Source: Elusimicrobia bacterium CG1_02_56_21
GTDB taxonomy: Bacteria > Elusimicrobiota > Elusimicrobia > Elusimicrobiales > UBA9959
Assembly: GCA_001871115.1 (NCBI GenBank)
Contig: MNUR01000122.1
Span: 1 to 64,000 of the forward strand
Length of the DNA stretch: 64,000 nt
Direction of reading: 5' to 3'
Each line of letters opens with the position of its first letter. The first letter of the stretch is position 1. Under the pieces are notes generated by a model. That model ran no database searches. It was not told the origin of the DNA and saw only the letters and a program-made list of their open reading frames with translations. Below, one piece after another: positions 1 to 64,000 of the stretch. Position numbers and translations under genes: made by a program.

Positions 1-227
1 CCCCGCGGTAATTCTGGTTTAGGCCCCGGCAGCAGGGCTTAATTTATTGAAGGCGGCGACGATTCTTTGGTTCCCAAAGGGCCCAGGCTGTTATGGGTCT
101 TCCTGCTTAGGATAAAAATCAAGGATTCAGGTAGAATTAATACATGGACGCCGTGCTTAACGCAGTTTTTCTGCCCGCCAAGGCAGCGGTATCGTCCGAA
201 GATAAAGCTTAACTGAGGAGATTGCAA

Positions 228-1046
228 ATGAGAAAACTTATAGCGCTTGCAGCCCTGATTCTAGCCCCGGGAATAGTGTCAGCGGCGGACAGTCCGGACC
301 TTACTACGCTTGGAAAATCAGATGTGGCAAAGGTGGAGACTTCCGCTCTTGCGCTGCCGAGCCTGCCCGCCAGCGAGAAGATAGTTGGCGGCATAGAGGC
401 ATCAAAGGGAGAATTTCCTTTTATAGTTTCTCTGCAGGGCTCCTGGGGCCATTTCTGCGGCGGCTCCTTGATTAATAAGAACTGGGTGCTTACAGCGCAG
501 CATTGTATTGCCGGCGGTATAGAGAATGTTGTTATCGGCATGCACGTTCAGGGGCAGACCGCCGGGACCGAGAGCTTCAAGGCGGTCGAGGTAATACCTC
601 ATCCTCTGGCCGGGAACGGCGACCAGGATTATGATTTCGCCCTGGTGCGGCTGGAAGGCGACTCAAGCTTCCCCCCCATCTCCCTTAATGGCGATGAATT
701 GACCGGCAATGTGGACCTGGTTACCGCCGGCTGGGGCGCTACCGGAGAGAATGAAGGACTGGCGACCAATCTTCTGAAGGTTACAGTGCCGTTTGTCTCG
801 GCTGACCGGTGCTCCCTGGCCTATTCCGGTAAGATAACGGACCGCATGATCTGCGCCGGTTACGATGCAGGGGGTAAAGATTCCTGCCAGGGAGACAGCG
901 GCGGCCCGCTTGTTATGGGCTCCGGCTCCGGCGGGAAGCTTGTAGGCGTTGTAAGCTGGGGCTATGGCTGCGCGAGGCCGAATCAGTACGGCGTTTACGC
1001 TAAAGTCAGCTCAGTCCTGCCCTGGATAGAAGGCATAGTAAAATAG
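228..1046 (+). CDS. Secreted trypsin-like serine protease (S1A), zymogen
   Basis: The 272-residue product has a signal peptide (residues 1-20, cleaved after VSA-A), a propeptide of about 30 residues and a chymotrypsin-fold domain starting at Ile52 after Lys51 (K|IVGG), the classic trypsinogen activation site. The catalytic triad is His92 (LTAQHC), Asp136 (DYDFAL) and Ser224 (GDSGGP). Asp218, six residues before the serine, matches the trypsin specificity-pocket Asp189, so cleavage after Lys/Arg is expected. Six cysteines fit the three conserved trypsin disulfides. The ATG at 228 is chosen over an upstream TTG at 222 because GAGGAG lies 7 bases before it. It is a single gene followed at once by a terminator. 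Extracellular or periplasmic protein digestion is inferred; the family call is firm. Confidence 0.93.
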   Translation: MRKLIALAALILAPGIVSAADSPDLTTLGKSDVAKVETSALALPSLPASEKIVGGIEASKGEFPFIVSLQGSWGHFCGGSLINKNWVLTAQHCIAGGIENVVIGMHVQGQTAGTESFKAVEVIPHPLAGNGDQDYDFALVRLEGDSSFPPISLNGDELTGNVDLVTAGWGATGENEGLATNLLKVTVPFVSADRCSLAYSGKITDRMICAGYDAGGKDSCQGDSGGPLVMGSGSGGKLVGVVSWGYGCARPNQYGVYAKVSSVLPWIEGIVK

Positions 1047-1062
1047 CCTGCTCCAAATTGGA

Positions 1063-1097
1063 AAGACTCCCGCGGAAAGCCGCGGGAGTCTTTTTTT
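1063..1097 (+). terminator. Rho-independent terminator of the trypsin-like gene
   Basis: A perfect 11-bp stem (GACTCCCGCGG with CCGCGGGAGTC) around an AAAG loop is followed by seven T. It ends the plus-strand protease transcript just before the convergent minus-strand gene stop at 1123. Confidence 0.95.
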
Positions 1098-1122
1098 GCT
1101 AATCCCATACCAACATAGTATT

Positions 1123-1737
1123 TTATTTCTTTTCAACCAAAGTCATCCCGCATTTAGGGCACTTGCCGGGCTTGTCGCCCTGGTAGTCTCCCATAGGGCA
1201 GACGTACATCCTGGCTGAGGGTTCCTTTGCTTCTTTCACTTCTTTCATAGCCATACCGCATTTGGGACATTTGCCGGGCTTTTTGGATTTAACGCAGCCC
1301 ATAGGGCAGGCGTAGGCCTTGTGCATCGCGGCCTTATTTTCCTTCATGTCCATGCCGCACTTGGGGCATTTGCCGGGCTTGTCGGATTCCGCGCAGCCCA
1401 TGGGGCAGACGTAGGCTTTATGCATTGCGGTCTCGTTTTTCTTCATGTCCATGCCGCACTTGGGGCATTTGCCGGGCTTATCCGATTCCGCGCAGCCCAT
1501 GGGGCAGACGTAGGCGGCCTTGCCGGGAGCCTTAGCCGAGACTTCTTCTTCGCTGCCTCCGGCGCAGCATGCGCAGGTCTTTTTATTACTTTTCTCGCCG
1601 GGCAGGGCCTCCTGGCCATCCCCGGCTTTCTGCATTGCGGCTTCGGCGCCTTTGTGGGCATGTCCGCCGTCCGCGGCGAAAGACGGAGAATATCCGAGTG
1701 CAAGGGCGAATACGCCCAGTAATATAATTTTATTCAT
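1123..1737 (-). CDS. Exported protein with four heavy-metal-binding (HMBD) repeats
   Basis: The 204-residue product has a signal peptide (MNKIILLGVFALALGYSPSFA), a His-containing linker, a KKTCACCAGG motif near residue 55 and four HMBD-type repeats at about 76-99, 109-132, 142-165 and 178-201. Each repeat has the form YxCPMG...KPGKCPKCGM, with a 33-residue period for the first three. The domain is normally found singly at the N-terminus of CusB proteins and P-type ATPases and binds soft metals through its cysteines. Here the usual CPMH is CPMG in every copy. The start is the second ATG of ATGATG, which has the better spacing from AAGGAGG; the stop of the upstream 66-aa gene overlaps it, so translation is probably coupled. 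A periplasmic metal sponge or carrier for the CusCBA pump is the likely role (inference). The metal is unknown. Confidence 0.85.
   Translation of the reverse strand: MNKIILLGVFALALGYSPSFAADGGHAHKGAEAAMQKAGDGQEALPGEKSNKKTCACCAGGSEEEVSAKAPGKAAYVCPMGCAESDKPGKCPKCGMDMKKNETAMHKAYVCPMGCAESDKPGKCPKCGMDMKENKAAMHKAYACPMGCVKSKKPGKCPKCGMAMKEVKEAKEPSARMYVCPMGDYQGDKPGKCPKCGMTLVEKK
1244..1540 (-). repeat. Three tandem 99-bp coding repeats (HMBD units)
   Basis: Units start at 1244, 1343 and 1442, exactly 99 bp apart. The last two are nearly identical in sequence, while the first is more diverged. This points to recent in-frame duplication of a metal-binding module. A fourth, diverged protein repeat lies at the C-terminus. 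Confidence 0.85.
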
Positions 1738-1937
1738 CATTCCTCCTTATGTTCTTCATGTTCTTTGCTGTCTTTCAGCGGTTCGGGCACGCACAGAGCT
1801 TCTTTCTGGGCCGCCGACCGGCCGCAACTTGTGCAGATATGTTCCGCGTCCTTCGCCGCTTCCTTCATTTCCTTCAACGCTTTGCGGGCGGCAAGCACGC
1901 ACATCGTTTCTTTAAGTCCTTCTTCTATGTTTTTCAT
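1737..1937 (-). CDS. Small Cys/His protein, zinc-ribbon-like
   Basis: The 66-residue product has an amphipathic, Lys/Ala/Glu-rich helix (residues 5-30), then HICTSCGR (His33, Cys35, Cys38) and Cys49, followed by a Lys/Glu/His tail. The CxxC-x10-C layout suggests a metal knuckle. No family was recognised. A good AAAGGA site precedes the ATG, the upstream ThiF-rhodanese stop is 11 bp away, and the TGA overlaps the start of the HMBD-repeat gene (ATGATGA). These features support a genuine coupled gene. There is no signal peptide, so it is probably cytoplasmic. Role unknown; its position suggests cytoplasmic metal or sulfur handling. Confidence 0.75.
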   Translation of the reverse strand: MKNIEEGLKETMCVLAARKALKEMKEAAKDAEHICTSCGRSAAQKEALCVPEPLKDSKEHEEHKEE

Positions 1938-1948
1938 TGTTGTCCTTT

Positions 1949-3046
1949 TTAATAACGAAGCATTCTTTTATCCGCTTTTTCGGCCCAGGCGTCTATTCCG
2001 CCTTTGAGCACAAATACTTTGCGAAAACCTTTTTTCCGAAGAGCGCGGCAGGCCGCTGCCGATTTGCTCTGGCCTTTGCAATACAGGACCAGTTCCTCTT
2101 CGGGGCCGAACCCTGCGCCGGTCTTAATGAGTTCTTCAAAATCCGTCCAGGCGTCGCCGGGGATATGGACCAGGTCGTGCTCCCAGCCATAGCGCAGGTC
2201 CAGCAGCCGCGGCGGGGTCCCGGAATCCAGCCGGGTTTTCAGTTCCTCCGGAGTGATCATTGCTAAGGAAATAGCGCCGGCGAATCTTGTCTCAAGCTGC
2301 GCTTTACTTCCGCAGGCCGGGCAGTCCGGCCGTTTTTTAAGTTCTATTACGTTAAAATCCGACAGCCGGAAATCCAGCATGGCGAATTTGCCTTTGAGCG
2401 TTTCCAGGCCCAGTATCAGCTTAAGTATTTCAAGGGCCTGCATTGAGGCTACGGCCCCGGCCGCAGGGCCCATCACGCCGGCTTCGGCGCAGGCCTGGTT
2501 TTCCTGGTTCTCAGCTCCGGGGGCCAGGCAGCCGAGGCAGGGGCCGCTATGCGGTTCAAAGACAGCCAGCTGCCCTTCGAACTGGTACACGGCTCCGTGG
2601 ACATAGGTCTTTTTGAGCTCGAGGCAGGCCCGGTTTATGGCCGCGCGCGTAATGAAATTATCCGTGCAGTCGGCGATATAGTCGTAGCGCTCAATTGCAG
2701 CTTTGATATTCTCCCTGGTCAGCAGCCCCTCGTGCGCGTTAACCTTTATTCCGCCGTTAATTTCCAGCAACCGCTGCCTAACCAGTGCGGTCTTGAGTTT
2801 TCCTATGTCGCTCGTCCCGTAGGTAAGCTGCCGATGCAGGTTGGAAAGCTCTACCGCGCCCGAGTCGAATACGCCTATCTCCCCCACCCCCGCCCCGGCC
2901 AAATAGCCGAGCACCAGGCTTCCCAGGCCGCCGGCGCCTATCACGGCTACCTTGGCGGACATCAGCTTCTCCTGGCCCTCAGGTCCGACGCCGGGTATTA
3001 CAAGCTGTCTTGAATACCGGATGAATTCTTCTTTAGAAAGAGACAT
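1949..3046 (-). CDS. ThiF/MoeB-type adenylyltransferase fused to rhodanese
   Basis: The 365-residue protein has an E1-like ATP-binding domain: GAGGLG at 37-42, Asp61, and DCTDN at 126-130. Zinc ligands are Cys170, Cys173, Cys242 and Cys245. A C-terminal rhodanese domain (about 265-365) carries active-site loop CKGQSKS with Cys323. MOCS3/MoeBR-type proteins of this layout adenylate the C-terminal glycine of a ubiquitin-like sulfur carrier (MoaD, ThiS, CysO) and pass persulfide sulfur to it. No sulfur-carrier gene is visible nearby. The gene starts 2 bp after the cystathionine gamma-lyase stop, so sulfur from cysteine is the natural donor. Molybdopterin synthesis is one possible destination, since a molybdenum hydroxylase is encoded at the right edge of the window. 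Confidence 0.9.
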   Translation of the reverse strand: MSLSKEEFIRYSRQLVIPGVGPEGQEKLMSAKVAVIGAGGLGSLVLGYLAGAGVGEIGVFDSGAVELSNLHRQLTYGTSDIGKLKTALVRQRLLEINGGIKVNAHEGLLTRENIKAAIERYDYIADCTDNFITRAAINRACLELKKTYVHGAVYQFEGQLAVFEPHSGPCLGCLAPGAENQENQACAEAGVMGPAAGAVASMQALEILKLILGLETLKGKFAMLDFRLSDFNVIELKKRPDCPACGSKAQLETRFAGAISLAMITPEELKTRLDSGTPPRLLDLRYGWEHDLVHIPGDAWTDFEELIKTGAGFGPEEELVLYCKGQSKSAAACRALRKKGFRKVFVLKGGIDAWAEKADKRMLRY

Positions 3047-3048
3047 GG

Positions 3049-4188
3049 TTATTTAAGCGCTCTGTCGAGGTCCTTTATCAGGTCGTCTGAATTCTCTATG
3101 CCTGCCGATAGCCGCACCAGCCCGGCTGTTATGCCGCGCTTCAGGCGGTCCCGCTCCGGGATGGCGGCGTGCGTCATCGTGGACGGGTAACAGGCCAGGG
3201 ATTCAACTCCGCCCAGGCTCTCGGCCAGCACGAAGATCTTCAGTTTTCTGAAGAATGCTTCAGCCGCGGCCCTGCCTCCTTTCAGTTCGAAACTTACCAT
3301 TCCGCCAAAACCGTCCATCTGTCTGTCGGCGAGGGCGTGAGAGGGGTGGGTCTCGAGACCGGGGTAGTAGACCTTGGCTACGGCAGGGTGAGCCGTGAGG
3401 AAGGCGGCGACAGCGAAAGCGTTCGCTTCGTGGGCCTTCATGCGTACTGCCAGGGTCTTCATCCCGCGCAGCGTCAGCCAGGAATCCCAGGGGCCGGGAA
3501 CTCCGCCGGCCGCGTTCTGGTGGAATTTAACTTCTTCGTAAACGCCCTTGTCCGCCACGGCCATCAGGCCGCCTATCACGTCGCTGTGGCCGCCCAGGTA
3601 CTTGGTGGAACTGTGCACCACGATATCGGCTCCCAGTTCTATGGGCCTTTGGAAGTAGGGCGTTGCGAAGGTATTATCTACGGCGAGAATAGCCTTGCCC
3701 TTTTTGGCGATATCGGCCAGGGCCGCTATATCGGTAATGTTCAGGAGCGGGTTAGTGGGAGTTTCGGCCCAGATCATCCGGGTATTGCGGCGCATCGCTT
3801 TCTTGAAGGAATTCGGGTCTTTTGAATCCGCGTAAGAGATCTCCAGGCCCCACTTCCGGAACACCTTCTCGAACAGCCGGTAGGTCCCGCCGTAAACGTC
3901 GTCCCCGGAGACAACATGGTCCCCCTTCCTGAGCAGGCCCAGGCAAGCGGTGGATTCGGCGGCGAGGCCGGAGGCGAAAGCCAGTCCGTATTTGGCGCCC
4001 TCCAGCGCGGCGATGCAGTCTTCCAGCGCTTTTCTCGTGGGGTTTCCCGTGCGGGAGTATTCCCAGCCCCTGTCTTTGCCTATCCCGTCCTGTTTGTAGG
4101 TGGAAGTCTGGTAAACCGGGATATTTACGGATCCCGTGGTCTTGTCGGCGTCCTGTCCGGCGTGTATCAATGCTGTTTCGAATTTCAT
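3049..4188 (-). CDS. Cystathionine gamma-lyase / gamma-synthase family
   Basis: The 379-residue enzyme belongs to the Cys/Met-metabolism PLP family. YSRTGNPTR (44-52) contributes phosphate-binding residues from the neighbouring subunit. Asp171 (VDNTF) contacts the pyridine nitrogen, and Lys196 (SSTKYLGGHSD) forms the Schiff base. Because it directly follows a cystathionine beta-synthase, the lyase activity (cystathionine to cysteine, and H2S from cysteine) is more likely than synthase. Sequence alone cannot separate these activities. SD CAGGAG precedes the ATG. It is cytoplasmic, usually a tetramer. Confidence 0.9.
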   Translation of the reverse strand: MKFETALIHAGQDADKTTGSVNIPVYQTSTYKQDGIGKDRGWEYSRTGNPTRKALEDCIAALEGAKYGLAFASGLAAESTACLGLLRKGDHVVSGDDVYGGTYRLFEKVFRKWGLEISYADSKDPNSFKKAMRRNTRMIWAETPTNPLLNITDIAALADIAKKGKAILAVDNTFATPYFQRPIELGADIVVHSSTKYLGGHSDVIGGLMAVADKGVYEEVKFHQNAAGGVPGPWDSWLTLRGMKTLAVRMKAHEANAFAVAAFLTAHPAVAKVYYPGLETHPSHALADRQMDGFGGMVSFELKGGRAAAEAFFRKLKIFVLAESLGGVESLACYPSTMTHAAIPERDRLKRGITAGLVRLSAGIENSDDLIKDLDRALK

Positions 4189-4209
4189 TTTATCTCCTGT
4201 ATCTGCGGT

Positions 4210-5577
4210 TTATGCCAGCGTCCGGCGCAGGTGGTTAAGCAGGTCTACGCGCGTAATAAGGCCGTAGAATTTACCTTCCGAGTTCAGCAGCCCCACCAGG
4301 CCTTTATTGAGGATGGTGGTGATCTCCTCGAGCGGAGTGGAAGGCTGTACAGTAACCAGATTATGCGTCATATGGTCCCTGACGGGCTTGCGGTAGTTGG
4401 AAGCGTCTTTGTGAACGGCCATAAGGATATCCGACTCGTCGAGGATGCCTACAACGTGCCCCTCCTCCATTACGGGTAGCTGGGTGTATTCATACATCCG
4501 CATCCGCAGGAAGGCGGTCACCAGCGCGTCGCCGGGCTTTACCGAGGCCACCGAGCCCGCGGAGCAGGGGCGCCCCACCAGGTCCCGCAGGTCGCCGAAT
4601 TCCGTCCGCTTTATAAAGCCCTGGTCGGCCATCCAGTAATCGTTGAACATCTTTGAGAGGTATTTGTTGCCGCTGTCGCCGACTATAGTTACTACCCGTT
4701 TCGGGGTCTGGCTCTCCCTGCAGTAGCGGAGCGCGGCCGCCACCAGGGTGCCCGTGGAGGAGCCGGCCAGCACCCCTTCGGCTTTAAGAAGTTCGCGTAC
4801 TACAGTGAAACTTTCTTCGTCGGTTATGGAGTAAGCTTTTTTAACCAGGGACATCTCGGCTACCGGGGGAATAAAATCCTCGCCTATCCCCTCCACGAAC
4901 CACGAGCCCGCTTTGCCCAGCTTCCCGGTCTTTATATAGTCCGCCAGCACCGAGCCCGCCGGGTCGGCAAGGACCATCTCCGTAGCGGGCGAGACGCGGG
5001 CGAAAAAGCGGCCGAGGCCGGTCAGCGTGCCTCCCGAGCCTATGCCGCAGACTACCGCGTCTACCTTGTGCTCCATCTGCTCCCAGATCTCCGGAGCGGT
5101 CCCCTGTTCATGCGCCGCGGGATTGGCGGGGTTGCCGAACTGGTTGATGAAATAGCTGTTCGGGGTTTCCCTGGCTATCCTTTCCGCCATGTCCTGGTAA
5201 TATTCAGGGTGGCCTTTTTCTACGTCGGAGCGGGTATTTACGATCTCCGCGCCCAGGGCTCTTAAATGCGAGATCTTTTCCTGGCTCATTTTGTCGGGGA
5301 TCACCAGGATCAGCTTATAGCCTTTCTGGGCGGCTACCAGCGCCAGGCCAAGCCCGGTATTGCCGGCTGTGGCTTCTACCAAAGTCCCCCCTTTGCCGAT
5401 CTTTCCTTCCTTCTCGGCGGCGGCTATCATAGAGAGGGCTATCCGGTCTTTTATCGAGCCGCCGGGATTCTGGCACTCAAGCTTCAGAAAAAGCTCGCAT
5501 TTGCCGGTATCCAGTTTCTGCACTTTGAGCAGCGGGGTGTTGCCTATCAGATCAAGTACGGTGTCAGCTTTTTGCAT
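4210..5577 (-). CDS. Cystathionine beta-synthase with CBS-domain pair
   Basis: The 455-residue protein has a fold-type II PLP catalytic core with Lys43 (GGSIKDR), a phosphate/substrate loop TAGNTG and the glycine-rich cofactor loop GIGSGGT. Two C-terminal CBS (Bateman) domains follow from about 335 to 455. It lacks the heme-binding N-terminal extension of mammalian enzymes. It condenses serine with homocysteine to cystathionine, or makes H2S with cysteine as a substrate. The CBS pair may sense adenosine ligands. An O-acetylserine-dependent cysteine synthase with CBS domains is the alternative, but the adjacent gamma-lyase favours reverse transsulfuration. GGAG lies 5 bp before ATG. It follows cusA by 44 bp in the same direction. 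Confidence 0.88.
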   Translation of the reverse strand: MQKADTVLDLIGNTPLLKVQKLDTGKCELFLKLECQNPGGSIKDRIALSMIAAAEKEGKIGKGGTLVEATAGNTGLGLALVAAQKGYKLILVIPDKMSQEKISHLRALGAEIVNTRSDVEKGHPEYYQDMAERIARETPNSYFINQFGNPANPAAHEQGTAPEIWEQMEHKVDAVVCGIGSGGTLTGLGRFFARVSPATEMVLADPAGSVLADYIKTGKLGKAGSWFVEGIGEDFIPPVAEMSLVKKAYSITDEESFTVVRELLKAEGVLAGSSTGTLVAAALRYCRESQTPKRVVTIVGDSGNKYLSKMFNDYWMADQGFIKRTEFGDLRDLVGRPCSAGSVASVKPGDALVTAFLRMRMYEYTQLPVMEEGHVVGILDESDILMAVHKDASNYRKPVRDHMTHNLVTVQPSTPLEEITTILNKGLVGLLNSEGKFYGLITRVDLLNHLRRTLA

Positions 5578-5621
5578 GTGTTCTCCATTTTAGCCGCGCG
5601 TTCCCGGCCTCGGTTAATCGT

Positions 5622-8600
5622 TCAGTTGAAAGCGTTCTTTTTCTTTTTCCACAAGTAGTATACGACAGGATATACCAGCAGTTCCAGCGCGAAGCTGGAG
5701 GCTAGTCCGCCTATCATGGGCGCGGCTATCCGCTTCATCAGGTCTGAACCTGTCCCCAGCGCCCACATTATGGGGATAAGGCCCATGAAAGCCGCCGCTA
5801 CCGTCATCAGTTTCGGGCGCACCCTTTTGACCGCGCCGTGCATGACCGCTTCTTTGAGGTCGGCGGTATTGTTCATGCGGCCCTGCGCCTTCATCCCGTC
5901 ATAAGACAAATCCAGGAAGAGCAGCATGAAAACCCCCGTCTCAGCGTCCAGGCCCATCAGGGCTATCATGCCTACCCAGACGGCGATGGAAACGTTGTAG
6001 TTTAGGAAGTAAAGGAACCAGACCGCGCCTATGAGCGAGAAGGGCACTGCCATCAGAACTATAAAAGTCTTGGCTGCCGACTTGGTGTTAGTATAGAGCA
6101 GTATGAAGATTATTATGAGGGTAAGCGGCAGTACGATCTTAAGTCTTTCGCGGACTCGGAGCATGTTCTCGTACTGGCCGCTCCATTCCAGCGAATAGCC
6201 GGCCGGGATATTAAGGCCCGAGAGCACATGCTCTTTCGCGTTCTTTACATAGGTTCCTACATCTATGCCTTCGATGTCCACGTAGACGTAGCCCGACAGC
6301 ATCCCGTTCTCGTCCCTTATCATGCCGGGGCCCTGGCGCATCTCGATGTCGGCTATCTGGGCCAGGGGTACATTTATGCCGCCTTTAGAGGTTACGAGCA
6401 CCCTGCCCAGCTTGTTCAGGTCGTCGCGGAATTCCCGGGCGTAGCGGACGTTTATTGAATACCTTTCCCTGCCCTCCACCGTGGTGGAGATGGTCTCCCC
6501 GCCGATGGCCGACATCACGGCCATCTGCGCCTCTTTCACCGAGAGGCCGTAGCGCGCGAGCTGGTCCCGCTTCAGCGTGAAGTCCAGGAAATAGCCGCCG
6601 GCGGTGCGCTCGGCGAAAGCGCTCCGGGTGCCCTTTACCTGGGTTATAAGCTGCTCTATTTCAACGCCTATTTTCTGTATCTGGGTGAGATCCGCTCCAT
6701 AGATCTTTATCCCTACAGGCGTCCGGATCCCGGTCGAGAGCATATCTATCCTGGCCTTTATAGGCATGGTCCAGGCATTGGAAACCCCGGGGAAGCGCAT
6801 CTTCGAGTCTATGTCGGTGATCAGTTCTTCCCAGGTCAGTTTGTCGTACCAGACATGGCTGAGCAGCCTGCGCAGGAATTCCGGCGCCCAGGAGGAATAC
6901 CAGCGCTCCTTGGAGCGCCATTCGTCGTGAGGCTTTAAGACCACGGTAGTCTCCATCATGGAGAAAGGCGCCGGGTCCGTGGAAGTATCGGCGCGGCCGG
7001 CTTTGCCGAACACCCTTTCCACTTCCGGGACGCTTTTAAGTATCCGGTCCTGCAGCTGCATCAGCTTCTGCGCTTCGGTGACCGAAAGCCCGGGTAAAGT
7101 TGTGGGCATGTAGAGGATGGTCCCTTCGTTCAAAGGCGGCATGAATTCCGAGCCCAGCTTCAGGTAGACGGGGATTGTCGAGATGATAAGCAGTACCGCG
7201 AAAGCGACGGTTTTAACCGGGTGGCTCAGCACGAATTTGCAGACCGGTTCGTAGACCGCGAACAGCGCTTTGCTGACGGGGTGTTTCTCTTCGGGGTAAT
7301 AAGTTCCTACCGCCACGGTATTGACGGCTTTTCCCAGCCAACCCGGCTTGATAGGAAACGGGTCCATCCGGGCGAACATCATCCGCAGGGCCGGGTCCAG
7401 GGTTATAGCGAGGATTGCGGCCATGAACATTGAAAGATTCTTGGTATAGGCCAGCGGTTTGAACAGTCGGCCTTCCTGGTCCACCAAAGTGAAGATAGGC
7501 AGGAAAGCTACGGCTATGACCAGCAGCGAGAAGAACACCGACGGGCCCACTTCCTGCAGGGCCTCCAGGCGTATAGTGTGGAAGTCCCCTTTTCTGCCCC
7601 CGCTATTCCAGAGCTCCAGCTTTTTATACGCGTTCTCCACCTCTACTATAGCCCCGTCCACCAGCACGCCTATCGAGATGGCTATGCCGGAGAGCGACAT
7701 GATATTGGAGGAGATCCCCATGAAATACATGGGTATAAAAGCCAGGAAAACGGAGACCGGTATGGTCACTATAGGAATGATGCCGGAAGGTATATGCCAC
7801 AGGAAAATTAGTATCACCAGGCTGACGATGAGCATCTCCTCGGTCAGCTGGCGCTTGAGGGTGGCTATGGCTTTATAGATCAGGTCCGAGCGGTCGTAGG
7901 TCGTGACGATTTCAACGCCTTCCGGCAGGGAAGGCCTTATCTGTTCTATCTTTTCTTTTATCCTTTTAATGACGTTCAGCGCGTTCTCTTTGTGGCGGAT
8001 CACCGCTATCCCGCCGACGGTGTCTCCCTCCCCGTCCAGGTCGGAAACCCCGCGGCGCATCTCGGGGCCGATCTCCACTTTGGCTATGCTTTTAATAAGT
8101 ACCGGGGTCCCGCCCGCGTCCAGGCCCACCACAATGTTGCCTATATCCGCAGCGGACTTGGCATAGCCCTTGCCGCGGATCATGTATTCCGCCCCGGAAA
8201 ATTCTATTACGCGGCCGCCCGCCTCGCTGTTCCCGTCTTTAACGGCGCTTAAAACCTTTTCAAGCGGAATATTGTAGGCGGCCATGGCATTAGGGTTCAG
8301 GTTTACCTGGTACTGCTTCTGGAAGCCGCCTATGGAAGCCACTTCGGCCACGCCCGGAACCGACTGGAGGTGGAATTTCAGGTTCCAGTCCTGGAAGGAG
8401 CGCAGTTCAGACAGGTCGTGCTTTCCTGTTTTGTCCACAAGCGCATATTGGTATACCCAGCCGACGCCGGTGGCGTCCGGGCCCATCTCGGTCTTGACTC
8501 CCTCGGGCAGCTGGCTCTGGATCTTGCTGAGGTATTCCAGCACCCTCGAGCGCGCCCAGTAAATATCGGTCCCGTCCTCGAAGATCACATAAACATAGGA

Positions 8601-8867
8601 GAAGCCGAAATCCGAGAAACCCCTTATGGTCTTTACTTTCGGAGCGCCGAGCAGGGCGGTGATGATAGGATAGGTGACCTGGTCCTCCAGGATGTCCGGC
8701 GAGCGGTCCCAGCGTGAATAAACTATCACCTGGGTGTCGGAAAGGTCGGGGATAGCGTCGAGGGAGATATTCTTTACGCAGAAGTAAGCGCCTATCATCG
8801 CCACTGCGGTGAAAATAAGGACTGTCGCCTTGTTGTGCGCGGAAAATGCGATGATCTTTTTTATCAT
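5622..8867 (-). CDS. cusA: CusA-type heavy-metal RND efflux transporter
   Basis: The 1081-residue inner-membrane pump has the RND layout: TM1, large periplasmic loop, TM2-6, second loop, TM7-12. It tracks E. coli CusA closely (for example ATGVGW, VTYDRS-like and RGFSDFG segments). The three methionines of the CusA binding site are present in context: LYMPTTLPG, SMMETT and RIDMLSTG, equivalent to M573, M623 and M672. TM4 carries VDGAIVEVEN, the proton-relay Asp and Glu. This predicts Cu(I)/Ag(I) export. A segment of about 30 residues before the second loop (KPGWLGKAVN region) is longer than in CusA. It is encoded 3 bp after cusB. Confidence 0.95.
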   Translation of the reverse strand: MIKKIIAFSAHNKATVLIFTAVAMIGAYFCVKNISLDAIPDLSDTQVIVYSRWDRSPDILEDQVTYPIITALLGAPKVKTIRGFSDFGFSYVYVIFEDGTDIYWARSRVLEYLSKIQSQLPEGVKTEMGPDATGVGWVYQYALVDKTGKHDLSELRSFQDWNLKFHLQSVPGVAEVASIGGFQKQYQVNLNPNAMAAYNIPLEKVLSAVKDGNSEAGGRVIEFSGAEYMIRGKGYAKSAADIGNIVVGLDAGGTPVLIKSIAKVEIGPEMRRGVSDLDGEGDTVGGIAVIRHKENALNVIKRIKEKIEQIRPSLPEGVEIVTTYDRSDLIYKAIATLKRQLTEEMLIVSLVILIFLWHIPSGIIPIVTIPVSVFLAFIPMYFMGISSNIMSLSGIAISIGVLVDGAIVEVENAYKKLELWNSGGRKGDFHTIRLEALQEVGPSVFFSLLVIAVAFLPIFTLVDQEGRLFKPLAYTKNLSMFMAAILAITLDPALRMMFARMDPFPIKPGWLGKAVNTVAVGTYYPEEKHPVSKALFAVYEPVCKFVLSHPVKTVAFAVLLIISTIPVYLKLGSEFMPPLNEGTILYMPTTLPGLSVTEAQKLMQLQDRILKSVPEVERVFGKAGRADTSTDPAPFSMMETTVVLKPHDEWRSKERWYSSWAPEFLRRLLSHVWYDKLTWEELITDIDSKMRFPGVSNAWTMPIKARIDMLSTGIRTPVGIKIYGADLTQIQKIGVEIEQLITQVKGTRSAFAERTAGGYFLDFTLKRDQLARYGLSVKEAQMAVMSAIGGETISTTVEGRERYSINVRYAREFRDDLNKLGRVLVTSKGGINVPLAQIADIEMRQGPGMIRDENGMLSGYVYVDIEGIDVGTYVKNAKEHVLSGLNIPAGYSLEWSGQYENMLRVRERLKIVLPLTLIIIFILLYTNTKSAAKTFIVLMAVPFSLIGAVWFLYFLNYNVSIAVWVGMIALMGLDAETGVFMLLFLDLSYDGMKAQGRMNNTADLKEAVMHGAVKRVRPKLMTVAAAFMGLIPIMWALGTGSDLMKRIAAPMIGGLASSFALELLVYPVVYYLWKKKKNAFN

Positions 8868-8870
8868 GGT

Positions 8871-10034
8871 CTATTCAGTTATTGTGGACTTCATCCTGGC
8901 TTCCGAGTCGACCAGGAAATTAGCGGAAGTAACGACCTTCTCCCCCGCCTTCAGGCCGAACAATATTATCGTGTAATTATCGGTAACGAACCCGATGCGG
9001 ACTTCCCTCGGAACGAGGGCCCCGCCGCCTTTATCCACAAAAACCAGCTTGCGCGCGCCGGTATTGATTACGGCGCTGTTCGGCACGGCCAGGTGGGAGC
9101 CCAGCGCGACTTTTATCTTTATCTCCGCGTACATATCCGGCTTAAGCAGGTTGTAGGGGTTTTCCACTTCTGCTCTCACCCGCAGCGTACGCGTTTGGGC
9201 GGAAAGGACGGAATCTACGGCCTTGATCGTTCCGCGAAAAATTTTGCCGGGATAAGCAGTGATTTCCGCTTCTATTTCCTGTCCCGGCTCAATCAGGCCG
9301 ATCTCGTATTCATAGATCTGGGCGTAAAGCCAGGCTTTGGCCCCGGGCAGAAGCAGGTTTGCGTGGGTCTGTCCGTCACGGCGCAGAGCGCTTATCTGTT
9401 CTTCCGAAAGCCCTAATTGTCTGAGGCGCAGGCCGGATGCCCGGATAAGGGCTTGGGCCCTTTCATGTATTTCGGGCCACGAGCTGTCCTTAATCTTGTC
9501 TCCGGCTGTTACTGCTTCCTTATACTCAGAGATAGCCTGGTAAAGGTCAGGGTCATAGGCCACTTTGCCGGAGCTCGTCAAGGTATGGGTCAGGGTCCTG
9601 TAGGCAGCGCGGGCGGTCTTTACCCCGATGAGCTGCCGCTTGGTATCGTCCATATTAATCGGGGCCCTGCCTCCTACTTCTTTGGCTGCGCCGGCGACTT
9701 CGTATACAGGTACATAATCCATCCCCATTTCGTCCTTCATCGGGGTTTTGGAGGTTATTTCCGGATTCATCGGGTTGCGGTAGAACTTTATTTTCATTTC
9801 GCCGGTTTGGGCCGCCGGAGCTGCCGCTTCGCTTTTGACCAAATTCATCCCGCAGATAGGGCAGGAGTCGTCCTTCCGGGCAGAGGTATAGGTGGGGTGC
9901 ATCGGGCAGTAGTAAGTATCTTTATGCTCCGCCGCGGCATGGCCGCCGTCGGCGCGGTAATGGTTTATCCCGATCGGGATCGCGGCCAGCAGTACCAGCG
10001 CGAGTATAATAAGAGTTATTTTTTTTGAGCTCAT
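8871..10034 (-). CDS. cusB: CusB-type periplasmic adaptor with HMBD domain
   Basis: The 387-residue membrane-fusion protein has an N-terminal signal/anchor (residues 5-22) and a heavy-metal-binding domain YYCPMHP...CPICGM (Cys43, Cys58, Cys61). A second, cysteine-free segment reads FYRNPMNPEITSKTPMKDEMGMDYVPVYE-like, typical of CusB. Alpha-hairpin, lipoyl and beta-barrel domains follow. It links CusA to the outer-membrane channel and hands metal to the pump. Its start overlaps the cusC stop by 4 bp. Unlike the four-repeat protein at 1123-1737, this HMBD keeps the canonical CPMH. Confidence 0.94.
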   Translation of the reverse strand: MSSKKITLIILALVLLAAIPIGINHYRADGGHAAAEHKDTYYCPMHPTYTSARKDDSCPICGMNLVKSEAAAPAAQTGEMKIKFYRNPMNPEITSKTPMKDEMGMDYVPVYEVAGAAKEVGGRAPINMDDTKRQLIGVKTARAAYRTLTHTLTSSGKVAYDPDLYQAISEYKEAVTAGDKIKDSSWPEIHERAQALIRASGLRLRQLGLSEEQISALRRDGQTHANLLLPGAKAWLYAQIYEYEIGLIEPGQEIEAEITAYPGKIFRGTIKAVDSVLSAQTRTLRVRAEVENPYNLLKPDMYAEIKIKVALGSHLAVPNSAVINTGARKLVFVDKGGGALVPREVRIGFVTDNYTIILFGLKAGEKVVTSANFLVDSEARMKSTITE

Positions 10035-11260
10035 TTTGTTTCCCCTGTAAGCTGCTCAACCCGGGAAAGCCAGGTCTGGTAATCCACTATATAGCGGTAA
10101 TAGTCCATCCGGAAATCAAGCAGCGTGCGCTGCGCGTCCAGCAGGTCCATAAAGCCGGTCTTATCAGCCTGGTAGCCGCTCCGGGCAATTTTAAGGGCTT
10201 CTTCCGCCTGGGGGATCACGCTGTCCCGGTAAAGGTCGAGCAGCCTCAGGTTGGTGCGGGCTTTGATGTCCGCCTCCCTGAGCGATGCGGCCAGCTCGTT
10301 GCCGGCGGCCTTGTATTGGGCCTTTGCCATCTCCCTGTCGGCACCGGCCTCCGCTACCACGGCCTTTTGCCTGGAGAACCAGAGCGGTATAGTCAGGCCC
10401 AGCGCGACGTCGTAAGTGTTGTTCATAGCCGTCCCTGGGGCTTTTCTGGTCCTGTACAGCAGCATAAAATCCGGCAGGTACCCGGCTTTAGAAAGGGTTA
10501 GCCGGCGCTCCGCCTGATCTACTTTAAGCGAATAGGCTTTTAGCCCCGGGTTGTAGCTGAAGGCTTCGTCGCGGAGCTCCGCATAATCGGCGCCGGGGCG
10601 GGAGGGCTCTAATTCAGCCGGTTCCGGCAGGGAAGACAGCGTGTCCCGGTCCATCATCGCGTTCAGGATTGCCGCCGCGGTTTCTTTCTCCTGCTTTACC
10701 GTGACCAGCCGGTTAAGCGTGCGCGAAAGTTCTACCTGGGCTTTTATAGCGTCGCTCTGGGAAGCGTTCCCGACCGAATATTTAGTCTCGGCTATTCTGG
10801 AGAAGCCGCGCAGCAACTCCACCGTCTCGTTAAAGATAAGTTCGGCCTTTGAGGCCATGTAATATTCGTAGAACAGCGCCTTGGCTTTGGCTATCAGCTC
10901 TATTTCTTTGGCGGCGTATAGCGAGGAATAAAAAGCGTGTTCATCCTTGGCGATATTCTTGCGCAGGAGGAGTTTGTAGGGATTGTCTATCGCCTGGCTT
11001 ATCGAGATGTTCCTTTCTCCGGCGTCGCTAATAAAATTCTTTCCGGAGGGCGTGAACATGCGCTCGAATTCTATCACCGGGTCTTTAAGGATATAGGCCT
11101 GCTTTATGCGGCTTTTGTAAGCCAGGGAAACCGCTTTGGCGGCCTTGAGGTCCGGGTTCTTTGCCCGGACTTCTGCCAGGACCTCATCCAGGCTCAGCGC
11201 GGCGCCGGCGGTGGCGCAGAAGCCGGAAATGAGGAGGATAGCCGCCAGGGTTTTCTTCAT
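10031..11260 (-). CDS. cusC: TolC/CusC-family outer-membrane channel
   Basis: The 409-residue outer-membrane efflux protein has signal peptide MKKTLAAILLISGFCATAGA. Two repeated helical halves are rich in Ala/Lys/Glu, with SLDEVLAEVRAKNPDLKAA at the N-terminal start and a second copy around residue 200. It would form the trimeric exit duct for CusAB. There is no lipobox, so it is soluble-signal type rather than lipoprotein like E. coli CusC. It lies 10 bp after the DUF4190-like gene and overlaps cusB. Confidence 0.92.
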   Translation of the reverse strand: MKKTLAAILLISGFCATAGAALSLDEVLAEVRAKNPDLKAAKAVSLAYKSRIKQAYILKDPVIEFERMFTPSGKNFISDAGERNISISQAIDNPYKLLLRKNIAKDEHAFYSSLYAAKEIELIAKAKALFYEYYMASKAELIFNETVELLRGFSRIAETKYSVGNASQSDAIKAQVELSRTLNRLVTVKQEKETAAAILNAMMDRDTLSSLPEPAELEPSRPGADYAELRDEAFSYNPGLKAYSLKVDQAERRLTLSKAGYLPDFMLLYRTRKAPGTAMNNTYDVALGLTIPLWFSRQKAVVAEAGADREMAKAQYKAAGNELAASLREADIKARTNLRLLDLYRDSVIPQAEEALKIARSGYQADKTGFMDLLDAQRTLLDFRMDYYRYIVDYQTWLSRVEQLTGETK

Positions 11261-11269
11261 AATGATTTC

Positions 11270-11524
11270 CTACTTAGCAAGTTTTCCGGCCAGGCTGCTT
11301 AAAGCGGGGATATGGTAGAGGAAAACGCTGGTGATCAAAAGAAGGTAGGCCAGGCCGGAAATTATCGCGGTTTTGGCCAGCTTGCTGCCGCGCGGGGTTA
11401 TTGACGGATCTTTTAGCGCAATTACGCCAAAGGTTACGGCCAGGGCGGCTTTTTCTATACCGAAGAAATGGACGAACGAGAGGGCGCCCATCGCGAGGGC
11501 AGCCGCGGCTAGTTTAGTGGACAT
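11270..11524 (-). CDS. Small two-helix membrane protein (DUF4190-like)
   Basis: The 84-residue product starts MSTKLAAAALAMGAL, with two hydrophobic segments (about 5-35 and 53-75) separated by a GVIALKDPSITPRGSKLAK segment. That layout resembles DUF4190-type small membrane proteins (resemblance judged by eye). The ATG at 11524 follows CGGAG and lies inside the 3' end of the anti-sigma gene (11-bp overlap), so translation is coupled. A longer frame upstream would read through anti-sigma coding sequence and is rejected. Function unknown; it may assist pump assembly or anti-sigma control. Confidence 0.7.
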   Translation of the reverse strand: MSTKLAAAALAMGALSFVHFFGIEKAALAVTFGVIALKDPSITPRGSKLAKTAIISGLAYLLLITSVFLYHIPALSSLAGKLAK

Positions 11525-12107
11525 GTTGTTTCTCCGTATCCTCGATATTCCCGGCTTCTCCGGTTCCGGCGCTGGATTGCATTTTATCCATTTCGCAGCT
11601 TTCACAGGGGCACATGCTTTTCTTTCCTGCCTCGTGCATGCATTGGCACATATAGGCGGAGCAGTCGCCGCAAAGGCGCGCCAGCGCTACCGGGTTTAGT
11701 ATGCTGGCAGGCTTAATAAGCTGCGCCAGTACTTTGCTGCCCAGGCCGGAGCGGGGGCCGCTCTCCATAGCGCTGACCTTGAGGCCGAAGGAGAAGAGGC
11801 TTATGGTTATAAGACTTATCATAACGGCCATTGCGGGCACAGGTACGCGCAGGAAACGGCGCAAAGAGGAACTGTGCCGGTTCAGCGCGCGGGCGGCGGC
11901 AGTCACCCTGGCGGCGAAGAAAGGGGACGGTTCTACGGGAGGCAGTCTCTTTATCCGTGCATCCGCTTCTGAAATAAGCCGGAATTCTTCCGAGCAGGAG
12001 AAACAGGTCTCTATATGCGAACTGACGGAGGCCCGGTCTTCGTCGTTCAGAGCGCCGTCAATATAGGCTGAAAGTTTTTCCGCTATCTTTAAACACTTAC
12101 CAGACAT
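11514..12107 (-). CDS. Membrane anti-sigma factor with C-terminal Cys-rich tail
   Basis: The 197-residue protein has an N-terminal zf-HC2/ZAS domain (Cys5, His31, Cys35, Cys38), a single membrane helix (about 90-110) and a C-terminal region that should be periplasmic. Residues 146-176 hold seven cysteines (146, 149, 154, 156, 166, 168, 171) with several Met and a His, ending in a QHVH tail. ZAS domains bind ECF sigma factors, and one is encoded two genes upstream. The tail looks like a soft-metal or redox sensor, which would fit control of the adjacent cus genes. That sensing role is inference. The ATG follows a weak GAGG site. Confidence 0.86.
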   Translation of the reverse strand: MSGKCLKIAEKLSAYIDGALNDEDRASVSSHIETCFSCSEEFRLISEADARIKRLPPVEPSPFFAARVTAAARALNRHSSSLRRFLRVPVPAMAVMISLITISLFSFGLKVSAMESGPRSGLGSKVLAQLIKPASILNPVALARLCGDCSAYMCQCMHEAGKKSMCPCESCEMDKMQSSAGTGEAGNIEDTEKQHVH

Positions 12108-12206
12108 AATTTACCTCTGCAAGGTTTAACGGAATATCTTTGAAAAACTTGCGGTGTCTTGGAAAAAGAGGAGCGCGGGATGTCGGTGCTTCTCCCGGGA
12201 CCGTGG

Positions 12207-12761
12207 TCAATGCTTGTGCTTATGGCCCTTCTGTCCGGCCTGGTTGTCCGGAAGCGGGCTGGTTTTGCCGGTCTCTTCGGTGCCTGCGGCGATAGAAACT
12301 GTCGCTGGCTTTACCGCGGCGCCTTCCAGGTAGACCATGCGCGCCCCTATATCGGCTGCCTGCAGAACCGCCAGATTGGCCAGCCCCAGCAGAGTGAGGA
12401 AAGCCCAGGCGCTTTTAGGCCGCTGCTCCGAATGAAAGAAGCTCCAGGCGCTCAGCGCGCCCGATGCCGCCAGAACTATCCAGGCCAGGGTTTCATGCGT
12501 GCCCATCATATTGTGTATCACTTCATTATGAGGGAAACTGTCCTCCGCTAAGACGCCGGTTATTAAAGCGGCCAGAGCGCCGGCAGCGGCCATGTAAAGG
12601 CAGGCCCGGCCGGCGGAGTTGAGCGCCGGCTTTTTAAGGGCTATTCCCAGAGCGTAAAGCAGGAAGGCCCCGGGCAGGAATGCTACCGGGAAATGCACGA
12701 ACATAGGGTGGATATTGAAGAATTCTCTGACCGCGCCGAAACCCAGTAAAGACCAGTCCAT
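12207..12761 (-). CDS. DUF2231-family membrane protein with His tail
   Basis: The 184-residue product has four to five hydrophobic helices. The family hallmark is near the N-terminus: HPMFVHFPVAFLPG. The C-terminus ends GHKHKH, a possible metal ligand set. DUF2231 proteins are inner-membrane proteins of unknown function, often found near metal or redox genes. The ATG at 12761 is chosen over one 24 bp upstream because AAGGAGG sits 6 bp before it. It lies between the DUF302 gene and the anti-sigma gene, so probably belongs to the same regulon. Confidence 0.82.
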   Translation of the reverse strand: MDWSLLGFGAVREFFNIHPMFVHFPVAFLPGAFLLYALGIALKKPALNSAGRACLYMAAAGALAALITGVLAEDSFPHNEVIHNMMGTHETLAWIVLAASGALSAWSFFHSEQRPKSAWAFLTLLGLANLAVLQAADIGARMVYLEGAAVKPATVSIAAGTEETGKTSPLPDNQAGQKGHKHKH

Positions 12762-12814
12762 ATCAACCTCCTTCCGCTCAGCCAAGTCTTATCCGCTGAA
12801 TTTTTAAGGCTGCC

Positions 12815-13204
12815 TTAAACTACAGCGTCAAAGGCTCGCTTCAGCAGAGTTTCAACTTCAAGGGCCAGGGGCCTGAGGCTTTCATTTTCTACGCTGCCCA
12901 TGGCGACCGAAGGCTTGATGACCGAGACGGCAGTTTTCCCGCCCTTCTCGTATACGATCACATTGCAGGGCAGGAGCAGGCCGATATTCTCTTCCGCCTG
13001 TATCGCTTTGTGGGCGTGGGCCGGGCTGCAGGCTCCTAGTATTACATAATTACGGAAGTCTATGCCCAGCTTCTCCTTGAACTTTTCTTTTACGTCTATC
13101 TTTGTCAGTATGCCGAACCCCTCTTTCTTAAGCGCGGCCGTTATTGCTTCCACCGCCCCGTCAAAAGACATGTCCAGCTCTTTGGTGAAACCGTATTTTA
13201 TCAT
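12815..13204 (-). CDS. DUF302-family protein
   Basis: The 129-residue protein shows the DUF302 pattern: an FDGAVEAITAALKKEGFGILTKIDV segment, then ILGACSPAHAHKAIQAEENIGLLLPCNVIVYEKGG. Two cysteines, one in GACSP and one in LPCNV, are typical. It has no signal peptide. DUF302 domains bind nucleotides or small ligands in a few structures, but the cellular role is unsettled. The ATG at 13204 is preceded by GGGGGGAG. The transcript starts at a dedicated promoter (13271-13298) with a GC-rich hairpin in its leader. Confidence 0.85.
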   Translation of the reverse strand: MIKYGFTKELDMSFDGAVEAITAALKKEGFGILTKIDVKEKFKEKLGIDFRNYVILGACSPAHAHKAIQAEENIGLLLPCNVIVYEKGGKTAVSVIKPSVAMGSVENESLRPLALEVETLLKRAFDAVV

Positions 13205-13222
13205 TTCTCCCCCCGTAATTAT

Positions 13223-13250
13223 GAGCGGGCGCGGCAGCGGCGGCCCGCTC
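13223..13250 (-). promoter_or_regulatory. Leader hairpin upstream of the DUF302 gene
   Basis: GAGCGGGC and GCCCGCTC form a perfect 8-bp stem with a 12-base GC-rich loop. It lies between the -10 box and the ribosome-binding site of the DUF302 gene, inside the 5' leader. There is no T run, so it is not a terminator. It could stabilise the mRNA or bind a regulator. Confidence 0.6.
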
Positions 13251-13270
13251 ACATTAATGCTTATCGTTCA

Positions 13271-13298
13271 ATTATGGCAAATCTCGGGAAGTTGTCAA
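13271..13298 (-). promoter_or_regulatory. Sigma-70-type promoter for the DUF302-to-cus block
   Basis: TTGACA (13293-13298) and CATAAT (13271-13276) are separated by 16 bp, on the minus strand, directly after the ECF sigma stop codon. It gives the downstream genes a housekeeping promoter independent of readthrough from the sigma gene. Confidence 0.72.
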
Positions 13299-13311
13299 AT
13301 AGCCGGCGGCT

Positions 13312-13896
13312 TTAGCTCCTGTCTTTGAACTTCTTTGACAGGCTTTGCCGGGCCCGGAACAGCAGGGATTCTACAGAGGAGACGGAAAGGTCCATTATTT
13401 CGCCTATTTCGCAATAGGAGCGGCCCTCGTAAACCCTTAGCATGATGGCCGCCTGCTGAGCCTCCGGGAGTTCTGCCAGCATCGCGGCCACTTCTTTGTT
13501 CTGCTGTTTGGTTTCATAGATTGAATCCGGCTTGCTGCCGGGGGCTCCCGCCGGGTCCTGTATGCCCGGGCCGTCCAGGCTGTGAGTAGGGGCCCTTTCC
13601 GACCTGCTTTTATTGCTGCGGGCCTGGTCTACGGCCAGGTTATAGGCTATTTTGTAAAGGATGGTGGAGAGCTTCGCGCCTGGCTTAAGTATCGGGGCGG
13701 CCTTATAGAGCCGGAGGAAAGCTTCCTGGGCCAGGTCTTCGCTGGAGCTCTGGTTCTGCGTATAGCGGTAGAGGAAATTTATGAGCGGGCCGGAGTGTTT
13801 TTCCACGATCCGGGTGAAGGCTTCACCATTGCCGGCATTGAATTGCGCCAGCAGGTCAAAGTCCTCCTGCCAGCCGATAGGTTTCTCTTCCGCCAT
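13312..13896 (-). CDS. ECF-family RNA polymerase sigma factor
   Basis: The 194-residue protein has sigma region 2 (about 15-85, with DLAQEAFLRLYK) and region 4 (about 138-190, helix-turn-helix YCEIGEIMDLSVSSVESLLFRARQ). A short linker replaces region 3. No C-terminal extension is present. The partner is probably the ZAS anti-sigma factor at 11514-12107, although two genes lie between them. The gene heads the co-directional metal block. A -10-like TAAAAT lies 5 bp before the ATG; no convincing -35 or ECF-type GAAC/GTC promoter was found by eye. Confidence 0.93.
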   Translation of the reverse strand: MAEEKPIGWQEDFDLLAQFNAGNGEAFTRIVEKHSGPLINFLYRYTQNQSSSEDLAQEAFLRLYKAAPILKPGAKLSTILYKIAYNLAVDQARSNKSRSERAPTHSLDGPGIQDPAGAPGSKPDSIYETKQQNKEVAAMLAELPEAQQAAIMLRVYEGRSYCEIGEIMDLSVSSVESLLFRARQSLSKKFKDRS

Positions 13897-14658
13897 ACGG
13901 TATTTTACTTTATTTAAATGTAAGGGCAGGCCGGGTCCCCTTCAGGCAGCTATCCGGCCGGTTGAGACAGACCGCATAAATATGCCCTTAAGACCCTTGA
14001 AATACAGGGTTCTGTGAGCTACTGTATAGTAGGAAAAAGGGGAAGGGGTCTCTCCCCTGTGATGAGCGAAGCGCGGTCGAGACCCATGCTGAGGGCGGGC
14101 CGTAGCGGCCCGCCCCGCTTTTATCCTGAAGCGCTTTAAACAGCAGGTTAAAGCGCAGGCTGCCGCGCCCGGCCGGGTATCATCGAGGCGTTCCACAACT
14201 TTTCCGACCTGGCCACATAGGCGGTGGCGTATGCTGAAGACCCGGCAGAGGAAGATGGCCGTTATCCCCTCAAAGATAGAGGTCCCGTTCATGCATAGTA
14301 GAGCCGAGCGGCAGTACGAAACCGGCTATTTCCGGAGGCAGGCCAAGGCCCTGCGCGGCCGGGCCGGCTACATAATAGTTTACCCATACTACAAGTGGGT
14401 GGTTCCCCCCCAACTGGGTATTTGCGAGGACGCCCAGGGCGGCGCCTAAAAAAGACCAGTCAGTATTTTGGCGTGAAGTTTTGCGCTTCTGCGGCTGACT
14501 TTAACAGGTTTTCCCATTTTCCACTCCTGTCGGCTTTTCCCTTTTCAGGTGGCTTCGTGGAAGGTGGTGTCTCCCGCTACTCCGCAGCGGATAGCACTAG
14601 GGAAGGCCGCCGTAAGAATCGCCGTGTAATCGTGATAATTACGCATAAAATAAAATAG
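13897..14658. other. Gene-free stretch with strong hairpins
   Basis: This 760-bp stretch lies between two minus-strand genes and contains no recognisable coding sequence. A perfect 10-bp hairpin (GGGCGGGCCG with CGGCCCGCCC, loop TAG) lies at 14093-14115. GGGTCTC at 14046-14052 can pair with GAGACCC at 14079-14085. AGGGG at 14044-14048 can instead pair with CCCCT at 14054-14058, giving two mutually exclusive folds. A 72-codon plus frame at 14231-14449 has no SD, no recognised match and odd composition. The segment could hold a structured RNA or decayed genes. I cannot name either. Confidence 0.5.
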
Positions 14659-16134
14659 TCATCTCTCTCCGCATACTGCGCCCGCCGCCCTGGCTGCCGC
14701 AGAATTTCTTTTGAATGCCGGGTCTATAGAGATCAGCGCCTTTGCCGATATTACGCGAAGCGTGCAGTCCCGGCTCTTCAAATTTTCTTTCAAGGCCGGC
14801 AGTGCTTTTCCTGCGGCAGGACCCAGGGCGCCCAAAGCCGAGGCGGCTTGCTTTTTTACTTGCAGGCTGCGGTCCTTCAAAGAGCCGATAAGGGACGACA
14901 TCGCCTGTCTGCTGCCGGGGGCCAGGCGGGAGAGAACCGGTATTAGGGAGGCGCGGAATAGCGGATCTTTGTCTTTCATCGCCTCGGAGAGTTCGCGCGC
15001 GGAGCTCCTCGGCAGGAGCGTTGGGGCGGCCATGGCATAGGTTTCCAAAGCGGCGGCTGCGGCCCTTCGCACCGAAAGGTCTGTGTCTTTAAGGGCGGCC
15101 AGGGCTGCTGCAGCGGTTTCCCCGGGCGGCGGGAACATTCGGGATATAACCATTGCCGCACCGGATCGCACCGCTGGATCGGGATCTTTCAGCGCTTCGC
15201 TCAGCCATTTTCCCGCCGGGCTGCCGGTTTTTATCAGAGCGATAGAGGCCCAGGTCCGCTCAACTTCGTCCTTGCTCTGCGCGGAGCGGAACAGGGCGGA
15301 GATATAACTTTCCGGAAAAAGTTCCATAGCTCCGGGCGTGTAGTTCCCCAGCGCCCGGGCCGCCGCGGCGCGGACTATGGGGTCTCTGTCTTCGAGGGAA
15401 GCTATTAGCGGGGCGGTTGCTTCTGCCGGCGGCGGGAACATCCGGGATAATACCTGTGCCGCTCCGGACCTTATTTTCTCGTCAGGCGCTTTTAGCGCCG
15501 CGGACAGCCAGGTCCCGGCCGGCCTGCCTATTTTTACCAGGGCTATTGAAGCTATTGTTTTCAGGTCATTACCGCCCGAGAATGCCGCCCGGGCCAGAGG
15601 CGGGACAGCGTCTTTGGCGGCGGGCCCTATCTCCGAAAGGATCCTTGCGGATTCCACGGCCAGGGCGGTGTCGGGGCTATCCAGGTTTTTTGCAAGTAAG
15701 GCCGCCGCCGCGGCGCCGTGCGCCGGGAGTATCCGGGCGGCTTCCCGGCGCAGAGCCGGGTCCCGGCTTTTAAGCGCTGCTGCCAGCAGCGGCGCGGCGC
15801 CTTCAAGTTTTGACAGCGCCCGCGCCGCCGATGAAGCCACGAGGTCTCCCCCGGTGAGGGCCGCTATCAATTCCGGGATAGCCGGCTCCGCCGCCTGGCC
15901 AAGGTCCTCCAAAGCGGAGGCGGCGTAGCCGCGGCAGGGCGAATTCTTCCGGGCAAGTATTTTTTTCAGGCCATAGACCGCTTTACTGCGTTTTTTTGCG
16001 TCCGAGCGGTTTAATTCGTCTATAGCCATGGAGCGGACCTGCGGGTCTGCCGTTAAAAGGTTTTTGTTAAGGGACGAGCAACCGGCCAGCAGCAATGGCA
16101 CAGCAAAAAATATGGATATAGTCAGGCGTTTCAT
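14659..16134 (-). CDS. HEAT-repeat lipoprotein
   Basis: The 491-residue product starts with a lipoprotein signal (MKRLTISIFFAVPLLLAGC; lipobox LAGC, Cys19). The rest is a run of about twelve HEAT/PBS-lyase-type repeats of 30-38 residues, with recurring DPxxRxxAAxxL and L..ALKDxD patterns. Two neighbouring blocks, around residues 165-240 and 275-340, are close copies (KTGSPAGKWLSEALKDPDP against KIGRPAGTWLSAALKAPDE). Such solenoids act as protein-binding scaffolds. It is expected on the periplasmic face of the inner or outer membrane. Partner unknown; the gene stands alone upstream of a 760-bp gap. Confidence 0.85.
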   Translation of the reverse strand: MKRLTISIFFAVPLLLAGCSSLNKNLLTADPQVRSMAIDELNRSDAKKRSKAVYGLKKILARKNSPCRGYAASALEDLGQAAEPAIPELIAALTGGDLVASSAARALSKLEGAAPLLAAALKSRDPALRREAARILPAHGAAAAALLAKNLDSPDTALAVESARILSEIGPAAKDAVPPLARAAFSGGNDLKTIASIALVKIGRPAGTWLSAALKAPDEKIRSGAAQVLSRMFPPPAEATAPLIASLEDRDPIVRAAAARALGNYTPGAMELFPESYISALFRSAQSKDEVERTWASIALIKTGSPAGKWLSEALKDPDPAVRSGAAMVISRMFPPPGETAAAALAALKDTDLSVRRAAAAALETYAMAAPTLLPRSSARELSEAMKDKDPLFRASLIPVLSRLAPGSRQAMSSLIGSLKDRSLQVKKQAASALGALGPAAGKALPALKENLKSRDCTLRVISAKALISIDPAFKRNSAAARAAGAVCGER

Positions 16135-16201
16135 AGCAGGAGTTAAAAGGATACAACTTTTAGCTGCGGGCGGGTATCAGTAAGGAAGATTGTATAAAAC
16201 A

Positions 16202-16225
16202 GCGCGCCCGGCTTTCCGGGCGCGC
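16202..16225 (-). terminator. Terminator hairpin after the V8-like protease gene
   Basis: A perfect 10-bp stem (GCGCGCCCGG with CCGGGCGCGC) encloses a 4-base loop. On the minus strand it is followed by TGTTTTAT, a modest U tract. It lies 25 bp after the protease stop. Confidence 0.82.
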
Positions 16226-16249
16226 TTCCCTAAGCCTTGGCTGCGGGCT

Positions 16250-17260
16250 TTAGTCGAAGCTTACTACCCTTGAGGGAGCTATGTCCATGGACTGTATCGC
16301 GCTTGAATCCATATTTACCGCTTCAGTCGCGTCAGCCTCTTCTTTCTCACCGGCCAGCCTGGGGATGGAGGCAGAAAGAACCGAGACCTTTGTAACATCC
16401 TCGCCGCGTCCGCCGGTCTGCTCGTAGGTGGCCATGGTGGTGCAGCCTGCGGGGCTCTGGAGGAAGTCCGTATCTCCGCGCACCAGTATGCCTTCTATTT
16501 TTTGGGTCGTATTATTGAACACCGGGGAGCCTGAGTTGCCGCCGAAGGTGTCCAGGTCCGCTACAAAGTAGCCGATCTTGGAGAAATCGCGGACGGTGGC
16601 GTCTCCCGCTACCTTGAGGGGCAGGCCTACGGGGTGACCTATCACGGTGATTGCGTCGCCTGCCTTGAGGCTTGTCCCCCTGTTGATGGCCAGGGGCTTG
16701 TGGCCGGTCACTTTCCGGTCAAGCTGTATAAGGGCGAAGTCGGCGCCCAGGTGCTGGCCTTCAGGGTTATCGGAGCCGGGCTCGCCGCCGAGAAAGCGCT
16801 TTACTATCTTAGAGCAGCTGTAAACTTCTCCGGAAGGCAGCGTGGTGACGGCTGCTTCGCCTTCTTTTTTTATAGCGTAGCCGAATACCATCCTGGTGTC
16901 TGCGCAATCGGAATCATTCTTTACGCAGTGCCCGGCCGTCATCACCAGGTCCTCTCCTACCAGCGAGCCGGAGCAGAAAGCGCCTATAGGCTGCTCCCGG
17001 AACTTTTCGTCGGGGCAGAGATTGGCGCGTTCGCCGAAGTTCATGGTCTGCAGCTTCGCGCTGCCGTCAGCGAGCTCTACCGAGCCGGCTTTCCAGAAGG
17101 AAACCACCGAGTCGGAAAGGGTCTTCATGTCCTGGGGGGCTGCGAAGAGCTCCAGGCGGTTGTCTTCGCCGTATATGCTTTTTCCTGAGGAGAAAGAGAG
17201 TACAGGCAGGATAAGCAGGGCCGCCGCTACGCTCAGGGTTTTCTTTAACAGGTTTTTCAT
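16250..17260 (-). CDS. Secreted V8-like (S1B) serine protease
   Basis: The 336-residue product has a signal peptide (residues 1-25), a propeptide of about 65 residues, and a trypsin-fold domain with His111 (TAGHC), Asp174 (GADFAL) and Ser244 (GGNSGSP). The GNSGSP motif and the GHPVGLPLK segment are typical of glutamyl-endopeptidase-like S1B proteases rather than true trypsins. A C-terminal tail of about 45 residues (from residue 290) is acidic and probably disordered. Specificity is not predictable here. A strong promoter at 17299-17327 and GGAGGAG before the ATG indicate a separately transcribed, well-expressed gene. Confidence 0.9.
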   Translation of the reverse strand: MKNLLKKTLSVAAALLILPVLSFSSGKSIYGEDNRLELFAAPQDMKTLSDSVVSFWKAGSVELADGSAKLQTMNFGERANLCPDEKFREQPIGAFCSGSLVGEDLVMTAGHCVKNDSDCADTRMVFGYAIKKEGEAAVTTLPSGEVYSCSKIVKRFLGGEPGSDNPEGQHLGADFALIQLDRKVTGHKPLAINRGTSLKAGDAITVIGHPVGLPLKVAGDATVRDFSKIGYFVADLDTFGGNSGSPVFNNTTQKIEGILVRGDTDFLQSPAGCTTMATYEQTGGRGEDVTKVSVLSASIPRLAGEKEEADATEAVNMDSSAIQSMDIAPSRVVSFD

Positions 17261-17298
17261 AACTCCTCCAGTGGTTCCCGCAACATTAATTACACTAT

Positions 17299-17327
17299 GT
17301 TATACAGCGCGACTTGACTAATGTCAA
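17299..17327 (-). promoter_or_regulatory. Promoter of the V8-like protease, -35 inside a palindrome
   Basis: TTGACA (17322-17327) and TATAAC (17299-17304) are 17 bp apart. The -35 box is the first half of a perfect palindrome, TTGAC-ATTA-GTCAA (17314-17327), an arrangement typical of an operator. Confidence 0.8.
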
Positions 17328-17435
17328 TAGTCGGAGGACCCATGCTTGTGAGTGCAATGGGCCTACAAAGACCTGGGCCTTTAGGGCAAATGCCTATGAG
17401 CCGGATATGATCAGGGGAATAGAAAGGATATTTTA

Positions 17436-17598
17436 GGAGCCTGTCCGATAAGCAATTTCGCCTGCAATTGCCGCTTTTGGCCTGCGCCTTCGCGACGCTC
17501 AACTCACAAACTCCGTTGAGGGCGCTGGTTTCGCGTCGCTTCGGCCCGGCTCCAAAATAGACAATTTCTTAATGAAAGCCTTATGCCGGACAGGCTCC
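17436..17598. mobile_element. 163-bp inverted-repeat element, MITE-like
   Basis: The perfect 12-bp ends GGAGCCTGTCCG (17436-17447) and CGGACAGGCTCC (17587-17598) are extended by ATAAG/CTTAT with a 2-bp offset. The interior has no open frame of useful length. It lies 16 bp past the stop of the 17615-18598 gene. No clear target duplication was seen. The architecture fits a non-autonomous transposable element. No transposase is encoded in the window. Confidence 0.55.
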
Positions 17599-17614
17599 CA
17601 GGCGCCAGATTTGC

Positions 17615-18598
17615 TTATATCCACCCGATATACATTTTTACGGTATAAGAGTCTACGGCCCGGAGGGCTATATAAGAGGTAATAATAAGAAGGCAGGCAA
17701 CTGTCCATTGTACGGAGGTTTTTGGTGGTTTTGCCGGCATAGGCCAGGTTACTTCTTCCCAGGTTTTTCCGGCGCGCAGGTATGAGGCGAGGCTGCAGAC
17801 AGAGTAGGCTGCCAGGCCCAGTACGGAGAAGCCGGCATAAAAGGCCCAGGGAAGGGCTGTCGGCAAAGGGCCGGGCACAGCGTATTCCCAGCCTGAACCC
17901 GCTGATTTGTTCCACCAGTTCCAGAGTAAACCGCAAGTCAGCCCGGCTGTTGCCAGCTGCAGGGTCTTTGCGGGCAGGCCCCCGGCCCATTCGCGCAGAA
18001 GGGAAGGCAGTCCCAGGCGCAGGGTCAGCGGTTCGGACAGAAGAAAGAGGGCAGGGACGGCCAGCGGCCGGAAAAGCGCCGGGGCGGCAACCGCCAGGCA
18101 GAGAGCAGCGGCGCCAAGGCCGTAGAAGAAATAGGACAGGCCGGCTTTAATTTTGAACTCTCTGGTCCTGATCCCGCGGAAAAACCCGAAGGACTGGTAC
18201 ATTTCATACATGCAGAAAACAGAGGGAAGTCCCGCGGCCCAGGTCAGGACCCGGCCGGTCCACCTGGTTGAAAGATTTGAAGCCTGGTTGATATAATGCC
18301 AGGCCCCCAGCCGCAGGTTAAGCAGCTCGAGCAGGCCGGCCATAGCCAGCGAGAGCGCCGCCAGGGCTATGAATTCCGAAGTTCTGGAGATCAGCAGCGA
18401 GTTCCCCTTGAAGCGGTAAGCCAGGTTGTCGGTAAGCAGTATGCAGCTCCAGATCGCCAGAATAAAATACTGGTTATAAACCGGCTCGATACGCGTAAGC
18501 CTGCCGGCTAACCCTACGCAGGTAAGAAAAAAAGCCAGGTAGAGGGCGAGTTTTGATTTTGAATCTTCGTCCAGCATAAGTAATCCGGATGCGGGCAC
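17615..18598 (-). CDS. Polytopic membrane protein, unknown function
   Basis: The 327-residue product has about eight to nine hydrophobic helices spread through its length, with Trp-rich segments (LLWNWWNKSAGSGW) and no known motif. It starts at GTG 18598 or, perhaps, at ATG 18577; neither has a strong SD. It ends close to the inverted-repeat element. The family is not recognised. The gene follows the Ldh_2 gene in the same direction after 65 bp. Confidence 0.7.
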   Translation of the reverse strand: MPASGLLMLDEDSKSKLALYLAFFLTCVGLAGRLTRIEPVYNQYFILAIWSCILLTDNLAYRFKGNSLLISRTSEFIALAALSLAMAGLLELLNLRLGAWHYINQASNLSTRWTGRVLTWAAGLPSVFCMYEMYQSFGFFRGIRTREFKIKAGLSYFFYGLGAAALCLAVAAPALFRPLAVPALFLLSEPLTLRLGLPSLLREWAGGLPAKTLQLATAGLTCGLLWNWWNKSAGSGWEYAVPGPLPTALPWAFYAGFSVLGLAAYSVCSLASYLRAGKTWEEVTWPMPAKPPKTSVQWTVACLLIITSYIALRAVDSYTVKMYIGWI

Positions 18599-18662
18599 TC
18601 CGCAGCAGCGCGGCCGGGAAGCGGCAGGTAATTTGCCGGCGCCGCAGCCCCCGCTTCCGCTC

Positions 18663-19775
18663 CTAAAAGTCGAACTTATATTTATCCAGCTTCAGCTCGT
18701 CCCGCATTGCTATTATTTCGCGCTGGGTAACCTTGTTGACGGGCACCCCTTTATTCTTGCGGTACAGCCAGTTCAGGTGCTCTTTCTCCCCGGCGGTAAA
18801 GATGCGCCTGGCGCCCGGCATTTTTTTTGAAGCCCGCAGCCCGCGCAGGATATCGCCCGCTATTTTTTTGAATGATTTCAGCGTGGTGAAGGCTTCGATA
18901 TTTATTGCCAGGAAGAAGTGTCCGAGGGGATAGGGAATTTTCTTGCCGTTCTTCATCCCGGTAAGCATTTTCATGTAAGCGCCCTGCTGCAGGGCGGCGG
19001 ACATTATTTCTACTACGGTGGAGTAGCCGTAGCCTTTATAGCCGCTCATTTCTTCGCCTATGCCGCCGAGCGGGACAAGGGCGGCCGTCCCGGCCACCAG
19101 CTCGCCCAGAACTGCGCGGGAGTCAGTCCTGGCTTCGCCAGCGTCGTTAATAACCCAGCCCTTAGGCATCTTCTTGCCGAGTTTGGCGTAAACCTCTATT
19201 TTCCCCCTCTGCGTAGTGGAGGTGGCGCAGTCCAGCATAAAAGGGAATTTCTCGTCGGTTGGCATGCCGAAGGTAAAGGCGTTTGTGCCCAGCATATTCT
19301 CGGTCCCGAAGGTCGGCGCTACCGAGGGCCTGGCATTGGTCCCCGTTATTCCTATCATGCCGGCCTTTGAGGCCATAAGCGTGTAGTAGCCGGCTATCCC
19401 GTAATGCGTCGAGTTTCGCACCGCCGTCATTCCCAGCCCGTATTTTTTGGCTTTGCGGATGGCCAGTTCCATCGCGCGCCTGGCTATTACATGGCCCATG
19501 CCGTTATGCCCGTCTATTACAGCCGTGGTCCGGGTTTGCTTTACTATTTTGAACCTGGTCTTAGGCAGCTGTATGCCCTGCTTTATACGGTCGTAGTAAA
19601 TCGGTTTAAGCCTGGAAACTCCGTGGGAATCTATTCCCAGTTTGTCCGAGGTTATGAGTACTTCAGCGCACACGGCCGCTTCGGAGGGCGGAACGCCGAT
19701 GCCTTTGAAGACGTCGGCCATGAACCTCTCCATTACGTCAAACTTTACCCACTTGGTGCCTTTTTCGATTTCCAT
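18663..19775 (-). CDS. Malate/L-lactate dehydrogenase family (Ldh_2) oxidoreductase
   Basis: The 370-residue protein matches the Ldh_2/sulfolactate dehydrogenase family. The N-terminal helix is followed by DSHGVSRL (about residues 54-61), HYGIAGYY with the catalytic-type His (about 123), TNARPSVAPTFG and MLDCATST. Members reduce alpha-keto acids (malate, lactate, ureidoglycolate, sulfolactate) with NAD(P)H. The substrate cannot be told from sequence. The C-terminus is about 20 residues longer than typical. It lies 15 bp after murG in the same direction, at the place where murC often sits. Confidence 0.9.
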   Translation of the reverse strand: MEIEKGTKWVKFDVMERFMADVFKGIGVPPSEAAVCAEVLITSDKLGIDSHGVSRLKPIYYDRIKQGIQLPKTRFKIVKQTRTTAVIDGHNGMGHVIARRAMELAIRKAKKYGLGMTAVRNSTHYGIAGYYTLMASKAGMIGITGTNARPSVAPTFGTENMLGTNAFTFGMPTDEKFPFMLDCATSTTQRGKIEVYAKLGKKMPKGWVINDAGEARTDSRAVLGELVAGTAALVPLGGIGEEMSGYKGYGYSTVVEIMSAALQQGAYMKMLTGMKNGKKIPYPLGHFFLAINIEAFTTLKSFKKIAGDILRGLRASKKMPGARRIFTAGEKEHLNWLYRKNKGVPVNKVTQREIIAMRDELKLDKYKFDF

Positions 19776-19789
19776 GTTTAGTTCTCCGT

Positions 19790-20899
19790 TTATTCGCCCT
19801 TTTCAATTAAATCCGCCAGGACAGCGGCCGCTTTAAGCCCGCTGGGGATACCTGTTTTCTCGAAAGCCGCAGTCATTTCGGCCAGCTTGTCGGGGTTCTC
19901 CATCAGGTTCCTGACAGCCGCGGTAAGCTTAGCGTCAAAATCCGGGCCTTCTTCAAGGCAGACCGCTGCGCCGGTTTCCGCGAGAGCCAGGGCGTTAGCC
20001 TTCTGGTGGCCCGCCGCCGAAGAGGGCAGCGGAACGAGTATCGCGGGAATTTTCAGCTGGGCCAGTTCGGCAACCGTGCTGGCCCCCGAGCGCGAGATCA
20101 CAAGGTCGGCCGCGGCGTACAAAGCGGGCATATCCTCGCGGTAGTCAAAAACCAGCAGGCCGGGAGTCCCCTCCAGTCCCGCCGCCGCATAGGCGGCCTT
20201 TACCGTTTCGAAATTGCCGCTGCCGGCGATGTGCAAGGCTTGCAGATCTCCTTTGAGGATCTTAGCGGCGTTTATGAAAGCTGCGTTGAGGCGCCTGGCG
20301 CCCTGGCTGCCCCCGAAAACCAGCGCGGTAAATTTGTCGTGATCTATCCCCAGGGCTCTGCGTGAAGCTGACTTTGCCGGCGAGCTGCGGAAGGCCTCTC
20401 TTATAGGGGTTCCGGACATCAGTGACCGCTCTTTAAAAGGATTGGGGCTGACGGGGAGGCCCAGGGCGGCTTTCCGGCAGAAATGCGCGGCCAGATAATT
20501 CCCGAGGCCGAATTTGGCGTTGGATTCGTGCAGGTACACCGGTATTCCGGCCATACGCGCGGCGAGTACGGCGGGAAAAGCGATATAGCTGCCTGTTCCT
20601 ATTACGCAATCCGGCTTGAAGTCCCGGATTATCCTCCGGGCCAGAAAAAGGGATTTGATAAATTTAATCAGGAACACGGCGTGGAGCAAAGGGTTGAGGC
20701 CCCGCGGCAGGGAAACTGCGTCCAGCTCGGAGTAAGGGAAATCCGCTTCTTCCAGCGCCGGGCGGGCCAGGTCTTCTTTCTTAACCAGGAAAAGGGTCTG
20801 CCAGCCGCGCGCGCGCAGTTCCTGGGCCAGCGCGAAGCCGGGATAGAAGTGTCCGCCGGTGCCTCCGGACCCTATCAGGACGCGTTTTTTTTCTACCAT
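19790..20899 (-). CDS. murG: MurG, lipid II glycosyltransferase
   Basis: The 369-residue GT28 enzyme adds GlcNAc to lipid I to give lipid II on the inner face of the cytoplasmic membrane. GSGGTGGHFYPG near the N-terminus (G-loop 1), the VIGTGSY and HESNAKFGLGN segments, and GGSQGARRLN in the second Rossmann domain are diagnostic. Its start overlaps the ftsW stop by 7 bp. It is the last cell-wall gene of the cluster here. Confidence 0.97.
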   Translation of the reverse strand: MVEKKRVLIGSGGTGGHFYPGFALAQELRARGWQTLFLVKKEDLARPALEEADFPYSELDAVSLPRGLNPLLHAVFLIKFIKSLFLARRIIRDFKPDCVIGTGSYIAFPAVLAARMAGIPVYLHESNAKFGLGNYLAAHFCRKAALGLPVSPNPFKERSLMSGTPIREAFRSSPAKSASRRALGIDHDKFTALVFGGSQGARRLNAAFINAAKILKGDLQALHIAGSGNFETVKAAYAAAGLEGTPGLLVFDYREDMPALYAAADLVISRSGASTVAELAQLKIPAILVPLPSSAAGHQKANALALAETGAAVCLEEGPDFDAKLTAAVRNLMENPDKLAEMTAAFEKTGIPSGLKAAAVLADLIEKGE

Positions 20900-22038
20900 T
20901 TCTGACTGCTCCTATGCGCTGAAACGTTGAGGATAAGGCCCACCATTATCAAGGACGCCAGGATGGAGGACCCTCCGTAGGAGAAAAAAGGAAGCGGGAT
21001 GCCTTTGGTCGGGATCAGGCCTATCGCCATGGCAAGATTGAAGAAGGCTTGCAGGGTTATTACCAGGGTCAGTCCGAAAGCGGCCAGCGCAGTGTAGAGG
21101 CTGGGGGCGTTGCGCGCTATTCTTGCGCCTTTAACCAGCAGAGCGGCGAACAGGCCGGTTATGAAAATTCCTCCTATCAGGCCCATTTCCTCGGCTACTA
21201 CCGGGAAAATAAAGTCGGTATGCGGTTCCGGCAGATACATCAGCTTCAGCTTTGAAGCCCCCAGCCCTTTTCCAAACCAGCCTCCCGAGCCTACCGCAAG
21301 CAGGGACTGTACCAGCTGGTAGCCTGTACCGGAGGCGTCGTCCCAGGGTGAAAGAAAATTCTTGATGCGGGCCAGCCGGTACGGGTGGCGCAGCACTTCT
21401 ATGATAAAGACCGGGATAGCCAGGGCTATAGGGGCCAGGATATAGCGCACTTTCACCCCGGCGGCAAAACAGACGCCCAGGGTAACTATGAAGAGCAGGG
21501 AAGGGGTCCCGAGGTCCGGTTCAGCGGCTATGAGGCCAAGCATTACTACCATTACGCCGAGGGGTTTGAACAGTTCTCTCCAGTCGGCCTGTATGCGGCT
21601 GATTCTGCGGTCGAAGAAATCCGCCAGGTAGAGAACCAGGACCAGTTTCGCAAATTCGCTCATCTGAAGTTTCATGAAGCCAAGAGGGATCCAGCGGCGC
21701 ACGTGGGCTACCGGAGGCATGAAAAGGGTTAAAAGCAGCAGGGCGATGGTAGTAATGACGAGGGGTTTAATATAAGGCCTGAGCTTTTCAAGGTTCACTT
21801 TCGCAGCGCCGGCCATAAAGCCCAGCCCCAGCAGCATGTAGAGCGCCTGTTTTTTTGTGTAAAAAAGAGTGTCCAGCCCTTTATTGGTAGCGTAGAGCGC
21901 GCTCGCAGAGTAAAGGGAGACCAGCCCCAGCATAAGCAGGCTGGCTACTATGAAAAAAACCGCGTAGTCTATGTATTTAAGGCTCCGGCTGGAGAGCATG
22001 TTATAGACCGGTTTTTTGCGTTTTGATGCGAAATCCAT
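20893..22038 (-). CDS. ftsW: FtsW/RodA-family SEDS glycosyltransferase
   Basis: The 381-residue polytopic protein has about ten helices. SEDS signatures include the MSEFAKL segment, the AEPDLGTPSLL segment (with the conserved Asp), the GLGASKLKLMYLPEPHTDFIF loop and the C-terminal GGSSILASL. It polymerises lipid II at the septum with the class B PBP encoded upstream. Position between murD and murG supports FtsW over RodA. Confidence 0.95.
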   Translation of the reverse strand: MDFASKRKKPVYNMLSSRSLKYIDYAVFFIVASLLMLGLVSLYSASALYATNKGLDTLFYTKKQALYMLLGLGFMAGAAKVNLEKLRPYIKPLVITTIALLLLTLFMPPVAHVRRWIPLGFMKLQMSEFAKLVLVLYLADFFDRRISRIQADWRELFKPLGVMVVMLGLIAAEPDLGTPSLLFIVTLGVCFAAGVKVRYILAPIALAIPVFIIEVLRHPYRLARIKNFLSPWDDASGTGYQLVQSLLAVGSGGWFGKGLGASKLKLMYLPEPHTDFIFPVVAEEMGLIGGIFITGLFAALLVKGARIARNAPSLYTALAAFGLTLVITLQAFFNLAMAIGLIPTKGIPLPFFSYGGSSILASLIMVGLILNVSAHRSSQKW

Positions 22039-22077
22039 ATATTAATCCGAAAGGGTCTCAGGGCAGCCGCAAAAAAA

Positions 22078-23445
22078 TCACTTCAGCTTCCTTACAAAAG
22101 CCTTGAATTTCCTGCCGCGGTCCTCAAAGTCTTTGAACTGGTCGAAAGAGGCGCAGGCCGGGGAGAATAAAGCCGTGTCCCCCCCCGCCGCTATCTCAAG
22201 CAGGGAGCTGCAGGCGTTCTCCATGGTTATAGAGGTAAATATCGGGCAGCTGCCGGCCAGTTCTTTTTCTATCTTCGGTGCGGCTGCGCCTATTGTGAAC
22301 ACCGCCCTCACATGCCTGCGGATAAGCGGCAGGAGCGGGGCATAGGGGTTCCCTTTATCCTGGCCTCCGAGGATAAGGCAGATATTTCTGCCGCGGCCGA
22401 GCGCTTTCAGGGCCACCAGGGTCGAATCTACATTTGTGGCCTTGGAGTCGTTTATAAAAGAGATCCCGCGCACTTTTCCCGCAGGTTCCAGGCGGTGCTC
22501 CACGCCCCTGAAGGAAGCGAAAGTTTTTTTCACGGCTGCCGGTTTTGCCCCGCAGTGCAGGGCCATAAGCGCGGCGCACATAGCGTTCTCAAGGTTGTGG
22601 GCGCCGGGCAAAGCCGGCGGGGCCACAGAGAAGCCGGCTCCCGCGGTTTTGAAATGGAGTTTTCCTCCCTTGGCCCAGGCGTTGAGGCGGCCTCCCGAGC
22701 GCTTAGAAGAAAAGAAAAGGGGAGCTGACGGGCAGGCCTTCGCCAGGCGGCGGCAATTTGCGTCCTCATAGTTGAAAACGCAGCAGCCGGAGCGGGGCTG
22801 GAATTTAAAGATCCTTTCTTTGGCCTTGATATAGGCCGCCATGCTGCCGTGGTGGTCCAGGTGGTCCGGGGTGATGTTCAGGACGCAGGCCGCTTGCGGC
22901 GCGATATGCAGGCTGTCCTCCAGCTGATAGCTGGAAACTTCCATGACCACGGCGTCCCGCGGTCCGGCTTTGGGCGCCGCTTCAGAGGCCGGGATCCCGA
23001 CATTCCCGCAGACCAAAGCGCGCGCCGGGCGGGAGAGCGCGGCGTTCATTATTTCGCCCAGAAGCACTGTGGTGGTGGTCTTGCCGTTGGTTCCGGTTAC
23101 AGCGAGCAGTTTTCCCGCCCTGGAGAAAGCCAGGGCCGTTTCTATTTCGCTGAAAACCTGTATTTTCTTTTTTTTCAGCGCGGCTATGAGCGGGCTGGCC
23201 TGCGGCATCCCGGGGCTTTTAACCGCGAAGCCGCAGTTAAGGACCGCTTTGCTGTGGCCGCCGGTTTCCACCTCTACCGTGCGGCGCAGGGCTTTGAGCG
23301 CGTTTTTTACCTCCGCCGTGCTCCTCCCTTCGGTGAGAAGGACCCTGAAGCCTTTAGCGGAGAGCAGGTTGGCGCAGGCTACTCCGGATTTTCCGGCGCC
23401 TATTACCAAAGCTTTTTTTCCTTTTAAATTTTCCGGGTCGAACAT
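22078..23445 (-). CDS. murD: MurD, UDP-MurNAc-Ala:D-Glu ligase
   Basis: The 455-residue Mur ligase has an N-terminal UDP-binding Rossmann fold (VIGAGKSGVACANLL), an ATP-binding P-loop TGTNGKTTTTVLLG, central-domain NITPDHLDHHGS and C-terminal FINDSKATNVDST and LILGGQDKG. It adds D-Glu to UDP-MurNAc-L-Ala in the cytoplasm. It lies between mraY and ftsW as in most dcw clusters. Confidence 0.96.
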   Translation of the reverse strand: MFDPENLKGKKALVIGAGKSGVACANLLSAKGFRVLLTEGRSTAEVKNALKALRRTVEVETGGHSKAVLNCGFAVKSPGMPQASPLIAALKKKKIQVFSEIETALAFSRAGKLLAVTGTNGKTTTTVLLGEIMNAALSRPARALVCGNVGIPASEAAPKAGPRDAVVMEVSSYQLEDSLHIAPQAACVLNITPDHLDHHGSMAAYIKAKERIFKFQPRSGCCVFNYEDANCRRLAKACPSAPLFFSSKRSGGRLNAWAKGGKLHFKTAGAGFSVAPPALPGAHNLENAMCAALMALHCGAKPAAVKKTFASFRGVEHRLEPAGKVRGISFINDSKATNVDSTLVALKALGRGRNICLILGGQDKGNPYAPLLPLIRRHVRAVFTIGAAAPKIEKELAGSCPIFTSITMENACSSLLEIAAGGDTALFSPACASFDQFKDFEDRGRKFKAFVRKLK

Positions 23446-23526
23446 ATATTTTATCCGCAGCCAGCTTTGCGCCCGTGCGCCGGAGCGATTAAGATACCGC
23501 CTTCCTCGCCGTTACGGTGCCGCTTC

Positions 23527-24612
23527 TTAGCGAAGCTTAAGGGAGGACAGCGCTACCAGCGCAAGCATGATGCCTACTATCCAGAACCGTACGGTCACCT
23601 TGGACTCCGCTATGCCTTTTAATTCGAAATGATGATGGATGGGCGCCATAAGGAAGAGGCGTTTCTTGCCTCGTATTTTGTAAGAGCCCATCTGAAGTAT
23701 TACAGAAATGGTTTCAAGCAGGAATATCCCTCCCGCGACAGGCAGGAGCAGTTCCTGCTTTGAGGCTATTGCTACCGTTCCTATAGCGCCTCCGAGGAAC
23801 AGCGAACTGGTATCGCCCATGAATACTTCGGCGGGGTAGGAGTTGTACCAGAGGAAGCCGAGGCAGGAGCCTATCATGGCCGCCAGGAAGACCGTCATCT
23901 CGCCGGCGCCTTCTACGTAGATGATCTTAAGGTAGGAAGCTACTTTAATATTGCCGGCCGAGTAAGCCAGAATGGCGAAGGTGAGAGCGGTGAGCACTAT
24001 GGACCCGGCCGCAAGCCCGTCCAGTCCGTCGGTAAGGTTTACGGCGTTGGAGGAGCCGATTATTGCCAGCATAGCCAGGGCCGCGTAAAGAAAGCCGAGG
24101 TTAAGATACAGTTCCTTGGCGTAAGGGATCGAAAGCCAGTTAGCGTACTGAGCGTTAGGCGGGTTGACGGCCAGATAGCCCACTACGCATACGGCCGTAA
24201 AAAGCTGCAGCGTGAATTTAAAGGCCGAGGAGGCTCCCCTGGGATTCTTTCTTACGAGTTTAGTGTAATCGTCCATCCAGCCCGCTACGGCAAGCACTAC
24301 GGTAGTGAACAGGAGCAGCAGTATAAAGCGGTTATCGAGGCGCGCCCAAAGGCAGGTTGATACTATAAGCGTAATAAATATCAGGAGTCCGCCCATGGTC
24401 GTGGTTCCCTGTTTTGCCAGGTGGGTCGGCGGCCCGTCGGTGCGCTGGATCTGGCCTATTTTATAGCTGCGGAGCCTGGCAATGAGCCAGGGGCCGAAGA
24501 TGAGGCTTAACAGGAAAGAAGTTACAATGGCCCCGCCGGCTCTGAAGGTGATGTACTGGAAAACATTGAGCGGGCTGAATAAATCTTTCAAATACTGCGC
24601 GTAATAAAGCAT
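23527..24612 (-). CDS. mraY: MraY, phospho-MurNAc-pentapeptide transferase
   Basis: The 361-residue membrane enzyme has about ten helices. The catalytic loops DDYTKL (Asp-Asp), NAVNLTDGLDGLA, MGDTSS and the HHHFELKG triple-His motif are all present. It makes lipid I from UDP-MurNAc-pentapeptide and undecaprenyl phosphate. It is separated from murF by about 350 bp that contain a terminator, so it probably has its own promoter (24670-24698). Confidence 0.97.
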   Translation of the reverse strand: MLYYAQYLKDLFSPLNVFQYITFRAGGAIVTSFLLSLIFGPWLIARLRSYKIGQIQRTDGPPTHLAKQGTTTMGGLLIFITLIVSTCLWARLDNRFILLLLFTTVVLAVAGWMDDYTKLVRKNPRGASSAFKFTLQLFTAVCVVGYLAVNPPNAQYANWLSIPYAKELYLNLGFLYAALAMLAIIGSSNAVNLTDGLDGLAAGSIVLTALTFAILAYSAGNIKVASYLKIIYVEGAGEMTVFLAAMIGSCLGFLWYNSYPAEVFMGDTSSLFLGGAIGTVAIASKQELLLPVAGGIFLLETISVILQMGSYKIRGKKRLFLMAPIHHHFELKGIAESKVTVRFWIVGIMLALVALSSLKLR

Positions 24613-24669
24613 AGTTCCCTTGGCGAAAATCCTGAAAACCGGCCTGCACCGGGCTGATTCTTATTTATA

Positions 24670-24698
24670 ACTATATTTTATTATTTTTAAACAGGTAA
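24670..24698 (-). promoter_or_regulatory. Possible promoter of the mraY-murD-ftsW-murG unit
   Basis: TTACCT (24693-24698) and TATAGT (24670-24675) are 17 bp apart on the minus strand in an AT-rich patch about 60 bp before mraY. The -35 match is poor. The upstream terminator makes a promoter here likely. Confidence 0.4.
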
Positions 24699-24873
24699 TG
24701 GACGGTTCGTTTTCCCTAAAGACCTGGCCGGCAGATCAAAGAACGCTGGCGGGATCCCGGTCTATTCCCCGATTTTCTACGTGAACTACAAGCCAAAGTA
24801 CGAGCATCTCGCTTTTTCTCAAGCCGCCTATCGGGACGAAATGCTCCGAGGCGGCATGGCTGCTGACCAATAG
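24685..24873 (+). pseudogene. Possible decayed coding remnant antisense in the murF-mraY gap
   Basis: A plus-strand open frame without a start codon ends at TAG 24871-24873. It contains a protein-like stretch that includes IPVYSPIFYVNYKPKYEH and RDEMLRGGMAADQ. No SD or ATG precedes it in frame. It could be the tail of a lost gene, or chance. I do not recognise a family. Confidence 0.25.
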
Positions 24874-24883
24874 CTGTCCGCCA

Positions 24884-24912
24884 TAAAAACAGCCGGCAGA
24901 AAAGCCGGTTGT
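24884..24912 (-). terminator. Terminator after murF
   Basis: On the minus strand ACAACCGGC pairs with GCCGGCTGT (one mismatch) around TTTTCT and is followed by a short T run (TTTTT). It lies about 50 bp past the murF stop and divides the dcw cluster into two transcription units. Confidence 0.75.
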
Positions 24913-24963
24913 CCCTTTAATTATCCATTATTGCTCTGAATATGGCCTCAGGCGCCGTAGGCG

Positions 24964-26322
24964 CTATTTCGGCGGAACCAGGCCTTCAATTATCCGTTCG
25001 AATTTCATCGAGCGGGAAGCCTTGATAAGGAAAGAGCCTTTTCCGGCGGAGATGAGCGACCGCGCTTCCGGCAGCCAGTCTTCCAGGGTTTCCCCGTATT
25101 CCATGCTGCTGCCGCCGGCTCTGCAGTAGGCCCCGGCCGCGGCCTTCATTTCCGGCCCGGCGAGAAAAACTTTCTCCGCGCCCATATGCGCCAGTGCGGC
25201 GCCGAGGTCGGTGTGGTAGTGCGCGGAATACTTGCCCAGTTCCTTCATGTCGCCGAGCATAAGGTAAAGCGGTTTGCGCCGGGCGGTCATTTCCTTGAGC
25301 GCCGAGGCCATGGACTGGGGGTTAGCGTTATAAGCGTCCAGAACTACTTCCGCCCCCCCTATCTTTATCTCCTGCAGGCGCATCGGGGGCGGGGTGTAGT
25401 TCTCCAGGCCCAGCCGCACGGCGGCGAAATCGAGCCCGGAGGCCAGCGCCGCCCCGGCCGCCGCGGCCGCATTGTAATAGTTATGTCCGCCCGCTTGAGG
25501 GAGGTTCATCTCAAGAACGGTTCCGCCATACTCCATCCTCAGGTTTTCTCCGTCGAGGATGCGCAGGCCGGCTCCCGGGCTGCGTCCGAAAGTGAGTTTG
25601 CGGAAATCGCGGCCGTTAAGGCGGGAGAGGTAGCGGTCGTCATAATTATAGACGAGGATGCCGCCGGGGGCGAGGCAGCCGGCCAGCTCTGTCTTTGTTT
25701 CGAAAATAGTTTCAATGTCCCCGAAATACTCCAGGTGGGACGGGCCGATATTGGTTATTATCCCGCAGGTGGGGCGGGCCGCTTCCCCGATCTCTTTTAT
25801 GTCTCCGCGGCGCGAAGCGCCCAGCTCGAAAACTCCGAACCTGTGTTCCGGGGAGAGTTCAAGAAGCGAGAGCGGCAGCCCGAACTGGTTATTAAGGTTC
25901 CCGGCATTCGAGCAGGTTTTTCCCCGGGTCGAAAAAATACTGCGGAGCATCTCTTTCGTGCTGCTTTTTCCGTTCGAGCCGGTTATAGCGGTCAGCGGCA
26001 GCTCAAAGCGAAGCCTGTGCCAGGCGGCCAGATCCTGCAGGGCCCGCAGGGTATCTTTAACCGCTATTACGGCCGGCGGGAGGGCCCGGCTATCTTTGAC
26101 CGCATCTTCCCTGACGAGCCAGCCGCTGACCCGGAGGGGCAGGGTCCGCGCAAGAAAATCGTGGGCGTCGTAAGAAGCGCCTTTCAGAGCCCAGAAAAAA
26201 TCACCTGGCGCGAGCTTGCGCGTATCGGTCACAAAGCTGTTGAACTTCGTTTCCGGCTCGCCTTTAACCAGCCTGCCTTTAACCGCTTTTGCCAGCTGTC
26301 CCAGGTTAATTTGAAGATTCAT
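24964..26322 (-). CDS. murF: MurF, D-Ala-D-Ala-adding ligase
   Basis: The 452-residue Mur ligase has an N-terminal substrate domain (SFVTDTRKLAPGDFFWALKG), P-loop ITGSNGKSSTKEML, and NIGPSHLEYFG, followed by VLDAYNANPQSM and MLGDMKELG at the C-terminal domain. It adds D-Ala-D-Ala to the tripeptide. Its start overlaps the murE stop by 4 bp (ATGA). Confidence 0.96.
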   Translation of the reverse strand: MNLQINLGQLAKAVKGRLVKGEPETKFNSFVTDTRKLAPGDFFWALKGASYDAHDFLARTLPLRVSGWLVREDAVKDSRALPPAVIAVKDTLRALQDLAAWHRLRFELPLTAITGSNGKSSTKEMLRSIFSTRGKTCSNAGNLNNQFGLPLSLLELSPEHRFGVFELGASRRGDIKEIGEAARPTCGIITNIGPSHLEYFGDIETIFETKTELAGCLAPGGILVYNYDDRYLSRLNGRDFRKLTFGRSPGAGLRILDGENLRMEYGGTVLEMNLPQAGGHNYYNAAAAAGAALASGLDFAAVRLGLENYTPPPMRLQEIKIGGAEVVLDAYNANPQSMASALKEMTARRKPLYLMLGDMKELGKYSAHYHTDLGAALAHMGAEKVFLAGPEMKAAAGAYCRAGGSSMEYGETLEDWLPEARSLISAGKGSFLIKASRSMKFERIIEGLVPPK

Positions 26323-27812
26323 GCTCCCTGTTTCCCCTTTATCGCTTCCATAGCAACCTCTGCGTCGCTGAAGTGTATGGTGCGGTCGCCCAGCACCTGG
26401 TAGTTTTCGTGGCCTTTGCCCGCAATAAGGATTATGTCGCCTTTTTTTGCCAGGGTTACGGCCTTTAAAATAGCCGTTTTGCGGTCCGGGATCACCTCGT
26501 AGTTGGAGAACTGCCCGGCTATGCCCTTCTCTATATCCGAAAATATCCGGGCCGGCGGCTCCGTGCGCGGGTTATCGCTGGTTACTATGGCTAAATCGCT
26601 CAGCTTGCACGAGACCGCACCCATCGCGGCGCGCTTGGTCCGGTCCCTGTCGCCGCCGCAGCCGAAAACCGTTATTATGCGGTTATGCGGCATCACCCCG
26701 AGGTTTGAAAGCACGTTCTCCAGCGCGGCCCCGGTATGGGCATAATCCACGAATACGGTAAAATCCTGTCCCAGGTCTATACGCTCAAGGCGGCCGGGGA
26801 CATTGAGCAGGGCCTCAACTCCGTCAATAGCGGCGCGCAGGCTGAGCCCTCCCGCCGCGGCCGCGGCGATAGCCGCCAGCGCATTGTAGATATTGTGGCG
26901 GCCAAGGAGGTGCAGTTTTACGGGCAGGGATTTCTCCGGTGTCCTGAGGCTGAAGCGGGTCATTCTTTCCAGAACTTCCACCTCTTCGGCCATAAAGTCG
27001 GCTGAGGAGTCGATCCCGAAGGTTAGGGTCTTAATTCTGCCTTTGAGTCGTTTGAGCAGCCAGGGGGCCCGCTCGTCATCAGAATTTATTACCGCGCATT
27101 TGTCTTTTTTCGGGGAGTTTTCCAGCAGGTCGAAAAGCCTGGCTTTGGCCAGGAAATAGGTTTCCCTGTCTTTGTGGAAATCAAGGTGGTCGCTCTGGAG
27201 GTTGGTGAACGCGGCACAGTCGAAATCCACGTCCTCGACCCGGCCAAGGGCCAGTGCGTGGGAGGACACTTCCAGCACGGCTGCAAGCGCGTCAGCTTCA
27301 AGCATTTTAGAGAGAAGCTCCTGCAGGGTGTGAGCGAGCGGAGTAGTATTGGCGGCCGGGGCCAGCACGCGGCCGTCAACCCGGTAGTCAATTGTGCCTA
27401 TAACTCCGGGGCGGGAGCCGGCCAGCCTCAGGACGCTTTCAAGCAGGTAGGCGGTAGTGGTTTTGCCCTTGGTCCCGGTTATCCCGAAAACCTTGAGCCG
27501 GGACGAGGGGCGACCGTAAAAAGTAGAGGCTGTTTTTGAAAGCGCCGCCTGGAGCCCGTCGGCTTTAAGGAAAACCGCGGCGGGGTAAGCGGTTAGCAAT
27601 CCGGCGGGGGCCTCGCCAGGGGAAATCACTGCCGCGGCGCCCTTTTCAAGGGCCTGGCGGATGAAATCTGCGCCGTTGGTCCTGGCGCCCGGCAGCGCAA
27701 AAAAAAGCGCGCCCGGACCGGACTGCCGCGAATCGTTTACAATAGCGGTGATCTCCGGGTCCGGACCGGAGTGTTTTATATCGGAGTTCTCCAGCAGCCG
27801 GGACAATTTCAT
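26319..27812 (-). CDS. murE: MurE, meso-DAP-adding ligase
   Basis: The 497-residue Mur ligase has P-loop ITGTKGKTTTAYLL, EVSSHAL, NLQSDHLDFHKD and the C-terminal DNPR motif (TSDNPRTEPP). DNPR is the signature of enzymes that add meso-diaminopimelate; Lys-adding enzymes lack the Arg. The organism therefore most likely has DAP-type peptidoglycan. It lies downstream of ftsI and overlaps murF. Confidence 0.96.
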   Translation of the reverse strand: MKLSRLLENSDIKHSGPDPEITAIVNDSRQSGPGALFFALPGARTNGADFIRQALEKGAAAVISPGEAPAGLLTAYPAAVFLKADGLQAALSKTASTFYGRPSSRLKVFGITGTKGKTTTAYLLESVLRLAGSRPGVIGTIDYRVDGRVLAPAANTTPLAHTLQELLSKMLEADALAAVLEVSSHALALGRVEDVDFDCAAFTNLQSDHLDFHKDRETYFLAKARLFDLLENSPKKDKCAVINSDDERAPWLLKRLKGRIKTLTFGIDSSADFMAEEVEVLERMTRFSLRTPEKSLPVKLHLLGRHNIYNALAAIAAAAAGGLSLRAAIDGVEALLNVPGRLERIDLGQDFTVFVDYAHTGAALENVLSNLGVMPHNRIITVFGCGGDRDRTKRAAMGAVSCKLSDLAIVTSDNPRTEPPARIFSDIEKGIAGQFSNYEVIPDRKTAILKAVTLAKKGDIILIAGKGHENYQVLGDRTIHFSDAEVAMEAIKGKQGA

Positions 27813-27877
27813 GTTTAAATGATAGGAAATTTAGGACCTTTGCCGGAATCTTTCTAGTCGGAAATATCACGGGAGGT

Positions 27878-29599
27878 TTACCGGCTTTTTGCTTTCTGAG
27901 GCAGCGGCATGTCGGGTTTTATGCTTTTAAGATTGATTATTTTCCCGACTATTTCGCGGAAGACGGGGGCCGCGGTCTCTCCGCCGTAAGTCTGGCCCTT
28001 CGGGTTATCAAGGACCACGAGGATGGTATACCTGGGTTCCGGTACCGGGAAGAAACCCGCGAATGAAGCCACGTTCCGCCCGGTGAGGTATTTGCCGGTT
28101 ATCGGGTCGATTTTCTTGGAGGTTCCTGTTTTTCCGGCTATAGAATATCCGGGGATGGCCGCATTTTTGCCCGTACCTTTTTCAACCACGGCCTTTAGTA
28201 TTGTCTTGACCCGCCGGGAGATGTCCGGATCTATGACCTGCCTGATTATGGCAGGTTCGTTTTTGAAGACTTCCTCCCCCTCGAATTCCGTTATCCTTTC
28301 TACCAGGCGCGTCTCGTAGAGCCTTCCCCCGTTGGCAATGGCCGAATAGGCGTTTATCACCTGGAGCGGTGTCGCCGCTATCCCGTGGCCGTAAGAACCT
28401 ACTGCCAGGTCTATCTGTTTGAAACTTTCAAGCCGCCGCAGGATGCCGGCGGATTCCCCGTGAAAGCCGAGCCCGGATTTGGCGCCGAAACCGAAGGCCT
28501 TGGCGTAGAGGTAAAAATCCTTGACTCCTAGCTTCAGCCCTATTTTAGCCGTGCCTATATTCGAGGAGCGCTCTATTACCTCGGAAAGGGTCAGGGTCTT
28601 TTCAGGTTCATGGTCATGGATAGTTATCCTGCTGCTGAATGGCCACGCTCCGTTTTCGCAGAAGAAAGTGTCGTGTTCGGAGACTATTTTCTTTTCCAGG
28701 GCGGCGGCCAGGGTTATAGCTTTGAAGGTAGAGCCCGGCTCATAGACCCATTCTACCGGTTCTATTCTGGCCACGTTCATCGGCCAGGTAGTGATGGCAA
28801 GTATGCGTCCGCTCTGCGGGTCCTGTACAAGGGCCATTCCCAGATCGGCCCGGCTCCTCTCTACTTCTTTGCGGAGGGCTTCCTGTGTGAAATACTGTAT
28901 ATTCCTGTCTATTGTAAGGTAAAGGTCTCTGGGGCGGGCTTCTTTCTCCATCGCCTGGAAGATTATCTTCCCTGCAGCATCCCGGACTACTTCGCGGCGG
29001 CTGACGTGCCCGCTGAGCACTTTGTCGTAAAGCAGTTCTATCCCGGTGAGTCCGCGGTCGGCGCGGGTAACGCCGATTACGCTGCGCGCCAGGTCACCCG
29101 AAGGATAATAGCGGCTTTGTACCGGTTCGAGTACTACGCCTTTGAGCTTGAGGGCTTTGACGCTCTCGCAGATCTTCCTGTCAAGGCTTTTTTTTATGGA
29201 AACAAAGTTCTTTCCCCTCTTGAATTTAGACCGGAAGGAGCGCGGGAGCGAGAGTACGCGGGTCAGGTCCTTTACGGCCCTGGCGGGCTCGTCCACGTCG
29301 TTCTTGTAAAGAACGGCGTTCCACGTAACTATCGATTCCGCCAGTAATTCCCCGTCGGTTCCGAAAATGCGGCCCCGGGGGCCTATTTCGGAGACCGTCC
29401 TGTTGAATTCCCTAGAAGCAGTTGCGGAAAGTTTTTCGTGGCTGAAAGTCTGCAGCCAGAACAGTCTGCCGGCTATTAAAAAAGCCGGAATAACTGCCAG
29501 AACGGCGCAGGTCTGAATTCTTTTTCTTAAGGTTTGTGCTATCATGGACGGCTGCAGCCCGGGCAAAGCCGGATTCCCCGTGGACGGGGATTCTGTCAA
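27878..29599 (-). CDS. ftsI: FtsI-type class B penicillin-binding protein
   Basis: The protein has a short cytoplasmic tail, one membrane helix (CAVLAVIPAFLIAGRLFWLQ), the PBP dimerisation domain and a transpeptidase domain with STFK, SSN and KTGT motifs. It crosslinks septal peptidoglycan with FtsW. The start is uncertain. TTG 29599 has a CAGGG site 7 bp away (573 aa). ATG 29545 (MIAQTLRKRIQ) gives 555 aa and a more usual N-terminus. There is no C-terminal PASTA domain. Confidence 0.93.
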   Translation of the reverse strand: MTESPSTGNPALPGLQPSMIAQTLRKRIQTCAVLAVIPAFLIAGRLFWLQTFSHEKLSATASREFNRTVSEIGPRGRIFGTDGELLAESIVTWNAVLYKNDVDEPARAVKDLTRVLSLPRSFRSKFKRGKNFVSIKKSLDRKICESVKALKLKGVVLEPVQSRYYPSGDLARSVIGVTRADRGLTGIELLYDKVLSGHVSRREVVRDAAGKIIFQAMEKEARPRDLYLTIDRNIQYFTQEALRKEVERSRADLGMALVQDPQSGRILAITTWPMNVARIEPVEWVYEPGSTFKAITLAAALEKKIVSEHDTFFCENGAWPFSSRITIHDHEPEKTLTLSEVIERSSNIGTAKIGLKLGVKDFYLYAKAFGFGAKSGLGFHGESAGILRRLESFKQIDLAVGSYGHGIAATPLQVINAYSAIANGGRLYETRLVERITEFEGEEVFKNEPAIIRQVIDPDISRRVKTILKAVVEKGTGKNAAIPGYSIAGKTGTSKKIDPITGKYLTGRNVASFAGFFPVPEPRYTILVVLDNPKGQTYGGETAAPVFREIVGKIINLKSIKPDMPLPQKAKSR

Positions 29600-29655
29600 A
29601 CAGGACCCTGAGGTTTTTTATTTCCGCCATATACTCTCCCGGCGGAGGCTGCTGT

Positions 29656-29991
29656 TCAAGAAGATTTATTGGATTTGAAAAGCCTGGCCAGCCAGCCCCG
29701 GCCCGCGTTGACCGAGTCCGGGTGACCGTCAAGTATTATGACGGCCCCGGGTTCCGGGTAAACCATACCGAGCTTTCGCGCCTCGGCCTCAAGTTTTTCC
29801 GGGGACAGGGAAGCCTGTATCTCTTTTTTGAGATAGGTGTTGGCGTTCTGCAGATCTTTTATTTCGCGCCTGATACTTTCGATACGGTAGCCGTATTTAA
29901 GAGCCTGTACGTTTTCCCATGCGAAGAGAAAGCCTACCGCGCAAATCCCGCCAAGCGCCGCCAACCTCAGGTTCCTGGTCTTCTTAAGCAT
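29656..29991 (-). CDS. ftsL: FtsL/DivIC-like division protein
   Basis: The 111-residue bitopic protein has one helix (about 10-26) and then a coiled coil (IESIRREIKDLQNANTYLKKEIQ) and the conserved-type segment LEAEARKLGMVYPEPGAVI. This layout and position directly upstream of ftsI identify it as FtsL or a septum-initiator relative that bridges FtsQ/FtsB to FtsWI. The sequence itself is weakly conserved in this family. Confidence 0.85.
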   Translation of the reverse strand: MLKKTRNLRLAALGGICAVGFLFAWENVQALKYGYRIESIRREIKDLQNANTYLKKEIQASLSPEKLEAEARKLGMVYPEPGAVIILDGHPDSVNAGRGWLARLFKSNKSS

Positions 29992-30015
29992 TATATGTCG
30001 CCCTTTCCTTGTAGA

Positions 30016-30186
30016 TTATTCCATGCTGAAAAGCTCTATCCGCTTTACGCCGTGCTTCTCCCAGAGGTAGAAGATCTTGGCGGGGCACGCTGCCGCTTTC
30101 AGCCCGTTGAACTTTGTCCTGCTGGTCCTGCTGTTCAGGATCTTGTTAAACTTCGCGCCAACCTTAAGGATGTTTTCAGGATACAT
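30016..30186 (-). CDS. Conserved-position small protein in the dcw cluster (56 aa)
   Basis: The 56-residue frame starts at ATG 30186 with AGGGGG five bases upstream and ends at TAA 30016-30018, 25 bp before ftsL. It is basic (Lys/Arg-rich) with one cysteine (AACPAK) and a C-terminal amphipathic part, KIFYLWEKHGVKRIELFSME. It has no membrane helix. It fills the space between rsmH (stop at 30223) and ftsL exactly and is co-directional with good spacing, so a real gene is likely. No family is recognised. Confidence 0.7.
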   Translation of the reverse strand: MYPENILKVGAKFNKILNSRTSRTKFNGLKAAACPAKIFYLWEKHGVKRIELFSME

Positions 30187-30222
30187 GTGTCCCCCTTGTA
30201 TTCTGGCTAGACATTTCCGAAC

Positions 30223-31107
30223 CTACAGTTTTTCTATTACCCTTAACTTCGCGCTGCGCGCCCTCTTGTTGGAGGCAACTTCCTCCTCAGAAGGCTTTAC
30301 CGGCTTCCTTGTCACCAGCTCCCAACCGCCCATATTAGCCATCATGCGGAACGTCTCTTTTACTATCCGGTCCTCCAGGGAATGGAAGGTTATTATCCCC
30401 ATCCGGGTCCCCGGCTTGAGCAGCGGCATAACTTTCTGAATGCCGCGCGTCAGGTTATCGAATTCGTAGTTCACAGCCACCCGCAGGGCCAGGAAAGTCT
30501 TGGTGGCGGGATGTATTTTTTCGCCCCTGGCCGGAGCTACCCGCTCTATCAGGGCGGTAAGTTCGGCCGTGGTCTCAAGCGGTTTGGCGCGCCGGGACTC
30601 CAGCACCGCGCGGGTTATACGGCGGGAATGCCTCTCTCCGCAGACGCGGATCAGGTGCTCTATCTGTTCGTAAGGCCACTGGTTGATAATGGTATAGGCC
30701 GTAAGCGGGTTGTCCGGGTTTATGCGCATGTCCAGGGGGCCGTTATGCTTAAGGCTGAAGCCGCGTGAGGGCTTGTCAAAATGCAGGGAGGAGATCCCGA
30801 GGTCGAACAGAACTCCGGAAAGAGAGCGTACCCCCTCCCGGGCCAGGATCTCGTCGATATTGGCAAAATTCCCCTGGGCTATTTTTACCCTGGCTCCGAA
30901 AGTCTCCAGTTTGTTCGCGGCCATAGCGGCCATCTCGGGGTCCCAGTCTATTCCGAGTACCGAGGCTTCCTCCGGAAGAGCGGCGAGCAGAAGGGAAGTA
31001 TGCCCGCCCATGCCGAGCGTTGCGTCCACGTAGGTTCCTTTCTTCTCGGTTATCAGCAGGTTCACTACTTCTTCAGCCAGGACCGGTACGTGTGTGTAAT
31101 CGGTCAT
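30223..31107 (-). CDS. rsmH: RsmH, 16S rRNA m4C1402 methyltransferase
   Basis: The 294-residue SAM-dependent methyltransferase (MraW) starts MTDYTHVPVLAEEVV and contains YVDATLGMGGHTSLLL (SAM loop), IDWDPEMAA, LFDLGISSLHFD and the C-terminal GIITFHSLEDRIVKE. It N4-methylates C1402 in the ribosomal P site. The ATG at 31107 overlaps the mraZ stop (ATGA). There is no SD, so translation is probably coupled to mraZ. A longer upstream frame runs through mraZ and is rejected. Confidence 0.97.
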   Translation of the reverse strand: MTDYTHVPVLAEEVVNLLITEKKGTYVDATLGMGGHTSLLLAALPEEASVLGIDWDPEMAAMAANKLETFGARVKIAQGNFANIDEILAREGVRSLSGVLFDLGISSLHFDKPSRGFSLKHNGPLDMRINPDNPLTAYTIINQWPYEQIEHLIRVCGERHSRRITRAVLESRRAKPLETTAELTALIERVAPARGEKIHPATKTFLALRVAVNYEFDNLTRGIQKVMPLLKPGTRMGIITFHSLEDRIVKETFRMMANMGGWELVTRKPVKPSEEEVASNKRARSAKLRVIEKL

Positions 31108-31553
31108 AGGTCGAAGATTTTGCTGAACTTTTCTACCGAAGGCGCCATCACGTCTTTTTTGTATTTCGACCAAGCCTGCGCATCCCATATTTCCGCCTTA
31201 TTCCCGACGCCGCGTATCAGAATATTCTTCTTGAGAGAAGCGTACGTCTTCTGATTCTGCGGTACTAAGATCCTGCCCTGCTCGTCCAGCTGTGCGTCAG
31301 CGGCATTGCCGAAGAAGAAGCGTTTGAAAGCGCGCTCCTCTTCCTTGTTCTCTGACTTGAATATCTCCATGTTGTTGGCTATTAATTCTTCCCACTTGGA
31401 CGGCAGAAAAATATAAAGGCAGCGGTCCAGGCCGATGCTGACCATGAAATAATTCTTATCTTCTTTGTGAAGCTCGTCGCGGAAGCGTGACGGTATGAAT
31501 ACGCGGCTCTTCGCGTCCATCACGTAAGTATATTCGCCGTAAAGTGAACTCAT
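31104..31553 (-). CDS. mraZ: MraZ, dcw-operon transcriptional regulator
   Basis: The 149-residue protein has two AbrB-like MraZ domains with the paired DARs motif (DAKSRVFIPSRFR near residue 12, LDEQGRILVPQ near 90). MraZ represses its own operon by binding direct TGGG-type repeats in the leader. Such repeats are present at 31581-31640. No SD is visible before the ATG. Confidence 0.97.
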   Translation of the reverse strand: MSSLYGEYTYVMDAKSRVFIPSRFRDELHKEDKNYFMVSIGLDRCLYIFLPSKWEELIANNMEIFKSENKEEERAFKRFFFGNAADAQLDEQGRILVPQNQKTYASLKKNILIRGVGNKAEIWDAQAWSKYKKDVMAPSVEKFSKIFDL

Positions 31554-31580
31554 GTTTGGTTCTGAAAATCTCTTCTAAAT

Positions 31581-31640
31581 CTTTACACAGTTTACAACAT
31601 TTCTAACCACAAAAAAACATTATTCCCCACTTCTAACCAC
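31581..31640 (-). promoter_or_regulatory. MraZ operator: boxes phased every 10 bp
   Basis: Read on the minus strand, six consecutive 10-bp units each carry TG at positions 2-3. Three are strong boxes: GTGGT at 31640, GTGGG at 31630 and GTGGT at 31610. The decamer GTGGTTAGAA occurs identically at 31631-31640 and 31601-31610. MraZ of E. coli binds TGGGN repeats separated by 5 bp, the same 10-bp period. The array lies in the mraZ leader, downstream of the promoter. Confidence 0.8.
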
Positions 31641-31649
31641 TGAGATGAA

Positions 31650-31678
31650 AGTATACCGCATGCCCCCCGCCTTGTCAA
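31650..31678 (-). promoter_or_regulatory. Main dcw-cluster promoter
   Basis: Consensus -35 TTGACA (31673-31678) and -10 TATACT (31650-31655) are separated by 17 bp. The -35 sits inside the palindrome CCTTGACAAGG. Transcription would start near 31643, at the edge of the first MraZ box, giving a leader of about 90 bases. Confidence 0.88.
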
Positions 31679-31750
31679 GGCCAAGGCTAAAAAGCGCTTA
31701 TTTTATAGACATCTTTTTAATGTTCTGGCGTGTCGGAAATTGACAAAAAA

Positions 31751-31770
31751 GGGTTGACCCTGGTCAACCC
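31751..31770 (-). terminator. Bidirectional terminator before the dcw promoter
   Basis: GGGTTGACC and GGTCAACCC form a 9-bp stem with a 2-base loop, flanked by A6 on one side and T4 on the other; pairing extends through the A/T flanks. On the minus strand it ends in TTTTTT after the 31828-32937 gene and insulates the dcw cluster. Confidence 0.9.
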
Positions 31771-31827
31771 TTTTAATATTTAGGGAGTATATATGATAAA
31801 TAAAGTGCGCTTATACGGCCGCAAGGC

Positions 31828-32937
31828 TCAGCGGTTCAGGCCTGAAATTTTGCCGGTTTTGAGGTCGTAACGCCAGGCGTATTCAAGCGAAGAGAGTTTG
31901 TTGTAAGGCATGCCGTAGGCCTGATACAGTGCCTGATGGGTAGGTTTTCCCTCCCGGAGCTTTTTGCAGAAAATATAGAAGGCGTCGCCGGTTTTAAGGT
32001 TCATAAGGAAGCGTACTATGCTGTAGGATTGCGCGTACCACAGCCGGACATTGTCCTCGTCGGCGTCACGCATGTTCTCTATCCGCACCAGGTCCGCGAT
32101 TTTGAACCCGCTGCCGCCTTCCAGCAGCTTCAGGTTCTGGGCCAGCCAGTTCGGGGTGGAGAAGCCTCTTTCGGACTGTGTATAGGTGGCTACTCCCTCG
32201 CTCAGCCACAGCGGGCTCGGGGAGGACGGCGGGAAGAAGCTGTCGAAATAAATATGGGTCATCTCATGCGCCAGTATGCCGAAAGCCTCATCGCTTTTGT
32301 AGACATAGATCTTGCGCTCCGCCAGCGAGGCCGTGCCTCCCGACCAGGCCGGCCTGCCGGTCAGGCGCCGGAAAGATTCTCCGGTCTGCAGATAATAGAT
32401 ATAAACCTTCTTTTCGCGCGTCCAGGGGGAGAAGGCCACCAGGTCCAGCATTATATTGCCGTGCAGCGACTCCAGGGTTTCGGAGATTTCTTCGGAAACT
32501 TCCTGTCCTTCTTCGTAAATTACGAAGTGCCGCGTGACTTTAACCGCGAATCCCGGCGGCGCAGTAGGATAGCTCTCATCATCGCCGGAAGCGGTTATGA
32601 CTGTTTTTTCTCCGGTGGAGTGTTCGGGGATCAGCGGGGTGCTGGCTATTGATTTTACGTCACCGGTGAGCACCAGGCCCATCGAGCCCTTAGGCTTTCC
32701 GGGGAGGCCCGCAAGGTAGTTCTTTGTGTCTTTGGGCTTCTCCGGAGCGTAAGGGGCAGGGGGCGGATATTTATGCAGGGTGGGGCGCGGCTCGGGCGGT
32801 CCGGAAAAGGGGTTCTTTCCTATCTTGAAGCGTTTGAGGGAGGACATGTCTTCGCTCATGTACTGGTACATGAAAAGCCCCCAGAGGCCTATGACAAGGC
32901 CCCAGAAGACTATGCGTAGTTTGTGAAGTATGTCCAT
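31828..32937 (-). CDS. Membrane-anchored zinc metallopeptidase (MA-like gluzincin)
   Basis: The 369-residue product has an N-terminal anchor (about 8-25), a Pro-rich linker (45-70) and a peptidase MA-like domain with HEMTH at 224-228 (His224, Glu225, His228) and third ligand Glu247 in WLSEGVA. Most of the protein should be periplasmic. It is the last gene before a terminator. The substrate is unknown. Confidence 0.85.
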   Translation of the reverse strand: MDILHKLRIVFWGLVIGLWGLFMYQYMSEDMSSLKRFKIGKNPFSGPPEPRPTLHKYPPPAPYAPEKPKDTKNYLAGLPGKPKGSMGLVLTGDVKSIASTPLIPEHSTGEKTVITASGDDESYPTAPPGFAVKVTRHFVIYEEGQEVSEEISETLESLHGNIMLDLVAFSPWTREKKVYIYYLQTGESFRRLTGRPAWSGGTASLAERKIYVYKSDEAFGILAHEMTHIYFDSFFPPSSPSPLWLSEGVATYTQSERGFSTPNWLAQNLKLLEGGSGFKIADLVRIENMRDADEDNVRLWYAQSYSIVRFLMNLKTGDAFYIFCKKLREGKPTHQALYQAYGMPYNKLSSLEYAWRYDLKTGKISGLNR

Positions 32938-33008
32938 GTTCGGAAAATCACGGGATCGCAGGCGGAATAAAGGAAATACGCTCCTGTTTCCCCGGTCCCC
33001 GCGCTGCC

Positions 33009-33524
33009 TTATCTGTTGGAGTCCCTCACTTTAATTATCATTTCCGCCATAGCGGCGGTAAACATGGAGAAAAATATTATAAAGACGGCCTGGCTCAGGG
33101 CCATTCCCCAAAGCTGGGCGCCCATTCCCCCTTCGCCGTAGGCCCGGCTGCGGACATAGTAGAGAAGTATCATTGAGGCCGCGGAAGCCAGGGCGGTTAG
33201 AAAAACCTGCCATTTCTTCATATACATCGCGCTGGCCGAAGGCGCGGTCAGGAAGAGCAGCCACATAGGGGCCCAATACGGGGAAAGAAGGTAGAAGAGC
33301 GCGCAGCTCACCGCCAGGTTGATCCATACGGTTACCGCGCGTATGTGGCGGCTCCAGCGCATGAAACGGTAAACATTCCTGCCCAGCCAGAAGTTGGCGA
33401 TGAAGGCCGCGCCGAGTATGGCGAAGGATACGTAGGTTACTTTTCGTTCGGGTTCCGAGAAGAAGATGGCGAAAAGTATAAGTATGACGGCGAACGGCGT
33501 AAAATAATAATTAAGTATGTGCAT
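33009..33524 (-). CDS. Small polytopic membrane protein, unknown
   Basis: The 171-residue product has about five hydrophobic helices and a short Arg/Asp C-terminal tail. The ATG at 33524 has CAGGAG 6 bp upstream and is preferred to a TTG 15 bp earlier. No motif is recognised. It lies between rsmG and the metallopeptidase gene, in the same direction. Confidence 0.7.
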   Translation of the reverse strand: MHILNYYFTPFAVILILFAIFFSEPERKVTYVSFAILGAAFIANFWLGRNVYRFMRWSRHIRAVTVWINLAVSCALFYLLSPYWAPMWLLFLTAPSASAMYMKKWQVFLTALASAASMILLYYVRSRAYGEGGMGAQLWGMALSQAVFIIFFSMFTAAMAEMIIKVRDSNR

Positions 33525-33564
33525 AATTCTCCTGGCCAAATAGTAGAAGTTAGTTCAGCCGTTT

Positions 33565-34239
33565 TCAGCGGCCCCGGCGCTTTAAGGCTTTTCTGAAAAC
33601 AAGTATATAACGGTCTTCCTTTTCCCCGGGAAGCCTGTAGGGGAAGGTTTCTGCGAGCTCCCCCCCTGCCTTCTGCAGCGCCGACTCCACCGCGGGCCTG
33701 GGCTGGGAGAGCTGGGCCGCGCTCTGCCAGGCAAGGAACACTCCGCCTTTGGACAGTATATTTAAGCATTGAGGCAGTATGTTTTCAAGTTGTCCCATGG
33801 CGCGCTCGGTAACGGCCCCGTAGCGCTGTGCGGCTTCCGGCCCGCCTTCGCCGACCCGCCTGTTGAAGACCGCGACGTTTGCGGCGCCCATTTCGGTGGC
33901 GGCCCAGGCGAGGAAATCACAGCGCCTGACGCGCGACTCCAGCAGCTGAAAATTGAATTCTTCCAGGACGGCCGCCAGCGGCAGGCCCGGAAACCCCGCG
34001 CCGGAGCCGGCGTCGGCTATAAGGGCCCCGGGGCCGAGCAGTCTGCGCAGCAGGACTGCCGCCGCCAGAGAATCGAGGATATGCCGCTCCCAGAGCTGCG
34101 GCTCGTCGCTCCGTGAAACCAGGTTCTGTACCGAGTTCTTTTCTTTCAGACCTGAGGCGAAAGTTTCCAGCTTGCGCCGGCTGTTCTCATCAAGGTTCAA
34201 GCCCCAGCCCGTCAAAGTATTGTTAATTTGGTCGTTCAT
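33565..34239 (-). CDS. rsmG: RsmG, 16S rRNA m7G527 methyltransferase
   Basis: The 224-residue protein (GidB) has the family segments LVSRSDEPQLWERHILDSL and DAGSGAGFPGLPLA (SAM loop), then AVTERAMGQLENIL. It methylates G527 of 16S rRNA. It follows mnmG as in many bacteria. The ATG at 34239 is used; the open frame extends 15 bp further to a TTG. Confidence 0.95.
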   Translation of the reverse strand: MNDQINNTLTGWGLNLDENSRRKLETFASGLKEKNSVQNLVSRSDEPQLWERHILDSLAAAVLLRRLLGPGALIADAGSGAGFPGLPLAAVLEEFNFQLLESRVRRCDFLAWAATEMGAANVAVFNRRVGEGGPEAAQRYGAVTERAMGQLENILPQCLNILSKGGVFLAWQSAAQLSQPRPAVESALQKAGGELAETFPYRLPGEKEDRYILVFRKALKRRGR

Positions 34240-34272
34240 TGTCAGTTTACACAAGAAGGCGGAGCCCGCGAT

Positions 34273-36090
34273 TTAATAAGAACAGGGCCAGTCTCCGCCT
34301 TTTGCGGCCTTTTCGCTCCGCGGCTTTTTCTTCTCCGCTTCCCTCCTCAGCTTCTCCAGCATTATCCAGAGCAGCCGCACGTCGGCCGGGGTAATGCCGG
34401 GAATCCTGCCTGCCTGGGCCAGGGTAAGCGGGCGGTTCTTCTCAAGTTTATGCCTGGCTTCGTTGGGCAGCGCCCCGGCCGCGGTATAGTTGAAACTATC
34501 GGGGATCCGCAGGTCCTCGAACTTTTTCATTTTCTCCGCTTCTTTACGATTGCGCTGGATATACATAGCATAGATCTTTTCTATCGCGGCGGTAGCGCGC
34601 GCGGCCTCTATTGTCCAGGGCCCCGCAGGCAGCTTGCCGGGGCTGCCTCCGGACAGCAGCTTTTGGGAAGCGTCGCGGTAGGCTTTAAAATTTTCACTGA
34701 ACGAGGGGTTAAGCAGCCCGAGTTCGAAGCCGTGCGGCGCAAGGCGCAGGTCTGCGTTATCGGACCTGAGCAGCAGGCGGTATTCCGCGCGGGAGGTAAA
34801 AATACGGTACGGTTCGTCCACGCCCTTGGAAACCAGGTCGTCTATCATTACGCCGATATAAGCCTCGTCCCGGCGCAGTATCAGCGGGTTCCGGCCGAAA
34901 ACCTTAAGGGCGGCGTTGATACCGGCGGCGAGTCCCTGCGCTGCTGCTTCCTCGTAGCCGGTGGTCCCGTTAACCTGTCCCGCCAGGTAAAGCCCGGGCA
35001 CCAGGCGGGTTTCCAGAGTGTAGTTTAACTGGCGGGGATCCGAATAGTCGTACTCTATCGCGTAGCCGGGGCGCATAATTTCTGCGCCGGCGAGGCCGGG
35101 TACAGATCTTACTATTTCCAGCTGCATGTCTTCAGGCAGGCTGGTGGACAGGCCGTTAATGTAGTACTCGCCGGTATTGAAGCCTTCCGGTTCGAGGAAC
35201 AGATGGTGCGCCTCGTGGTGCGGAAATTTTACCACTTTATCCTCGATAGAGGGGCAATAGCGCGGACCGGTGGATTTTATCTTGCCGCTGTAGAGCGGGG
35301 AGCGGTGCAGCCCCGCCTTTATTATCTTTGCGGTGGCGGCCCCGGTGCGGGTTATCCAGCAGGGCAACCGGGTATTTTTTATCCCCCCCGTGAAGTGGGA
35401 GAAAGGGACAGGGGGCGAATCTGGCTCCTGGATTTCGCACTTGGAGAAGTCTATGCCCCTGCCGTTAATGCGCATAGGGGTGCCTGTTTTAAGGCGCCCG
35501 AGCCTGAAGCCGAGGCCTGCCAGGCTTTCCGAGAGGAGGTTTGAGGGAGGATGATTGTATCTGCCTCCCGGGAATGAGTCGAGGCCGATATGTATGACCC
35601 CCCGGAGGAAAGTTCCCGCGGTAAGTATCACGGACCTGGAGCTGTAGGCGGTTGCGCGGATAGTACGGACCCCTGACGCCTTCCCCCCTTTTGTAAGGAT
35701 CTGCGACGCCTCGTCCTGGATTATCCGCAGGTTCGGTTGAATCTCCAATGCGCGCTTTATGGCTGCCTGGTACATCTTCTTATCGCACTGGGCGCGGGGC
35801 GAACGCACTGCCGCCCCTTTTGAGGTATTAAGCATGTGGCAGCTCAGCATTGAAAAATCGGTCGCTTTGGCCATTTCACCGCCCAGGGCGTCTATTTCCC
35901 TGACCAGCTGGCCTTTGCCGACCCCGCCTATGGAGGGGTTGCAGGCCATCAGCGCCATGGCGTCGAGATCCTGCGTCAGAAGCAGAGTTTTCGCGCCGAG
36001 CCTGGCGGCCGACAGCGCCGCTTCGCAGCCGGCATGGCCGGCTCCTATCACTATAACGTCAAAAAGGTCTGGGTATTTGAAAGGTTTCAT
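34273..36090 (-). CDS. mnmG: MnmG (GidA), tRNA uridine-5 carboxymethylaminomethyl enzyme
   Basis: The 605-residue protein starts [32 protein letters not shown] (FAD-binding). It contains [22 protein letters not shown] and [11 protein letters not shown], with the helical C-terminal domain ending [20 protein letters not shown]. With MnmE it modifies the wobble uridine of several tRNAs. The true ATG is 36090; the frame upstream of it lies inside the Yip1-like gene. Length is normal for the family. Confidence 0.97.
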
Positions 36091-36094
36091 AATT

Positions 36095-36862
36095 TCAGGA
36101 AACCAAAACCAGGATATTAAAAATCTCTTCCGGCAGCAGACGCAGGTTGAAGAGCAGGAAAAGGAATGCCGCGGAGCCCAGGATCGCCAGAACAGCAGAT
36201 GTTGCGGCCCTGGGCATAGTTGTATCGTATACGGCTGCCGTTGCTTTCCCCAGCCAGACAAGAGAGACCAGGGCGAAGAAATATTCTAACGCGGCGTAAG
36301 CTTTTACCGAGCCTGCCAGCGCCGCCGCGCTCCCGGCCAGGTCCGAGATAATGCTTATCGCCCCGAGGGAAAGCATCGCCTTAAGGATCGCGGCAAAGCG
36401 CCGTTTGTCGCGTAAAGCCGGCCAGGCCGCAAACCCCGCCGCAGCTGCGGCGGCCGCGATCCCGGCAGGCTTAAACCCGCCCGAAGCGTACATGGCCGCC
36501 GCCAATACCCCGCAGACTCCCGCGGGCAGGGCGGCTAGCGGGAGGCGGAGCGAAAGCCTGCCGGCCCGGAGGAAGACCGCCAGCGAAGAGAGAAATGCGC
36601 AGATAAAAAACGAGAAAAGCAGGCCGCCCGGCAGCGAGACCAGAAGATAAAACAGGAAGCCGCGTCCGGCCGGCAGGGAAGCCCCTTCGAAAGCTTCCTT
36701 CAGGAATTGCGCCGGCAGGTATGAAATCAGAAAAGCGGAGAAGGCTATAGACAGAGTGTAAAGGCCCAGCGGCCAGGCCCAGGAGGTTTTGCCGGCGGCT
36801 ATTTCGCCGAAGGTTTTTGAAGGGCTTAAGATAAGCCTCGCAGGGAAGGAGTTCTTAAACAT
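36095..36862 (-). CDS. Yip1-family membrane protein
   Basis: The 255-residue product has an amphipathic N-terminus ([17 protein letters not shown], the usual Yip1 start) and about five hydrophobic helices rich in Ala/Leu. The function of bacterial Yip1 proteins is unknown. It is encoded between mnmE and mnmG, 4 bp before the mnmG start, so it is probably co-translated. Confidence 0.72.
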
Positions 36863-36969
36863 AATTATAGTATAGCCGCAAAAAGGCGCAAAAAACAGGC
36901 TTGATCCGGATTATTCTCCGCGCTCCCCACCCTGCCGGCCGCCGCGGCTCTTACCCCTTCACCCCCGCC

Positions 36970-38343
36970 TTATTTCCCCACGCAGAAATTTTTAAAGATG
37001 CTTTCCAGGATTTCTTCCGGGGCTGTCTCTCCTGATATAGAGCCCAGGGCATCCAGCGCCGCCCGCAGGTGCTCGGCGGCAAGTTCCAGCGGCGGCTTTT
37101 TTTTCTTCATGAGAGCTTCAAGGCGCGAAAGTTCCCGGGCAGCGTCCGACAGAGCCGCGAAGTGCCTTGCCGAAGTGACTACCGCCTGGGCCCCGTCACG
37201 GAAAATCTTGCGCTGTTCGGCTATCAGGGCGGCTTTAAGTCCCGGCAGGCCTGAACCGGTTTTGGCCGATACCTTCAGGCAGCCCGCGGAACAGAGCGCG
37301 CGCTTTGAGGGGAGGTCCGATTTGTTAAGTACGCGTATCAGCCTGGCGCTTTTAAGGGCCAGGCGCGCGGCTTCTGTCTCTGTCCGTCTGTCGCTGGAGG
37401 TTTCCTTTATCGACGCGTCTTTTACCAGCACAATAGCGTCGGCTATTGATATCGCTTTTTCCGCGCGCTTTATTCCTTCGCGCTCAAGTACGGACGCGGC
37501 GCGGGTATTGAGGCCGGCGGTATCCGTAAAAAGCACGGAGAAGCCGTCTATATCCAGCGACGCCTCAAGAGTATCACGGGTGGTTCCCGCCTGGCGCGAG
37601 ACCATGGCGCGGTCATAGCCGAGCAGGGCGTTGAGCAGGGAGGACTTCCCCGAGTTGGGCGCGCCGGTTATAACTACTTTAAGCCCTTCGCGTATGCCGC
37701 GTCCGGCTTCGAAGCCGGACGCCAGGGACGCCGCTTTCTTCCCGGAAGCCGAGGCCGTGCGGGCAAAGGCCTTTATCTCGAGAGGCGGTATTTCCTCGTA
37801 GGAATCATCAAGCCGGGCTTCTATCTGCGCGAGCAGACGCACCAGCCCGGTCCTGATAGAGTTTATTTCTTCCGATAGCCGTCCCTCGGCCTGGGTGATA
37901 GCCGCGCGGTGGGCCCCCGCTGTGCCGGCTGCTATAAGTTCCCCTACCGCTTCCGCCTGGGCCAGATCCATTTTCCCGTTGAGGAAGGCGCGCAGGGTGA
38001 ACTCTCCCGGCTCGGCGGGTCTGGCGCCGTTTTTGACAGCCAGGTTTAACAGGGTCCTGATTATATAAGGGGAGCCGTGGCAGGTAATCTCCACGGTGTC
38101 GTCGCCGGTGTAGCTGGCCGGGCCGCGGAAAAAAACTACTACGGCCCTGTCTATCAGGACCCCTTTGTCCTTTACGGAAAGAAGTCTGGCGGCTGCGTGT
38201 TCGGGGCGGAGCGGGGCCGGGGAAAGAAATGAAGCGGCCGCGCTGAAGGCGGCCGGGCCGGAAATACGGATTATAGCCAGCGCCCCGGCGCCGGGCGGGG
38301 TGGCTTGTGCGGCTATAGTGTCGGTTGTGTCCGGCAGTTTCAT
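36970..38343 (-). CDS. mnmE: MnmE (TrmE), tRNA-modifying GTPase
   Basis: The 457-residue protein starts DTIAAQATPPGAGALAIIRISG (folate-binding N-domain). A G domain within the helical region carries GAPNSGKSSLLNAL (P-loop), DTAGL and NKSD. The C-terminus is FCVGK, the conserved CxGK motif with the catalytic-type Cys. It pairs with MnmG. It lies downstream of jag across a strong terminator. Confidence 0.97.
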   Translation of the reverse strand: MKLPDTTDTIAAQATPPGAGALAIIRISGPAAFSAAASFLSPAPLRPEHAAARLLSVKDKGVLIDRAVVVFFRGPASYTGDDTVEITCHGSPYIIRTLLNLAVKNGARPAEPGEFTLRAFLNGKMDLAQAEAVGELIAAGTAGAHRAAITQAEGRLSEEINSIRTGLVRLLAQIEARLDDSYEEIPPLEIKAFARTASASGKKAASLASGFEAGRGIREGLKVVITGAPNSGKSSLLNALLGYDRAMVSRQAGTTRDTLEASLDIDGFSVLFTDTAGLNTRAASVLEREGIKRAEKAISIADAIVLVKDASIKETSSDRRTETEAARLALKSARLIRVLNKSDLPSKRALCSAGCLKVSAKTGSGLPGLKAALIAEQRKIFRDGAQAVVTSARHFAALSDAARELSRLEALMKKKKPPLELAAEHLRAALDALGSISGETAPEEILESIFKNFCVGK

Positions 38344-38365
38344 CTTTTCCTGTTCAAAAACAAAC

Positions 38366-38393
38366 GGCGTGACGGCGCTTGTGCCGTCACGCC
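38366..38393 (-). terminator. Terminator between jag and mnmE
   Basis: A perfect 11-bp stem (GGCGTGACGGC with GCCGTCACGCC) around 6 bases is followed on the minus strand by GTTTGTTTTTG. It ends, or attenuates, the rpmH-to-jag transcript 23 bp before mnmE. Confidence 0.88.
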
Positions 38394-38409
38394 GGGTTTA
38401 GCGCTTAGC

Positions 38410-39540
38410 TTACTTCTGTTCGGGCTGCTCGGCGGGCTGCTCGGCGGGTACGGCGGCCTGGGGTACGGGCTGCTCGGCCGGCTGCTCGGCGGGTATGGCG
38501 GCCTGGGGTACGGACTGTTCCGCAGGTTTCTCTGCAGGCTGCTGCGCCGGCTGCGCTGCCTGGGGCCTCTCTAGTTTCCGGATGACAACTTTACGCCAGC
38601 GGCCTTCGCCTTCCGACGCGGTTTCCATATCCGGGTACTTGGTCTTTATAAGGTTGTGCACTATCTTGCGCATTGAGGCGGGCATCGGGTCAAGACGGCT
38701 GGGCTTATCATTGGTCTTCACCTCGTTTACGGCTTCTTCTACGCGGCTGGCTATCTCTTTTTCCTTGCTGTCCCAGTAGCCGCCAGTATCAAGGCGCAGG
38801 GCCAGGTGCGGCTCGCGCTTGCGGCTGACTATTGAGTTGAGCACGAACTGCAGTGACTGCAGGCCGCGTCCGTTCTCTTCGGTGAAGGCAGCCGAATCCG
38901 CGCATTCGAAGCGGATGAACACCAGGTTCTCCGTCTGGTCAAGCCTGGCTTCGGTAACCTTGGCTTCGGTTCCCATAAGCGTAAGCATTTTGAGCAGCGC
39001 GTTCCTGGCGTGGTCTACCGGGTCTTTATCGGGCTGCATCGCGATGTAAGCCGCGCTAAGGGGTTCCTCGTTGTAGACGCGCTCGGCCCGGTGGCGGGCT
39101 TCGCGTCCGGGGCGCCTCCCGGCGCCGTACTGTCCTTCGGAAGTACTCCGGGACTCTTCCTGCGGCGGCAGCCTGGCGTCTTCGTAGCCGTAGCGGCCGG
39201 GGCGCCTGGGGGCGGCAGCAGGCCTCGCGTCGCGGCCGGGGCCTCCGCCGTCACGGCCGGGGCCGCGCCCGTCGCGCCTCGGGCCGCGTCCGCCGCCCCT
39301 GGGGCCGCGTCCGTCGCGCCTGGGGCCGCGGTTTTCGCGCGGTTCTTCTCCGCCGCGGCCGCCGGTCCAGTGTTTTTCCCTCAAAATAACGCAGGCTTTC
39401 TTCGCGCCTATGCCGAGGAATCCGCGTGTTCCTTCGCTTACTACCACTACTTCCACCTGGTCGCGCCTGAGGCCCATTTCCGCAAGGCCTTTCTCAACGG
39501 CGTCTTGTATTGTTTTTGCTTCTGTCTTTGTCTCTCTCAT
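38410..39540 (-). CDS. jag: Jag/KhpB RNA-binding protein with repeat tail
   Basis: The 376-residue protein has an N-terminal Jag domain (residues 1-55, with GTRGFLGIGAKKA), an Arg/Gly-rich low-complexity linker (about 60-150, RGG-like), a KH-type region (about 175-260) and an R3H domain (MRKIVHNLIKTKYP, RxxxH). The tail is a Pro/Glu/Gln/Ala 15-residue repeat. Jag proteins bind RNA near the YidC insertase and influence division in Gram-positive bacteria. It lies directly after yidC, as usual. The RGG-like linker and repeat tail make it much longer than the common 200-residue form. Confidence 0.92.
   Translation of the reverse strand: MRETKTEAKTIQDAVEKGLAEMGLRRDQVEVVVVSEGTRGFLGIGAKKACVILREKHWTGGRGGEEPRENRGPRRDGRGPRGGGRGPRRDGRGPGRDGGGPGRDARPAAAPRRPGRYGYEDARLPPQEESRSTSEGQYGAGRRPGREARHRAERVYNEEPLSAAYIAMQPDKDPVDHARNALLKMLTLMGTEAKVTEARLDQTENLVFIRFECADSAAFTEENGRGLQSLQFVLNSIVSRKREPHLALRLDTGGYWDSKEKEIASRVEEAVNEVKTNDKPSRLDPMPASMRKIVHNLIKTKYPDMETASEGEGRWRKVVIRKLERPQAAQPAQQPAEKPAEQSVPQAAIPAEQPAEQPVPQAAVPAEQPAEQPEQK
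38425..38514 (-). repeat. Two tandem 45-bp coding repeats in jag
   Basis: Units 38425-38469 and 38470-38514 differ at only three positions and encode a 15-residue EQPVPQAA-type Pro/Gln-rich unit. Such repeats can gain or lose copies in frame. Confidence 0.85.
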
Positions 39541-39571
39541 TTAATGTCTCCTAGTCTTTCAGTTAAAAAAA

Positions 39572-41107
39572 TTACGCCATTTTCTTCTGCAGGTACATGG
39601 TCTGCGCGAAGCCCCAGGTGCTGTTTATCAGCCAGTAGAGCACCAGGCCGGAAGGGAAGGTCAGGAACATGAAGGTGAAGATGACCGGCATCCACTTCAT
39701 CATGGCCGCCTGCGAGGGGTCGGAGGTCTGGGGGTTTAAATTCTGCTGCAGGAACATTATCCCGCCCATTACTATGGGCATCACGTAGAAAGGGTCTTTC
39801 GCGGACAGGTCCTTGACCCAGAATATGAACGGGGCGCCGTGCAGGTCCCATGAGTTGCGCAGCGCCGTGAACAGGGCGAAGAAGACGGGTATCTGCAGCA
39901 GCATGGGCAGGCAGCCGCCCAGCGGGTTGGTCCCGTGCCGCTTGTACAGGTCCATCACCTCGGCGTTCATGCGCTTGGGGTCTTCCTTATAGCGCTTCTG
40001 TATGGACTGCATCTCCGGCTGTATCTTCTTCATTACAGCCATGGCTTTGTAGCTCTTTAAGCTCAGCGGCGTCAGCATCAGCTGTATGAGGACGCTCAGT
40101 ATTATTATAGCCGCGCCGTAGTTGCCGGTGATCTTGTGGAAGTAAACGAGCGAGGAATTTGCCAGTTTGGCCAGGGGCGAGAAAAACCCGAAGTCTACCG
40201 AGCGGTCCAGGCCGTGGCCGATGGCTTTAAGCTTGCTGTAGTTCTTGGGCCCGATATAGAACTGCATATCCCAGACGCGCTTCTCGCCCGGTTTGAGTTC
40301 GGAGGCGGGCATCGGAAGCGCGAGCACGGGAGCTTTATCGTCTTTTACCAGGGTTTCCCTGGTCACGGGCCGTATACCGGAGAGGTTATCCCCGGTTACG
40401 GCAGCCAGGAAATACCTGTTATTAATACCCGCCCAAACCCAGTCGGCCCTGGCGGGATCGTCCTTGAGTTTCTTCAGGTCTTTGATAGTAGGGTGTTTGC
40501 GGCCCTCTTCCTGAAATGTATAGACTGCCTTCCAAAGTTTCGGGTTCTCTTTCTGTTCGCTTTTAACCGTGCCCAGGCCGGGGCCCATGGAGAGTTCCCA
40601 GGCCGGCAGCAGCTTAGGCTCATGCGAGGCGTTGACGGCTGTTACCGTCAGCGAGTTCAGGGAGTTGTCTGCGGAGAAGGTGAATTTCTTTGTTATCAGC
40701 ATCCCCGCTTTGGCGGCTTCAAACTCCAGGGAATCGGAACTTCTTGATTTGAGCCTGAAAATGCCGGGGAGCGAGGAGGACAGGAAGCCTGTTTCCGGGT
40801 CGGGGATGAGTTCTACCGGGGCCACAGGGCCCTGGTAAACCACGCTTTTCATGGCGCCGGCTCCGGAGTAAAAAACATATTCCGCTTTGCCGGCCGTAAT
40901 CGCTACCGTTTCGCCCTTGAGAGCGGCGGTAACAGGCATAGCTGCGGGTGCCTGTGTTCCGGCGGCAGATGCGGGCGGGTTTTCGGTTTTGGCGTACTGC
41001 CGGGCCGCCTGGGTTTTTTGCGGCTGGATCTTTTTCTCCATGAAAGAGTACCAGCCGATATAAACCAGCGAGGACAGGACAACCGCAAGTATAAGATTCT
41101 TCTGCAT
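39572..41107 (-). CDS. yidC: YidC membrane-protein insertase
   Basis: The 511-residue protein has TM1 at the N-terminus, a periplasmic beta-sandwich (about 60-320) and the conserved C-terminal core YGAAIIILSVLIQLMLTPLS with GGCLPMLLQIPVFFALF. It inserts and folds inner-membrane proteins with or without SecYEG. The large periplasmic domain is the Gram-negative form. Confidence 0.97.
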   Translation of the reverse strand: MQKNLILAVVLSSLVYIGWYSFMEKKIQPQKTQAARQYAKTENPPASAAGTQAPAAMPVTAALKGETVAITAGKAEYVFYSGAGAMKSVVYQGPVAPVELIPDPETGFLSSSLPGIFRLKSRSSDSLEFEAAKAGMLITKKFTFSADNSLNSLTVTAVNASHEPKLLPAWELSMGPGLGTVKSEQKENPKLWKAVYTFQEEGRKHPTIKDLKKLKDDPARADWVWAGINNRYFLAAVTGDNLSGIRPVTRETLVKDDKAPVLALPMPASELKPGEKRVWDMQFYIGPKNYSKLKAIGHGLDRSVDFGFFSPLAKLANSSLVYFHKITGNYGAAIIILSVLIQLMLTPLSLKSYKAMAVMKKIQPEMQSIQKRYKEDPKRMNAEVMDLYKRHGTNPLGGCLPMLLQIPVFFALFTALRNSWDLHGAPFIFWVKDLSAKDPFYVMPIVMGGIMFLQQNLNPQTSDPSQAAMMKWMPVIFTFMFLTFPSGLVLYWLINSTWGFAQTMYLQKKMA

Positions 41108-41164
41108 TTAACCTCCCGCGTACCGAACGGAAGGCTTCCAGCCTGGTGGCTGTGCCGCAAAGGG

Positions 41165-41431
41165 CTATCCCCTTGCGGCCCGGGGTGCTTCAGGTACCGG
41201 GTCGTAACCGCCCGGAGAGAAAGGTCGACAGCGGGACAGGCGGCCTGCGGCCAGCCTGGTCCCTTTCAAAATCCCGTGTTTATCAAGCGCCTGGAACGCG
41301 TAATCGGAACAGGACGGCTGAAACCTGCAGGTGCCCGGCCCTAGAGCCGGCCTGAAAGTCCTGTATGCCGAGCGCAGCGTAATGAGCGCCAGCGATTTAA
41401 GATTTTCTAATCCGTTTTTATTTACCGTCAT
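41165..41431 (-). CDS. yidD: YidD membrane protein insertion efficiency factor
   Basis: The 88-residue protein contains PALGPGTCRFQPSCSDYAFQALDKHG and RLSRCRPFSPGGYDPVP, the family signature with conserved cysteines. Its start overlaps the rnpA stop by 14 bp. It is a peripheral inner-membrane protein that aids YidC. Confidence 0.95.
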   Translation of the reverse strand: MTVNKNGLENLKSLALITLRSAYRTFRPALGPGTCRFQPSCSDYAFQALDKHGILKGTRLAAGRLSRCRPFSPGGYDPVPEAPRAARG

Positions 41432-41801
41432 TGTTAAGGCGCGCCTTCAGCCGGAGCGTATCCAGCTCTTGGCGGGCCTGCGCCAGATTCTTTATGGCGC
41501 AGCCCGCTTTGGGATAGATGATAAGACGCGTACCTTCCTTTAACTCTTTTTTAGTCAGCCTGAAAGCTTCCCTTAGAAGCCTTTTTAACCTGTTCCGTTT
41601 CACCGCTCCGCCGGTCTTTTTAGAAACCATGAGGCCTATTTTTTTCTCTTTGTCGCTGCCCGGGGCGCCTGCGGCGCAGTTTGGATCCATGTGCCAGGCC
41701 ACCAGATCCCTGGTGACTGTTTTTCTCCCGGCTGCGAAAACGGCCTCAAACTCTTTTTTGAGGCGCAGGCGTGAAACTCTTGAAAAGGCGAACTCCTTCA
41801 C
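41418..41801 (-). CDS. rnpA: RnpA, ribonuclease P protein component
   Basis: The 127-residue basic protein has FSRVSRLRLKKEFEAVF at the N-terminus and the RNR motif RNRLKRLLREAFR. It binds RNase P RNA to mature tRNA 5' ends. It starts at GTG, 10 bp after rpmH. An Ala/Gly/Asp insert (CAAGAPGSDKEK) is slightly longer than usual. Confidence 0.95.
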   Translation of the reverse strand: MKEFAFSRVSRLRLKKEFEAVFAAGRKTVTRDLVAWHMDPNCAAGAPGSDKEKKIGLMVSKKTGGAVKRNRLKRLLREAFRLTKKELKEGTRLIIYPKAGCAIKNLAQARQELDTLRLKARLNNDGK

Positions 41802-41811
41802 TTAGTCCCGA

Positions 41812-41967
41812 TTATCCCCTGAACTGCTGGACGTCGGGTATGAGCTGCCAGCGGCCTTTAGCGCGTCTGCGGGCGAGGGTTTTCCTGCCGCCGGCGGTTT
41901 TCATCTTGGCGCGGAAGCCGATGTGTTTTTTGCGTTTGCGAACATTTGGTCTGTAAGTAGGTAGCAT
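41812..41967 (-). CDS. rpmH: Ribosomal protein L34
   Basis: The 51-residue frame starts [21 protein letters not shown] and continues with the conserved basic [15 protein letters not shown] core. The C-terminal PDVQQFRG extension makes it a few residues longer than the usual 44-47. It heads the rpmH-rnpA-yidD-yidC-jag operon under a good promoter. Confidence 0.97.
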
Positions 41968-41976
41968 AGTGTGATA

Positions 41977-42005
41977 ATTATATAAATAAAGGGCTGAAAA
42001 AGCAA
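41977..42005 (-). promoter_or_regulatory. Promoter of the rpmH operon
   Basis: TTGCTT (42000-42005) and a consensus TATAAT (41977-41982) are 17 bp apart on the minus strand. The -10 ends 9 bases before the rpmH ATG, so the leader is very short or absent. Confidence 0.82.
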
Positions 42006-42150
42006 AAAAGAAGAGCGGTTTGCCCCGGCTGCGCGGCCGGCAGGAGACCGGGAAGAAAGCCTGCCCTCATAGGCGCAATGCGCGCCGCGCGGCCCGGGCC
42101 CGTGAAGTCCCCGCGGTTAAATGCCTGCCCTGTCAAACGGGGATGTTTGG

Positions 42151-42162
42151 TAGAATAATGGC
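42151..42162 (+). promoter_or_regulatory. Extended -10 promoter abutting recO
   Basis: TGG-TAGAAT (TG at 42148-42149, -10 box 42151-42156) lies only 6 bases before the recO ATG. There is no SD and no good -35 box. The transcript would be leaderless or nearly so. Confidence 0.5.
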
Positions 42163-42789
42163 ATGATTTTTTGCGATTACGGTATAGTGCTCCAGCGGCG
42201 TCCGCTCCGGGAAAGCGACAGGATAGTGACCGTGTATACTACGGAATACGGCAAGCTGGAGGTCAATTTTAAAAGCGTGCGCCTGGCCCGCGGCAAGCTG
42301 CGCGCGCTTAGCGAAGCGGTTACCTGGGGAGACTACCGGTTCTTTCTGAAGAAAGGCTCCAATTTTCCCGTCTGTACCGGCGGAAGCTCGCTGAGCGTGT
42401 TTCCGAACATAAGAAAAGACCTCGAGCGCCTCTGCCTGGCGCAGCATTACTGCGAAGTAATTAACAGGATCACGCCCGCCCAAAGCCCCTCGCCGGAGAA
42501 ATACGAGCTGCTGCTGGGGGCGCTGCAGGACCTTGAGGCTTACGGCCCCGCCTTCTGGCTGCGCCGCTCTTTTACCCTGAGCGCGCTTGAGCTGGCCGGG
42601 TTCGGCTTCAGGGAAACGGTCGCCGGACCCGACGCGGAATTCTGGGAAACGCTGCACGGCGGCGACTGGCTTAAGGTCCGCGCGCTGATGGAAGACCGGG
42701 CCGCCGCGGATTTTATAGACGGTCTTTTTAACCGGTTTTTCAGCGAGCATCTGGGCATAGACCTGCGCACTCTGCCTTTCGTTAAATAG
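42163..42789 (+). CDS. recO: RecO, recombination mediator
   Basis: The 208-residue protein has the RecO N-terminal OB fold (YGIVLQRRPLRESDRIVTVYTTEYGKLEV) and a helical C-terminal region. The four-cysteine zinc motif of many RecO proteins is absent, and length is about 30 residues under the E. coli form. It loads RecA on SSB-coated DNA with RecR. It is the first gene of a plus-strand run with glyQS. Confidence 0.88.
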   Translation: MIFCDYGIVLQRRPLRESDRIVTVYTTEYGKLEVNFKSVRLARGKLRALSEAVTWGDYRFFLKKGSNFPVCTGGSSLSVFPNIRKDLERLCLAQHYCEVINRITPAQSPSPEKYELLLGALQDLEAYGPAFWLRRSFTLSALELAGFGFRETVAGPDAEFWETLHGGDWLKVRALMEDRAAADFIDGLFNRFFSEHLGIDLRTLPFVK

Positions 42790-42842
42790 GTATAATATTC
42801 ACAAATATAAGTACGCCCGGCGGCGGCTTACCGGAGGCTACA

Positions 42843-43712
42843 GTGAATTTCCAGGATTACATTTTAAAACTGAACCAGTACTGGGCTAAGCAGGGCTGCG
42901 CCCTGATACAGCCTTATGACCTTGAGAAAGGCGCGGGCACCTTCAACCCGGCCACGTTCTTCGGCTCTCTCACCGCTAAGCCCAACAGCGTCGCTTACGT
43001 GGAGCCGTGCCGCCGTCCGGGCGACGCCCGCTTCGGCGAGAACCCCAACCGCGTCGGCAGGTATTACCAGTACCAGGTAATTATCAAACCCCCGCTGGAG
43101 AATATCCAGCAGATCTACCTTGATTCTCTCAAAGCCGTGGGGATAGACCACTCCCAGCACGATATACGCTGGATAGAGGACGACTGGGAATCCCCCACCC
43201 TCGGCGCTTCCGGCGTGGGCTGGGAGGTCTGGCTGGACGGGATGGAAGTGACGCAGTTCACCTATTTCCAGCAGATGGCCTCCTATGAGCTGAACCCGGT
43301 CAGCGTGGAGATCACTTACGGGCTCGAGCGCCTGGCCATGTTCGTGCAGAAGAAAAAGCGCATTTCCGACATAATGTGGACCGACCGTCTTACGTGGGGC
43401 AACGTCCACAAGGGCCAGGAGGAGCAGTTCTCCCATTATAATTTCGAGGAAGCGGATATAGAGAACCTGCGCTCCAACTTCGCTCACTGGGAAAAGGAAG
43501 TGCGGGCCCTCGCGGCCAAGGGGTATTATCTGCCGGCGTTCGACCTGGTGATGAAGTGCTCCCATAATTTCAACCTGCTCGACGCGCGCGGCGCTATCTC
43601 GGTCTCCGAGCGCGGGGCGATGATCAAGCGCATCCGCGATATCGCCAGGGCCTGCGCTAGCGCCTATGTGGAGATCAACGAGCCTTCGGAAAAGAAGGAG
43701 CTCGCCGTATGA
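42843..43712 (+). CDS. glyQ: Glycyl-tRNA synthetase alpha subunit
   Basis: The 289-residue class II catalytic subunit starts at GTG after ACCGGAGG. It has the family opening FQDYILKLNQYWAKQGCALIQPYDLEKGAGTFNP and the motifs EPCRRPGDARFGENPNR, and YGLERLAMF. With GlyS it forms the alpha2beta2 enzyme that charges tRNA-Gly. A TATAAT at 42791 may be its own -10 box, though no clear -35 is visible. Confidence 0.97.
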   Translation: MNFQDYILKLNQYWAKQGCALIQPYDLEKGAGTFNPATFFGSLTAKPNSVAYVEPCRRPGDARFGENPNRVGRYYQYQVIIKPPLENIQQIYLDSLKAVGIDHSQHDIRWIEDDWESPTLGASGVGWEVWLDGMEVTQFTYFQQMASYELNPVSVEITYGLERLAMFVQKKKRISDIMWTDRLTWGNVHKGQEEQFSHYNFEEADIENLRSNFAHWEKEVRALAAKGYYLPAFDLVMKCSHNFNLLDARGAISVSERGAMIKRIRDIARACASAYVEINEPSEKKELAV

Positions 43713-45790
43713 CAATATCTAAAGACGCACTGCTTGAGATCCGCATCGAGAATATCCCGGCCCGTTTCGTTATTTCCGCCGAAGAGCAGCTGAAGAAGTA
43801 CGCGGCCGAAATCCTGGCGGAGGCCAATTTGCCCTGCGGCGGGATAGAGGCGTACGGTACGTACAAGCGGCTGGTTCTCCATATTTCCGGGGTCCCTGCA
43901 AAGACCGAGGAGAAGCTGCAGAAGTCCTACGGACCTGCCGCCCGCCTGCTGAAGGACGAAGCGGGCAATTTTACCCCCCAGGCCGCCGGCTTCGCGCGCT
44001 CGCGCGGAACCACCCCGGACAAACTGGGGATAGAGACCGTGCCAAATAAGGGAGAGGTCCTGGTCTTCGAAACAAAGATCCCGGGCAGGCCTTCAGTGAA
44101 AGCGCTGGCCGAGATCTTCCCTCAGATTATCACCAGGCTCCAGTTTCCGAAGAACATGGTCTGGGAGAAGACCCGTTTCCGCTTCGCCCGGCCGATCCGC
44201 AGCCTGCTGGCTCTTTACGGGGATAAGCCCGTAGTCTTCAGCCTAGCCGGCGTAAAGTCCGGGCGGGTGACGGTGGGCCTGAGCGCCAAGGGTTCGCGGC
44301 AGGTGAAGATAGTCTCGGCGGATAAATATTTCAAGGCTCTTGAACACGCCAATGTCATCGTCAAGGACGAGGAGCGCCTGAAGATGCTGCGCGGCGAGAT
44401 AGCGGCCCTGTCGAAGCGGATGAAGCTGGTAGTTAACGCCGACCCGGAGCTGCTCAGCGAGAACCTTTATCTCATAGAGTACCCTGTCTGCGTGATGGCG
44501 GGTTTCTCCCAGGATTTCCTGAAGCTGCCGCACGAGCTGGTGCACCTGGTGCTGAAGAAGCAGCTTAAATTCTTTACGGTAACCGACGCGGAAGGGGCGC
44601 TGCAGCCCTATTTCGTAGGGATCCGCGATGGAGTGTCAAAGGGGCAGCGCAACGTAGAGGAAGGCTTTAAGAATGTGCTTGAGGCCCGGTTCAACGACGC
44701 GTTCTTTTTTTATAACCGGGACCTGGCCATCCCGCTTGCGGATTTCAAGGCGAAGCTCGGGGCTATAACCTTCCAGGCCAAACTCGGCACGATGGCGGAC
44801 AAGACCGCCAGAGTGGAAAAGCTGGCCGGCTGGCTCGGAGAAAATTGCGGCGCGCCTGTCAATAAGGAAGACGTCTCGGCCGCGGCTGCCCACGTGTATT
44901 CTGATCTTACTACGAACCTGGTGAAGGAATTCACGGAGCTCCAGGGAGTGATGGGTTACTATTACGCCAGGAACGCCGGCATGACCGAGAACGCTTCGCG
45001 CGCGGTAGGGGAATTTTACTGGCCCATGTCCGCCAAGTCCCCCTCCCCGTCCTCCAAAGAGGGCGCACTTGTTTCGCTTTCGGGAAAGCTCGATACGCTG
45101 GCTTCCGACTTCGCACTTGGGCAGATCCCGTCAGGCAGCGAGGACCCTCACGGCCTTCGCCGCGCGGCGCTGGGCGCGGTGCGCATAATACTCGAGAACG
45201 GCTTCCGGGTGAACCTTGTCGAGGCGGTCTCGGCCGCTTTCGGCCAGCTTCCTCCCGAAGCCGCGGGAAAGGCCGCCGTCCCGCTTCTCGATTTTATCTG
45301 GCAGCGCGCGGAACTCGTCTTTGCCGGGGCCGGCTACCGCTTTGATGAAGTTAAGACCGTACGGGAATTTTTCATGAGCGGCGGAGACCTGCTGGACTGC
45401 CGCGACCGCGTGAAGGACATAAACGCCCTGCGCGGAAACCCGGACTTCGCCGGTATCGCCATGGCTTTCAAGCGCGCAAAGAACATACTGCGCCAGGCCA
45501 AGGCCCCGCTCAGCGGCGCGCCAGAAGACGGGCTGTTCGAAAAGGAAGAGGAGCGCGCCCTCTACAGCGGAATAAAAGCTATGACGGGCAGGCTCCGGGC
45601 TCATATAGATAAACGCGATTACGCGGCGGGGCTGTCCGAGCTTCTTTCCATAAAGAACAGCCTGGATAATTTCTTCGATAAAGTTATGGTTATGGCCGAG
45701 GACCCCAAGGTCCGGGATAACAGGTTGAACCTGATAAAGTCGCTTGTTGATCTTTTTGAGGGAGTAGCGGACCTTTCTCAGCTGCAATGA
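43709..45790 (+). CDS. glyS: Glycyl-tRNA synthetase beta subunit
   Basis: The 693-residue subunit overlaps glyQ by 4 bp (ATGA). It contains the GlyS opening LLEIRIENIPARFVISAEEQLKK, the YPVCVMAGF and LPHELV segments, and a C-terminal DALR-type anticodon-binding region (FFDKVMVMAEDPKVRDNRLNLI). Length is normal for the family. Confidence 0.97.
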   Translation: MTISKDALLEIRIENIPARFVISAEEQLKKYAAEILAEANLPCGGIEAYGTYKRLVLHISGVPAKTEEKLQKSYGPAARLLKDEAGNFTPQAAGFARSRGTTPDKLGIETVPNKGEVLVFETKIPGRPSVKALAEIFPQIITRLQFPKNMVWEKTRFRFARPIRSLLALYGDKPVVFSLAGVKSGRVTVGLSAKGSRQVKIVSADKYFKALEHANVIVKDEERLKMLRGEIAALSKRMKLVVNADPELLSENLYLIEYPVCVMAGFSQDFLKLPHELVHLVLKKQLKFFTVTDAEGALQPYFVGIRDGVSKGQRNVEEGFKNVLEARFNDAFFFYNRDLAIPLADFKAKLGAITFQAKLGTMADKTARVEKLAGWLGENCGAPVNKEDVSAAAAHVYSDLTTNLVKEFTELQGVMGYYYARNAGMTENASRAVGEFYWPMSAKSPSPSSKEGALVSLSGKLDTLASDFALGQIPSGSEDPHGLRRAALGAVRIILENGFRVNLVEAVSAAFGQLPPEAAGKAAVPLLDFIWQRAELVFAGAGYRFDEVKTVREFFMSGGDLLDCRDRVKDINALRGNPDFAGIAMAFKRAKNILRQAKAPLSGAPEDGLFEKEEERALYSGIKAMTGRLRAHIDKRDYAAGLSELLSIKNSLDNFFDKVMVMAEDPKVRDNRLNLIKSLVDLFEGVADLSQLQ

Positions 45791-45863
45791 GATGGAGGAC
45801 TAGAGGACTGGCTATAAGGAGTTCCTTGCTGCTAATCATCCAATCTTCCGGTCCTCTAATCCT
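45791..45863. repeat. Quasi-palindrome with 8-bp quasi-periodic arms
   Basis: It fills exactly the gap between the convergent glyS and NUDIX stop codons. GAGGACTAGAGGAC (45795-45808) pairs with GTCCTCTAATCCTC (45851-45864) with one G-U-type mismatch. Each arm is made of 8-bp near-repeats (for example ATTAGAGG repeated). The apex holds a small perfect hairpin, AAGGA-GT-TCCTT. It probably terminates both transcripts, but no T run is present. Confidence 0.7.
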
Positions 45864-46334
45864 CTAATTACAGTCGCCGAGATAGACTGGGCCGCGCAGG
45901 AGCCCCCCCGGGCTTATGAGAGTTTTAAGCAGCGAGGGATATAGCCTTATCCCCTCCAGCTTGCCCAGGGCTATCCAGCTGACCCCGGTCTGGCGTTTAT
46001 CCGGTTCCCTGGTCCCGCCCCTGAACCTCTTGATATATTTGCATTTAAACATTATTTCTACCTGGTGGAAGTTCCCGCCCAGGCTGAAAAACTCATGATT
46101 TTTGGCCACATAATCGCGTATATAGCGGGGTTCACCCGGCTCCACCAGGGCGCCGGTCTCTTCTATGCATTCCCTGATCAGGGCTTCGTGCAGGGTTTCT
46201 CCGTTCTTCTGCCCCCCGCCCGGCAGCAGATAGTAAACCCCCGAGCTGTCGCGCGCCCTCATCAGCAGGAGCCTGTCATTCCTTATAATAATTGCTTTGG
46301 CCGAAATCCGGACTTTTTTGTCTTTGGTGATCAT
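45864..46334 (-). CDS. NUDIX hydrolase
   Basis: The 156-residue protein has the NUDIX box at about residues 39-61 (GGQKNGETLHEALI-RECIEETG), matching GX5EX7REUXEEXGU. The N-terminal strand KAIIIRNDRLLLMRAR and a following HQVEIMFKCKYIKR strand fit the fold. Such enzymes hydrolyse nucleoside diphosphate derivatives; the substrate is unknown. It is encoded convergent with glyS. Confidence 0.92.
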   Translation of the reverse strand: MITKDKKVRISAKAIIIRNDRLLLMRARDSSGVYYLLPGGGQKNGETLHEALIRECIEETGALVEPGEPRYIRDYVAKNHEFFSLGGNFHQVEIMFKCKYIKRFRGGTREPDKRQTGVSWIALGKLEGIRLYPSLLKTLISPGGLLRGPVYLGDCN

Positions 46335-46357
46335 TGAGTATTGCCGCGGGCCCGGCG

Positions 46358-47713
46358 TCAGAAAGGGTAGCCTATCTTTATGATGGCATTGGTTCCTTCT
46401 GAGCCGTAGGCGAAATCCACAGTGGCCACCAGCTGCGGCCGTATGACCAGCCTGGCTGAAATGCCGGGTCCGTATTTCAGGTCGCTGGCGCGGAAATCCG
46501 ATACTTTGCCGAATACGGATCCCACGTCCAGGAAAGGAGCTATCTCCGTTTCGCTGATGAACTTGAGAAAGGGAGTTTTGGAAAGCGTAATGCGTTCTTC
46601 TATGGTGAACACGAACTTGCCCCGGTCGGTAAAGCGCCCGTCCCCCGCCATACGCAGGCCGGTGCTTTCCCCCAGCTGGGGCATCGCGTAAAAAGGCAGG
46701 GCGTCGCCGCGCTGGAACTGCAGCAGGGAATGTATCGCGGTTACAAAGCGGCCCTCTTCCTTATAGTTATAGTAGTTCTTCATCTGCAAGGAGTAGGTGC
46801 GGTATTCATAGTCCGACCCCAGCTTTTTGCTGGAGTAGAGGACGGAGGCGCTGGCGTAGGTCCCTATTTTAGGGAGAAAAGGATGGTCCGTGTCGTCGTA
46901 AACCAGAGAAAAGCGGTTGGTGTGGAAGGTTCGCGTTTCCGAGGCCTCCGGGTAGTCTGCCGGAAAGATCTCTTTGAGCTGTCCGTTGTTTACCGGGCCG
47001 GGGCCTATCCGCTTGTCGAAATAGGCGTGGTTGAGATTGACGAACACGTGCTTTATGAGCGGCAGGTCCAGTATGATCTCCTCGCCGGTCATCTGTAGCG
47101 CGTAATTGGCTTTTTTCCCGCGCTGCGAGTTTATGCCGTACCCGTAGAAAGAGGGCTTGCCGGTGACCCAGTGCTTCGCTTCTGCGCTGAGGCGGACCCC
47201 GGATGAAAATACGCCGGGCGTGTAATAGTACGACATCAGTTCCCGCTCAACCCGCTCCGAGCGCGAGGCGCGCAGAATGAAATACCGCTTATCGTCGGGG
47301 AAAATATAATGCCTGTAGGTGAGCGTAGTGCGCAGGTTCTCGTTGTAGTTAACCGACGGGACTATTACGGACTTGAGGCCGTTAGTCTTTTTGTCTTTTA
47401 TGGCTATTACCGGCATAAAGCCGAAGCTGGGCCCGAGGTCCTTGCTTGAGTCCACTACCGGGAACGGGATAATAGGGCCGTTGGCGGTGTCTATCGTTAT
47501 CGCGCTGAGCATTCTGGCCAGCAGGCCTTCTTTAGGCGCAGGCCGGTCCAGCGTCTTCATAATGTCTTCCCTTGTCTTCGGTTCCTGCTTTACTATCTCC
47601 TCCTTGGCTTTAAGGCCGGGCTTGACGAGCCTGCTTTTTCTGGGCTGCCGGGCCTCTCCGGCCGGGCAGAAAAAGATCAGGGAGAGAAGTAGTGCTGCGA
47701 AACGCTTTGGCAT
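46358..47713 (-). CDS. Omp85-superfamily beta-barrel (surface antigen) protein
   Basis: The 451-residue product has a signal peptide (MPKRFAALLLSLIFFCPAGEA), a short linker without POTRA repeats and a C-terminal BamA-like barrel: SLVYDDTDHPFLPKIGTYASASV, FVFTIEERI, APFLDVGSVF, and the last strand ends in Phe. The GxxR/ER and FLDVGS segments are typical of the Bac_surface_Ag domain. It may be a lipase- or patatin-linked barrel, or a secretion barrel without POTRA. It follows nadE by 7 bp in the same direction. Confidence 0.82.
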   Translation of the reverse strand: MPKRFAALLLSLIFFCPAGEARQPRKSRLVKPGLKAKEEIVKQEPKTREDIMKTLDRPAPKEGLLARMLSAITIDTANGPIIPFPVVDSSKDLGPSFGFMPVIAIKDKKTNGLKSVIVPSVNYNENLRTTLTYRHYIFPDDKRYFILRASRSERVERELMSYYYTPGVFSSGVRLSAEAKHWVTGKPSFYGYGINSQRGKKANYALQMTGEEIILDLPLIKHVFVNLNHAYFDKRIGPGPVNNGQLKEIFPADYPEASETRTFHTNRFSLVYDDTDHPFLPKIGTYASASVLYSSKKLGSDYEYRTYSLQMKNYYNYKEEGRFVTAIHSLLQFQRGDALPFYAMPQLGESTGLRMAGDGRFTDRGKFVFTIEERITLSKTPFLKFISETEIAPFLDVGSVFGKVSDFRASDLKYGPGISARLVIRPQLVATVDFAYGSEGTNAIIKIGYPF

Positions 47714-47719
47714 GGATGG

Positions 47720-49369
47720 CTAGTTTATGAAATCCAGGGTTTTGACTATAGGCATTTTCCTGCCGTAGCCGAATGATTTTTCCGTAACTTTCAGCGCTAC
47801 CGGCAGCTGCTTGCGCTTATACTCGTTGCTCTCAACGCGCTTTAAAACAGACAGGACCAGCCCGCTCTCAAAGCCCAGTCTGACTATTTCCGGGAGGCTT
47901 TTATTTTCTTCCAGGTAAAGGCGGAGTATTTCGTCCAGGGTCTCGTAGGGCGGCAGGTCGTCCTGATCCCTTTGGCCGGGTTTCAGCTCGGCCGTAGGCG
48001 GCCGCTTAATTATGGCGGGCGGGATTATTTCCCCCTCGCGGTTCAGGTATTCCGCCAGCCTGTATACCTCGGTCTTGAACAGGTCGGCAATGGGGGCAAT
48101 AGCTCCGGCGGTGTCGCCGTAAAGAGTGCAGTAGCCCACTGCGATCTCTGACTTGTTGCCTGTAGCGAGCGCCAGGGCTCCGTTTGAGTTAGCCAGCGCC
48201 ATCAGCAGGCTGCCGCGGGTGCGGGCCTGAAGGTTCTGCATGGTCAGCGAGACCTCGCCGGAGCCGTCGTCTTCCGCCAGCCTGTCCAGAAAAGCGCGGT
48301 AGATCTTTTTTATGGGTATGTTTTTTGTCTTTATGCCCAGGTTGCCTGCCAGCCGGAGCGCGTCTTTGCCGCTTTGGGGAGAGGTGTATTCCGAAGGCAT
48401 CATGACCCCGGTGACGTTAAGGGGGCCGACGGCCCGCGCGGCCAGTGCGGCGACCACGGCCGAGTCTATCCCCCCGCTGAGTCCCAGTACCGCCTTTGTA
48501 AATCCCAGCTTGCTGAAATAATCCCTGATGCCCAGCGTCAGGGCGGCGCAGACTTCGGCGGTTTCCTGCTGCTCAAGTGCGGGAACGGCGGCGGCGCCGG
48601 CGGCGTTTGTGTCGAGTATCACCAGGTCCCGGGCGAAAGCAGTGGCGCGCGCCGTCACCTTGCCGGTCGGAGAGAGCGCGAAACTGTTTCCGTCGAAGAT
48701 AAGTTCGTCGTTGGCGCCTGCCTGGTTTACGTAGATTATGTGTGACTTGGTCCGTTTAGCCAGGCCGGAAAGTATCTTCAGGCGCAGTCTGCTTTTACCC
48801 GTGAAGAACGGGGAAGCGGAGATGTTGATTATGATGGAGGCTTTCCCCGCGCACAGGGTTTTTGCCGGGTTATTGCGGTAAAGCAGGCGGCTGGGCAGCA
48901 GGGTGGTCCCGGCCCAGATGTCCTCGCAGACGGTCAGGCCTATGACGGTCCCGCGGAAGTTCAGCGGCTTGTTTTCCGCGGCCGGCTCGAAATACCTGGC
49001 TTCGTCAAAAATGTCGTAGGTGGGCAGCAGGGACTTATGCCTGACGGCCGCTATCCTGCCGCCCTCTATAAGGGCTATAGCGTTGTGCAGGGGTTTTCCC
49101 TTTTTTGCCGGGTTCCTGTCCGCGAAGCCTACCGCCAGCGCGATTTTTAGTTTAAGCGCGGCGAGGCCCTTGAGGGCTTTAAGGTTCGCGTCTATGAAAT
49201 TGTTCCTTTCGAGCAGGTCCAGCGGCGGGTAACCTGTGAGCGTCAGCTCCGGAAAGACGGCCAGGTCCGCTCCCGCTGCCTGGGCTTTGCGGGCGTAATC
49301 CTCTATCATGCGGGTATTGCCGGAAATGTCTCCGACCCTGGGGTTGATCTGCGCTATTGCGATTTTCAT
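47720..49369 (-). CDS. nadE: Glutamine-dependent NAD+ synthetase
   Basis: The 549-residue two-domain enzyme has an N-terminal CN-hydrolase glutaminase with Glu (FPELTLTGYPP), Lys (HKSLLPTYDIFDE) and Cys (LTVCEDIW), and a C-terminal NAD synthase with P-loop GLSGGIDSAVVAALA and SEIAVGYCTLYGD. It amidates deamido-NAD+ with ATP. The transcript may begin almost at the ATG (extended -10 at 49378-49386). Confidence 0.97.
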   Translation of the reverse strand: MKIAIAQINPRVGDISGNTRMIEDYARKAQAAGADLAVFPELTLTGYPPLDLLERNNFIDANLKALKGLAALKLKIALAVGFADRNPAKKGKPLHNAIALIEGGRIAAVRHKSLLPTYDIFDEARYFEPAAENKPLNFRGTVIGLTVCEDIWAGTTLLPSRLLYRNNPAKTLCAGKASIIINISASPFFTGKSRLRLKILSGLAKRTKSHIIYVNQAGANDELIFDGNSFALSPTGKVTARATAFARDLVILDTNAAGAAAVPALEQQETAEVCAALTLGIRDYFSKLGFTKAVLGLSGGIDSAVVAALAARAVGPLNVTGVMMPSEYTSPQSGKDALRLAGNLGIKTKNIPIKKIYRAFLDRLAEDDGSGEVSLTMQNLQARTRGSLLMALANSNGALALATGNKSEIAVGYCTLYGDTAGAIAPIADLFKTEVYRLAEYLNREGEIIPPAIIKRPPTAELKPGQRDQDDLPPYETLDEILRLYLEENKSLPEIVRLGFESGLVLSVLKRVESNEYKRKQLPVALKVTEKSFGYGRKMPIVKTLDFIN

Positions 49370-49377
49370 TATTTTCT

Positions 49378-49386
49378 ATTATAGCA
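49378..49386 (-). promoter_or_regulatory. Extended -10 promoter of nadE
   Basis: TGC-TATAAT on the minus strand (TATAAT at 49378-49383) lies 8 bases before the nadE ATG. No -35 match is evident. The leader would be near zero. Confidence 0.6.
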
Positions 49387-49436
49387 AAAGTGAAAATGGC
49401 TCATTCGTCACGGCTGCGGGGAGCCCGCAGACCGTA

Positions 49437-49465
49437 TTTACGCGGGCCCTTTATTATGATATTAT
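49437..49465 (+). promoter_or_regulatory. Promoter of rpsB
   Basis: TTTACG (49437-49442) and TATTAT (49460-49465) are 17 bp apart; an overlapping perfect TATAAT lies at 49463-49468. This gives an rpsB leader of about 65 bases with a GGAGG site before the ATG. Confidence 0.6.
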
Positions 49466-49537
49466 AATTACGTTGAAATCCTGCTCCCAGAGGGCGGGAA
49501 AAGAAACGGGCAGCAACCAAAACGGAGGATAGTATAA

Positions 49538-50386
49538 ATGTTAAACGTATCAATGAAAAGCATGCTGGAAGCAGGGGTCCACTTCGGTCACCAGACCTAC
49601 AGGTGGAATCCCAAGATGTCGCGCTATATATTCGGAGAGCGCAACGGTATACACATACTCGATCTGCAGAAGACCGTCAAAGAAATAAAGAAGGCCTATA
49701 CCTACGTTAAGGACTGCGCCAAACAGGGCAAGACCTTCCTTTTCGTCGGGACCAAGAAACAGGCCAAGGAAATAATTCGCGAGGAAGCAATCCGCGCCGA
49801 CGTTTCCTGCATGCACGAAAAGTGGCTGGGCGGCACGCTCACCAACTTCGAAACCCTTCGCAAATCTCTCAAGCGCCTGGAAGAGCTTGAGAAATTCGAG
49901 TCTGACGGCCTTTTTAAGGTTATGTCCAAGAAAGAGGTTTCCCGCCTGAGCAAAGAGCAGGCGCGCCTGGTGAAGCTGCTCAGCGGCATCCGCAACCTCC
50001 GCGCTCTCCCCGACGTCATGTTCATTGTCGACCCCATAAACGAGGCGAACGCATTGAAGGAAGCCCGCAAGCTCAAGATCCCGGTTGTCGCCGTCTGCGA
50101 CACCAACTGCGATCCGGACCAGCTCGACTGGCCCATCCCCGGCAACGACGACGCCGCCCGCTCCATAAGGCTTTTCTGCGCCACTATCGCCGACGCCGTG
50201 ATAGACGGCCGCGCCGAAGCGGAGGCCGAGACGGCCGCCGCCCACCAGGCTAAGCAGGAGGCCGAAGCCGTAGAGGCCGGCGAGCCTCAGGCCGAAGGCG
50301 AGGTTTATGCCGGGGAGCAGCCTGCAGGGGAAGCCCCCGCCGCGGAAGCCGCCCCCGCTGAAGAGCCTGTCAGGACCGAAGAATAA
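49538..50386 (+). CDS. rpsB: Ribosomal protein S2
   Basis: The 282-residue protein has the S2 opening [22 protein letters not shown] and the segments [35 protein letters not shown] and [13 protein letters not shown]-terminal extension of about 55 residues is almost only Ala/Glu/Pro/Gln. This makes it longer than the usual 230-250. It is followed by a terminator-like hairpin and tsf. Confidence 0.97.
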
Positions 50387-50402
50387 TTCTTTTCCTGCAC
50401 AC

Positions 50403-50440
50403 GGGGGGCGAGGCTTTCTAATGCCTGCGCCCCCTTTTTT
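50403..50440 (+). terminator. Terminator/attenuator between rpsB and tsf
   Basis: GGGGGGCGAGGC pairs with GCCTGCGCCCCC (one bulge) around TTTCTAAT and is followed by T6. It can reduce readthrough from rpsB into tsf, a common way to set their ratio. Confidence 0.85.
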
Positions 50441-50471
50441 AAGTCGCAATACACCTCAAGGAGATTAAAAT

Positions 50472-51377
50472 ATGGCAGCAATAACCAGTGAACAGGTAAT
50501 GACGCTCAGGGGCCAGACCGGCGCCGGAATAATGGACTGCAAGGGCGCCCTTAACGAAGCCGGCGGAGACCTGGCCAAGGCCGTGGATATCCTTCGCAAG
50601 AAAGGCCTGGCAGGCCTGGCCAAGCGCGCGGGCCGCGCTATGAAGGAAGGAGTCGTAGTGGGACGGACCGCCGCTGACGGCAAAGCCCTTTCCCTTCTGG
50701 AACTGAACTGCGAAACCGACTTCGTCGCGAAGAACCCCGACGTATCAGGCTTCGCCTCCGCTCTCGCCACCGAGATGCTTTCCGACGCTTCCCTGGCTAA
50801 CCCGGCCGAGAGCGAAAAGGCTAAAGAGCGCCTGCAGGCCGTGGCCATGAAGATGGGCGAGAATATGCAGATACGCCGCGGTGTCGTCTATGCCGCGACT
50901 ACCAAAACAATAGCCAATTATTATGTGCATTCCGATAACCGCAAAGGCGCTATCGTCGAGCTTTCTTTCGACGGCGACATCGCTGCCGCCAAGGGAGAGC
51001 TTGAAGCCCTCGCCAGGGAGCTGGCCATGCAGAGCGTGGCGATGAGCCCCAAGTACCTCAAGCGCGAGGAAGTCCCGGCCGACCTTGTCGAGTCCGAGCG
51101 CCAGATATACCGCGGAAAGATGGAGAAGGACGAAGCGGACGCGAAGGTCCGGGCCGAAGGGTCCGGCAAGACTTACAAGGCCAAGCCCGCCGAAGTCATA
51201 ACCAAGATGCTGGAAGGCCGCGTAAACAAGTTCTTCCAGGAATGCTGCCTGCTAGAACAGGCCTCTATCCGGGATACCAAGGTGACCGTGTCCCAGGCCG
51301 TAAAAAACCTGGGCGCAAAGCTGGGCGGCAATGTGGCCGTTACGCGCTTCAGCTGTTTCCTGGTCGGAGTTGAATAA
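50472..51377 (+). CDS. tsf: Elongation factor Ts
   Basis: The 301-residue protein has the UBA-like N-domain ([26 protein letters not shown]), the guanine-exchange motif [10 protein letters not shown] and a C-terminal core. It recharges EF-Tu. The ATG follows AAGGAG. Length is normal. Confidence 0.97.
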
Positions 51378-51392
51378 AATCAGCCGAATAAA

Positions 51393-51423
51393 CGCCGCCG
51401 CGGCCGTTAAATCCGCGGCGGCG
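51393..51423 (+). terminator. GC hairpin between tsf and pyrH
   Basis: CGCCGCCGCGG and CCGCGGCGGCG form a perfect 11-bp stem with a 9-base loop. It is not followed by T, so it may protect the mRNA end or pause polymerase rather than terminate. It lies 24 bp before the pyrH ATG. Confidence 0.5.
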
Positions 51424-51447
51424 ATTCTCTACCTGTACAGGAGGTTT

Positions 51448-52158
51448 ATGTACAAGCGTGTGCTTCTCAAGCTCTCCGGCGAAGCGCTGGGGTCCCCCGG
51501 CGACGGCCACTCGATAAGTCCTTCTTCACTTACCTATATAGCCAAAGAGATCGCCAAAGGCATGAGGCGGGGAACGCATCTGGCTATAGTTATCGGCGGC
51601 GGAAATATCTGGCGCGGCGCCCGCGACGGGCACGGCATGATAGGCCGCGTTACGTCGGATAATATGGGGATGCTGGCCACAATAATAAACGCTATGGCCC
51701 TCCAGTCCGCGCTCGAACACGAGGGAGTCTCTACCCGCGTTCAGACCGCTATAGAGATCTCCCGCCTGGCCGAGCCCTTTATCCGCCGCCGCGCATTGCG
51801 GCATCTGGAGAAAGACCGCGTTGTTATTTTCGCCGGCGGCACCGGCAACCCTTATTTTACCACCGACACAGCGGCCGCGCTGCGCGCCGCCGAGATAAAG
51901 GCCGACGTGATCTTCAAGGCCACTCAGGTGGACGGCGTCTATACAAGCGACCCCAAAAAAGACCGCAAAGCGAAACTTATCAAGGACATTACTTACATTT
52001 CCGCGATAAATAAGGGCCTTAAATTCATGGACGCCAGCGCCCTGACCCTGTGCATGGAGAATCATATTCCTATACTTGTATTTAACCTGCATACCCCCGG
52101 CAATATCCGCAAGGCGCTGGCCGGAGCGAAAGTAGGCACGCTTATCAAGCAGGGCTGA
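51448..52158 (+). CDS. pyrH: UMP kinase
   Basis: The 236-residue amino-acid-kinase-fold protein starts [16 protein letters not shown] after AGGAGG. It has [36 protein letters not shown], the [20 protein letters not shown] active-site segment and [11 protein letters not shown]. It phosphorylates UMP to UDP. A longer frame upstream runs into the tsf tail and is rejected. Confidence 0.97.
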
Positions 52159-52167
52159 ACCGGCAAA

Positions 52168-52731
52168 ATGGAAGATAAAATACTTTCCGCGATAAAGCAG
52201 CACCAGGCCGCGGCCGCCGCGCTGGCGCAGGACTACTCTTCTATAAAAGAGATAGCCGCCGCTCTGGCTAAAACAGCGCTTGCCGGCGGGAAGATACTCA
52301 TCTGCGGCAACGGCGGGTCCGCCGCCGACAGCCAGCACATCGCGGGAGAACTGGTAGGACGCTTTAAAAAGGAGCGCCGCGCCATAGCCGCAGTCTCCCT
52401 GTCTACGGACACCTCCGTACTGACCTGCCTGGGCAACGATTACGGCTTCGACCGGGTGTTCGAGCGCCAGGTGGAAGCCCTCGGCCGGCCGGGCGACCTG
52501 CTTATAGCTATCTCCACTTCAGGATCGAGCCCGAACGTGCTCAAGGCGGCCGTAAAAGCCCGTGAAATAGGCATGCAGGTGGTGGGCTTCTTCGGAAGGA
52601 ACGGCGGCGCTATCCTCCCCCATTGCAGCCTGTCTTTCCTGGCCCCCGGGACGGATACTCCCCGCGTTCAGGAAATGCATATTCTGGCGGCCCATATAAT
52701 CTGCGAGCTTGTGGAAGATTCGGTCTCCTGA
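52168..52731 (+). CDS. gmhA: SIS-domain phosphoheptose isomerase
   Basis: The 187-residue protein has the GmhA signature [24 protein letters not shown], the [14 protein letters not shown] phosphate loop and the C-terminal [17 protein letters not shown] with the catalytic-type His/Glu. It turns sedoheptulose 7-phosphate into D-glycero-D-manno-heptose 7-phosphate, the first step to LPS or glycan heptose. It lies between pyrH and frr, which are usually adjacent. Confidence 0.93.
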
Positions 52732-52776
52732 AGCCGCTCCGGCCTTAGTCTTTAAAAACCCACACGCGTTTCCAAA

Positions 52777-52787
52777 TATAATATAAT
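52777..52787 (+). promoter_or_regulatory. Possible -10 elements upstream of frr
   Basis: Two overlapping TATAAT boxes (52777-52782 and 52782-52787) lie about 45 bp before the frr ATG. No good -35 is present, so activity is uncertain. Confidence 0.35.
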
Positions 52788-52832
52788 TGCTGGTAAGACG
52801 GGCTCCGGTTGGCCCGAATAGGAGGGTGTATT

Positions 52833-53402
52833 ATGGCGGAATTTTCAATGCAAGATGTTATCTCAGGTGCTGAAATGGAGATGATGGATAAGGTGGAGAA
52901 GTTCAAGCGGGAGCTTACTTCTCTGCGTACCGGCAGGGCTAACCCGCAGCTGCTGGACAGCGTGATGGTTGAGTATTACGGTTCACGGGTTCCGCTCAAA
53001 CAGGTGGCCGCGGTTTCCGTGCCCGAGCCCCGCACCCTGGAGGTGCGCGCCTGGGACGCCGGCGCGGTGGACGCGATCGAGGCCGAGCTTATGAAGATGG
53101 ATTTCGGCTCTTCCCCCTCCCGTAACGGCGGAGTGATACGGATCAATCTCCCCCCCATGACCGAGGACCAGCGCAAGAAAATGGTGAAAATAGTGCACAG
53201 TATGGGCGAGGACGCCCGTGTGCAGCTGCGCAATTGCCGCCGCGAGGCGCTTGAGAAGGTCAAGAAAGCCCTGAAGGCTTCCGAGGTTTCCGAGGACGAT
53301 TCCAAGCGCAACGAAGAAGCGGTTCAGAAGCTGACCGACAACTACGTCAAGAATATAGAAGAAATAGTGACTGTGAAGGAAAAAGAACTTCTCACGGTCT
53401 GA
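52833..53402 (+). CDS. frr: Ribosome recycling factor
   Basis: The 189-residue protein has the three-helix bundle with KVEKFKRELTSLRTGRANPQLLDSVMVEYYGSRVPLKQVAAVSVPEPRTL-type core and C-terminal KNIEEIVTVKEKELLTV. It releases ribosomes after termination with EF-G. ATG 52833 follows AGGAGGG and is chosen over an upstream in-frame start. Confidence 0.97.
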   Translation: MAEFSMQDVISGAEMEMMDKVEKFKRELTSLRTGRANPQLLDSVMVEYYGSRVPLKQVAAVSVPEPRTLEVRAWDAGAVDAIEAELMKMDFGSSPSRNGGVIRINLPPMTEDQRKKMVKIVHSMGEDARVQLRNCRREALEKVKKALKASEVSEDDSKRNEEAVQKLTDNYVKNIEEIVTVKEKELLTV

Positions 53403-53426
53403 CCCGGCGGCCTAACTGATAAGCAG

Positions 53427-54131
53427 ATGCCGATAGCTGATAAACTTGACCCCGCCCGCCTTCCCGCCCATGTAGCCATAATCATGGACGGGAACCGCCG
53501 TTGGGCCAAAAGCCGCGGCCTGCCTGCCGTGGCCGGGCATAAGGCGGGGGTAGATTCCGTTCACGCCGTTGTGCGTTTTGCCAGCCGCGCCGGTATAAAA
53601 GCCCTCACTATCTACGCTTTCTCCACCGAGAACTGGCACCGGTCCAAGCTTGAAGTCAGCGCGCTGATGTTCCTGCTGAAGAGAACCATAGTTTCTTACG
53701 CCGACGAATTGGACAGCGAGAACGTCCGGCTTATGCTGAGCGGCCGTATAGACGAGCTTCCCAAGCCGGCCCGGGAAGCCCTCAGGGCCGCGGAGGAGCG
53801 GCTTAAGAAGAACACCGGGATGGTCCTTAATATAGCCCTTAATTACGGCGGCCGGCAGGAAATACTGGACGCGGCCAACAGAGCGCTGGCCTCCGGATTA
53901 AAAGAACTCGACGAGACTTCTTTTTCAAAACTCCTTTACTCGCCTTCTTTGCCCGACCCGGACCTCTTGATCCGTACCTCGGGGGAAATGCGTATTTCCA
54001 ATTTTCTGCTGTGGCAGACCGCCTACAGCGAGTTCTATGTAACCGACACGTTCTGGCCTGATTTCCGCGAGAAAGAATTTTCAAAAGCCCTGGTCGATTA
54101 CCAGGAGAGGGACAGAAGGAGAGGAAAATAA
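53427..54131 (+). CDS. uppS: Isoprenyl transferase (undecaprenyl diphosphate synthase)
   Basis: The 234-residue cis-prenyltransferase has IIMDGNRRWAKSRGLPAVAGHKAG, YAFSTENWHRS and the substrate-binding RTSGEMRISNFLLWQTAYSEFYVTDTFWPDF. It makes the undecaprenyl carrier used by MraY and MurG. The stop overlaps the cdsA ATG by one base. Confidence 0.97.
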   Translation: MPIADKLDPARLPAHVAIIMDGNRRWAKSRGLPAVAGHKAGVDSVHAVVRFASRAGIKALTIYAFSTENWHRSKLEVSALMFLLKRTIVSYADELDSENVRLMLSGRIDELPKPAREALRAAEERLKKNTGMVLNIALNYGGRQEILDAANRALASGLKELDETSFSKLLYSPSLPDPDLLIRTSGEMRISNFLLWQTAYSEFYVTDTFWPDFREKEFSKALVDYQERDRRRGK

Positions 54132-54940
54132 TGCTTTTACCCCGTGTTATGACCGCGCTGTTCGGCATCCCCGTAGTCCTGCTTCTTATACGCGCCGGCG
54201 GGCCCGCTTACGCCGTCTTCGTATTCGTGATAATCGCGCTTTCCCTTTACGAATATGCAACCCTGATGAAGCTGGGCTCCAAGCCCGTGCAGGCCCCCAC
54301 GCTTTATTTTTTCGGACTGCTTATCCCGGCGGCCCTGTACTTTGACCGCTACAGCGCGGCTCAGGCCGGCGGCAATAATTTCACCGGACTGATCCTGGCC
54401 CTGACCGTGATCGGAGTGATGAGCTATGAATTATTCGCGTCCAAAAAATACCTCGAGCGCATAGGCCTCACTCTCCTGGGGATCCTGATGATCTCCTGGT
54501 GCCTGTTCCACCTGATAGCTATCCGGGATATGCGTCCCGACGGTCTCGCCCTGACGCTTATCCTGATAGTTGCCGTCTGGATAATGGACACGGCCGCATA
54601 TTTCCTCGGCAAATCCTTCGGCCGCCGCCAGCTTTCAGCTATCAGTCCCAGGAAAACCTGGGAGGGCGCGGCGGCAGGCTTTATAGCGGCGATCGTTACG
54701 GCCTGGGGTATAAGCAGGCTGATGGGCGGTTCTATCACCCCCGCTTTCGCGGCCGGGGCCGGGGTTCTTATCGGTATCTTCGGGCAGGTTTCCGATATTT
54801 CCGAGTCCATGCTTAAGCGCGCGGTCGGCGCAAAGGACTCTTCTGCCCTGCTGCCCGGCCACGGCGGAATTCTTGACCGCTTTGATTCCTATATCTTCCT
54901 GGCCCCGGTAATCTATTATTATGCGGTGCTCGCTGGCTGA
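54131..54940 (+). CDS. cdsA: CDP-diglyceride synthase
   Basis: The 269-residue polytopic enzyme ends with the family signature SAISPRKTWEGAAAGFIAAI and KDSSALLPGHGGILDRFDSYIFLAPV. It makes CDP-diacylglycerol for phospholipid synthesis. It sits between uppS and dxr as in many bacteria. Confidence 0.96.
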   Translation: MLLPRVMTALFGIPVVLLLIRAGGPAYAVFVFVIIALSLYEYATLMKLGSKPVQAPTLYFFGLLIPAALYFDRYSAAQAGGNNFTGLILALTVIGVMSYELFASKKYLERIGLTLLGILMISWCLFHLIAIRDMRPDGLALTLILIVAVWIMDTAAYFLGKSFGRRQLSAISPRKTWEGAAAGFIAAIVTAWGISRLMGGSITPAFAAGAGVLIGIFGQVSDISESMLKRAVGAKDSSALLPGHGGILDRFDSYIFLAPVIYYYAVLAG

Positions 54941-54955
54941 TTGTCCTGAAAACCG

Positions 54956-56143
54956 ATGAAAAACGTTGTTATACTCGGCTCTACCGGCTCTATCGGCGTT
55001 AATGCCGTAAAGGCCGTAAAGAACCTCGGCAAAGGCTGGCGGGTCCTGGGCCTGACGGTTAATTCCAGTCTGAAAGCTCTTTCTTTGCAGATTAAAGCCG
55101 TAAAGCCGGCTTATGTCGCAGTTTTTGATTACGCCGTCTGGAGCGAGTTCCGGCCCAGCGTGCCGAGGGGTGTTAAGCTGCTATCGCCCGGAGTTGAAGG
55201 CCTGGTGGAGATGGCCTCGCTCAAAGAGGCGGACATCGTACTCAGCGCGGTGACGGGGGCCGTTGGCTTTTCCCCCCTGCTGGCCGCGATACGCGCCTCC
55301 AAGCATATTGCCCTGGCGAACAAAGAGCCTATGGTTATGGCAGGCGAGCTTTTAATGAAGGAAGCTCAGCGCTGGCAGGCGAAGATCATCCCCGTCGATT
55401 CCGAACCCTCCGCGATCTTCCAGTGCCTGGCCGGCATAAAGCCCGGGCATTACGACGCGGCCGTTTCCCGTATTTTTCTGACCGCCTCCGGAGGTCCCTT
55501 CTACACGGTGAAAGGCTCGCTGTCCAAAGTTACTCCGGCCCAGGCTTTAAAGCACCCCCGCTGGACCATGGGGCCAAAGATCACAGTGGATTCCTCGACC
55601 CTGATGAACAAGGGTTTAGAGGCTATTGAGATAAAGAATTTCTTTTCGCTGCCGGTTTCAAAGATAGAGGTTCTTATCCATCCGCAATCGGTGGTGCATT
55701 CGGGAGTTGAATTCAGGGACGGCTCTGTTCTGGCCCAGCTGTCCGTGCCGGACATGGCCGTCCCTATACAGCATGCGCTTACCTGGCCGGACCGGGCCCC
55801 GTCTCTTGCAAGCCGGCTGGATTTTTTTAAGCTTTCGCGCCTGGATTTCGCGCGTCCGGATTTCCGCCGGTTCCCCTGTCTCGAACTGGCTTTTGACGCG
55901 GCGCGCCGGGGAGGTTTTTGCCCGGCCGCGCTGAACGCTTCCAATGAAGTCGCCGTAGAACGGTTTATAGCCGGGAAGCTCCGCTTTACGGATATACCGG
56001 CCGTGGTTGAGAAGGTTCTGGCCGCCTGCGGAAGAGATCCCGGCAGCCGCCTTACGCTTGCCGGGGCTGTCGAAGCCGACAGCTGGGCGAGGCAGAAAGC
56101 CGCAGACGCGGCCGAAGTAATTACGAGGAGAGCTAAAAAATGA
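54956..56143 (+). CDS. dxr: DXP reductoisomerase
   Basis: The 395-residue protein has NADPH loop GSTGSIGVNAVKAV, ALANKEPMVMAG, PVDSEPSAIFQCL, LTASGGPF, PRWTMGPKITVDSSTLMNKGLE and HPQSVVHSGVEF. It makes MEP from DXP, the committed step of the non-mevalonate pathway. The stop overlaps rseP by 4 bp. Confidence 0.97.
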   Translation: MKNVVILGSTGSIGVNAVKAVKNLGKGWRVLGLTVNSSLKALSLQIKAVKPAYVAVFDYAVWSEFRPSVPRGVKLLSPGVEGLVEMASLKEADIVLSAVTGAVGFSPLLAAIRASKHIALANKEPMVMAGELLMKEAQRWQAKIIPVDSEPSAIFQCLAGIKPGHYDAAVSRIFLTASGGPFYTVKGSLSKVTPAQALKHPRWTMGPKITVDSSTLMNKGLEAIEIKNFFSLPVSKIEVLIHPQSVVHSGVEFRDGSVLAQLSVPDMAVPIQHALTWPDRAPSLASRLDFFKLSRLDFARPDFRRFPCLELAFDAARRGGFCPAALNASNEVAVERFIAGKLRFTDIPAVVEKVLAACGRDPGSRLTLAGAVEADSWARQKAADAAEVITRRAKK

Positions 56144-57219
56144 TCGTTTCCATACTTGCGGTATTGTTCACTTTCGGGCTGGTGATCTTCCTTCATGAAC
56201 TCGGACATTTTATCGTCTGCAGGCTGGTAGGCATAAGAGTGGAGGCCTTCTCCTTCGGCTTCGGCCCGGAGCTCTATGGCCGCACCAGCGGGCCTACCCG
56301 TTACTCCGTCCGGGCTGTCCCGCTGGGCGGCTATGTGAAGCCGGCCGGTGAGAGCATCGATGAACTCTCGGGCGAGCCCGACGAATATTTTGCGAAGCCC
56401 TGGTACAGCCGCCTCGGGGTGGTCGCCGCGGGTCCTACCATGAATTATTTGCTGGCCTTCGTGCTTTTCTCCGGAGTCATACTCTTTGTGGGAGAGCCTG
56501 TCCCCTCTACCGCCCCTGTTATAGGCGACCTGAGCCGGGGATACCCTGCTGAGACCGCGGGCCTGAAGGCCGGGGACAGGGTTGTTAAGGTTAACGGGAA
56601 AGAAGTCGCGACCTGGTCCGAAATGGCGGATAATATCTATCCCAGGGTAGATAAGGAAATTTCCCTTACCTACAGCCGTGGCGGAGAGGAAGCTTCGGTA
56701 AAGCTTAAGACCCGCAGGGCGCCTGAAAGCGCTGAGCGCGGAGTTATAGGGATCTCCCCGGGCATAGATTATAAAAGAGTCCCGCTGTTCAAAGGGCTCG
56801 CGATGGGTGCGCACCAATGCTGGTACTGGACGGCCTTTACGGTAAAGACCCTCGCTTCCAATATTTCCAAGCGTGAGAAACCGGACCTGGCCGGCCCTAT
56901 CGGCATAGTTAATATTGTCAGCAAAGCCGCTCATACCGGCCTTACCGATCTTTTCTTCCTGATAGGGCTTATTTCCGTAGCGGTGGGGTTCTTTAACCTG
57001 CTGCCTATCCCGCTGCTGGACGGCGGCTGGGCCGTGCTCTATATTTTCGAGGGCATTTCCCGCCGCAAGCTTACCGGCGAGATAATGAAGTACGTTAACG
57101 GGGCCGGGATAGCGGTGCTGCTCTCTATATTCCTCTTCGCCACTTACAGCGATATTATGCGCATAGTTAACGCTCATAGCGCCAAAAAAGCGGCCGCGGC
57201 GCAGTCCCGGGAGAAATAG
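56140..57219 (+). CDS. rseP: RseP-type site-2 intramembrane metalloprotease
   Basis: The 359-residue membrane protein has HELGH (residues about 21-25), a single PDZ domain (about 125-200, GLKAGDRVVKVNGKEV) and the second zinc motif in NLLPIPLLDGG. It cleaves membrane anti-sigma factors and remnant signal peptides. The anti-sigma factor at 11514-12107 is a candidate substrate (inference). Confidence 0.95.
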   Translation: MIVSILAVLFTFGLVIFLHELGHFIVCRLVGIRVEAFSFGFGPELYGRTSGPTRYSVRAVPLGGYVKPAGESIDELSGEPDEYFAKPWYSRLGVVAAGPTMNYLLAFVLFSGVILFVGEPVPSTAPVIGDLSRGYPAETAGLKAGDRVVKVNGKEVATWSEMADNIYPRVDKEISLTYSRGGEEASVKLKTRRAPESAERGVIGISPGIDYKRVPLFKGLAMGAHQCWYWTAFTVKTLASNISKREKPDLAGPIGIVNIVSKAAHTGLTDLFFLIGLISVAVGFFNLLPIPLLDGGWAVLYIFEGISRRKLTGEIMKYVNGAGIAVLLSIFLFATYSDIMRIVNAHSAKKAAAAQSREK

Positions 57220-57220
57220 A

Positions 57221-58321
57221 ATGGCCTGCGACTGTCACGGTAAAATTATTAAAACCCGCCAAATAAAAGTGGGGCGCTTTACCATAGGCGGCTCCAGCCC
57301 CGTGTCCGTGCAGTCGATGTGCAATACGGATACCCGCGACCTTAAAGCCACCGTGGACCAGATACGCCGCCTTGAAGACTCCGGCTGCGAGATCATCCGC
57401 GTGGCGGTCCCGGACATGCAAGCCGCCTCTAACCTGGGCCGGATAAAGCGCGCGATCTCCATCCCCCTGGTGGCGGACATACATTTCGACTGGCGGCTCG
57501 CCGTGGAATCCGTGCGCCAGGGCGTAGACAAGGTGCGCATCAACCCCGGCAATATAGGCGAAAAGGACAAGGTCAGGGAAGTTGTGGGTGTCTGTAAATC
57601 CGCCGGGATACCTATACGCATAGGCGTTAATGCGGGGTCTCTTAAGGCCCTGAAGGACAAGGCCCGCCCCGCCTGGAAGCCTTACGAGTGGGCCAGGCAG
57701 ATGGTCAAAGAGGCCCTCGACGAGGCGCGCACGCTGGAGCGGCTGAATTTCCGGGATATCGTGGTGTCCCTCAAGGCTGACGATATTGAGCGTACGGTAA
57801 TGGCGAACACGCTGTTCGCTTCAAGGTCGGATATCCCCCTCCACCTCGGTGTTACCGAAGCGGGGAGCTTCCTGGCCGGCACGGTAAAATCTTCCCTCGG
57901 AATAGGGCTGCTGCTCGCGCAGGGCATAGGGGATACCGTAAGGGTATCTCTGACCGAGGACCCGGTCATTCAGGTCAGGGCCGCTTACGAAATACTCAAG
58001 AGCCTCGGCCTGCGCCGCTACGGACCGGACCTGGTTTCGTGCCCCACTTGCGGCCGCTGCGAGGTGAACTTAGGCAAGGTTATGCACGAGCTTGAGGACA
58101 GGATATATTCAGACAAGAACCTCCTGAAGAAGTCCGAAGGCATGAAGATAGCCGTAATGGGCTGCGTAGTGAACGGCCCCGGCGAGGCGCGCACCGCAGA
58201 CTTCGGAGTGGCCGGGGGCAAAGGCCGCGGAGTCTGGATAGAGAAAGGCAAGCAGATTAAAGTGATAAAGGAATCGGAGTGGGTGAACGAAGTTATAAGA
58301 AAGATACGCTCCTCTAAGTAA
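57221..58321 (+). CDS. ispG: IspG, HMB-PP synthase
   Basis: The 366-residue protein has the TIM-barrel opening PVSVQSMCNTDTRD and VADIHFDWRLA, then the 4Fe-4S ligands in SCPTCGRCEVNL and the GCVVNGPGEA motif. It converts MEcPP to HMBPP, later in the MEP pathway than Dxr. It starts 1 bp after the rseP stop. Confidence 0.97.
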   Translation: MACDCHGKIIKTRQIKVGRFTIGGSSPVSVQSMCNTDTRDLKATVDQIRRLEDSGCEIIRVAVPDMQAASNLGRIKRAISIPLVADIHFDWRLAVESVRQGVDKVRINPGNIGEKDKVREVVGVCKSAGIPIRIGVNAGSLKALKDKARPAWKPYEWARQMVKEALDEARTLERLNFRDIVVSLKADDIERTVMANTLFASRSDIPLHLGVTEAGSFLAGTVKSSLGIGLLLAQGIGDTVRVSLTEDPVIQVRAAYEILKSLGLRRYGPDLVSCPTCGRCEVNLGKVMHELEDRIYSDKNLLKKSEGMKIAVMGCVVNGPGEARTADFGVAGGKGRGVWIEKGKQIKVIKESEWVNEVIRKIRSSK

Positions 58322-58365
58322 AAGCCCACTATCCGGTTGCTCTGAAAATTCAAAGGACACTGATC

Positions 58366-60111
58366 ATGAAAATTTCCAAATATTTCCTGCCCACTTTAAG
58401 GGAGGCTCCCCAGGACGCCGACAATGTTTCTGTCAAACTTATGTTCCGCTCCGGCATGATCCGGAAGCTCGCCAGCGGCATCTACGAGTGGCTGCCGGTG
58501 GGCCTGCGCGTGCTCCAGAAAGTGGAGAACATTGTCCGCGAAGAGCTGAACCGGGTGGACGGCCTGGAAGTCCGACTTCCGGTCATACAGCCTAAGGAGC
58601 TTTGGATGGAGACCGGCCGCTGGCAGGTTTACGGGAAAGAGCTTCTGCGCATAACTGACCGTAAGGAGTCTGAATTCTGTTTTGCCCCGACCGCGGAGGA
58701 AGTTATAACTAATATGGTCCGGCGCGATGTGAGCTCTTACCGGCAGCTGCCTATTATGCTTTATCAGTTCGGCCTCAAATTCCGCGACGAGATCCGCCCC
58801 CGGTTCGGCGTAATGCGTTCGCGGGAGTTCCTTATGAAGGACGCCTATTCCTTTCACGCTTCCGACGAGGACGCGCAGAAATGGTACGGCATACTCTACG
58901 GCGCCTACGAGAAGATCTTCACGCGCTGCGGCCTTGCTTTTAAGCCCGTGGAAGCGGACAGCGGCCCTATCGGGGGCAACCACTCGCACGAGTTCATGGT
59001 GATAGCCGACACCGGGGAGGCCGAGATAGCCCTCTGCGACTGCGGCTACGCCGCGAATACCGAGAAGGCCGAGGTGTCCGAGCCCCCCGCCCGGCAGGCC
59101 GACCCTTCAAAGCTGAACCCGATGAAGGAAGTTGCGACCCCCGGTCTTTACACGGTTGCGGATGTGGCCAAATTCCTCAAGATGAATCCAAAGCAGTTCA
59201 TTAAGACGCTGTTTTTCCTCGCCGACGGCCAGCCTGTCATGGCGCTGGTGCGCGGCGACCATGAACTGAACGAAAATAAACTCCGCCGCTTCCTCGGGGT
59301 AGCGGAGCTTGAAAAAGCTCCCGAGCATATTTACGAGGCTATCGCCGGCTGTCCCGCCGGTTTCGCGGGCCCGGCGGATATAAAGAATAAATACGTTCCG
59401 GGCAAGGACACCAAGCCGCTCGGCAGGATTGTCGCCGACCACGCCCTGAAAAACGTTTTTAACGGGGTTTCGGGCGCTAATAAGAAGGATACGCACGCCA
59501 CCGGGATAAACCTGGGCCGGGATTATAGTCCTGACGCTTTCGCCGACATTCATGTGGCGGCCGCCGGAGACCTCTGCCCCAAGTGCTCAAAGCCGCTGGG
59601 ATTTAAGCGCGGTATCGAGGTCGGCCAGACCTTCAAGCTGGGCACCAAGTATTCAAAATCCCTCAACTGCAGCTTCGTAAACGAGCATCAGAAGGAAGAG
59701 CCCATGGTCATGGGCTGCTACGGGATAGGCGTAACCCGCACCGTAGCCGCCGCGATAGAGCAGGGGCATGACGACTGGGGCATAATCTGGCCCCCGGCCA
59801 TAGCGCCTTTCGAATTCTCCCTGGTCAGCATTGAAAGCGAGGACAAGGAAGTAGCAGAGGCCTCCTCTTCGGTTTATGAAGCCATTAAGGCCGAGGGGAT
59901 GGAAGCTCTGTGGGACGACCGCGACGAACGTCCCGGAGTTAAGTTCAAGGACGCCGACCTTGTAGGCCTGCCCTGGCGGATAGTTGTCAGTTCAAAAACG
60001 CTTAAAGACGGTGAATGCGAATTCAAGCGCCGCGCCTCCAGGGACGCGGTGCGCTGGAAGCTGGGAGAAGTTCCCGCCAGGCTTAAAGAGCTTAAAGCTG
60101 AGATCAGGTAG
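58366..60111 (+). CDS. proS: Prolyl-tRNA synthetase (bacterial type)
   Basis: The 581-residue class II synthetase has motif 2 and 3 regions (FRDEIRPRFGVMRSREFLMKDAYSFH, GCYGIGVTRTVAAAIEQ), a YbaK-like editing insertion (about 225-385, with YTVADVAKFLKMNPKQFIKTLFF) and a C-terminal anticodon domain. It is the bacterial long form that clears Ala-tRNA-Pro. Confidence 0.97.
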   Translation: MKISKYFLPTLREAPQDADNVSVKLMFRSGMIRKLASGIYEWLPVGLRVLQKVENIVREELNRVDGLEVRLPVIQPKELWMETGRWQVYGKELLRITDRKESEFCFAPTAEEVITNMVRRDVSSYRQLPIMLYQFGLKFRDEIRPRFGVMRSREFLMKDAYSFHASDEDAQKWYGILYGAYEKIFTRCGLAFKPVEADSGPIGGNHSHEFMVIADTGEAEIALCDCGYAANTEKAEVSEPPARQADPSKLNPMKEVATPGLYTVADVAKFLKMNPKQFIKTLFFLADGQPVMALVRGDHELNENKLRRFLGVAELEKAPEHIYEAIAGCPAGFAGPADIKNKYVPGKDTKPLGRIVADHALKNVFNGVSGANKKDTHATGINLGRDYSPDAFADIHVAAAGDLCPKCSKPLGFKRGIEVGQTFKLGTKYSKSLNCSFVNEHQKEEPMVMGCYGIGVTRTVAAAIEQGHDDWGIIWPPAIAPFEFSLVSIESEDKEVAEASSSVYEAIKAEGMEALWDDRDERPGVKFKDADLVGLPWRIVVSSKTLKDGECEFKRRASRDAVRWKLGEVPARLKELKAEIR

Positions 60112-60119
60112 GAGGAGCT

Positions 60120-60704
60120 ATGGATAAGATATTCGACGGAGCTGTTTTCATGCGGCACGCCCTTGACGCCATCCCCTCCCTGGTGCTGGTGACGGACGAC
60201 GATATGCGCATTCTTTACCGCAACCGGGCGGCTCAGGACCTCCTTAAAGGCGAAGCCATCTACGGCAATAAAGCCGGGGATATAATGCACTGTATACATT
60301 CCACCGACTCGGCAGAAGGCTGCGGCAAGGGTCCCCATTGCGCTGAGTGCGTAGTCCGTAACTCGGTAAACTCCGCTTTCACCGGCAGGAAGATATACCG
60401 GCAGCGTACTGACATAACTGTCCGTACGGGGGAAAAGACTCTTGTCATTCCTGCCCTTATCTCTGCTTCACCTTTCAGCTTTGAAGGAAAACTCTATTCC
60501 CTCCTGGTTATAGATGATATTTCCGAGCTTGCCGAGCTCCGCTCTCTGCTCCCGATCTGTTCTTCCTGCAAGCAGATCCGCACCGAGGACAATAAGTGGG
60601 AAAAAGTGGAAACCTATATGAAAAGGCATATGCCGGAGGTCAGCCTTTCCCACGGCCTCTGCCCCGCCTGCGCCAAGAAGCTCTACCCGGACTATTCCGA
60701 TTAA
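60120..60704 (+). CDS. Orphan PAS-domain protein with Cys-rich segments
   Basis: The 194-residue protein has a PAS domain (about 8-140) with a CGKGPHCAECVVRNSV segment, then a C-terminal LLPICSSCKQIRTEDNKWEKVETYMKRH...HGLCPACAKKLYPDY module seen at the end of some bacterial sensor proteins. It has no kinase, cyclase or DNA-binding output. It starts 8 bp after proS with GGAGGAG. The CxxC pairs may bind metal or a cluster. Function unknown. Confidence 0.8.
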   Translation: MDKIFDGAVFMRHALDAIPSLVLVTDDDMRILYRNRAAQDLLKGEAIYGNKAGDIMHCIHSTDSAEGCGKGPHCAECVVRNSVNSAFTGRKIYRQRTDITVRTGEKTLVIPALISASPFSFEGKLYSLLVIDDISELAELRSLLPICSSCKQIRTEDNKWEKVETYMKRHMPEVSLSHGLCPACAKKLYPDYSD

Positions 60705-60759
60705 AAAGAGATAAACCTCAGCCGGCGCACGCTTTATCGCCTCCCTCCCCTCCTTCGCA

Positions 60760-60788
60760 TTGAACCACCCCCCCGCATTTGTTAGAAT
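60760..60788 (+). promoter_or_regulatory. Promoter of the cyclase-family gene
   Basis: TTGAAC (60760-60765) and TAGAAT (60783-60788) are 17 bp apart, with an SD GGAGGA near 60816. It starts a transcript separate from proS-PAS. Confidence 0.8.
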
Positions 60789-60827
60789 TTCCCTGTACAC
60801 TCTAGAGTATTTCCGGAGGAAAACAGC

Positions 60828-61643
60828 ATGAAACCTAATGACTTTATGAAATTCATGGAAAAGGCCAAAATGTACGACCTTACCCAGCCCCTGAGCATAC
60901 ATACCCCCCCCTGGCCCAGCTATATGCCGCTGCAGCTGCAGTATTTCAAGCGCATAGCCGGGGCGCATATGGGGCAGGGCGCCAACGGCCAGATAATGAC
61001 CACCTCCAACCATGTCGGAACCCATATGGACGGCGAGATACATTTTTATAGCGCAGGCCGCACTATAGGTGAAGTTCCTATGAAGGAATGGGTGGGCAAT
61101 GCGGTCATTGTAGATATTTCGAAGGATGTGGGCGACTATGACCTTTATGAGCCGGAGCTGCTTATGAAGCGCGCGGACATCCGCAAAGGCGATATCCTGA
61201 TCATTAATACCGGCTACCATAAATACGCCTGGTACGAGAAGAATGTCTGCGACGAAGTCCGCTATTTCTGCAAGCATCCCGGCCCCGGCCCCAAATTTCA
61301 TAAGTGGGCGCTGGACATGAAATTCAAGTGGATAGGCGTGGACTGCGGCTCGGCCGACCATCCCATGAATACCATAATCCGCAATTGGCACCCCAAGCTT
61401 TTTGTGGAAGCGGAAAACAAGCTTAAGGCTAAGTACGGCAAAGCCTGGGATGAAATGTTCCCCTTTGAGGAGTACTACCAGGTCATGCACCTGAAGCTTT
61501 TCCCCAAGCGCCTCGTACACGCCGAAAATATCGGCGGCGAGATAGACAAGCTTTCCAACAAGCGCTGCTGGCTGGGTTTCTTCCCCCTCAAAGGAATGGA
61601 GCTCGAGTCGGCTATGGGCAGGGTAGTGGCCTGGACCGCTTAA
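60828..61643 (+). CDS. Cyclase-family metal-dependent hydrolase
   Basis: The 271-residue protein matches the cyclase/kynurenine formamidase family (PF04199): YDLTQPLSIHTPPWP at the start, the metal-binding SNHVGTHMD (HxGTHxD) and GVDCGSADHPM. It is about 50 residues longer than the common form. Members hydrolyse amides or formamides; the substrate here is unknown. Being upstream of a molybdenum hydroxylase may indicate a catabolic pathway for a heterocycle. Confidence 0.85.
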   Translation: MKPNDFMKFMEKAKMYDLTQPLSIHTPPWPSYMPLQLQYFKRIAGAHMGQGANGQIMTTSNHVGTHMDGEIHFYSAGRTIGEVPMKEWVGNAVIVDISKDVGDYDLYEPELLMKRADIRKGDILIINTGYHKYAWYEKNVCDEVRYFCKHPGPGPKFHKWALDMKFKWIGVDCGSADHPMNTIIRNWHPKLFVEAENKLKAKYGKAWDEMFPFEEYYQVMHLKLFPKRLVHAENIGGEIDKLSNKRCWLGFFPLKGMELESAMGRVVAWTA

Positions 61644-61649
61644 ACGCAG

Positions 61650-61746
61650 AGTCGGGAATCGGGGATCGAGGGTCGGGAATCACGGAAAACTCCGTATGCT
61701 TATCCCCAGTTCCCGGTTCCTGATTCCAGATTCTCGATTTTTTGGG
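61650..61746 (+). terminator. Quasi-palindromic terminator with 7-bp quasi-periodic arms
   Basis: The left arm (61650-61682) and the right arm (about 61703-61739) are each built of 7-bp near-repeats (such as AGTCGGG then AATCGGG). They pair imperfectly over about 33 bp. The apex is a perfect ACGGA-AAAC-TCCGT hairpin (61682-61695). The element ends in T6 (61738-61743), so it can terminate the cyclase transcript. It lies between the cyclase stop and the FAD-subunit SD. Confidence 0.7.
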
Positions 61747-61754
61747 GAGGATTT

Positions 61755-62648
61755 ATGCCGATAACGACAGAATTTGAATATGTGAAGCCGAAGGACATGG
61801 AAGAAGCCCTCCATGTCTTTTCGCTTTACAGGGAGAAAGCCAGGGCGCTGGCGGGCGGTACGGACCTGGTGGTCCGCCTGAAGGAAAACCTGGCCCGCCC
61901 CGAAGTGGTGGTGGATGTAAAAGGCCTGCCGGAACTCGCGGGACTTTCTTTTAAGGGGGGCACGCTCCGGATAGGCGCGCTCGTGACATTTTCAGACCTC
62001 ATAGATTCGCCGTTTATAAAGAGCAAATTCCCGCTTCTCTGGGAGGCTTCCAGGACGGTAGCTTCGGTCGGGGTAAGAAACCGCGCTACGGTAGCAGGCA
62101 ATATCTGCTCAGCCGTGCCCTCCGCCGACTCGGCCCCCGTGCTGGCTGTTTACGAAGCCGGGGTCCTGACCCGCAGCCTGAAGGGAGAGCGCAGGATACC
62201 GCTCGGGGACTGGTTCACCGGCCCTAAAAAAACTTCCCTGCAGCCTGACGAGATAGTTACCGCTATAGAAATCAAACTGCCGAAAAAGAAGCATGCCGGC
62301 TGCTATATGAAGCTTTCGCGCTACGAGGGTGAAGACCTGGCCCAGGGCGGTATAGCCGTCCTGGCCTTCTCTGACAATACTTACCGCCTGGCTGTCTGCG
62401 CGCTGGGGCCGAAGCCGGTCCGCTGCCCCGGGACCGAGGCCGTGCTCAACGGAAACAAGCTCAGCGAGAAGCTGATCTTAAAAGCAGGGGCCGCCATACT
62501 GCGGGAAATCTCCCCGATAAGCGATATCCGCTCCTCCAAAGAATACCGCCTGCACATGACCGGGATAATGCTGGGCCGCGCGCTGGAAACAGCGGTGGCC
62601 CGGCTGTTTAAAAAGGGCCCGAAATACGGGACCGGGAATATTTGCTAG
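61755..62648 (+). CDS. Molybdenum hydroxylase FAD-binding subunit
   Basis: The 297-residue protein (CoxM/XdhB type) has FAD-loop ARALAGGTDLVVRLKE, ASVGVRNRATVAGNICSAVPSADSAPVLAV and the C-terminal CO-dehydrogenase FAD domain. With the 2Fe-2S and molybdopterin subunits it forms a xanthine-dehydrogenase-family enzyme. The TxGGN motif that binds isoalloxazine is present as TVAGNICSA. The substrate is unknown. Confidence 0.95.
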   Translation: MPITTEFEYVKPKDMEEALHVFSLYREKARALAGGTDLVVRLKENLARPEVVVDVKGLPELAGLSFKGGTLRIGALVTFSDLIDSPFIKSKFPLLWEASRTVASVGVRNRATVAGNICSAVPSADSAPVLAVYEAGVLTRSLKGERRIPLGDWFTGPKKTSLQPDEIVTAIEIKLPKKKHAGCYMKLSRYEGEDLAQGGIAVLAFSDNTYRLAVCALGPKPVRCPGTEAVLNGNKLSEKLILKAGAAILREISPISDIRSSKEYRLHMTGIMLGRALETAVARLFKKGPKYGTGNIC

Positions 62649-62660
62649 GAGGCTCTGAAA

Positions 62661-63128
62661 ATGAAACCGCATACTATCCATTTTAAGCTCAACGGCGAGA
62701 AAGTCGCTTTAGCCGTAGAGCCCAACGACGTGCTTTTGGACGTGCTCCGCGGCGGCCTGGGGATAAAGAGCCCCAAGGTGGGCTGCGACCGGGGGGACTG
62801 CGGAACCTGCACTGTACTGATGAACGGCAAAAGCATCCGCTCCTGCCTGGCCCTGGCCGTAGAGGCGGACGGTACGGAGATCGTTACGCTCGAAGGCGCA
62901 AACAGCCGCAAGTGCACTCGGAAGCTCCAGGCTAAGTTCCACGAGAAGAACGCTTTCCAGTGCGGCTACTGCGCTCCCGGGATAATCCTTTCCGCCACCG
63001 AGCTGCTTGAGAAAAAATCCAAACCCGCCACGCACGACATAAAAGAAGCGATAGCCGGCAATTTGTGCCGCTGCACCGGCTATGAGCCTATAGTGGAAGC
63101 CATTGCGGAAGCGGCCAAAGGGAAGTAG
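62661..63128 (+). CDS. Molybdenum hydroxylase 2Fe-2S subunit
   Basis: The 155-residue protein (CoxS/XdhC type) has the plant-type ferredoxin domain with CDRGDCGTC and RSCLAL, and the second cluster domain with QCGYCAPG and GNLCRCTGYEPI. It passes electrons from the molybdenum centre to FAD. Confidence 0.97.
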   Translation: MKPHTIHFKLNGEKVALAVEPNDVLLDVLRGGLGIKSPKVGCDRGDCGTCTVLMNGKSIRSCLALAVEADGTEIVTLEGANSRKCTRKLQAKFHEKNAFQCGYCAPGIILSATELLEKKSKPATHDIKEAIAGNLCRCTGYEPIVEAIAEAAKGK

Positions 63129-63159
63129 AGAGACAGCTGCCGGGTCAATAAAGGAATAT

Positions 63160-63582
63160 ATGAAGAACATTATGCTGGTGTGCGCGGCAGTTTTACTCGC
63201 GGCTTGTGCTGTGCCGCAGGGTGGAATGAAGAGGACGGCCGGGGCTTCCCTGTTCGGCGGAGCGGAACCTGAGAACCCGCCCGGAGAATCAGAGAATTAC
63301 GTGGACGAGGTTATAGAGGTTTTAACCTCGCCGGCCGGGGCCCGGGTGCACGTAAACGATTCTTTTGCGGGCTATTCACCGGTCAAATATTCCGTGCGCA
63401 GGTTCTGGCGCGGCGCTCCCGGCAATATGACCCTGGATACGGTCAAGGTGGAGGCGCTCCCCGTCTCCGGGGGGCAGTGCGTTCAGACCGGTTTCTACGG
63501 CGAGGCATCGCGCAAGGTAGCGTCCCCGGTGAGCCTGGATATGGCCGCCTGTACCCCCGCGCCCCGTACACGCTCTAAATAG
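63160..63582 (+). CDS. PEGA-domain lipoprotein
   Basis: The 140-residue product starts MKNIMLVCAAVLLAACAVPQGG, a lipobox (LAAC) with an Ala-Val after the Cys, then a disordered linker and a PEGA-type beta domain (DEVIEVLTSPAGARVHVNDSFAGYSPVKYSV). PEGA proteins sit on the cell surface or in the periplasm and bind partners or carbohydrate. It lies inside the hydroxylase operon between the 2Fe-2S and large subunits. AAAGGA precedes ATG 63160; a longer frame into the hydroxylase gene is rejected. Confidence 0.78.
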   Translation: MKNIMLVCAAVLLAACAVPQGGMKRTAGASLFGGAEPENPPGESENYVDEVIEVLTSPAGARVHVNDSFAGYSPVKYSVRRFWRGAPGNMTLDTVKVEALPVSGGQCVQTGFYGEASRKVASPVSLDMAACTPAPRTRSK

Positions 63583-63624
63583 CCGGTGGCCTGGCGATTT
63601 CCTGTTTGGATAGACGAGGTAAAT

Positions 63625-64000
63625 ATGGACCTTCAGAAACTTATCACTAAAACTAAAAAGACAGTAAAGTCCGCAAAAGCCGAAGAAAACCTGGACGTTA
63701 TCGGTAAATCGGTGCTGCGCGTGGACGGCTGGGAAAAGATAAAAGGCGCCGCGAAGTATACCGACGACCTGGAGTTCGGCCCCGCCCTGCTTTTTGCCGC
63801 AGTGGTAGAAAGCCCCTATGCCCACGCCAGGATAAAATCCATTGATATTTCAAAGGCGGAAAAAATGCACGGGGTGGTTAAAGTGGTCACGGGGCGCAGC
63901 TTTACCCACAAGTTCGGCCTGTATATGACGGACCGCTACGTGTTCGCCACCGATACGGTGCGCTTTGTCGGGGAGCAGGTAGCCGCCGTAGTAGCTACGG
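63625..64000 (+). CDS. Molybdenum hydroxylase large (molybdopterin) subunit, partial
   Basis: The first 125 codons are present; the gene runs off the right edge. It starts at ATG 63625 after GAGGT. The translated part contains VIGKSVLRVDGWEKIKGAAKYTDDL and LFAAVVESPYAHARIKSID, the aldehyde-oxidase/xanthine-dehydrogenase opening domain, and ends FVGEQVAAVVA. The molybdopterin and substrate residues lie outside the window. Confidence 0.92.
   Translation, partial: MDLQKLITKTKKTVKSAKAEENLDVIGKSVLRVDGWEKIKGAAKYTDDLEFGPALLFAAVVESPYAHARIKSIDISKAEKMHGVVKVVTGRSFTHKFGLYMTDRYVFATDTVRFVGEQVAAVVAT

What the first reader, a model, noticed from the sequence alone, without database searches (positions are those of the whole stretch)
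61650..61746. Second quasi-palindrome, 7-bp period, ending in T6
Same architecture as 45791-45863 but another unit (RRTCGGG-like) and a different period. Independent sequences with the same design imply a generating process, such as templated slippage plus strand switching, or selection for long purine/pyrimidine stems. It may be a new class of terminator or DNA structure element.
Basis: seen in the sequence. Interest (0 to 1): 0.6.

Follow-up and report, generated by a model that had tools for sequence, protein, structure and literature searches.

The report
Miniature mobile palindromes built from 7-mers
The odd hairpin between two genes is one of about 43 copies in this genome of a palindrome built from 7-letter repeats, and it appears to be the gene-less form of a little-known mobile element that, in at least five bacterial phyla, carries a small four-helix-bundle protein gene in the loop of just such a palindrome.

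Summary
An imperfect palindrome of RRTCGGG-type heptamers (arms 61648-61686 and 61703-61741, then T6) fills the gap between a cyclase gene and a molybdenum-hydroxylase subunit gene in an Elusimicrobia genome. The heptamer occurs at about 43 loci there (83 hits, reversed control 0). The 45791 element is a second family with an 8-bp unit.

In congeners the same gap holds an ordinary GC-rich hairpin, another heptamer palindrome (TAGCG or AGTC units), or heptamer arrays flanking a PF05635 gene (23S-rRNA intervening-sequence / four-helix-bundle / S23 protein) that lies in the loop. This architecture is general: 25 of 26 intact PF05635 genes examined, from five phyla, are flanked by inverted 7- or 8-bp arrays, against 1 of 182 control small genes. 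Cyanobacterial plasmids with near-identical flanks but no insert show that arms and gene are gained or lost as one unit (428 bp, 98% flank identity).

Best explanation: the target is the ORF-less, miniature form of this mobile element. In co-directional gaps G.U and A.C mismatches are equally common (79:85), unlike plain hairpins (130:76), so arm pairing looks maintained at DNA level. Transposition mechanism, trans-mobilisation and termination are inferred, not shown.

The parts
61644..61754 (+). 111-bp gap between the cyclase gene and the FAD-binding subunit gene, nearly filled by the element
61648..61686 (+). 5' arm: purine-rich 7-bp units (GTCGGGA/ATCGGGG/ATCGAGG/GTCGGGA)
61687..61702 (+). 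apical loop AAACTCCGTATGCTTA (weak match to the AACTCC loop core seen in related elements)
61703..61741 (+). 3' arm: inverted, pyrimidine-rich units
61738..61743 (+). T6 run at the end of the 3' arm
61744..61750 (+). GGGGAGG, probable ribosome-binding site of the next gene, directly after the element
   Evidence: inference
60828..61643 (+). upstream CDS, putative cyclase (PF04199)
61755..62648 (+). downstream CDS, FAD-binding subunit of a molybdenum hydroxylase (PF00941, PF03450)
45793..45866 (.). second element of the same design, 8-bp unit (AGAGGACT / TCCTCTAA), between convergent genes

Best explanation
The quasi-palindrome is the ORF-less, miniature form of a mobile-element family. The full form is: purine-rich array of 7- or 8-bp units, then a PF05635 gene of about 105-140 codons (23S-rRNA intervening-sequence protein / four-helix bundle / S23p), then the inverted array. 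It inserts in gaps between genes, often a few bases after a stop codon. Shown: the architecture, its recurrence in several phyla, insertion or loss as one unit on plasmids, and the presence of full forms in the gap orthologous to the target. Inferred: that the target descends from, or is moved by, such elements; that slippage multiplies the unit and hairpin-templated copying keeps the two arms complementary, so each lineage ends with its own unit; and that the transcript of the inserted palindrome takes over the hairpin role (3'-end protection, processing or attenuation) that the gap has in relatives.
For: Copies dispersed at about 43 loci in this genome. The same gap in relatives holds compact hairpins, TCG heptamers (7 genomes), AGTC and TAGCG heptamers, and three PF05635 genes enclosed by inverted CAAGTC heptamers; on a tree of 39 rows parsimony needs 11 state changes, 7 if heptamer/IVP is scored against the rest. 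The three ORFs match PF05635 at 117-122 bits, cut-off 33.8. A PF05635 gene in this same genome (C89) lies in an 8-mer palindrome of the 45791 family, and in G033 one lies in an AGTCTAA palindrome like the ORF-less one in the neighbouring gap. Inverted arrays around 5 of 5 Elusimicrobia and 16 of 16 plasmid genes, best lag 7 in 18 and 8 in 3; in a further set 4 of 5 intact genes; control small genes 1 of 182 at score 14 or more. In G032 the arrays flank the gene by coordinates. Empty sites: insert of exactly 428 bp, flank identity 0.983 over 1305 bp, GTAAT at both ends; other presence/absence sites; an ORF-less palindrome with related arms at the same site as a full element (L295 against L275). 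PF05635 over cut-off in 6 of 11 heptamer-rich and 1 of 21 heptamer-poor congeners (Fisher p 0.003). Arms pair better in register (0.77) than slid by one unit (0.68) in the 42 elements long enough to test.
Against: The target itself has no PF05635 gene or recognisable remnant, and no alignable empty site exists for it. The unit in the full forms of the orthologous gap (CAAGTC) differs from the target's, so no direct descent is shown. G027 has 136 heptamer hits and no PF05635 match; G011 and G021 also lack one. The flanking GTAAT was found at one site only; other junctions are less clean. Nostoc HK-01 fails, and one Elusimicrobia case (C89) is weak (p 0.045). Several plasmid cases are related to each other. 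The in-register advantage could also come from the search picking the best register.
Confidence: 0.7

Rival explanations
1. An ordinary operon hairpin (terminator, attenuator or 3'-end protector) whose stem grew in place by slippage of a short repeat, kept pairing by hairpin-templated mutation. PF05635 genes then used such palindromes as landing sites.
For: Nearly every congener compared has a hairpin in this gap. Elements lie within a few bases of stop codons. T6 follows the 3' arm.
Against: No G.U excess in co-directional gaps, unlike plain hairpins. Dozens to hundreds of hits per genome share one genome-specific unit, which local slippage does not explain. Empty sites on plasmids lack arrays and gene together.
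Confidence: 0.17
2. Paired tandem binding sites of a global DNA-binding regulator, as proposed for Geobacter arrays of hepta- and octanucleotides on opposite strands.
For: Same layout described in Geobacter metallireducens (PMC2700814). Units tolerate mainly transitions around a fixed core (seen).
Against: Different units in closely related genomes and two or more units in one genome would need many proteins. Location right after stop codons, rarely in divergent promoter gaps (3 of 43).
Confidence: 0.06
3. REP/BIME-type palindromes moved by a Y1 (RAYT) transposase.
For: PF01797 genes are present in this genome.
Against: They are equally present in congeners with few or no heptamers (G009, G012, G014, G016, G022); the elements have no conserved primary sequence.
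Confidence: 0.03

Closest known systems
Intervening sequences (IVS) of 23S rRNA with an S23p/IVP ORF (e.g. the 428-nt Coxiella burnetii IVS, PMC4990558)
   Same: Inverted terminal sequences forming a stem, a PF05635-type ORF in the loop, similar size, described as a selfish element
   Different: Here between protein genes, not in rRNA; arms are 7/8-bp iterated arrays whose unit differs between lineages; most copies lack the ORF
Geobacter metallireducens hepta/octanucleotide arrays on opposite strands (PMC2700814)
   Same: Inverted pairs of tandem 7- or 8-mers (GTTGCTYN, MTYCTGA) at variable distance, multicopy
   Different: Read there as regulator binding sites; no link to PF05635 or mobility noted in the passages read
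Nostoc tRNA-Leu intron P6b stem built from one of two 7-nt motifs (PMC4476775), and cyanobacterial heptamer repeats
   Same: Stem of 7-nt repeats, with replacement of one unit by another at the same place
   Different: Inside a group I intron; no ORF
TAACTGA direct heptamer repeats of Beggiatoaceae (PMC4679880)
   Same: Abundant intergenic 7-mers
   Different: Direct, not inverted, and upstream of start codons
DGR target hairpin with Avd (PMC3240598)
   Same: Avd resembles PF05635 proteins (sub-cut-off matches) and DGR homing needs a DNA hairpin/cruciform whose stem structure, not sequence, matters
   Different: No template or variable repeat was looked for or seen here; heptamer-rich G018 has no RVT_1 reverse transcriptase

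Membership tests
23S-rRNA intervening sequence (IVS) | inserted in a 23S rRNA gene | tested here: not met
   intergenic, between protein genes; no Rfam match in the window
23S-rRNA intervening sequence (IVS) | inverted ends forming a stem | tested here: met
23S-rRNA intervening sequence (IVS) | S23p/IVP ORF in the loop | tested here: not met
   absent in the 16-nt loop of the target; present in the orthologous gap of L130, L145, L146
23S-rRNA intervening sequence (IVS) | excision from RNA by RNase III | not testable with these tools
   needs RNA work
PF05635 palindrome element (family proposed here) | inverted arrays of 7- or 8-bp purine-rich units | tested here: met
   lag 7, p 7e-13; purine-rich 5' arm in 46 of 47 elements
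PF05635 palindrome element (family proposed here) | PF05635 ORF between the arrays | tested here: not met
   target is ORF-less; hence called a miniature form by inference
PF05635 palindrome element (family proposed here) | insertion as one unit at an empty site | tested here: inconclusive
   shown for plasmid members; relatives of the target have diverged flanks, so its own junction cannot be read
Intrinsic terminator | GC-rich stem, short loop, U-run | tested here: inconclusive
   T6 and a stable fold, but not found by the consensus scan and directly followed by a probable ribosome-binding site
REP/RAYT element | conserved palindrome sequence linked to a Y1 transposase | tested here: not met
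   no conserved primary sequence between families; PF01797 presence does not follow heptamer presence

The most novel reading that the evidence does not exclude
A widespread, so far unrecognised class of bacterial mobile element whose terminal inverted repeats are rewritable 7/8-bp arrays: family identity lies in period, purine polarity and palindromic layout, not in sequence. PF05635 (S23/IVP) proteins are its mobility or maintenance factor, and many orphan heptamer hairpins in bacterial genomes are its miniature derivatives.
Probability: 0.4. Interest if true: 0.9.

Novelty: new variant of a known kind. Interest (0 to 1): 0.72.

Why it matters
It ties together things that have been described apart: the functionally uncharacterised S23/IVP four-helix-bundle proteins, heptamer repeats in cyanobacteria, and paired hepta/octamer arrays in Geobacter. 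It gives PF05635, a relative of the retroelement protein Avd, a concrete substrate to test (the palindrome around its gene). It also shows that a genome-specific short word can take over conserved hairpin positions, which raises a testable question about how complementary arms are copied and renewed.

Tried and rejected
Rfam scan of the window: nothing. RNA-level selection on the stem: no G.U excess. RAYT transposase as driver: presence does not track the heptamers. Reverse transcriptase as an obligatory partner: no RVT_1 match in heptamer-rich G018, G002, G011, G021. PF05635 as obligatory in every heptamer-rich genome: G011, G021 and G027 lack it. PF05635 relatives in IMG/VR and in phage records: none found. 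The gene calls used for context come from a simple script, weakest for G033 and G027. A loop core TTAAGGAGTTCCTTA common to unrelated arms is strong only in G033 (35 hits against 1 for the reversed control).

Full report
Observation. The window lies in a 3.0-Mb Elusimicrobia genome (G000, contig C10; named relatives). The gap 61644-61754 between a putative cyclase gene and an FAD-binding molybdenum-hydroxylase subunit gene is nearly filled by a quasi-palindrome of 7-bp units, arms 61648-61686 and 61703-61741, 16-nt loop, then T6 at 61738-61743. The + strand RNA fold is far better than shuffles (z -3.6); the - strand is not. Both observations hold.

Dispersal. The heptamer pattern has 83 hits in the genome, reversed control 0, in 43 loci. 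It is abundant in some congeners and absent from others. The 8-mer has 87 hits here and 0-1 in four congeners. A unit-blind search for inverted repeats in 0.16-0.76 Mb of each of five genomes finds the periodic class at lags 7 and 8 (27 and 10 at p<1e-5, other lags few), with none in G013. Other units occur in relatives, e.g. AGGGTAG, AAGGATA and AGTCTAA in G033 and CAAGTC-type arrays with 297, 232 and 465 hits in G032, G034 and G035 (the reversed control is 0 or 1 in the first two but 57 in G035).

Context and strand test. Elements begin within a few bases of the upstream stop codon and are rare in divergent gaps. Mismatches in co-directional gaps are G.U 79, A.C 85 for periodic elements, against 130:76 for plain hairpins (p 2e-4; difference p 0.004). 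So pairing does not look kept by RNA wobble selection; this points to a DNA-level origin of the arms. The target element alone does lean to G.U (9 against 3). The purine-rich arm is 5' in 46 of 47. Pairing in register is better than one unit off (0.77 against 0.68), as expected if arms are copied from each other, although the search itself favours the best register.

Orthologous gap. In congeners the gap holds a short GC-rich hairpin in most genomes without heptamers, TCG-heptamer palindromes in seven, AGTC heptamers in G033 and TAGCG heptamers in UBA9634; a few have none. In three MAGs (L130, L145, L146) it holds a PF05635 gene between inverted CAAGTC arrays. A gene tree of 39 rows needs 11 changes of state, though many of its branches are weakly supported.

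The PF05635 link. PF05635 genes elsewhere in Elusimicrobia show the same layout: in this genome (C89) inside an 8-mer palindrome like the 45791 family, weakly (p 0.045), and in G033 inside an AGTCTAA palindrome one gene away from an ORF-less one. Sixteen plasmid genes from cyanobacteria, Gemmatirosa and Azospirillum all have inverted flanking arrays, best lag 7 or 8 in all 21 cases. A second set tested the prediction: Riemerella, Leptolyngbya, Euhalothece and a second Nostoc C052 gene pass, Nostoc HK-01 fails; of three fragments one passes clearly. Over all, 25 of 26 intact genes. Only 1 of 182 other small genes scores 14 or more. Some plasmid cases are homologous insertions, so the number of independent events is smaller.

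Mobility. Blast of filled plasmid loci finds near-identical plasmids without the insert. For Trichormus plasmid C against Nostoc linckia the insert is exactly 428 bp, both arrays included, with flanks 98.3% identical over 1305 bp and GTAAT at both ends. L295 carries an ORF-less palindrome with related arms at the site where L275 has a full element. Several insertions lie inside operons, e.g. between cas6 and cas4 and between cas10 and cmr3. Direction (gain or loss) is not polarised, but six or more plasmids share the empty state.

Interpretation. The best reading is that the target is a miniature, ORF-less member of this element family, now occupying a position that carries a hairpin in its relatives. 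Shown: architecture, dispersal, recurrence at the same gap, presence/absence of full forms as one unit on plasmids. Inferred: descent of the target, trans-mobilisation, the slippage-plus-templating process, and any RNA role. The protein family is related to the retroelement protein Avd (sub-cut-off matches), and DGR homing depends on a DNA hairpin, which suggests but does not show a retro-type mechanism; reverse transcriptase is missing from several heptamer-rich genomes.

Known relatives. IVS elements of 23S rRNA have stem, ORF and size in common. Geobacter arrays, Nostoc P6b stems and Beggiatoaceae heptamers share parts of the design. No paper found in the searches made links PF05635 to heptamer palindromes; the library lacks most subscription journals, so novelty is not proven.

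Noticed in passing
L277, L278, L279 (Anabaena 90, Picosynechococcus 7003, Pseudanabaena plasmids): PF05635 elements sit inside CRISPR operons: twice between cas6 and cas4 with different units, once between cas10 and cmr3.
   Followed up: partly
G033, e.g. G033:C8:13687-13701 (L215) and 34 further places: A loop core TTAAGGAGTTCCTTA recurs in palindromes with unrelated arms (35 hits, reversed control 1); looser versions occur in the loops of G000, G018 and G027. Unexplained.
   Followed up: partly
L017:2202-2307, L018:8038-8143, L018:11213-11326, L091:2897-3021, L093:15278-15400: Another dispersed long inverted repeat in this genome (GCCCCGCGAACCC... core), non-periodic; not studied.
   Followed up: no
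L201:10926-10992 (G018), L237:17090-17141 (G013): Near-perfect palindromes with a GGGGACAGGCTACTT core in two congeners, possibly REP-like.
   Followed up: no
window 1240-1515: 99-bp tandem repeat, 2.8 copies, 87% matches; not examined.
   Followed up: no
G003:C69:13436-13699 and G019:C143:3048-3341: Sub-cut-off PF05635 matches lie next to RVT_1 genes, so these are probably DGR Avd proteins.
   Followed up: no
L130:3820-4040: Larger tandem repeat made of heptamer blocks plus a CAGAATTTCTG palindrome, upstream of the PF05635 gene.
   Followed up: no
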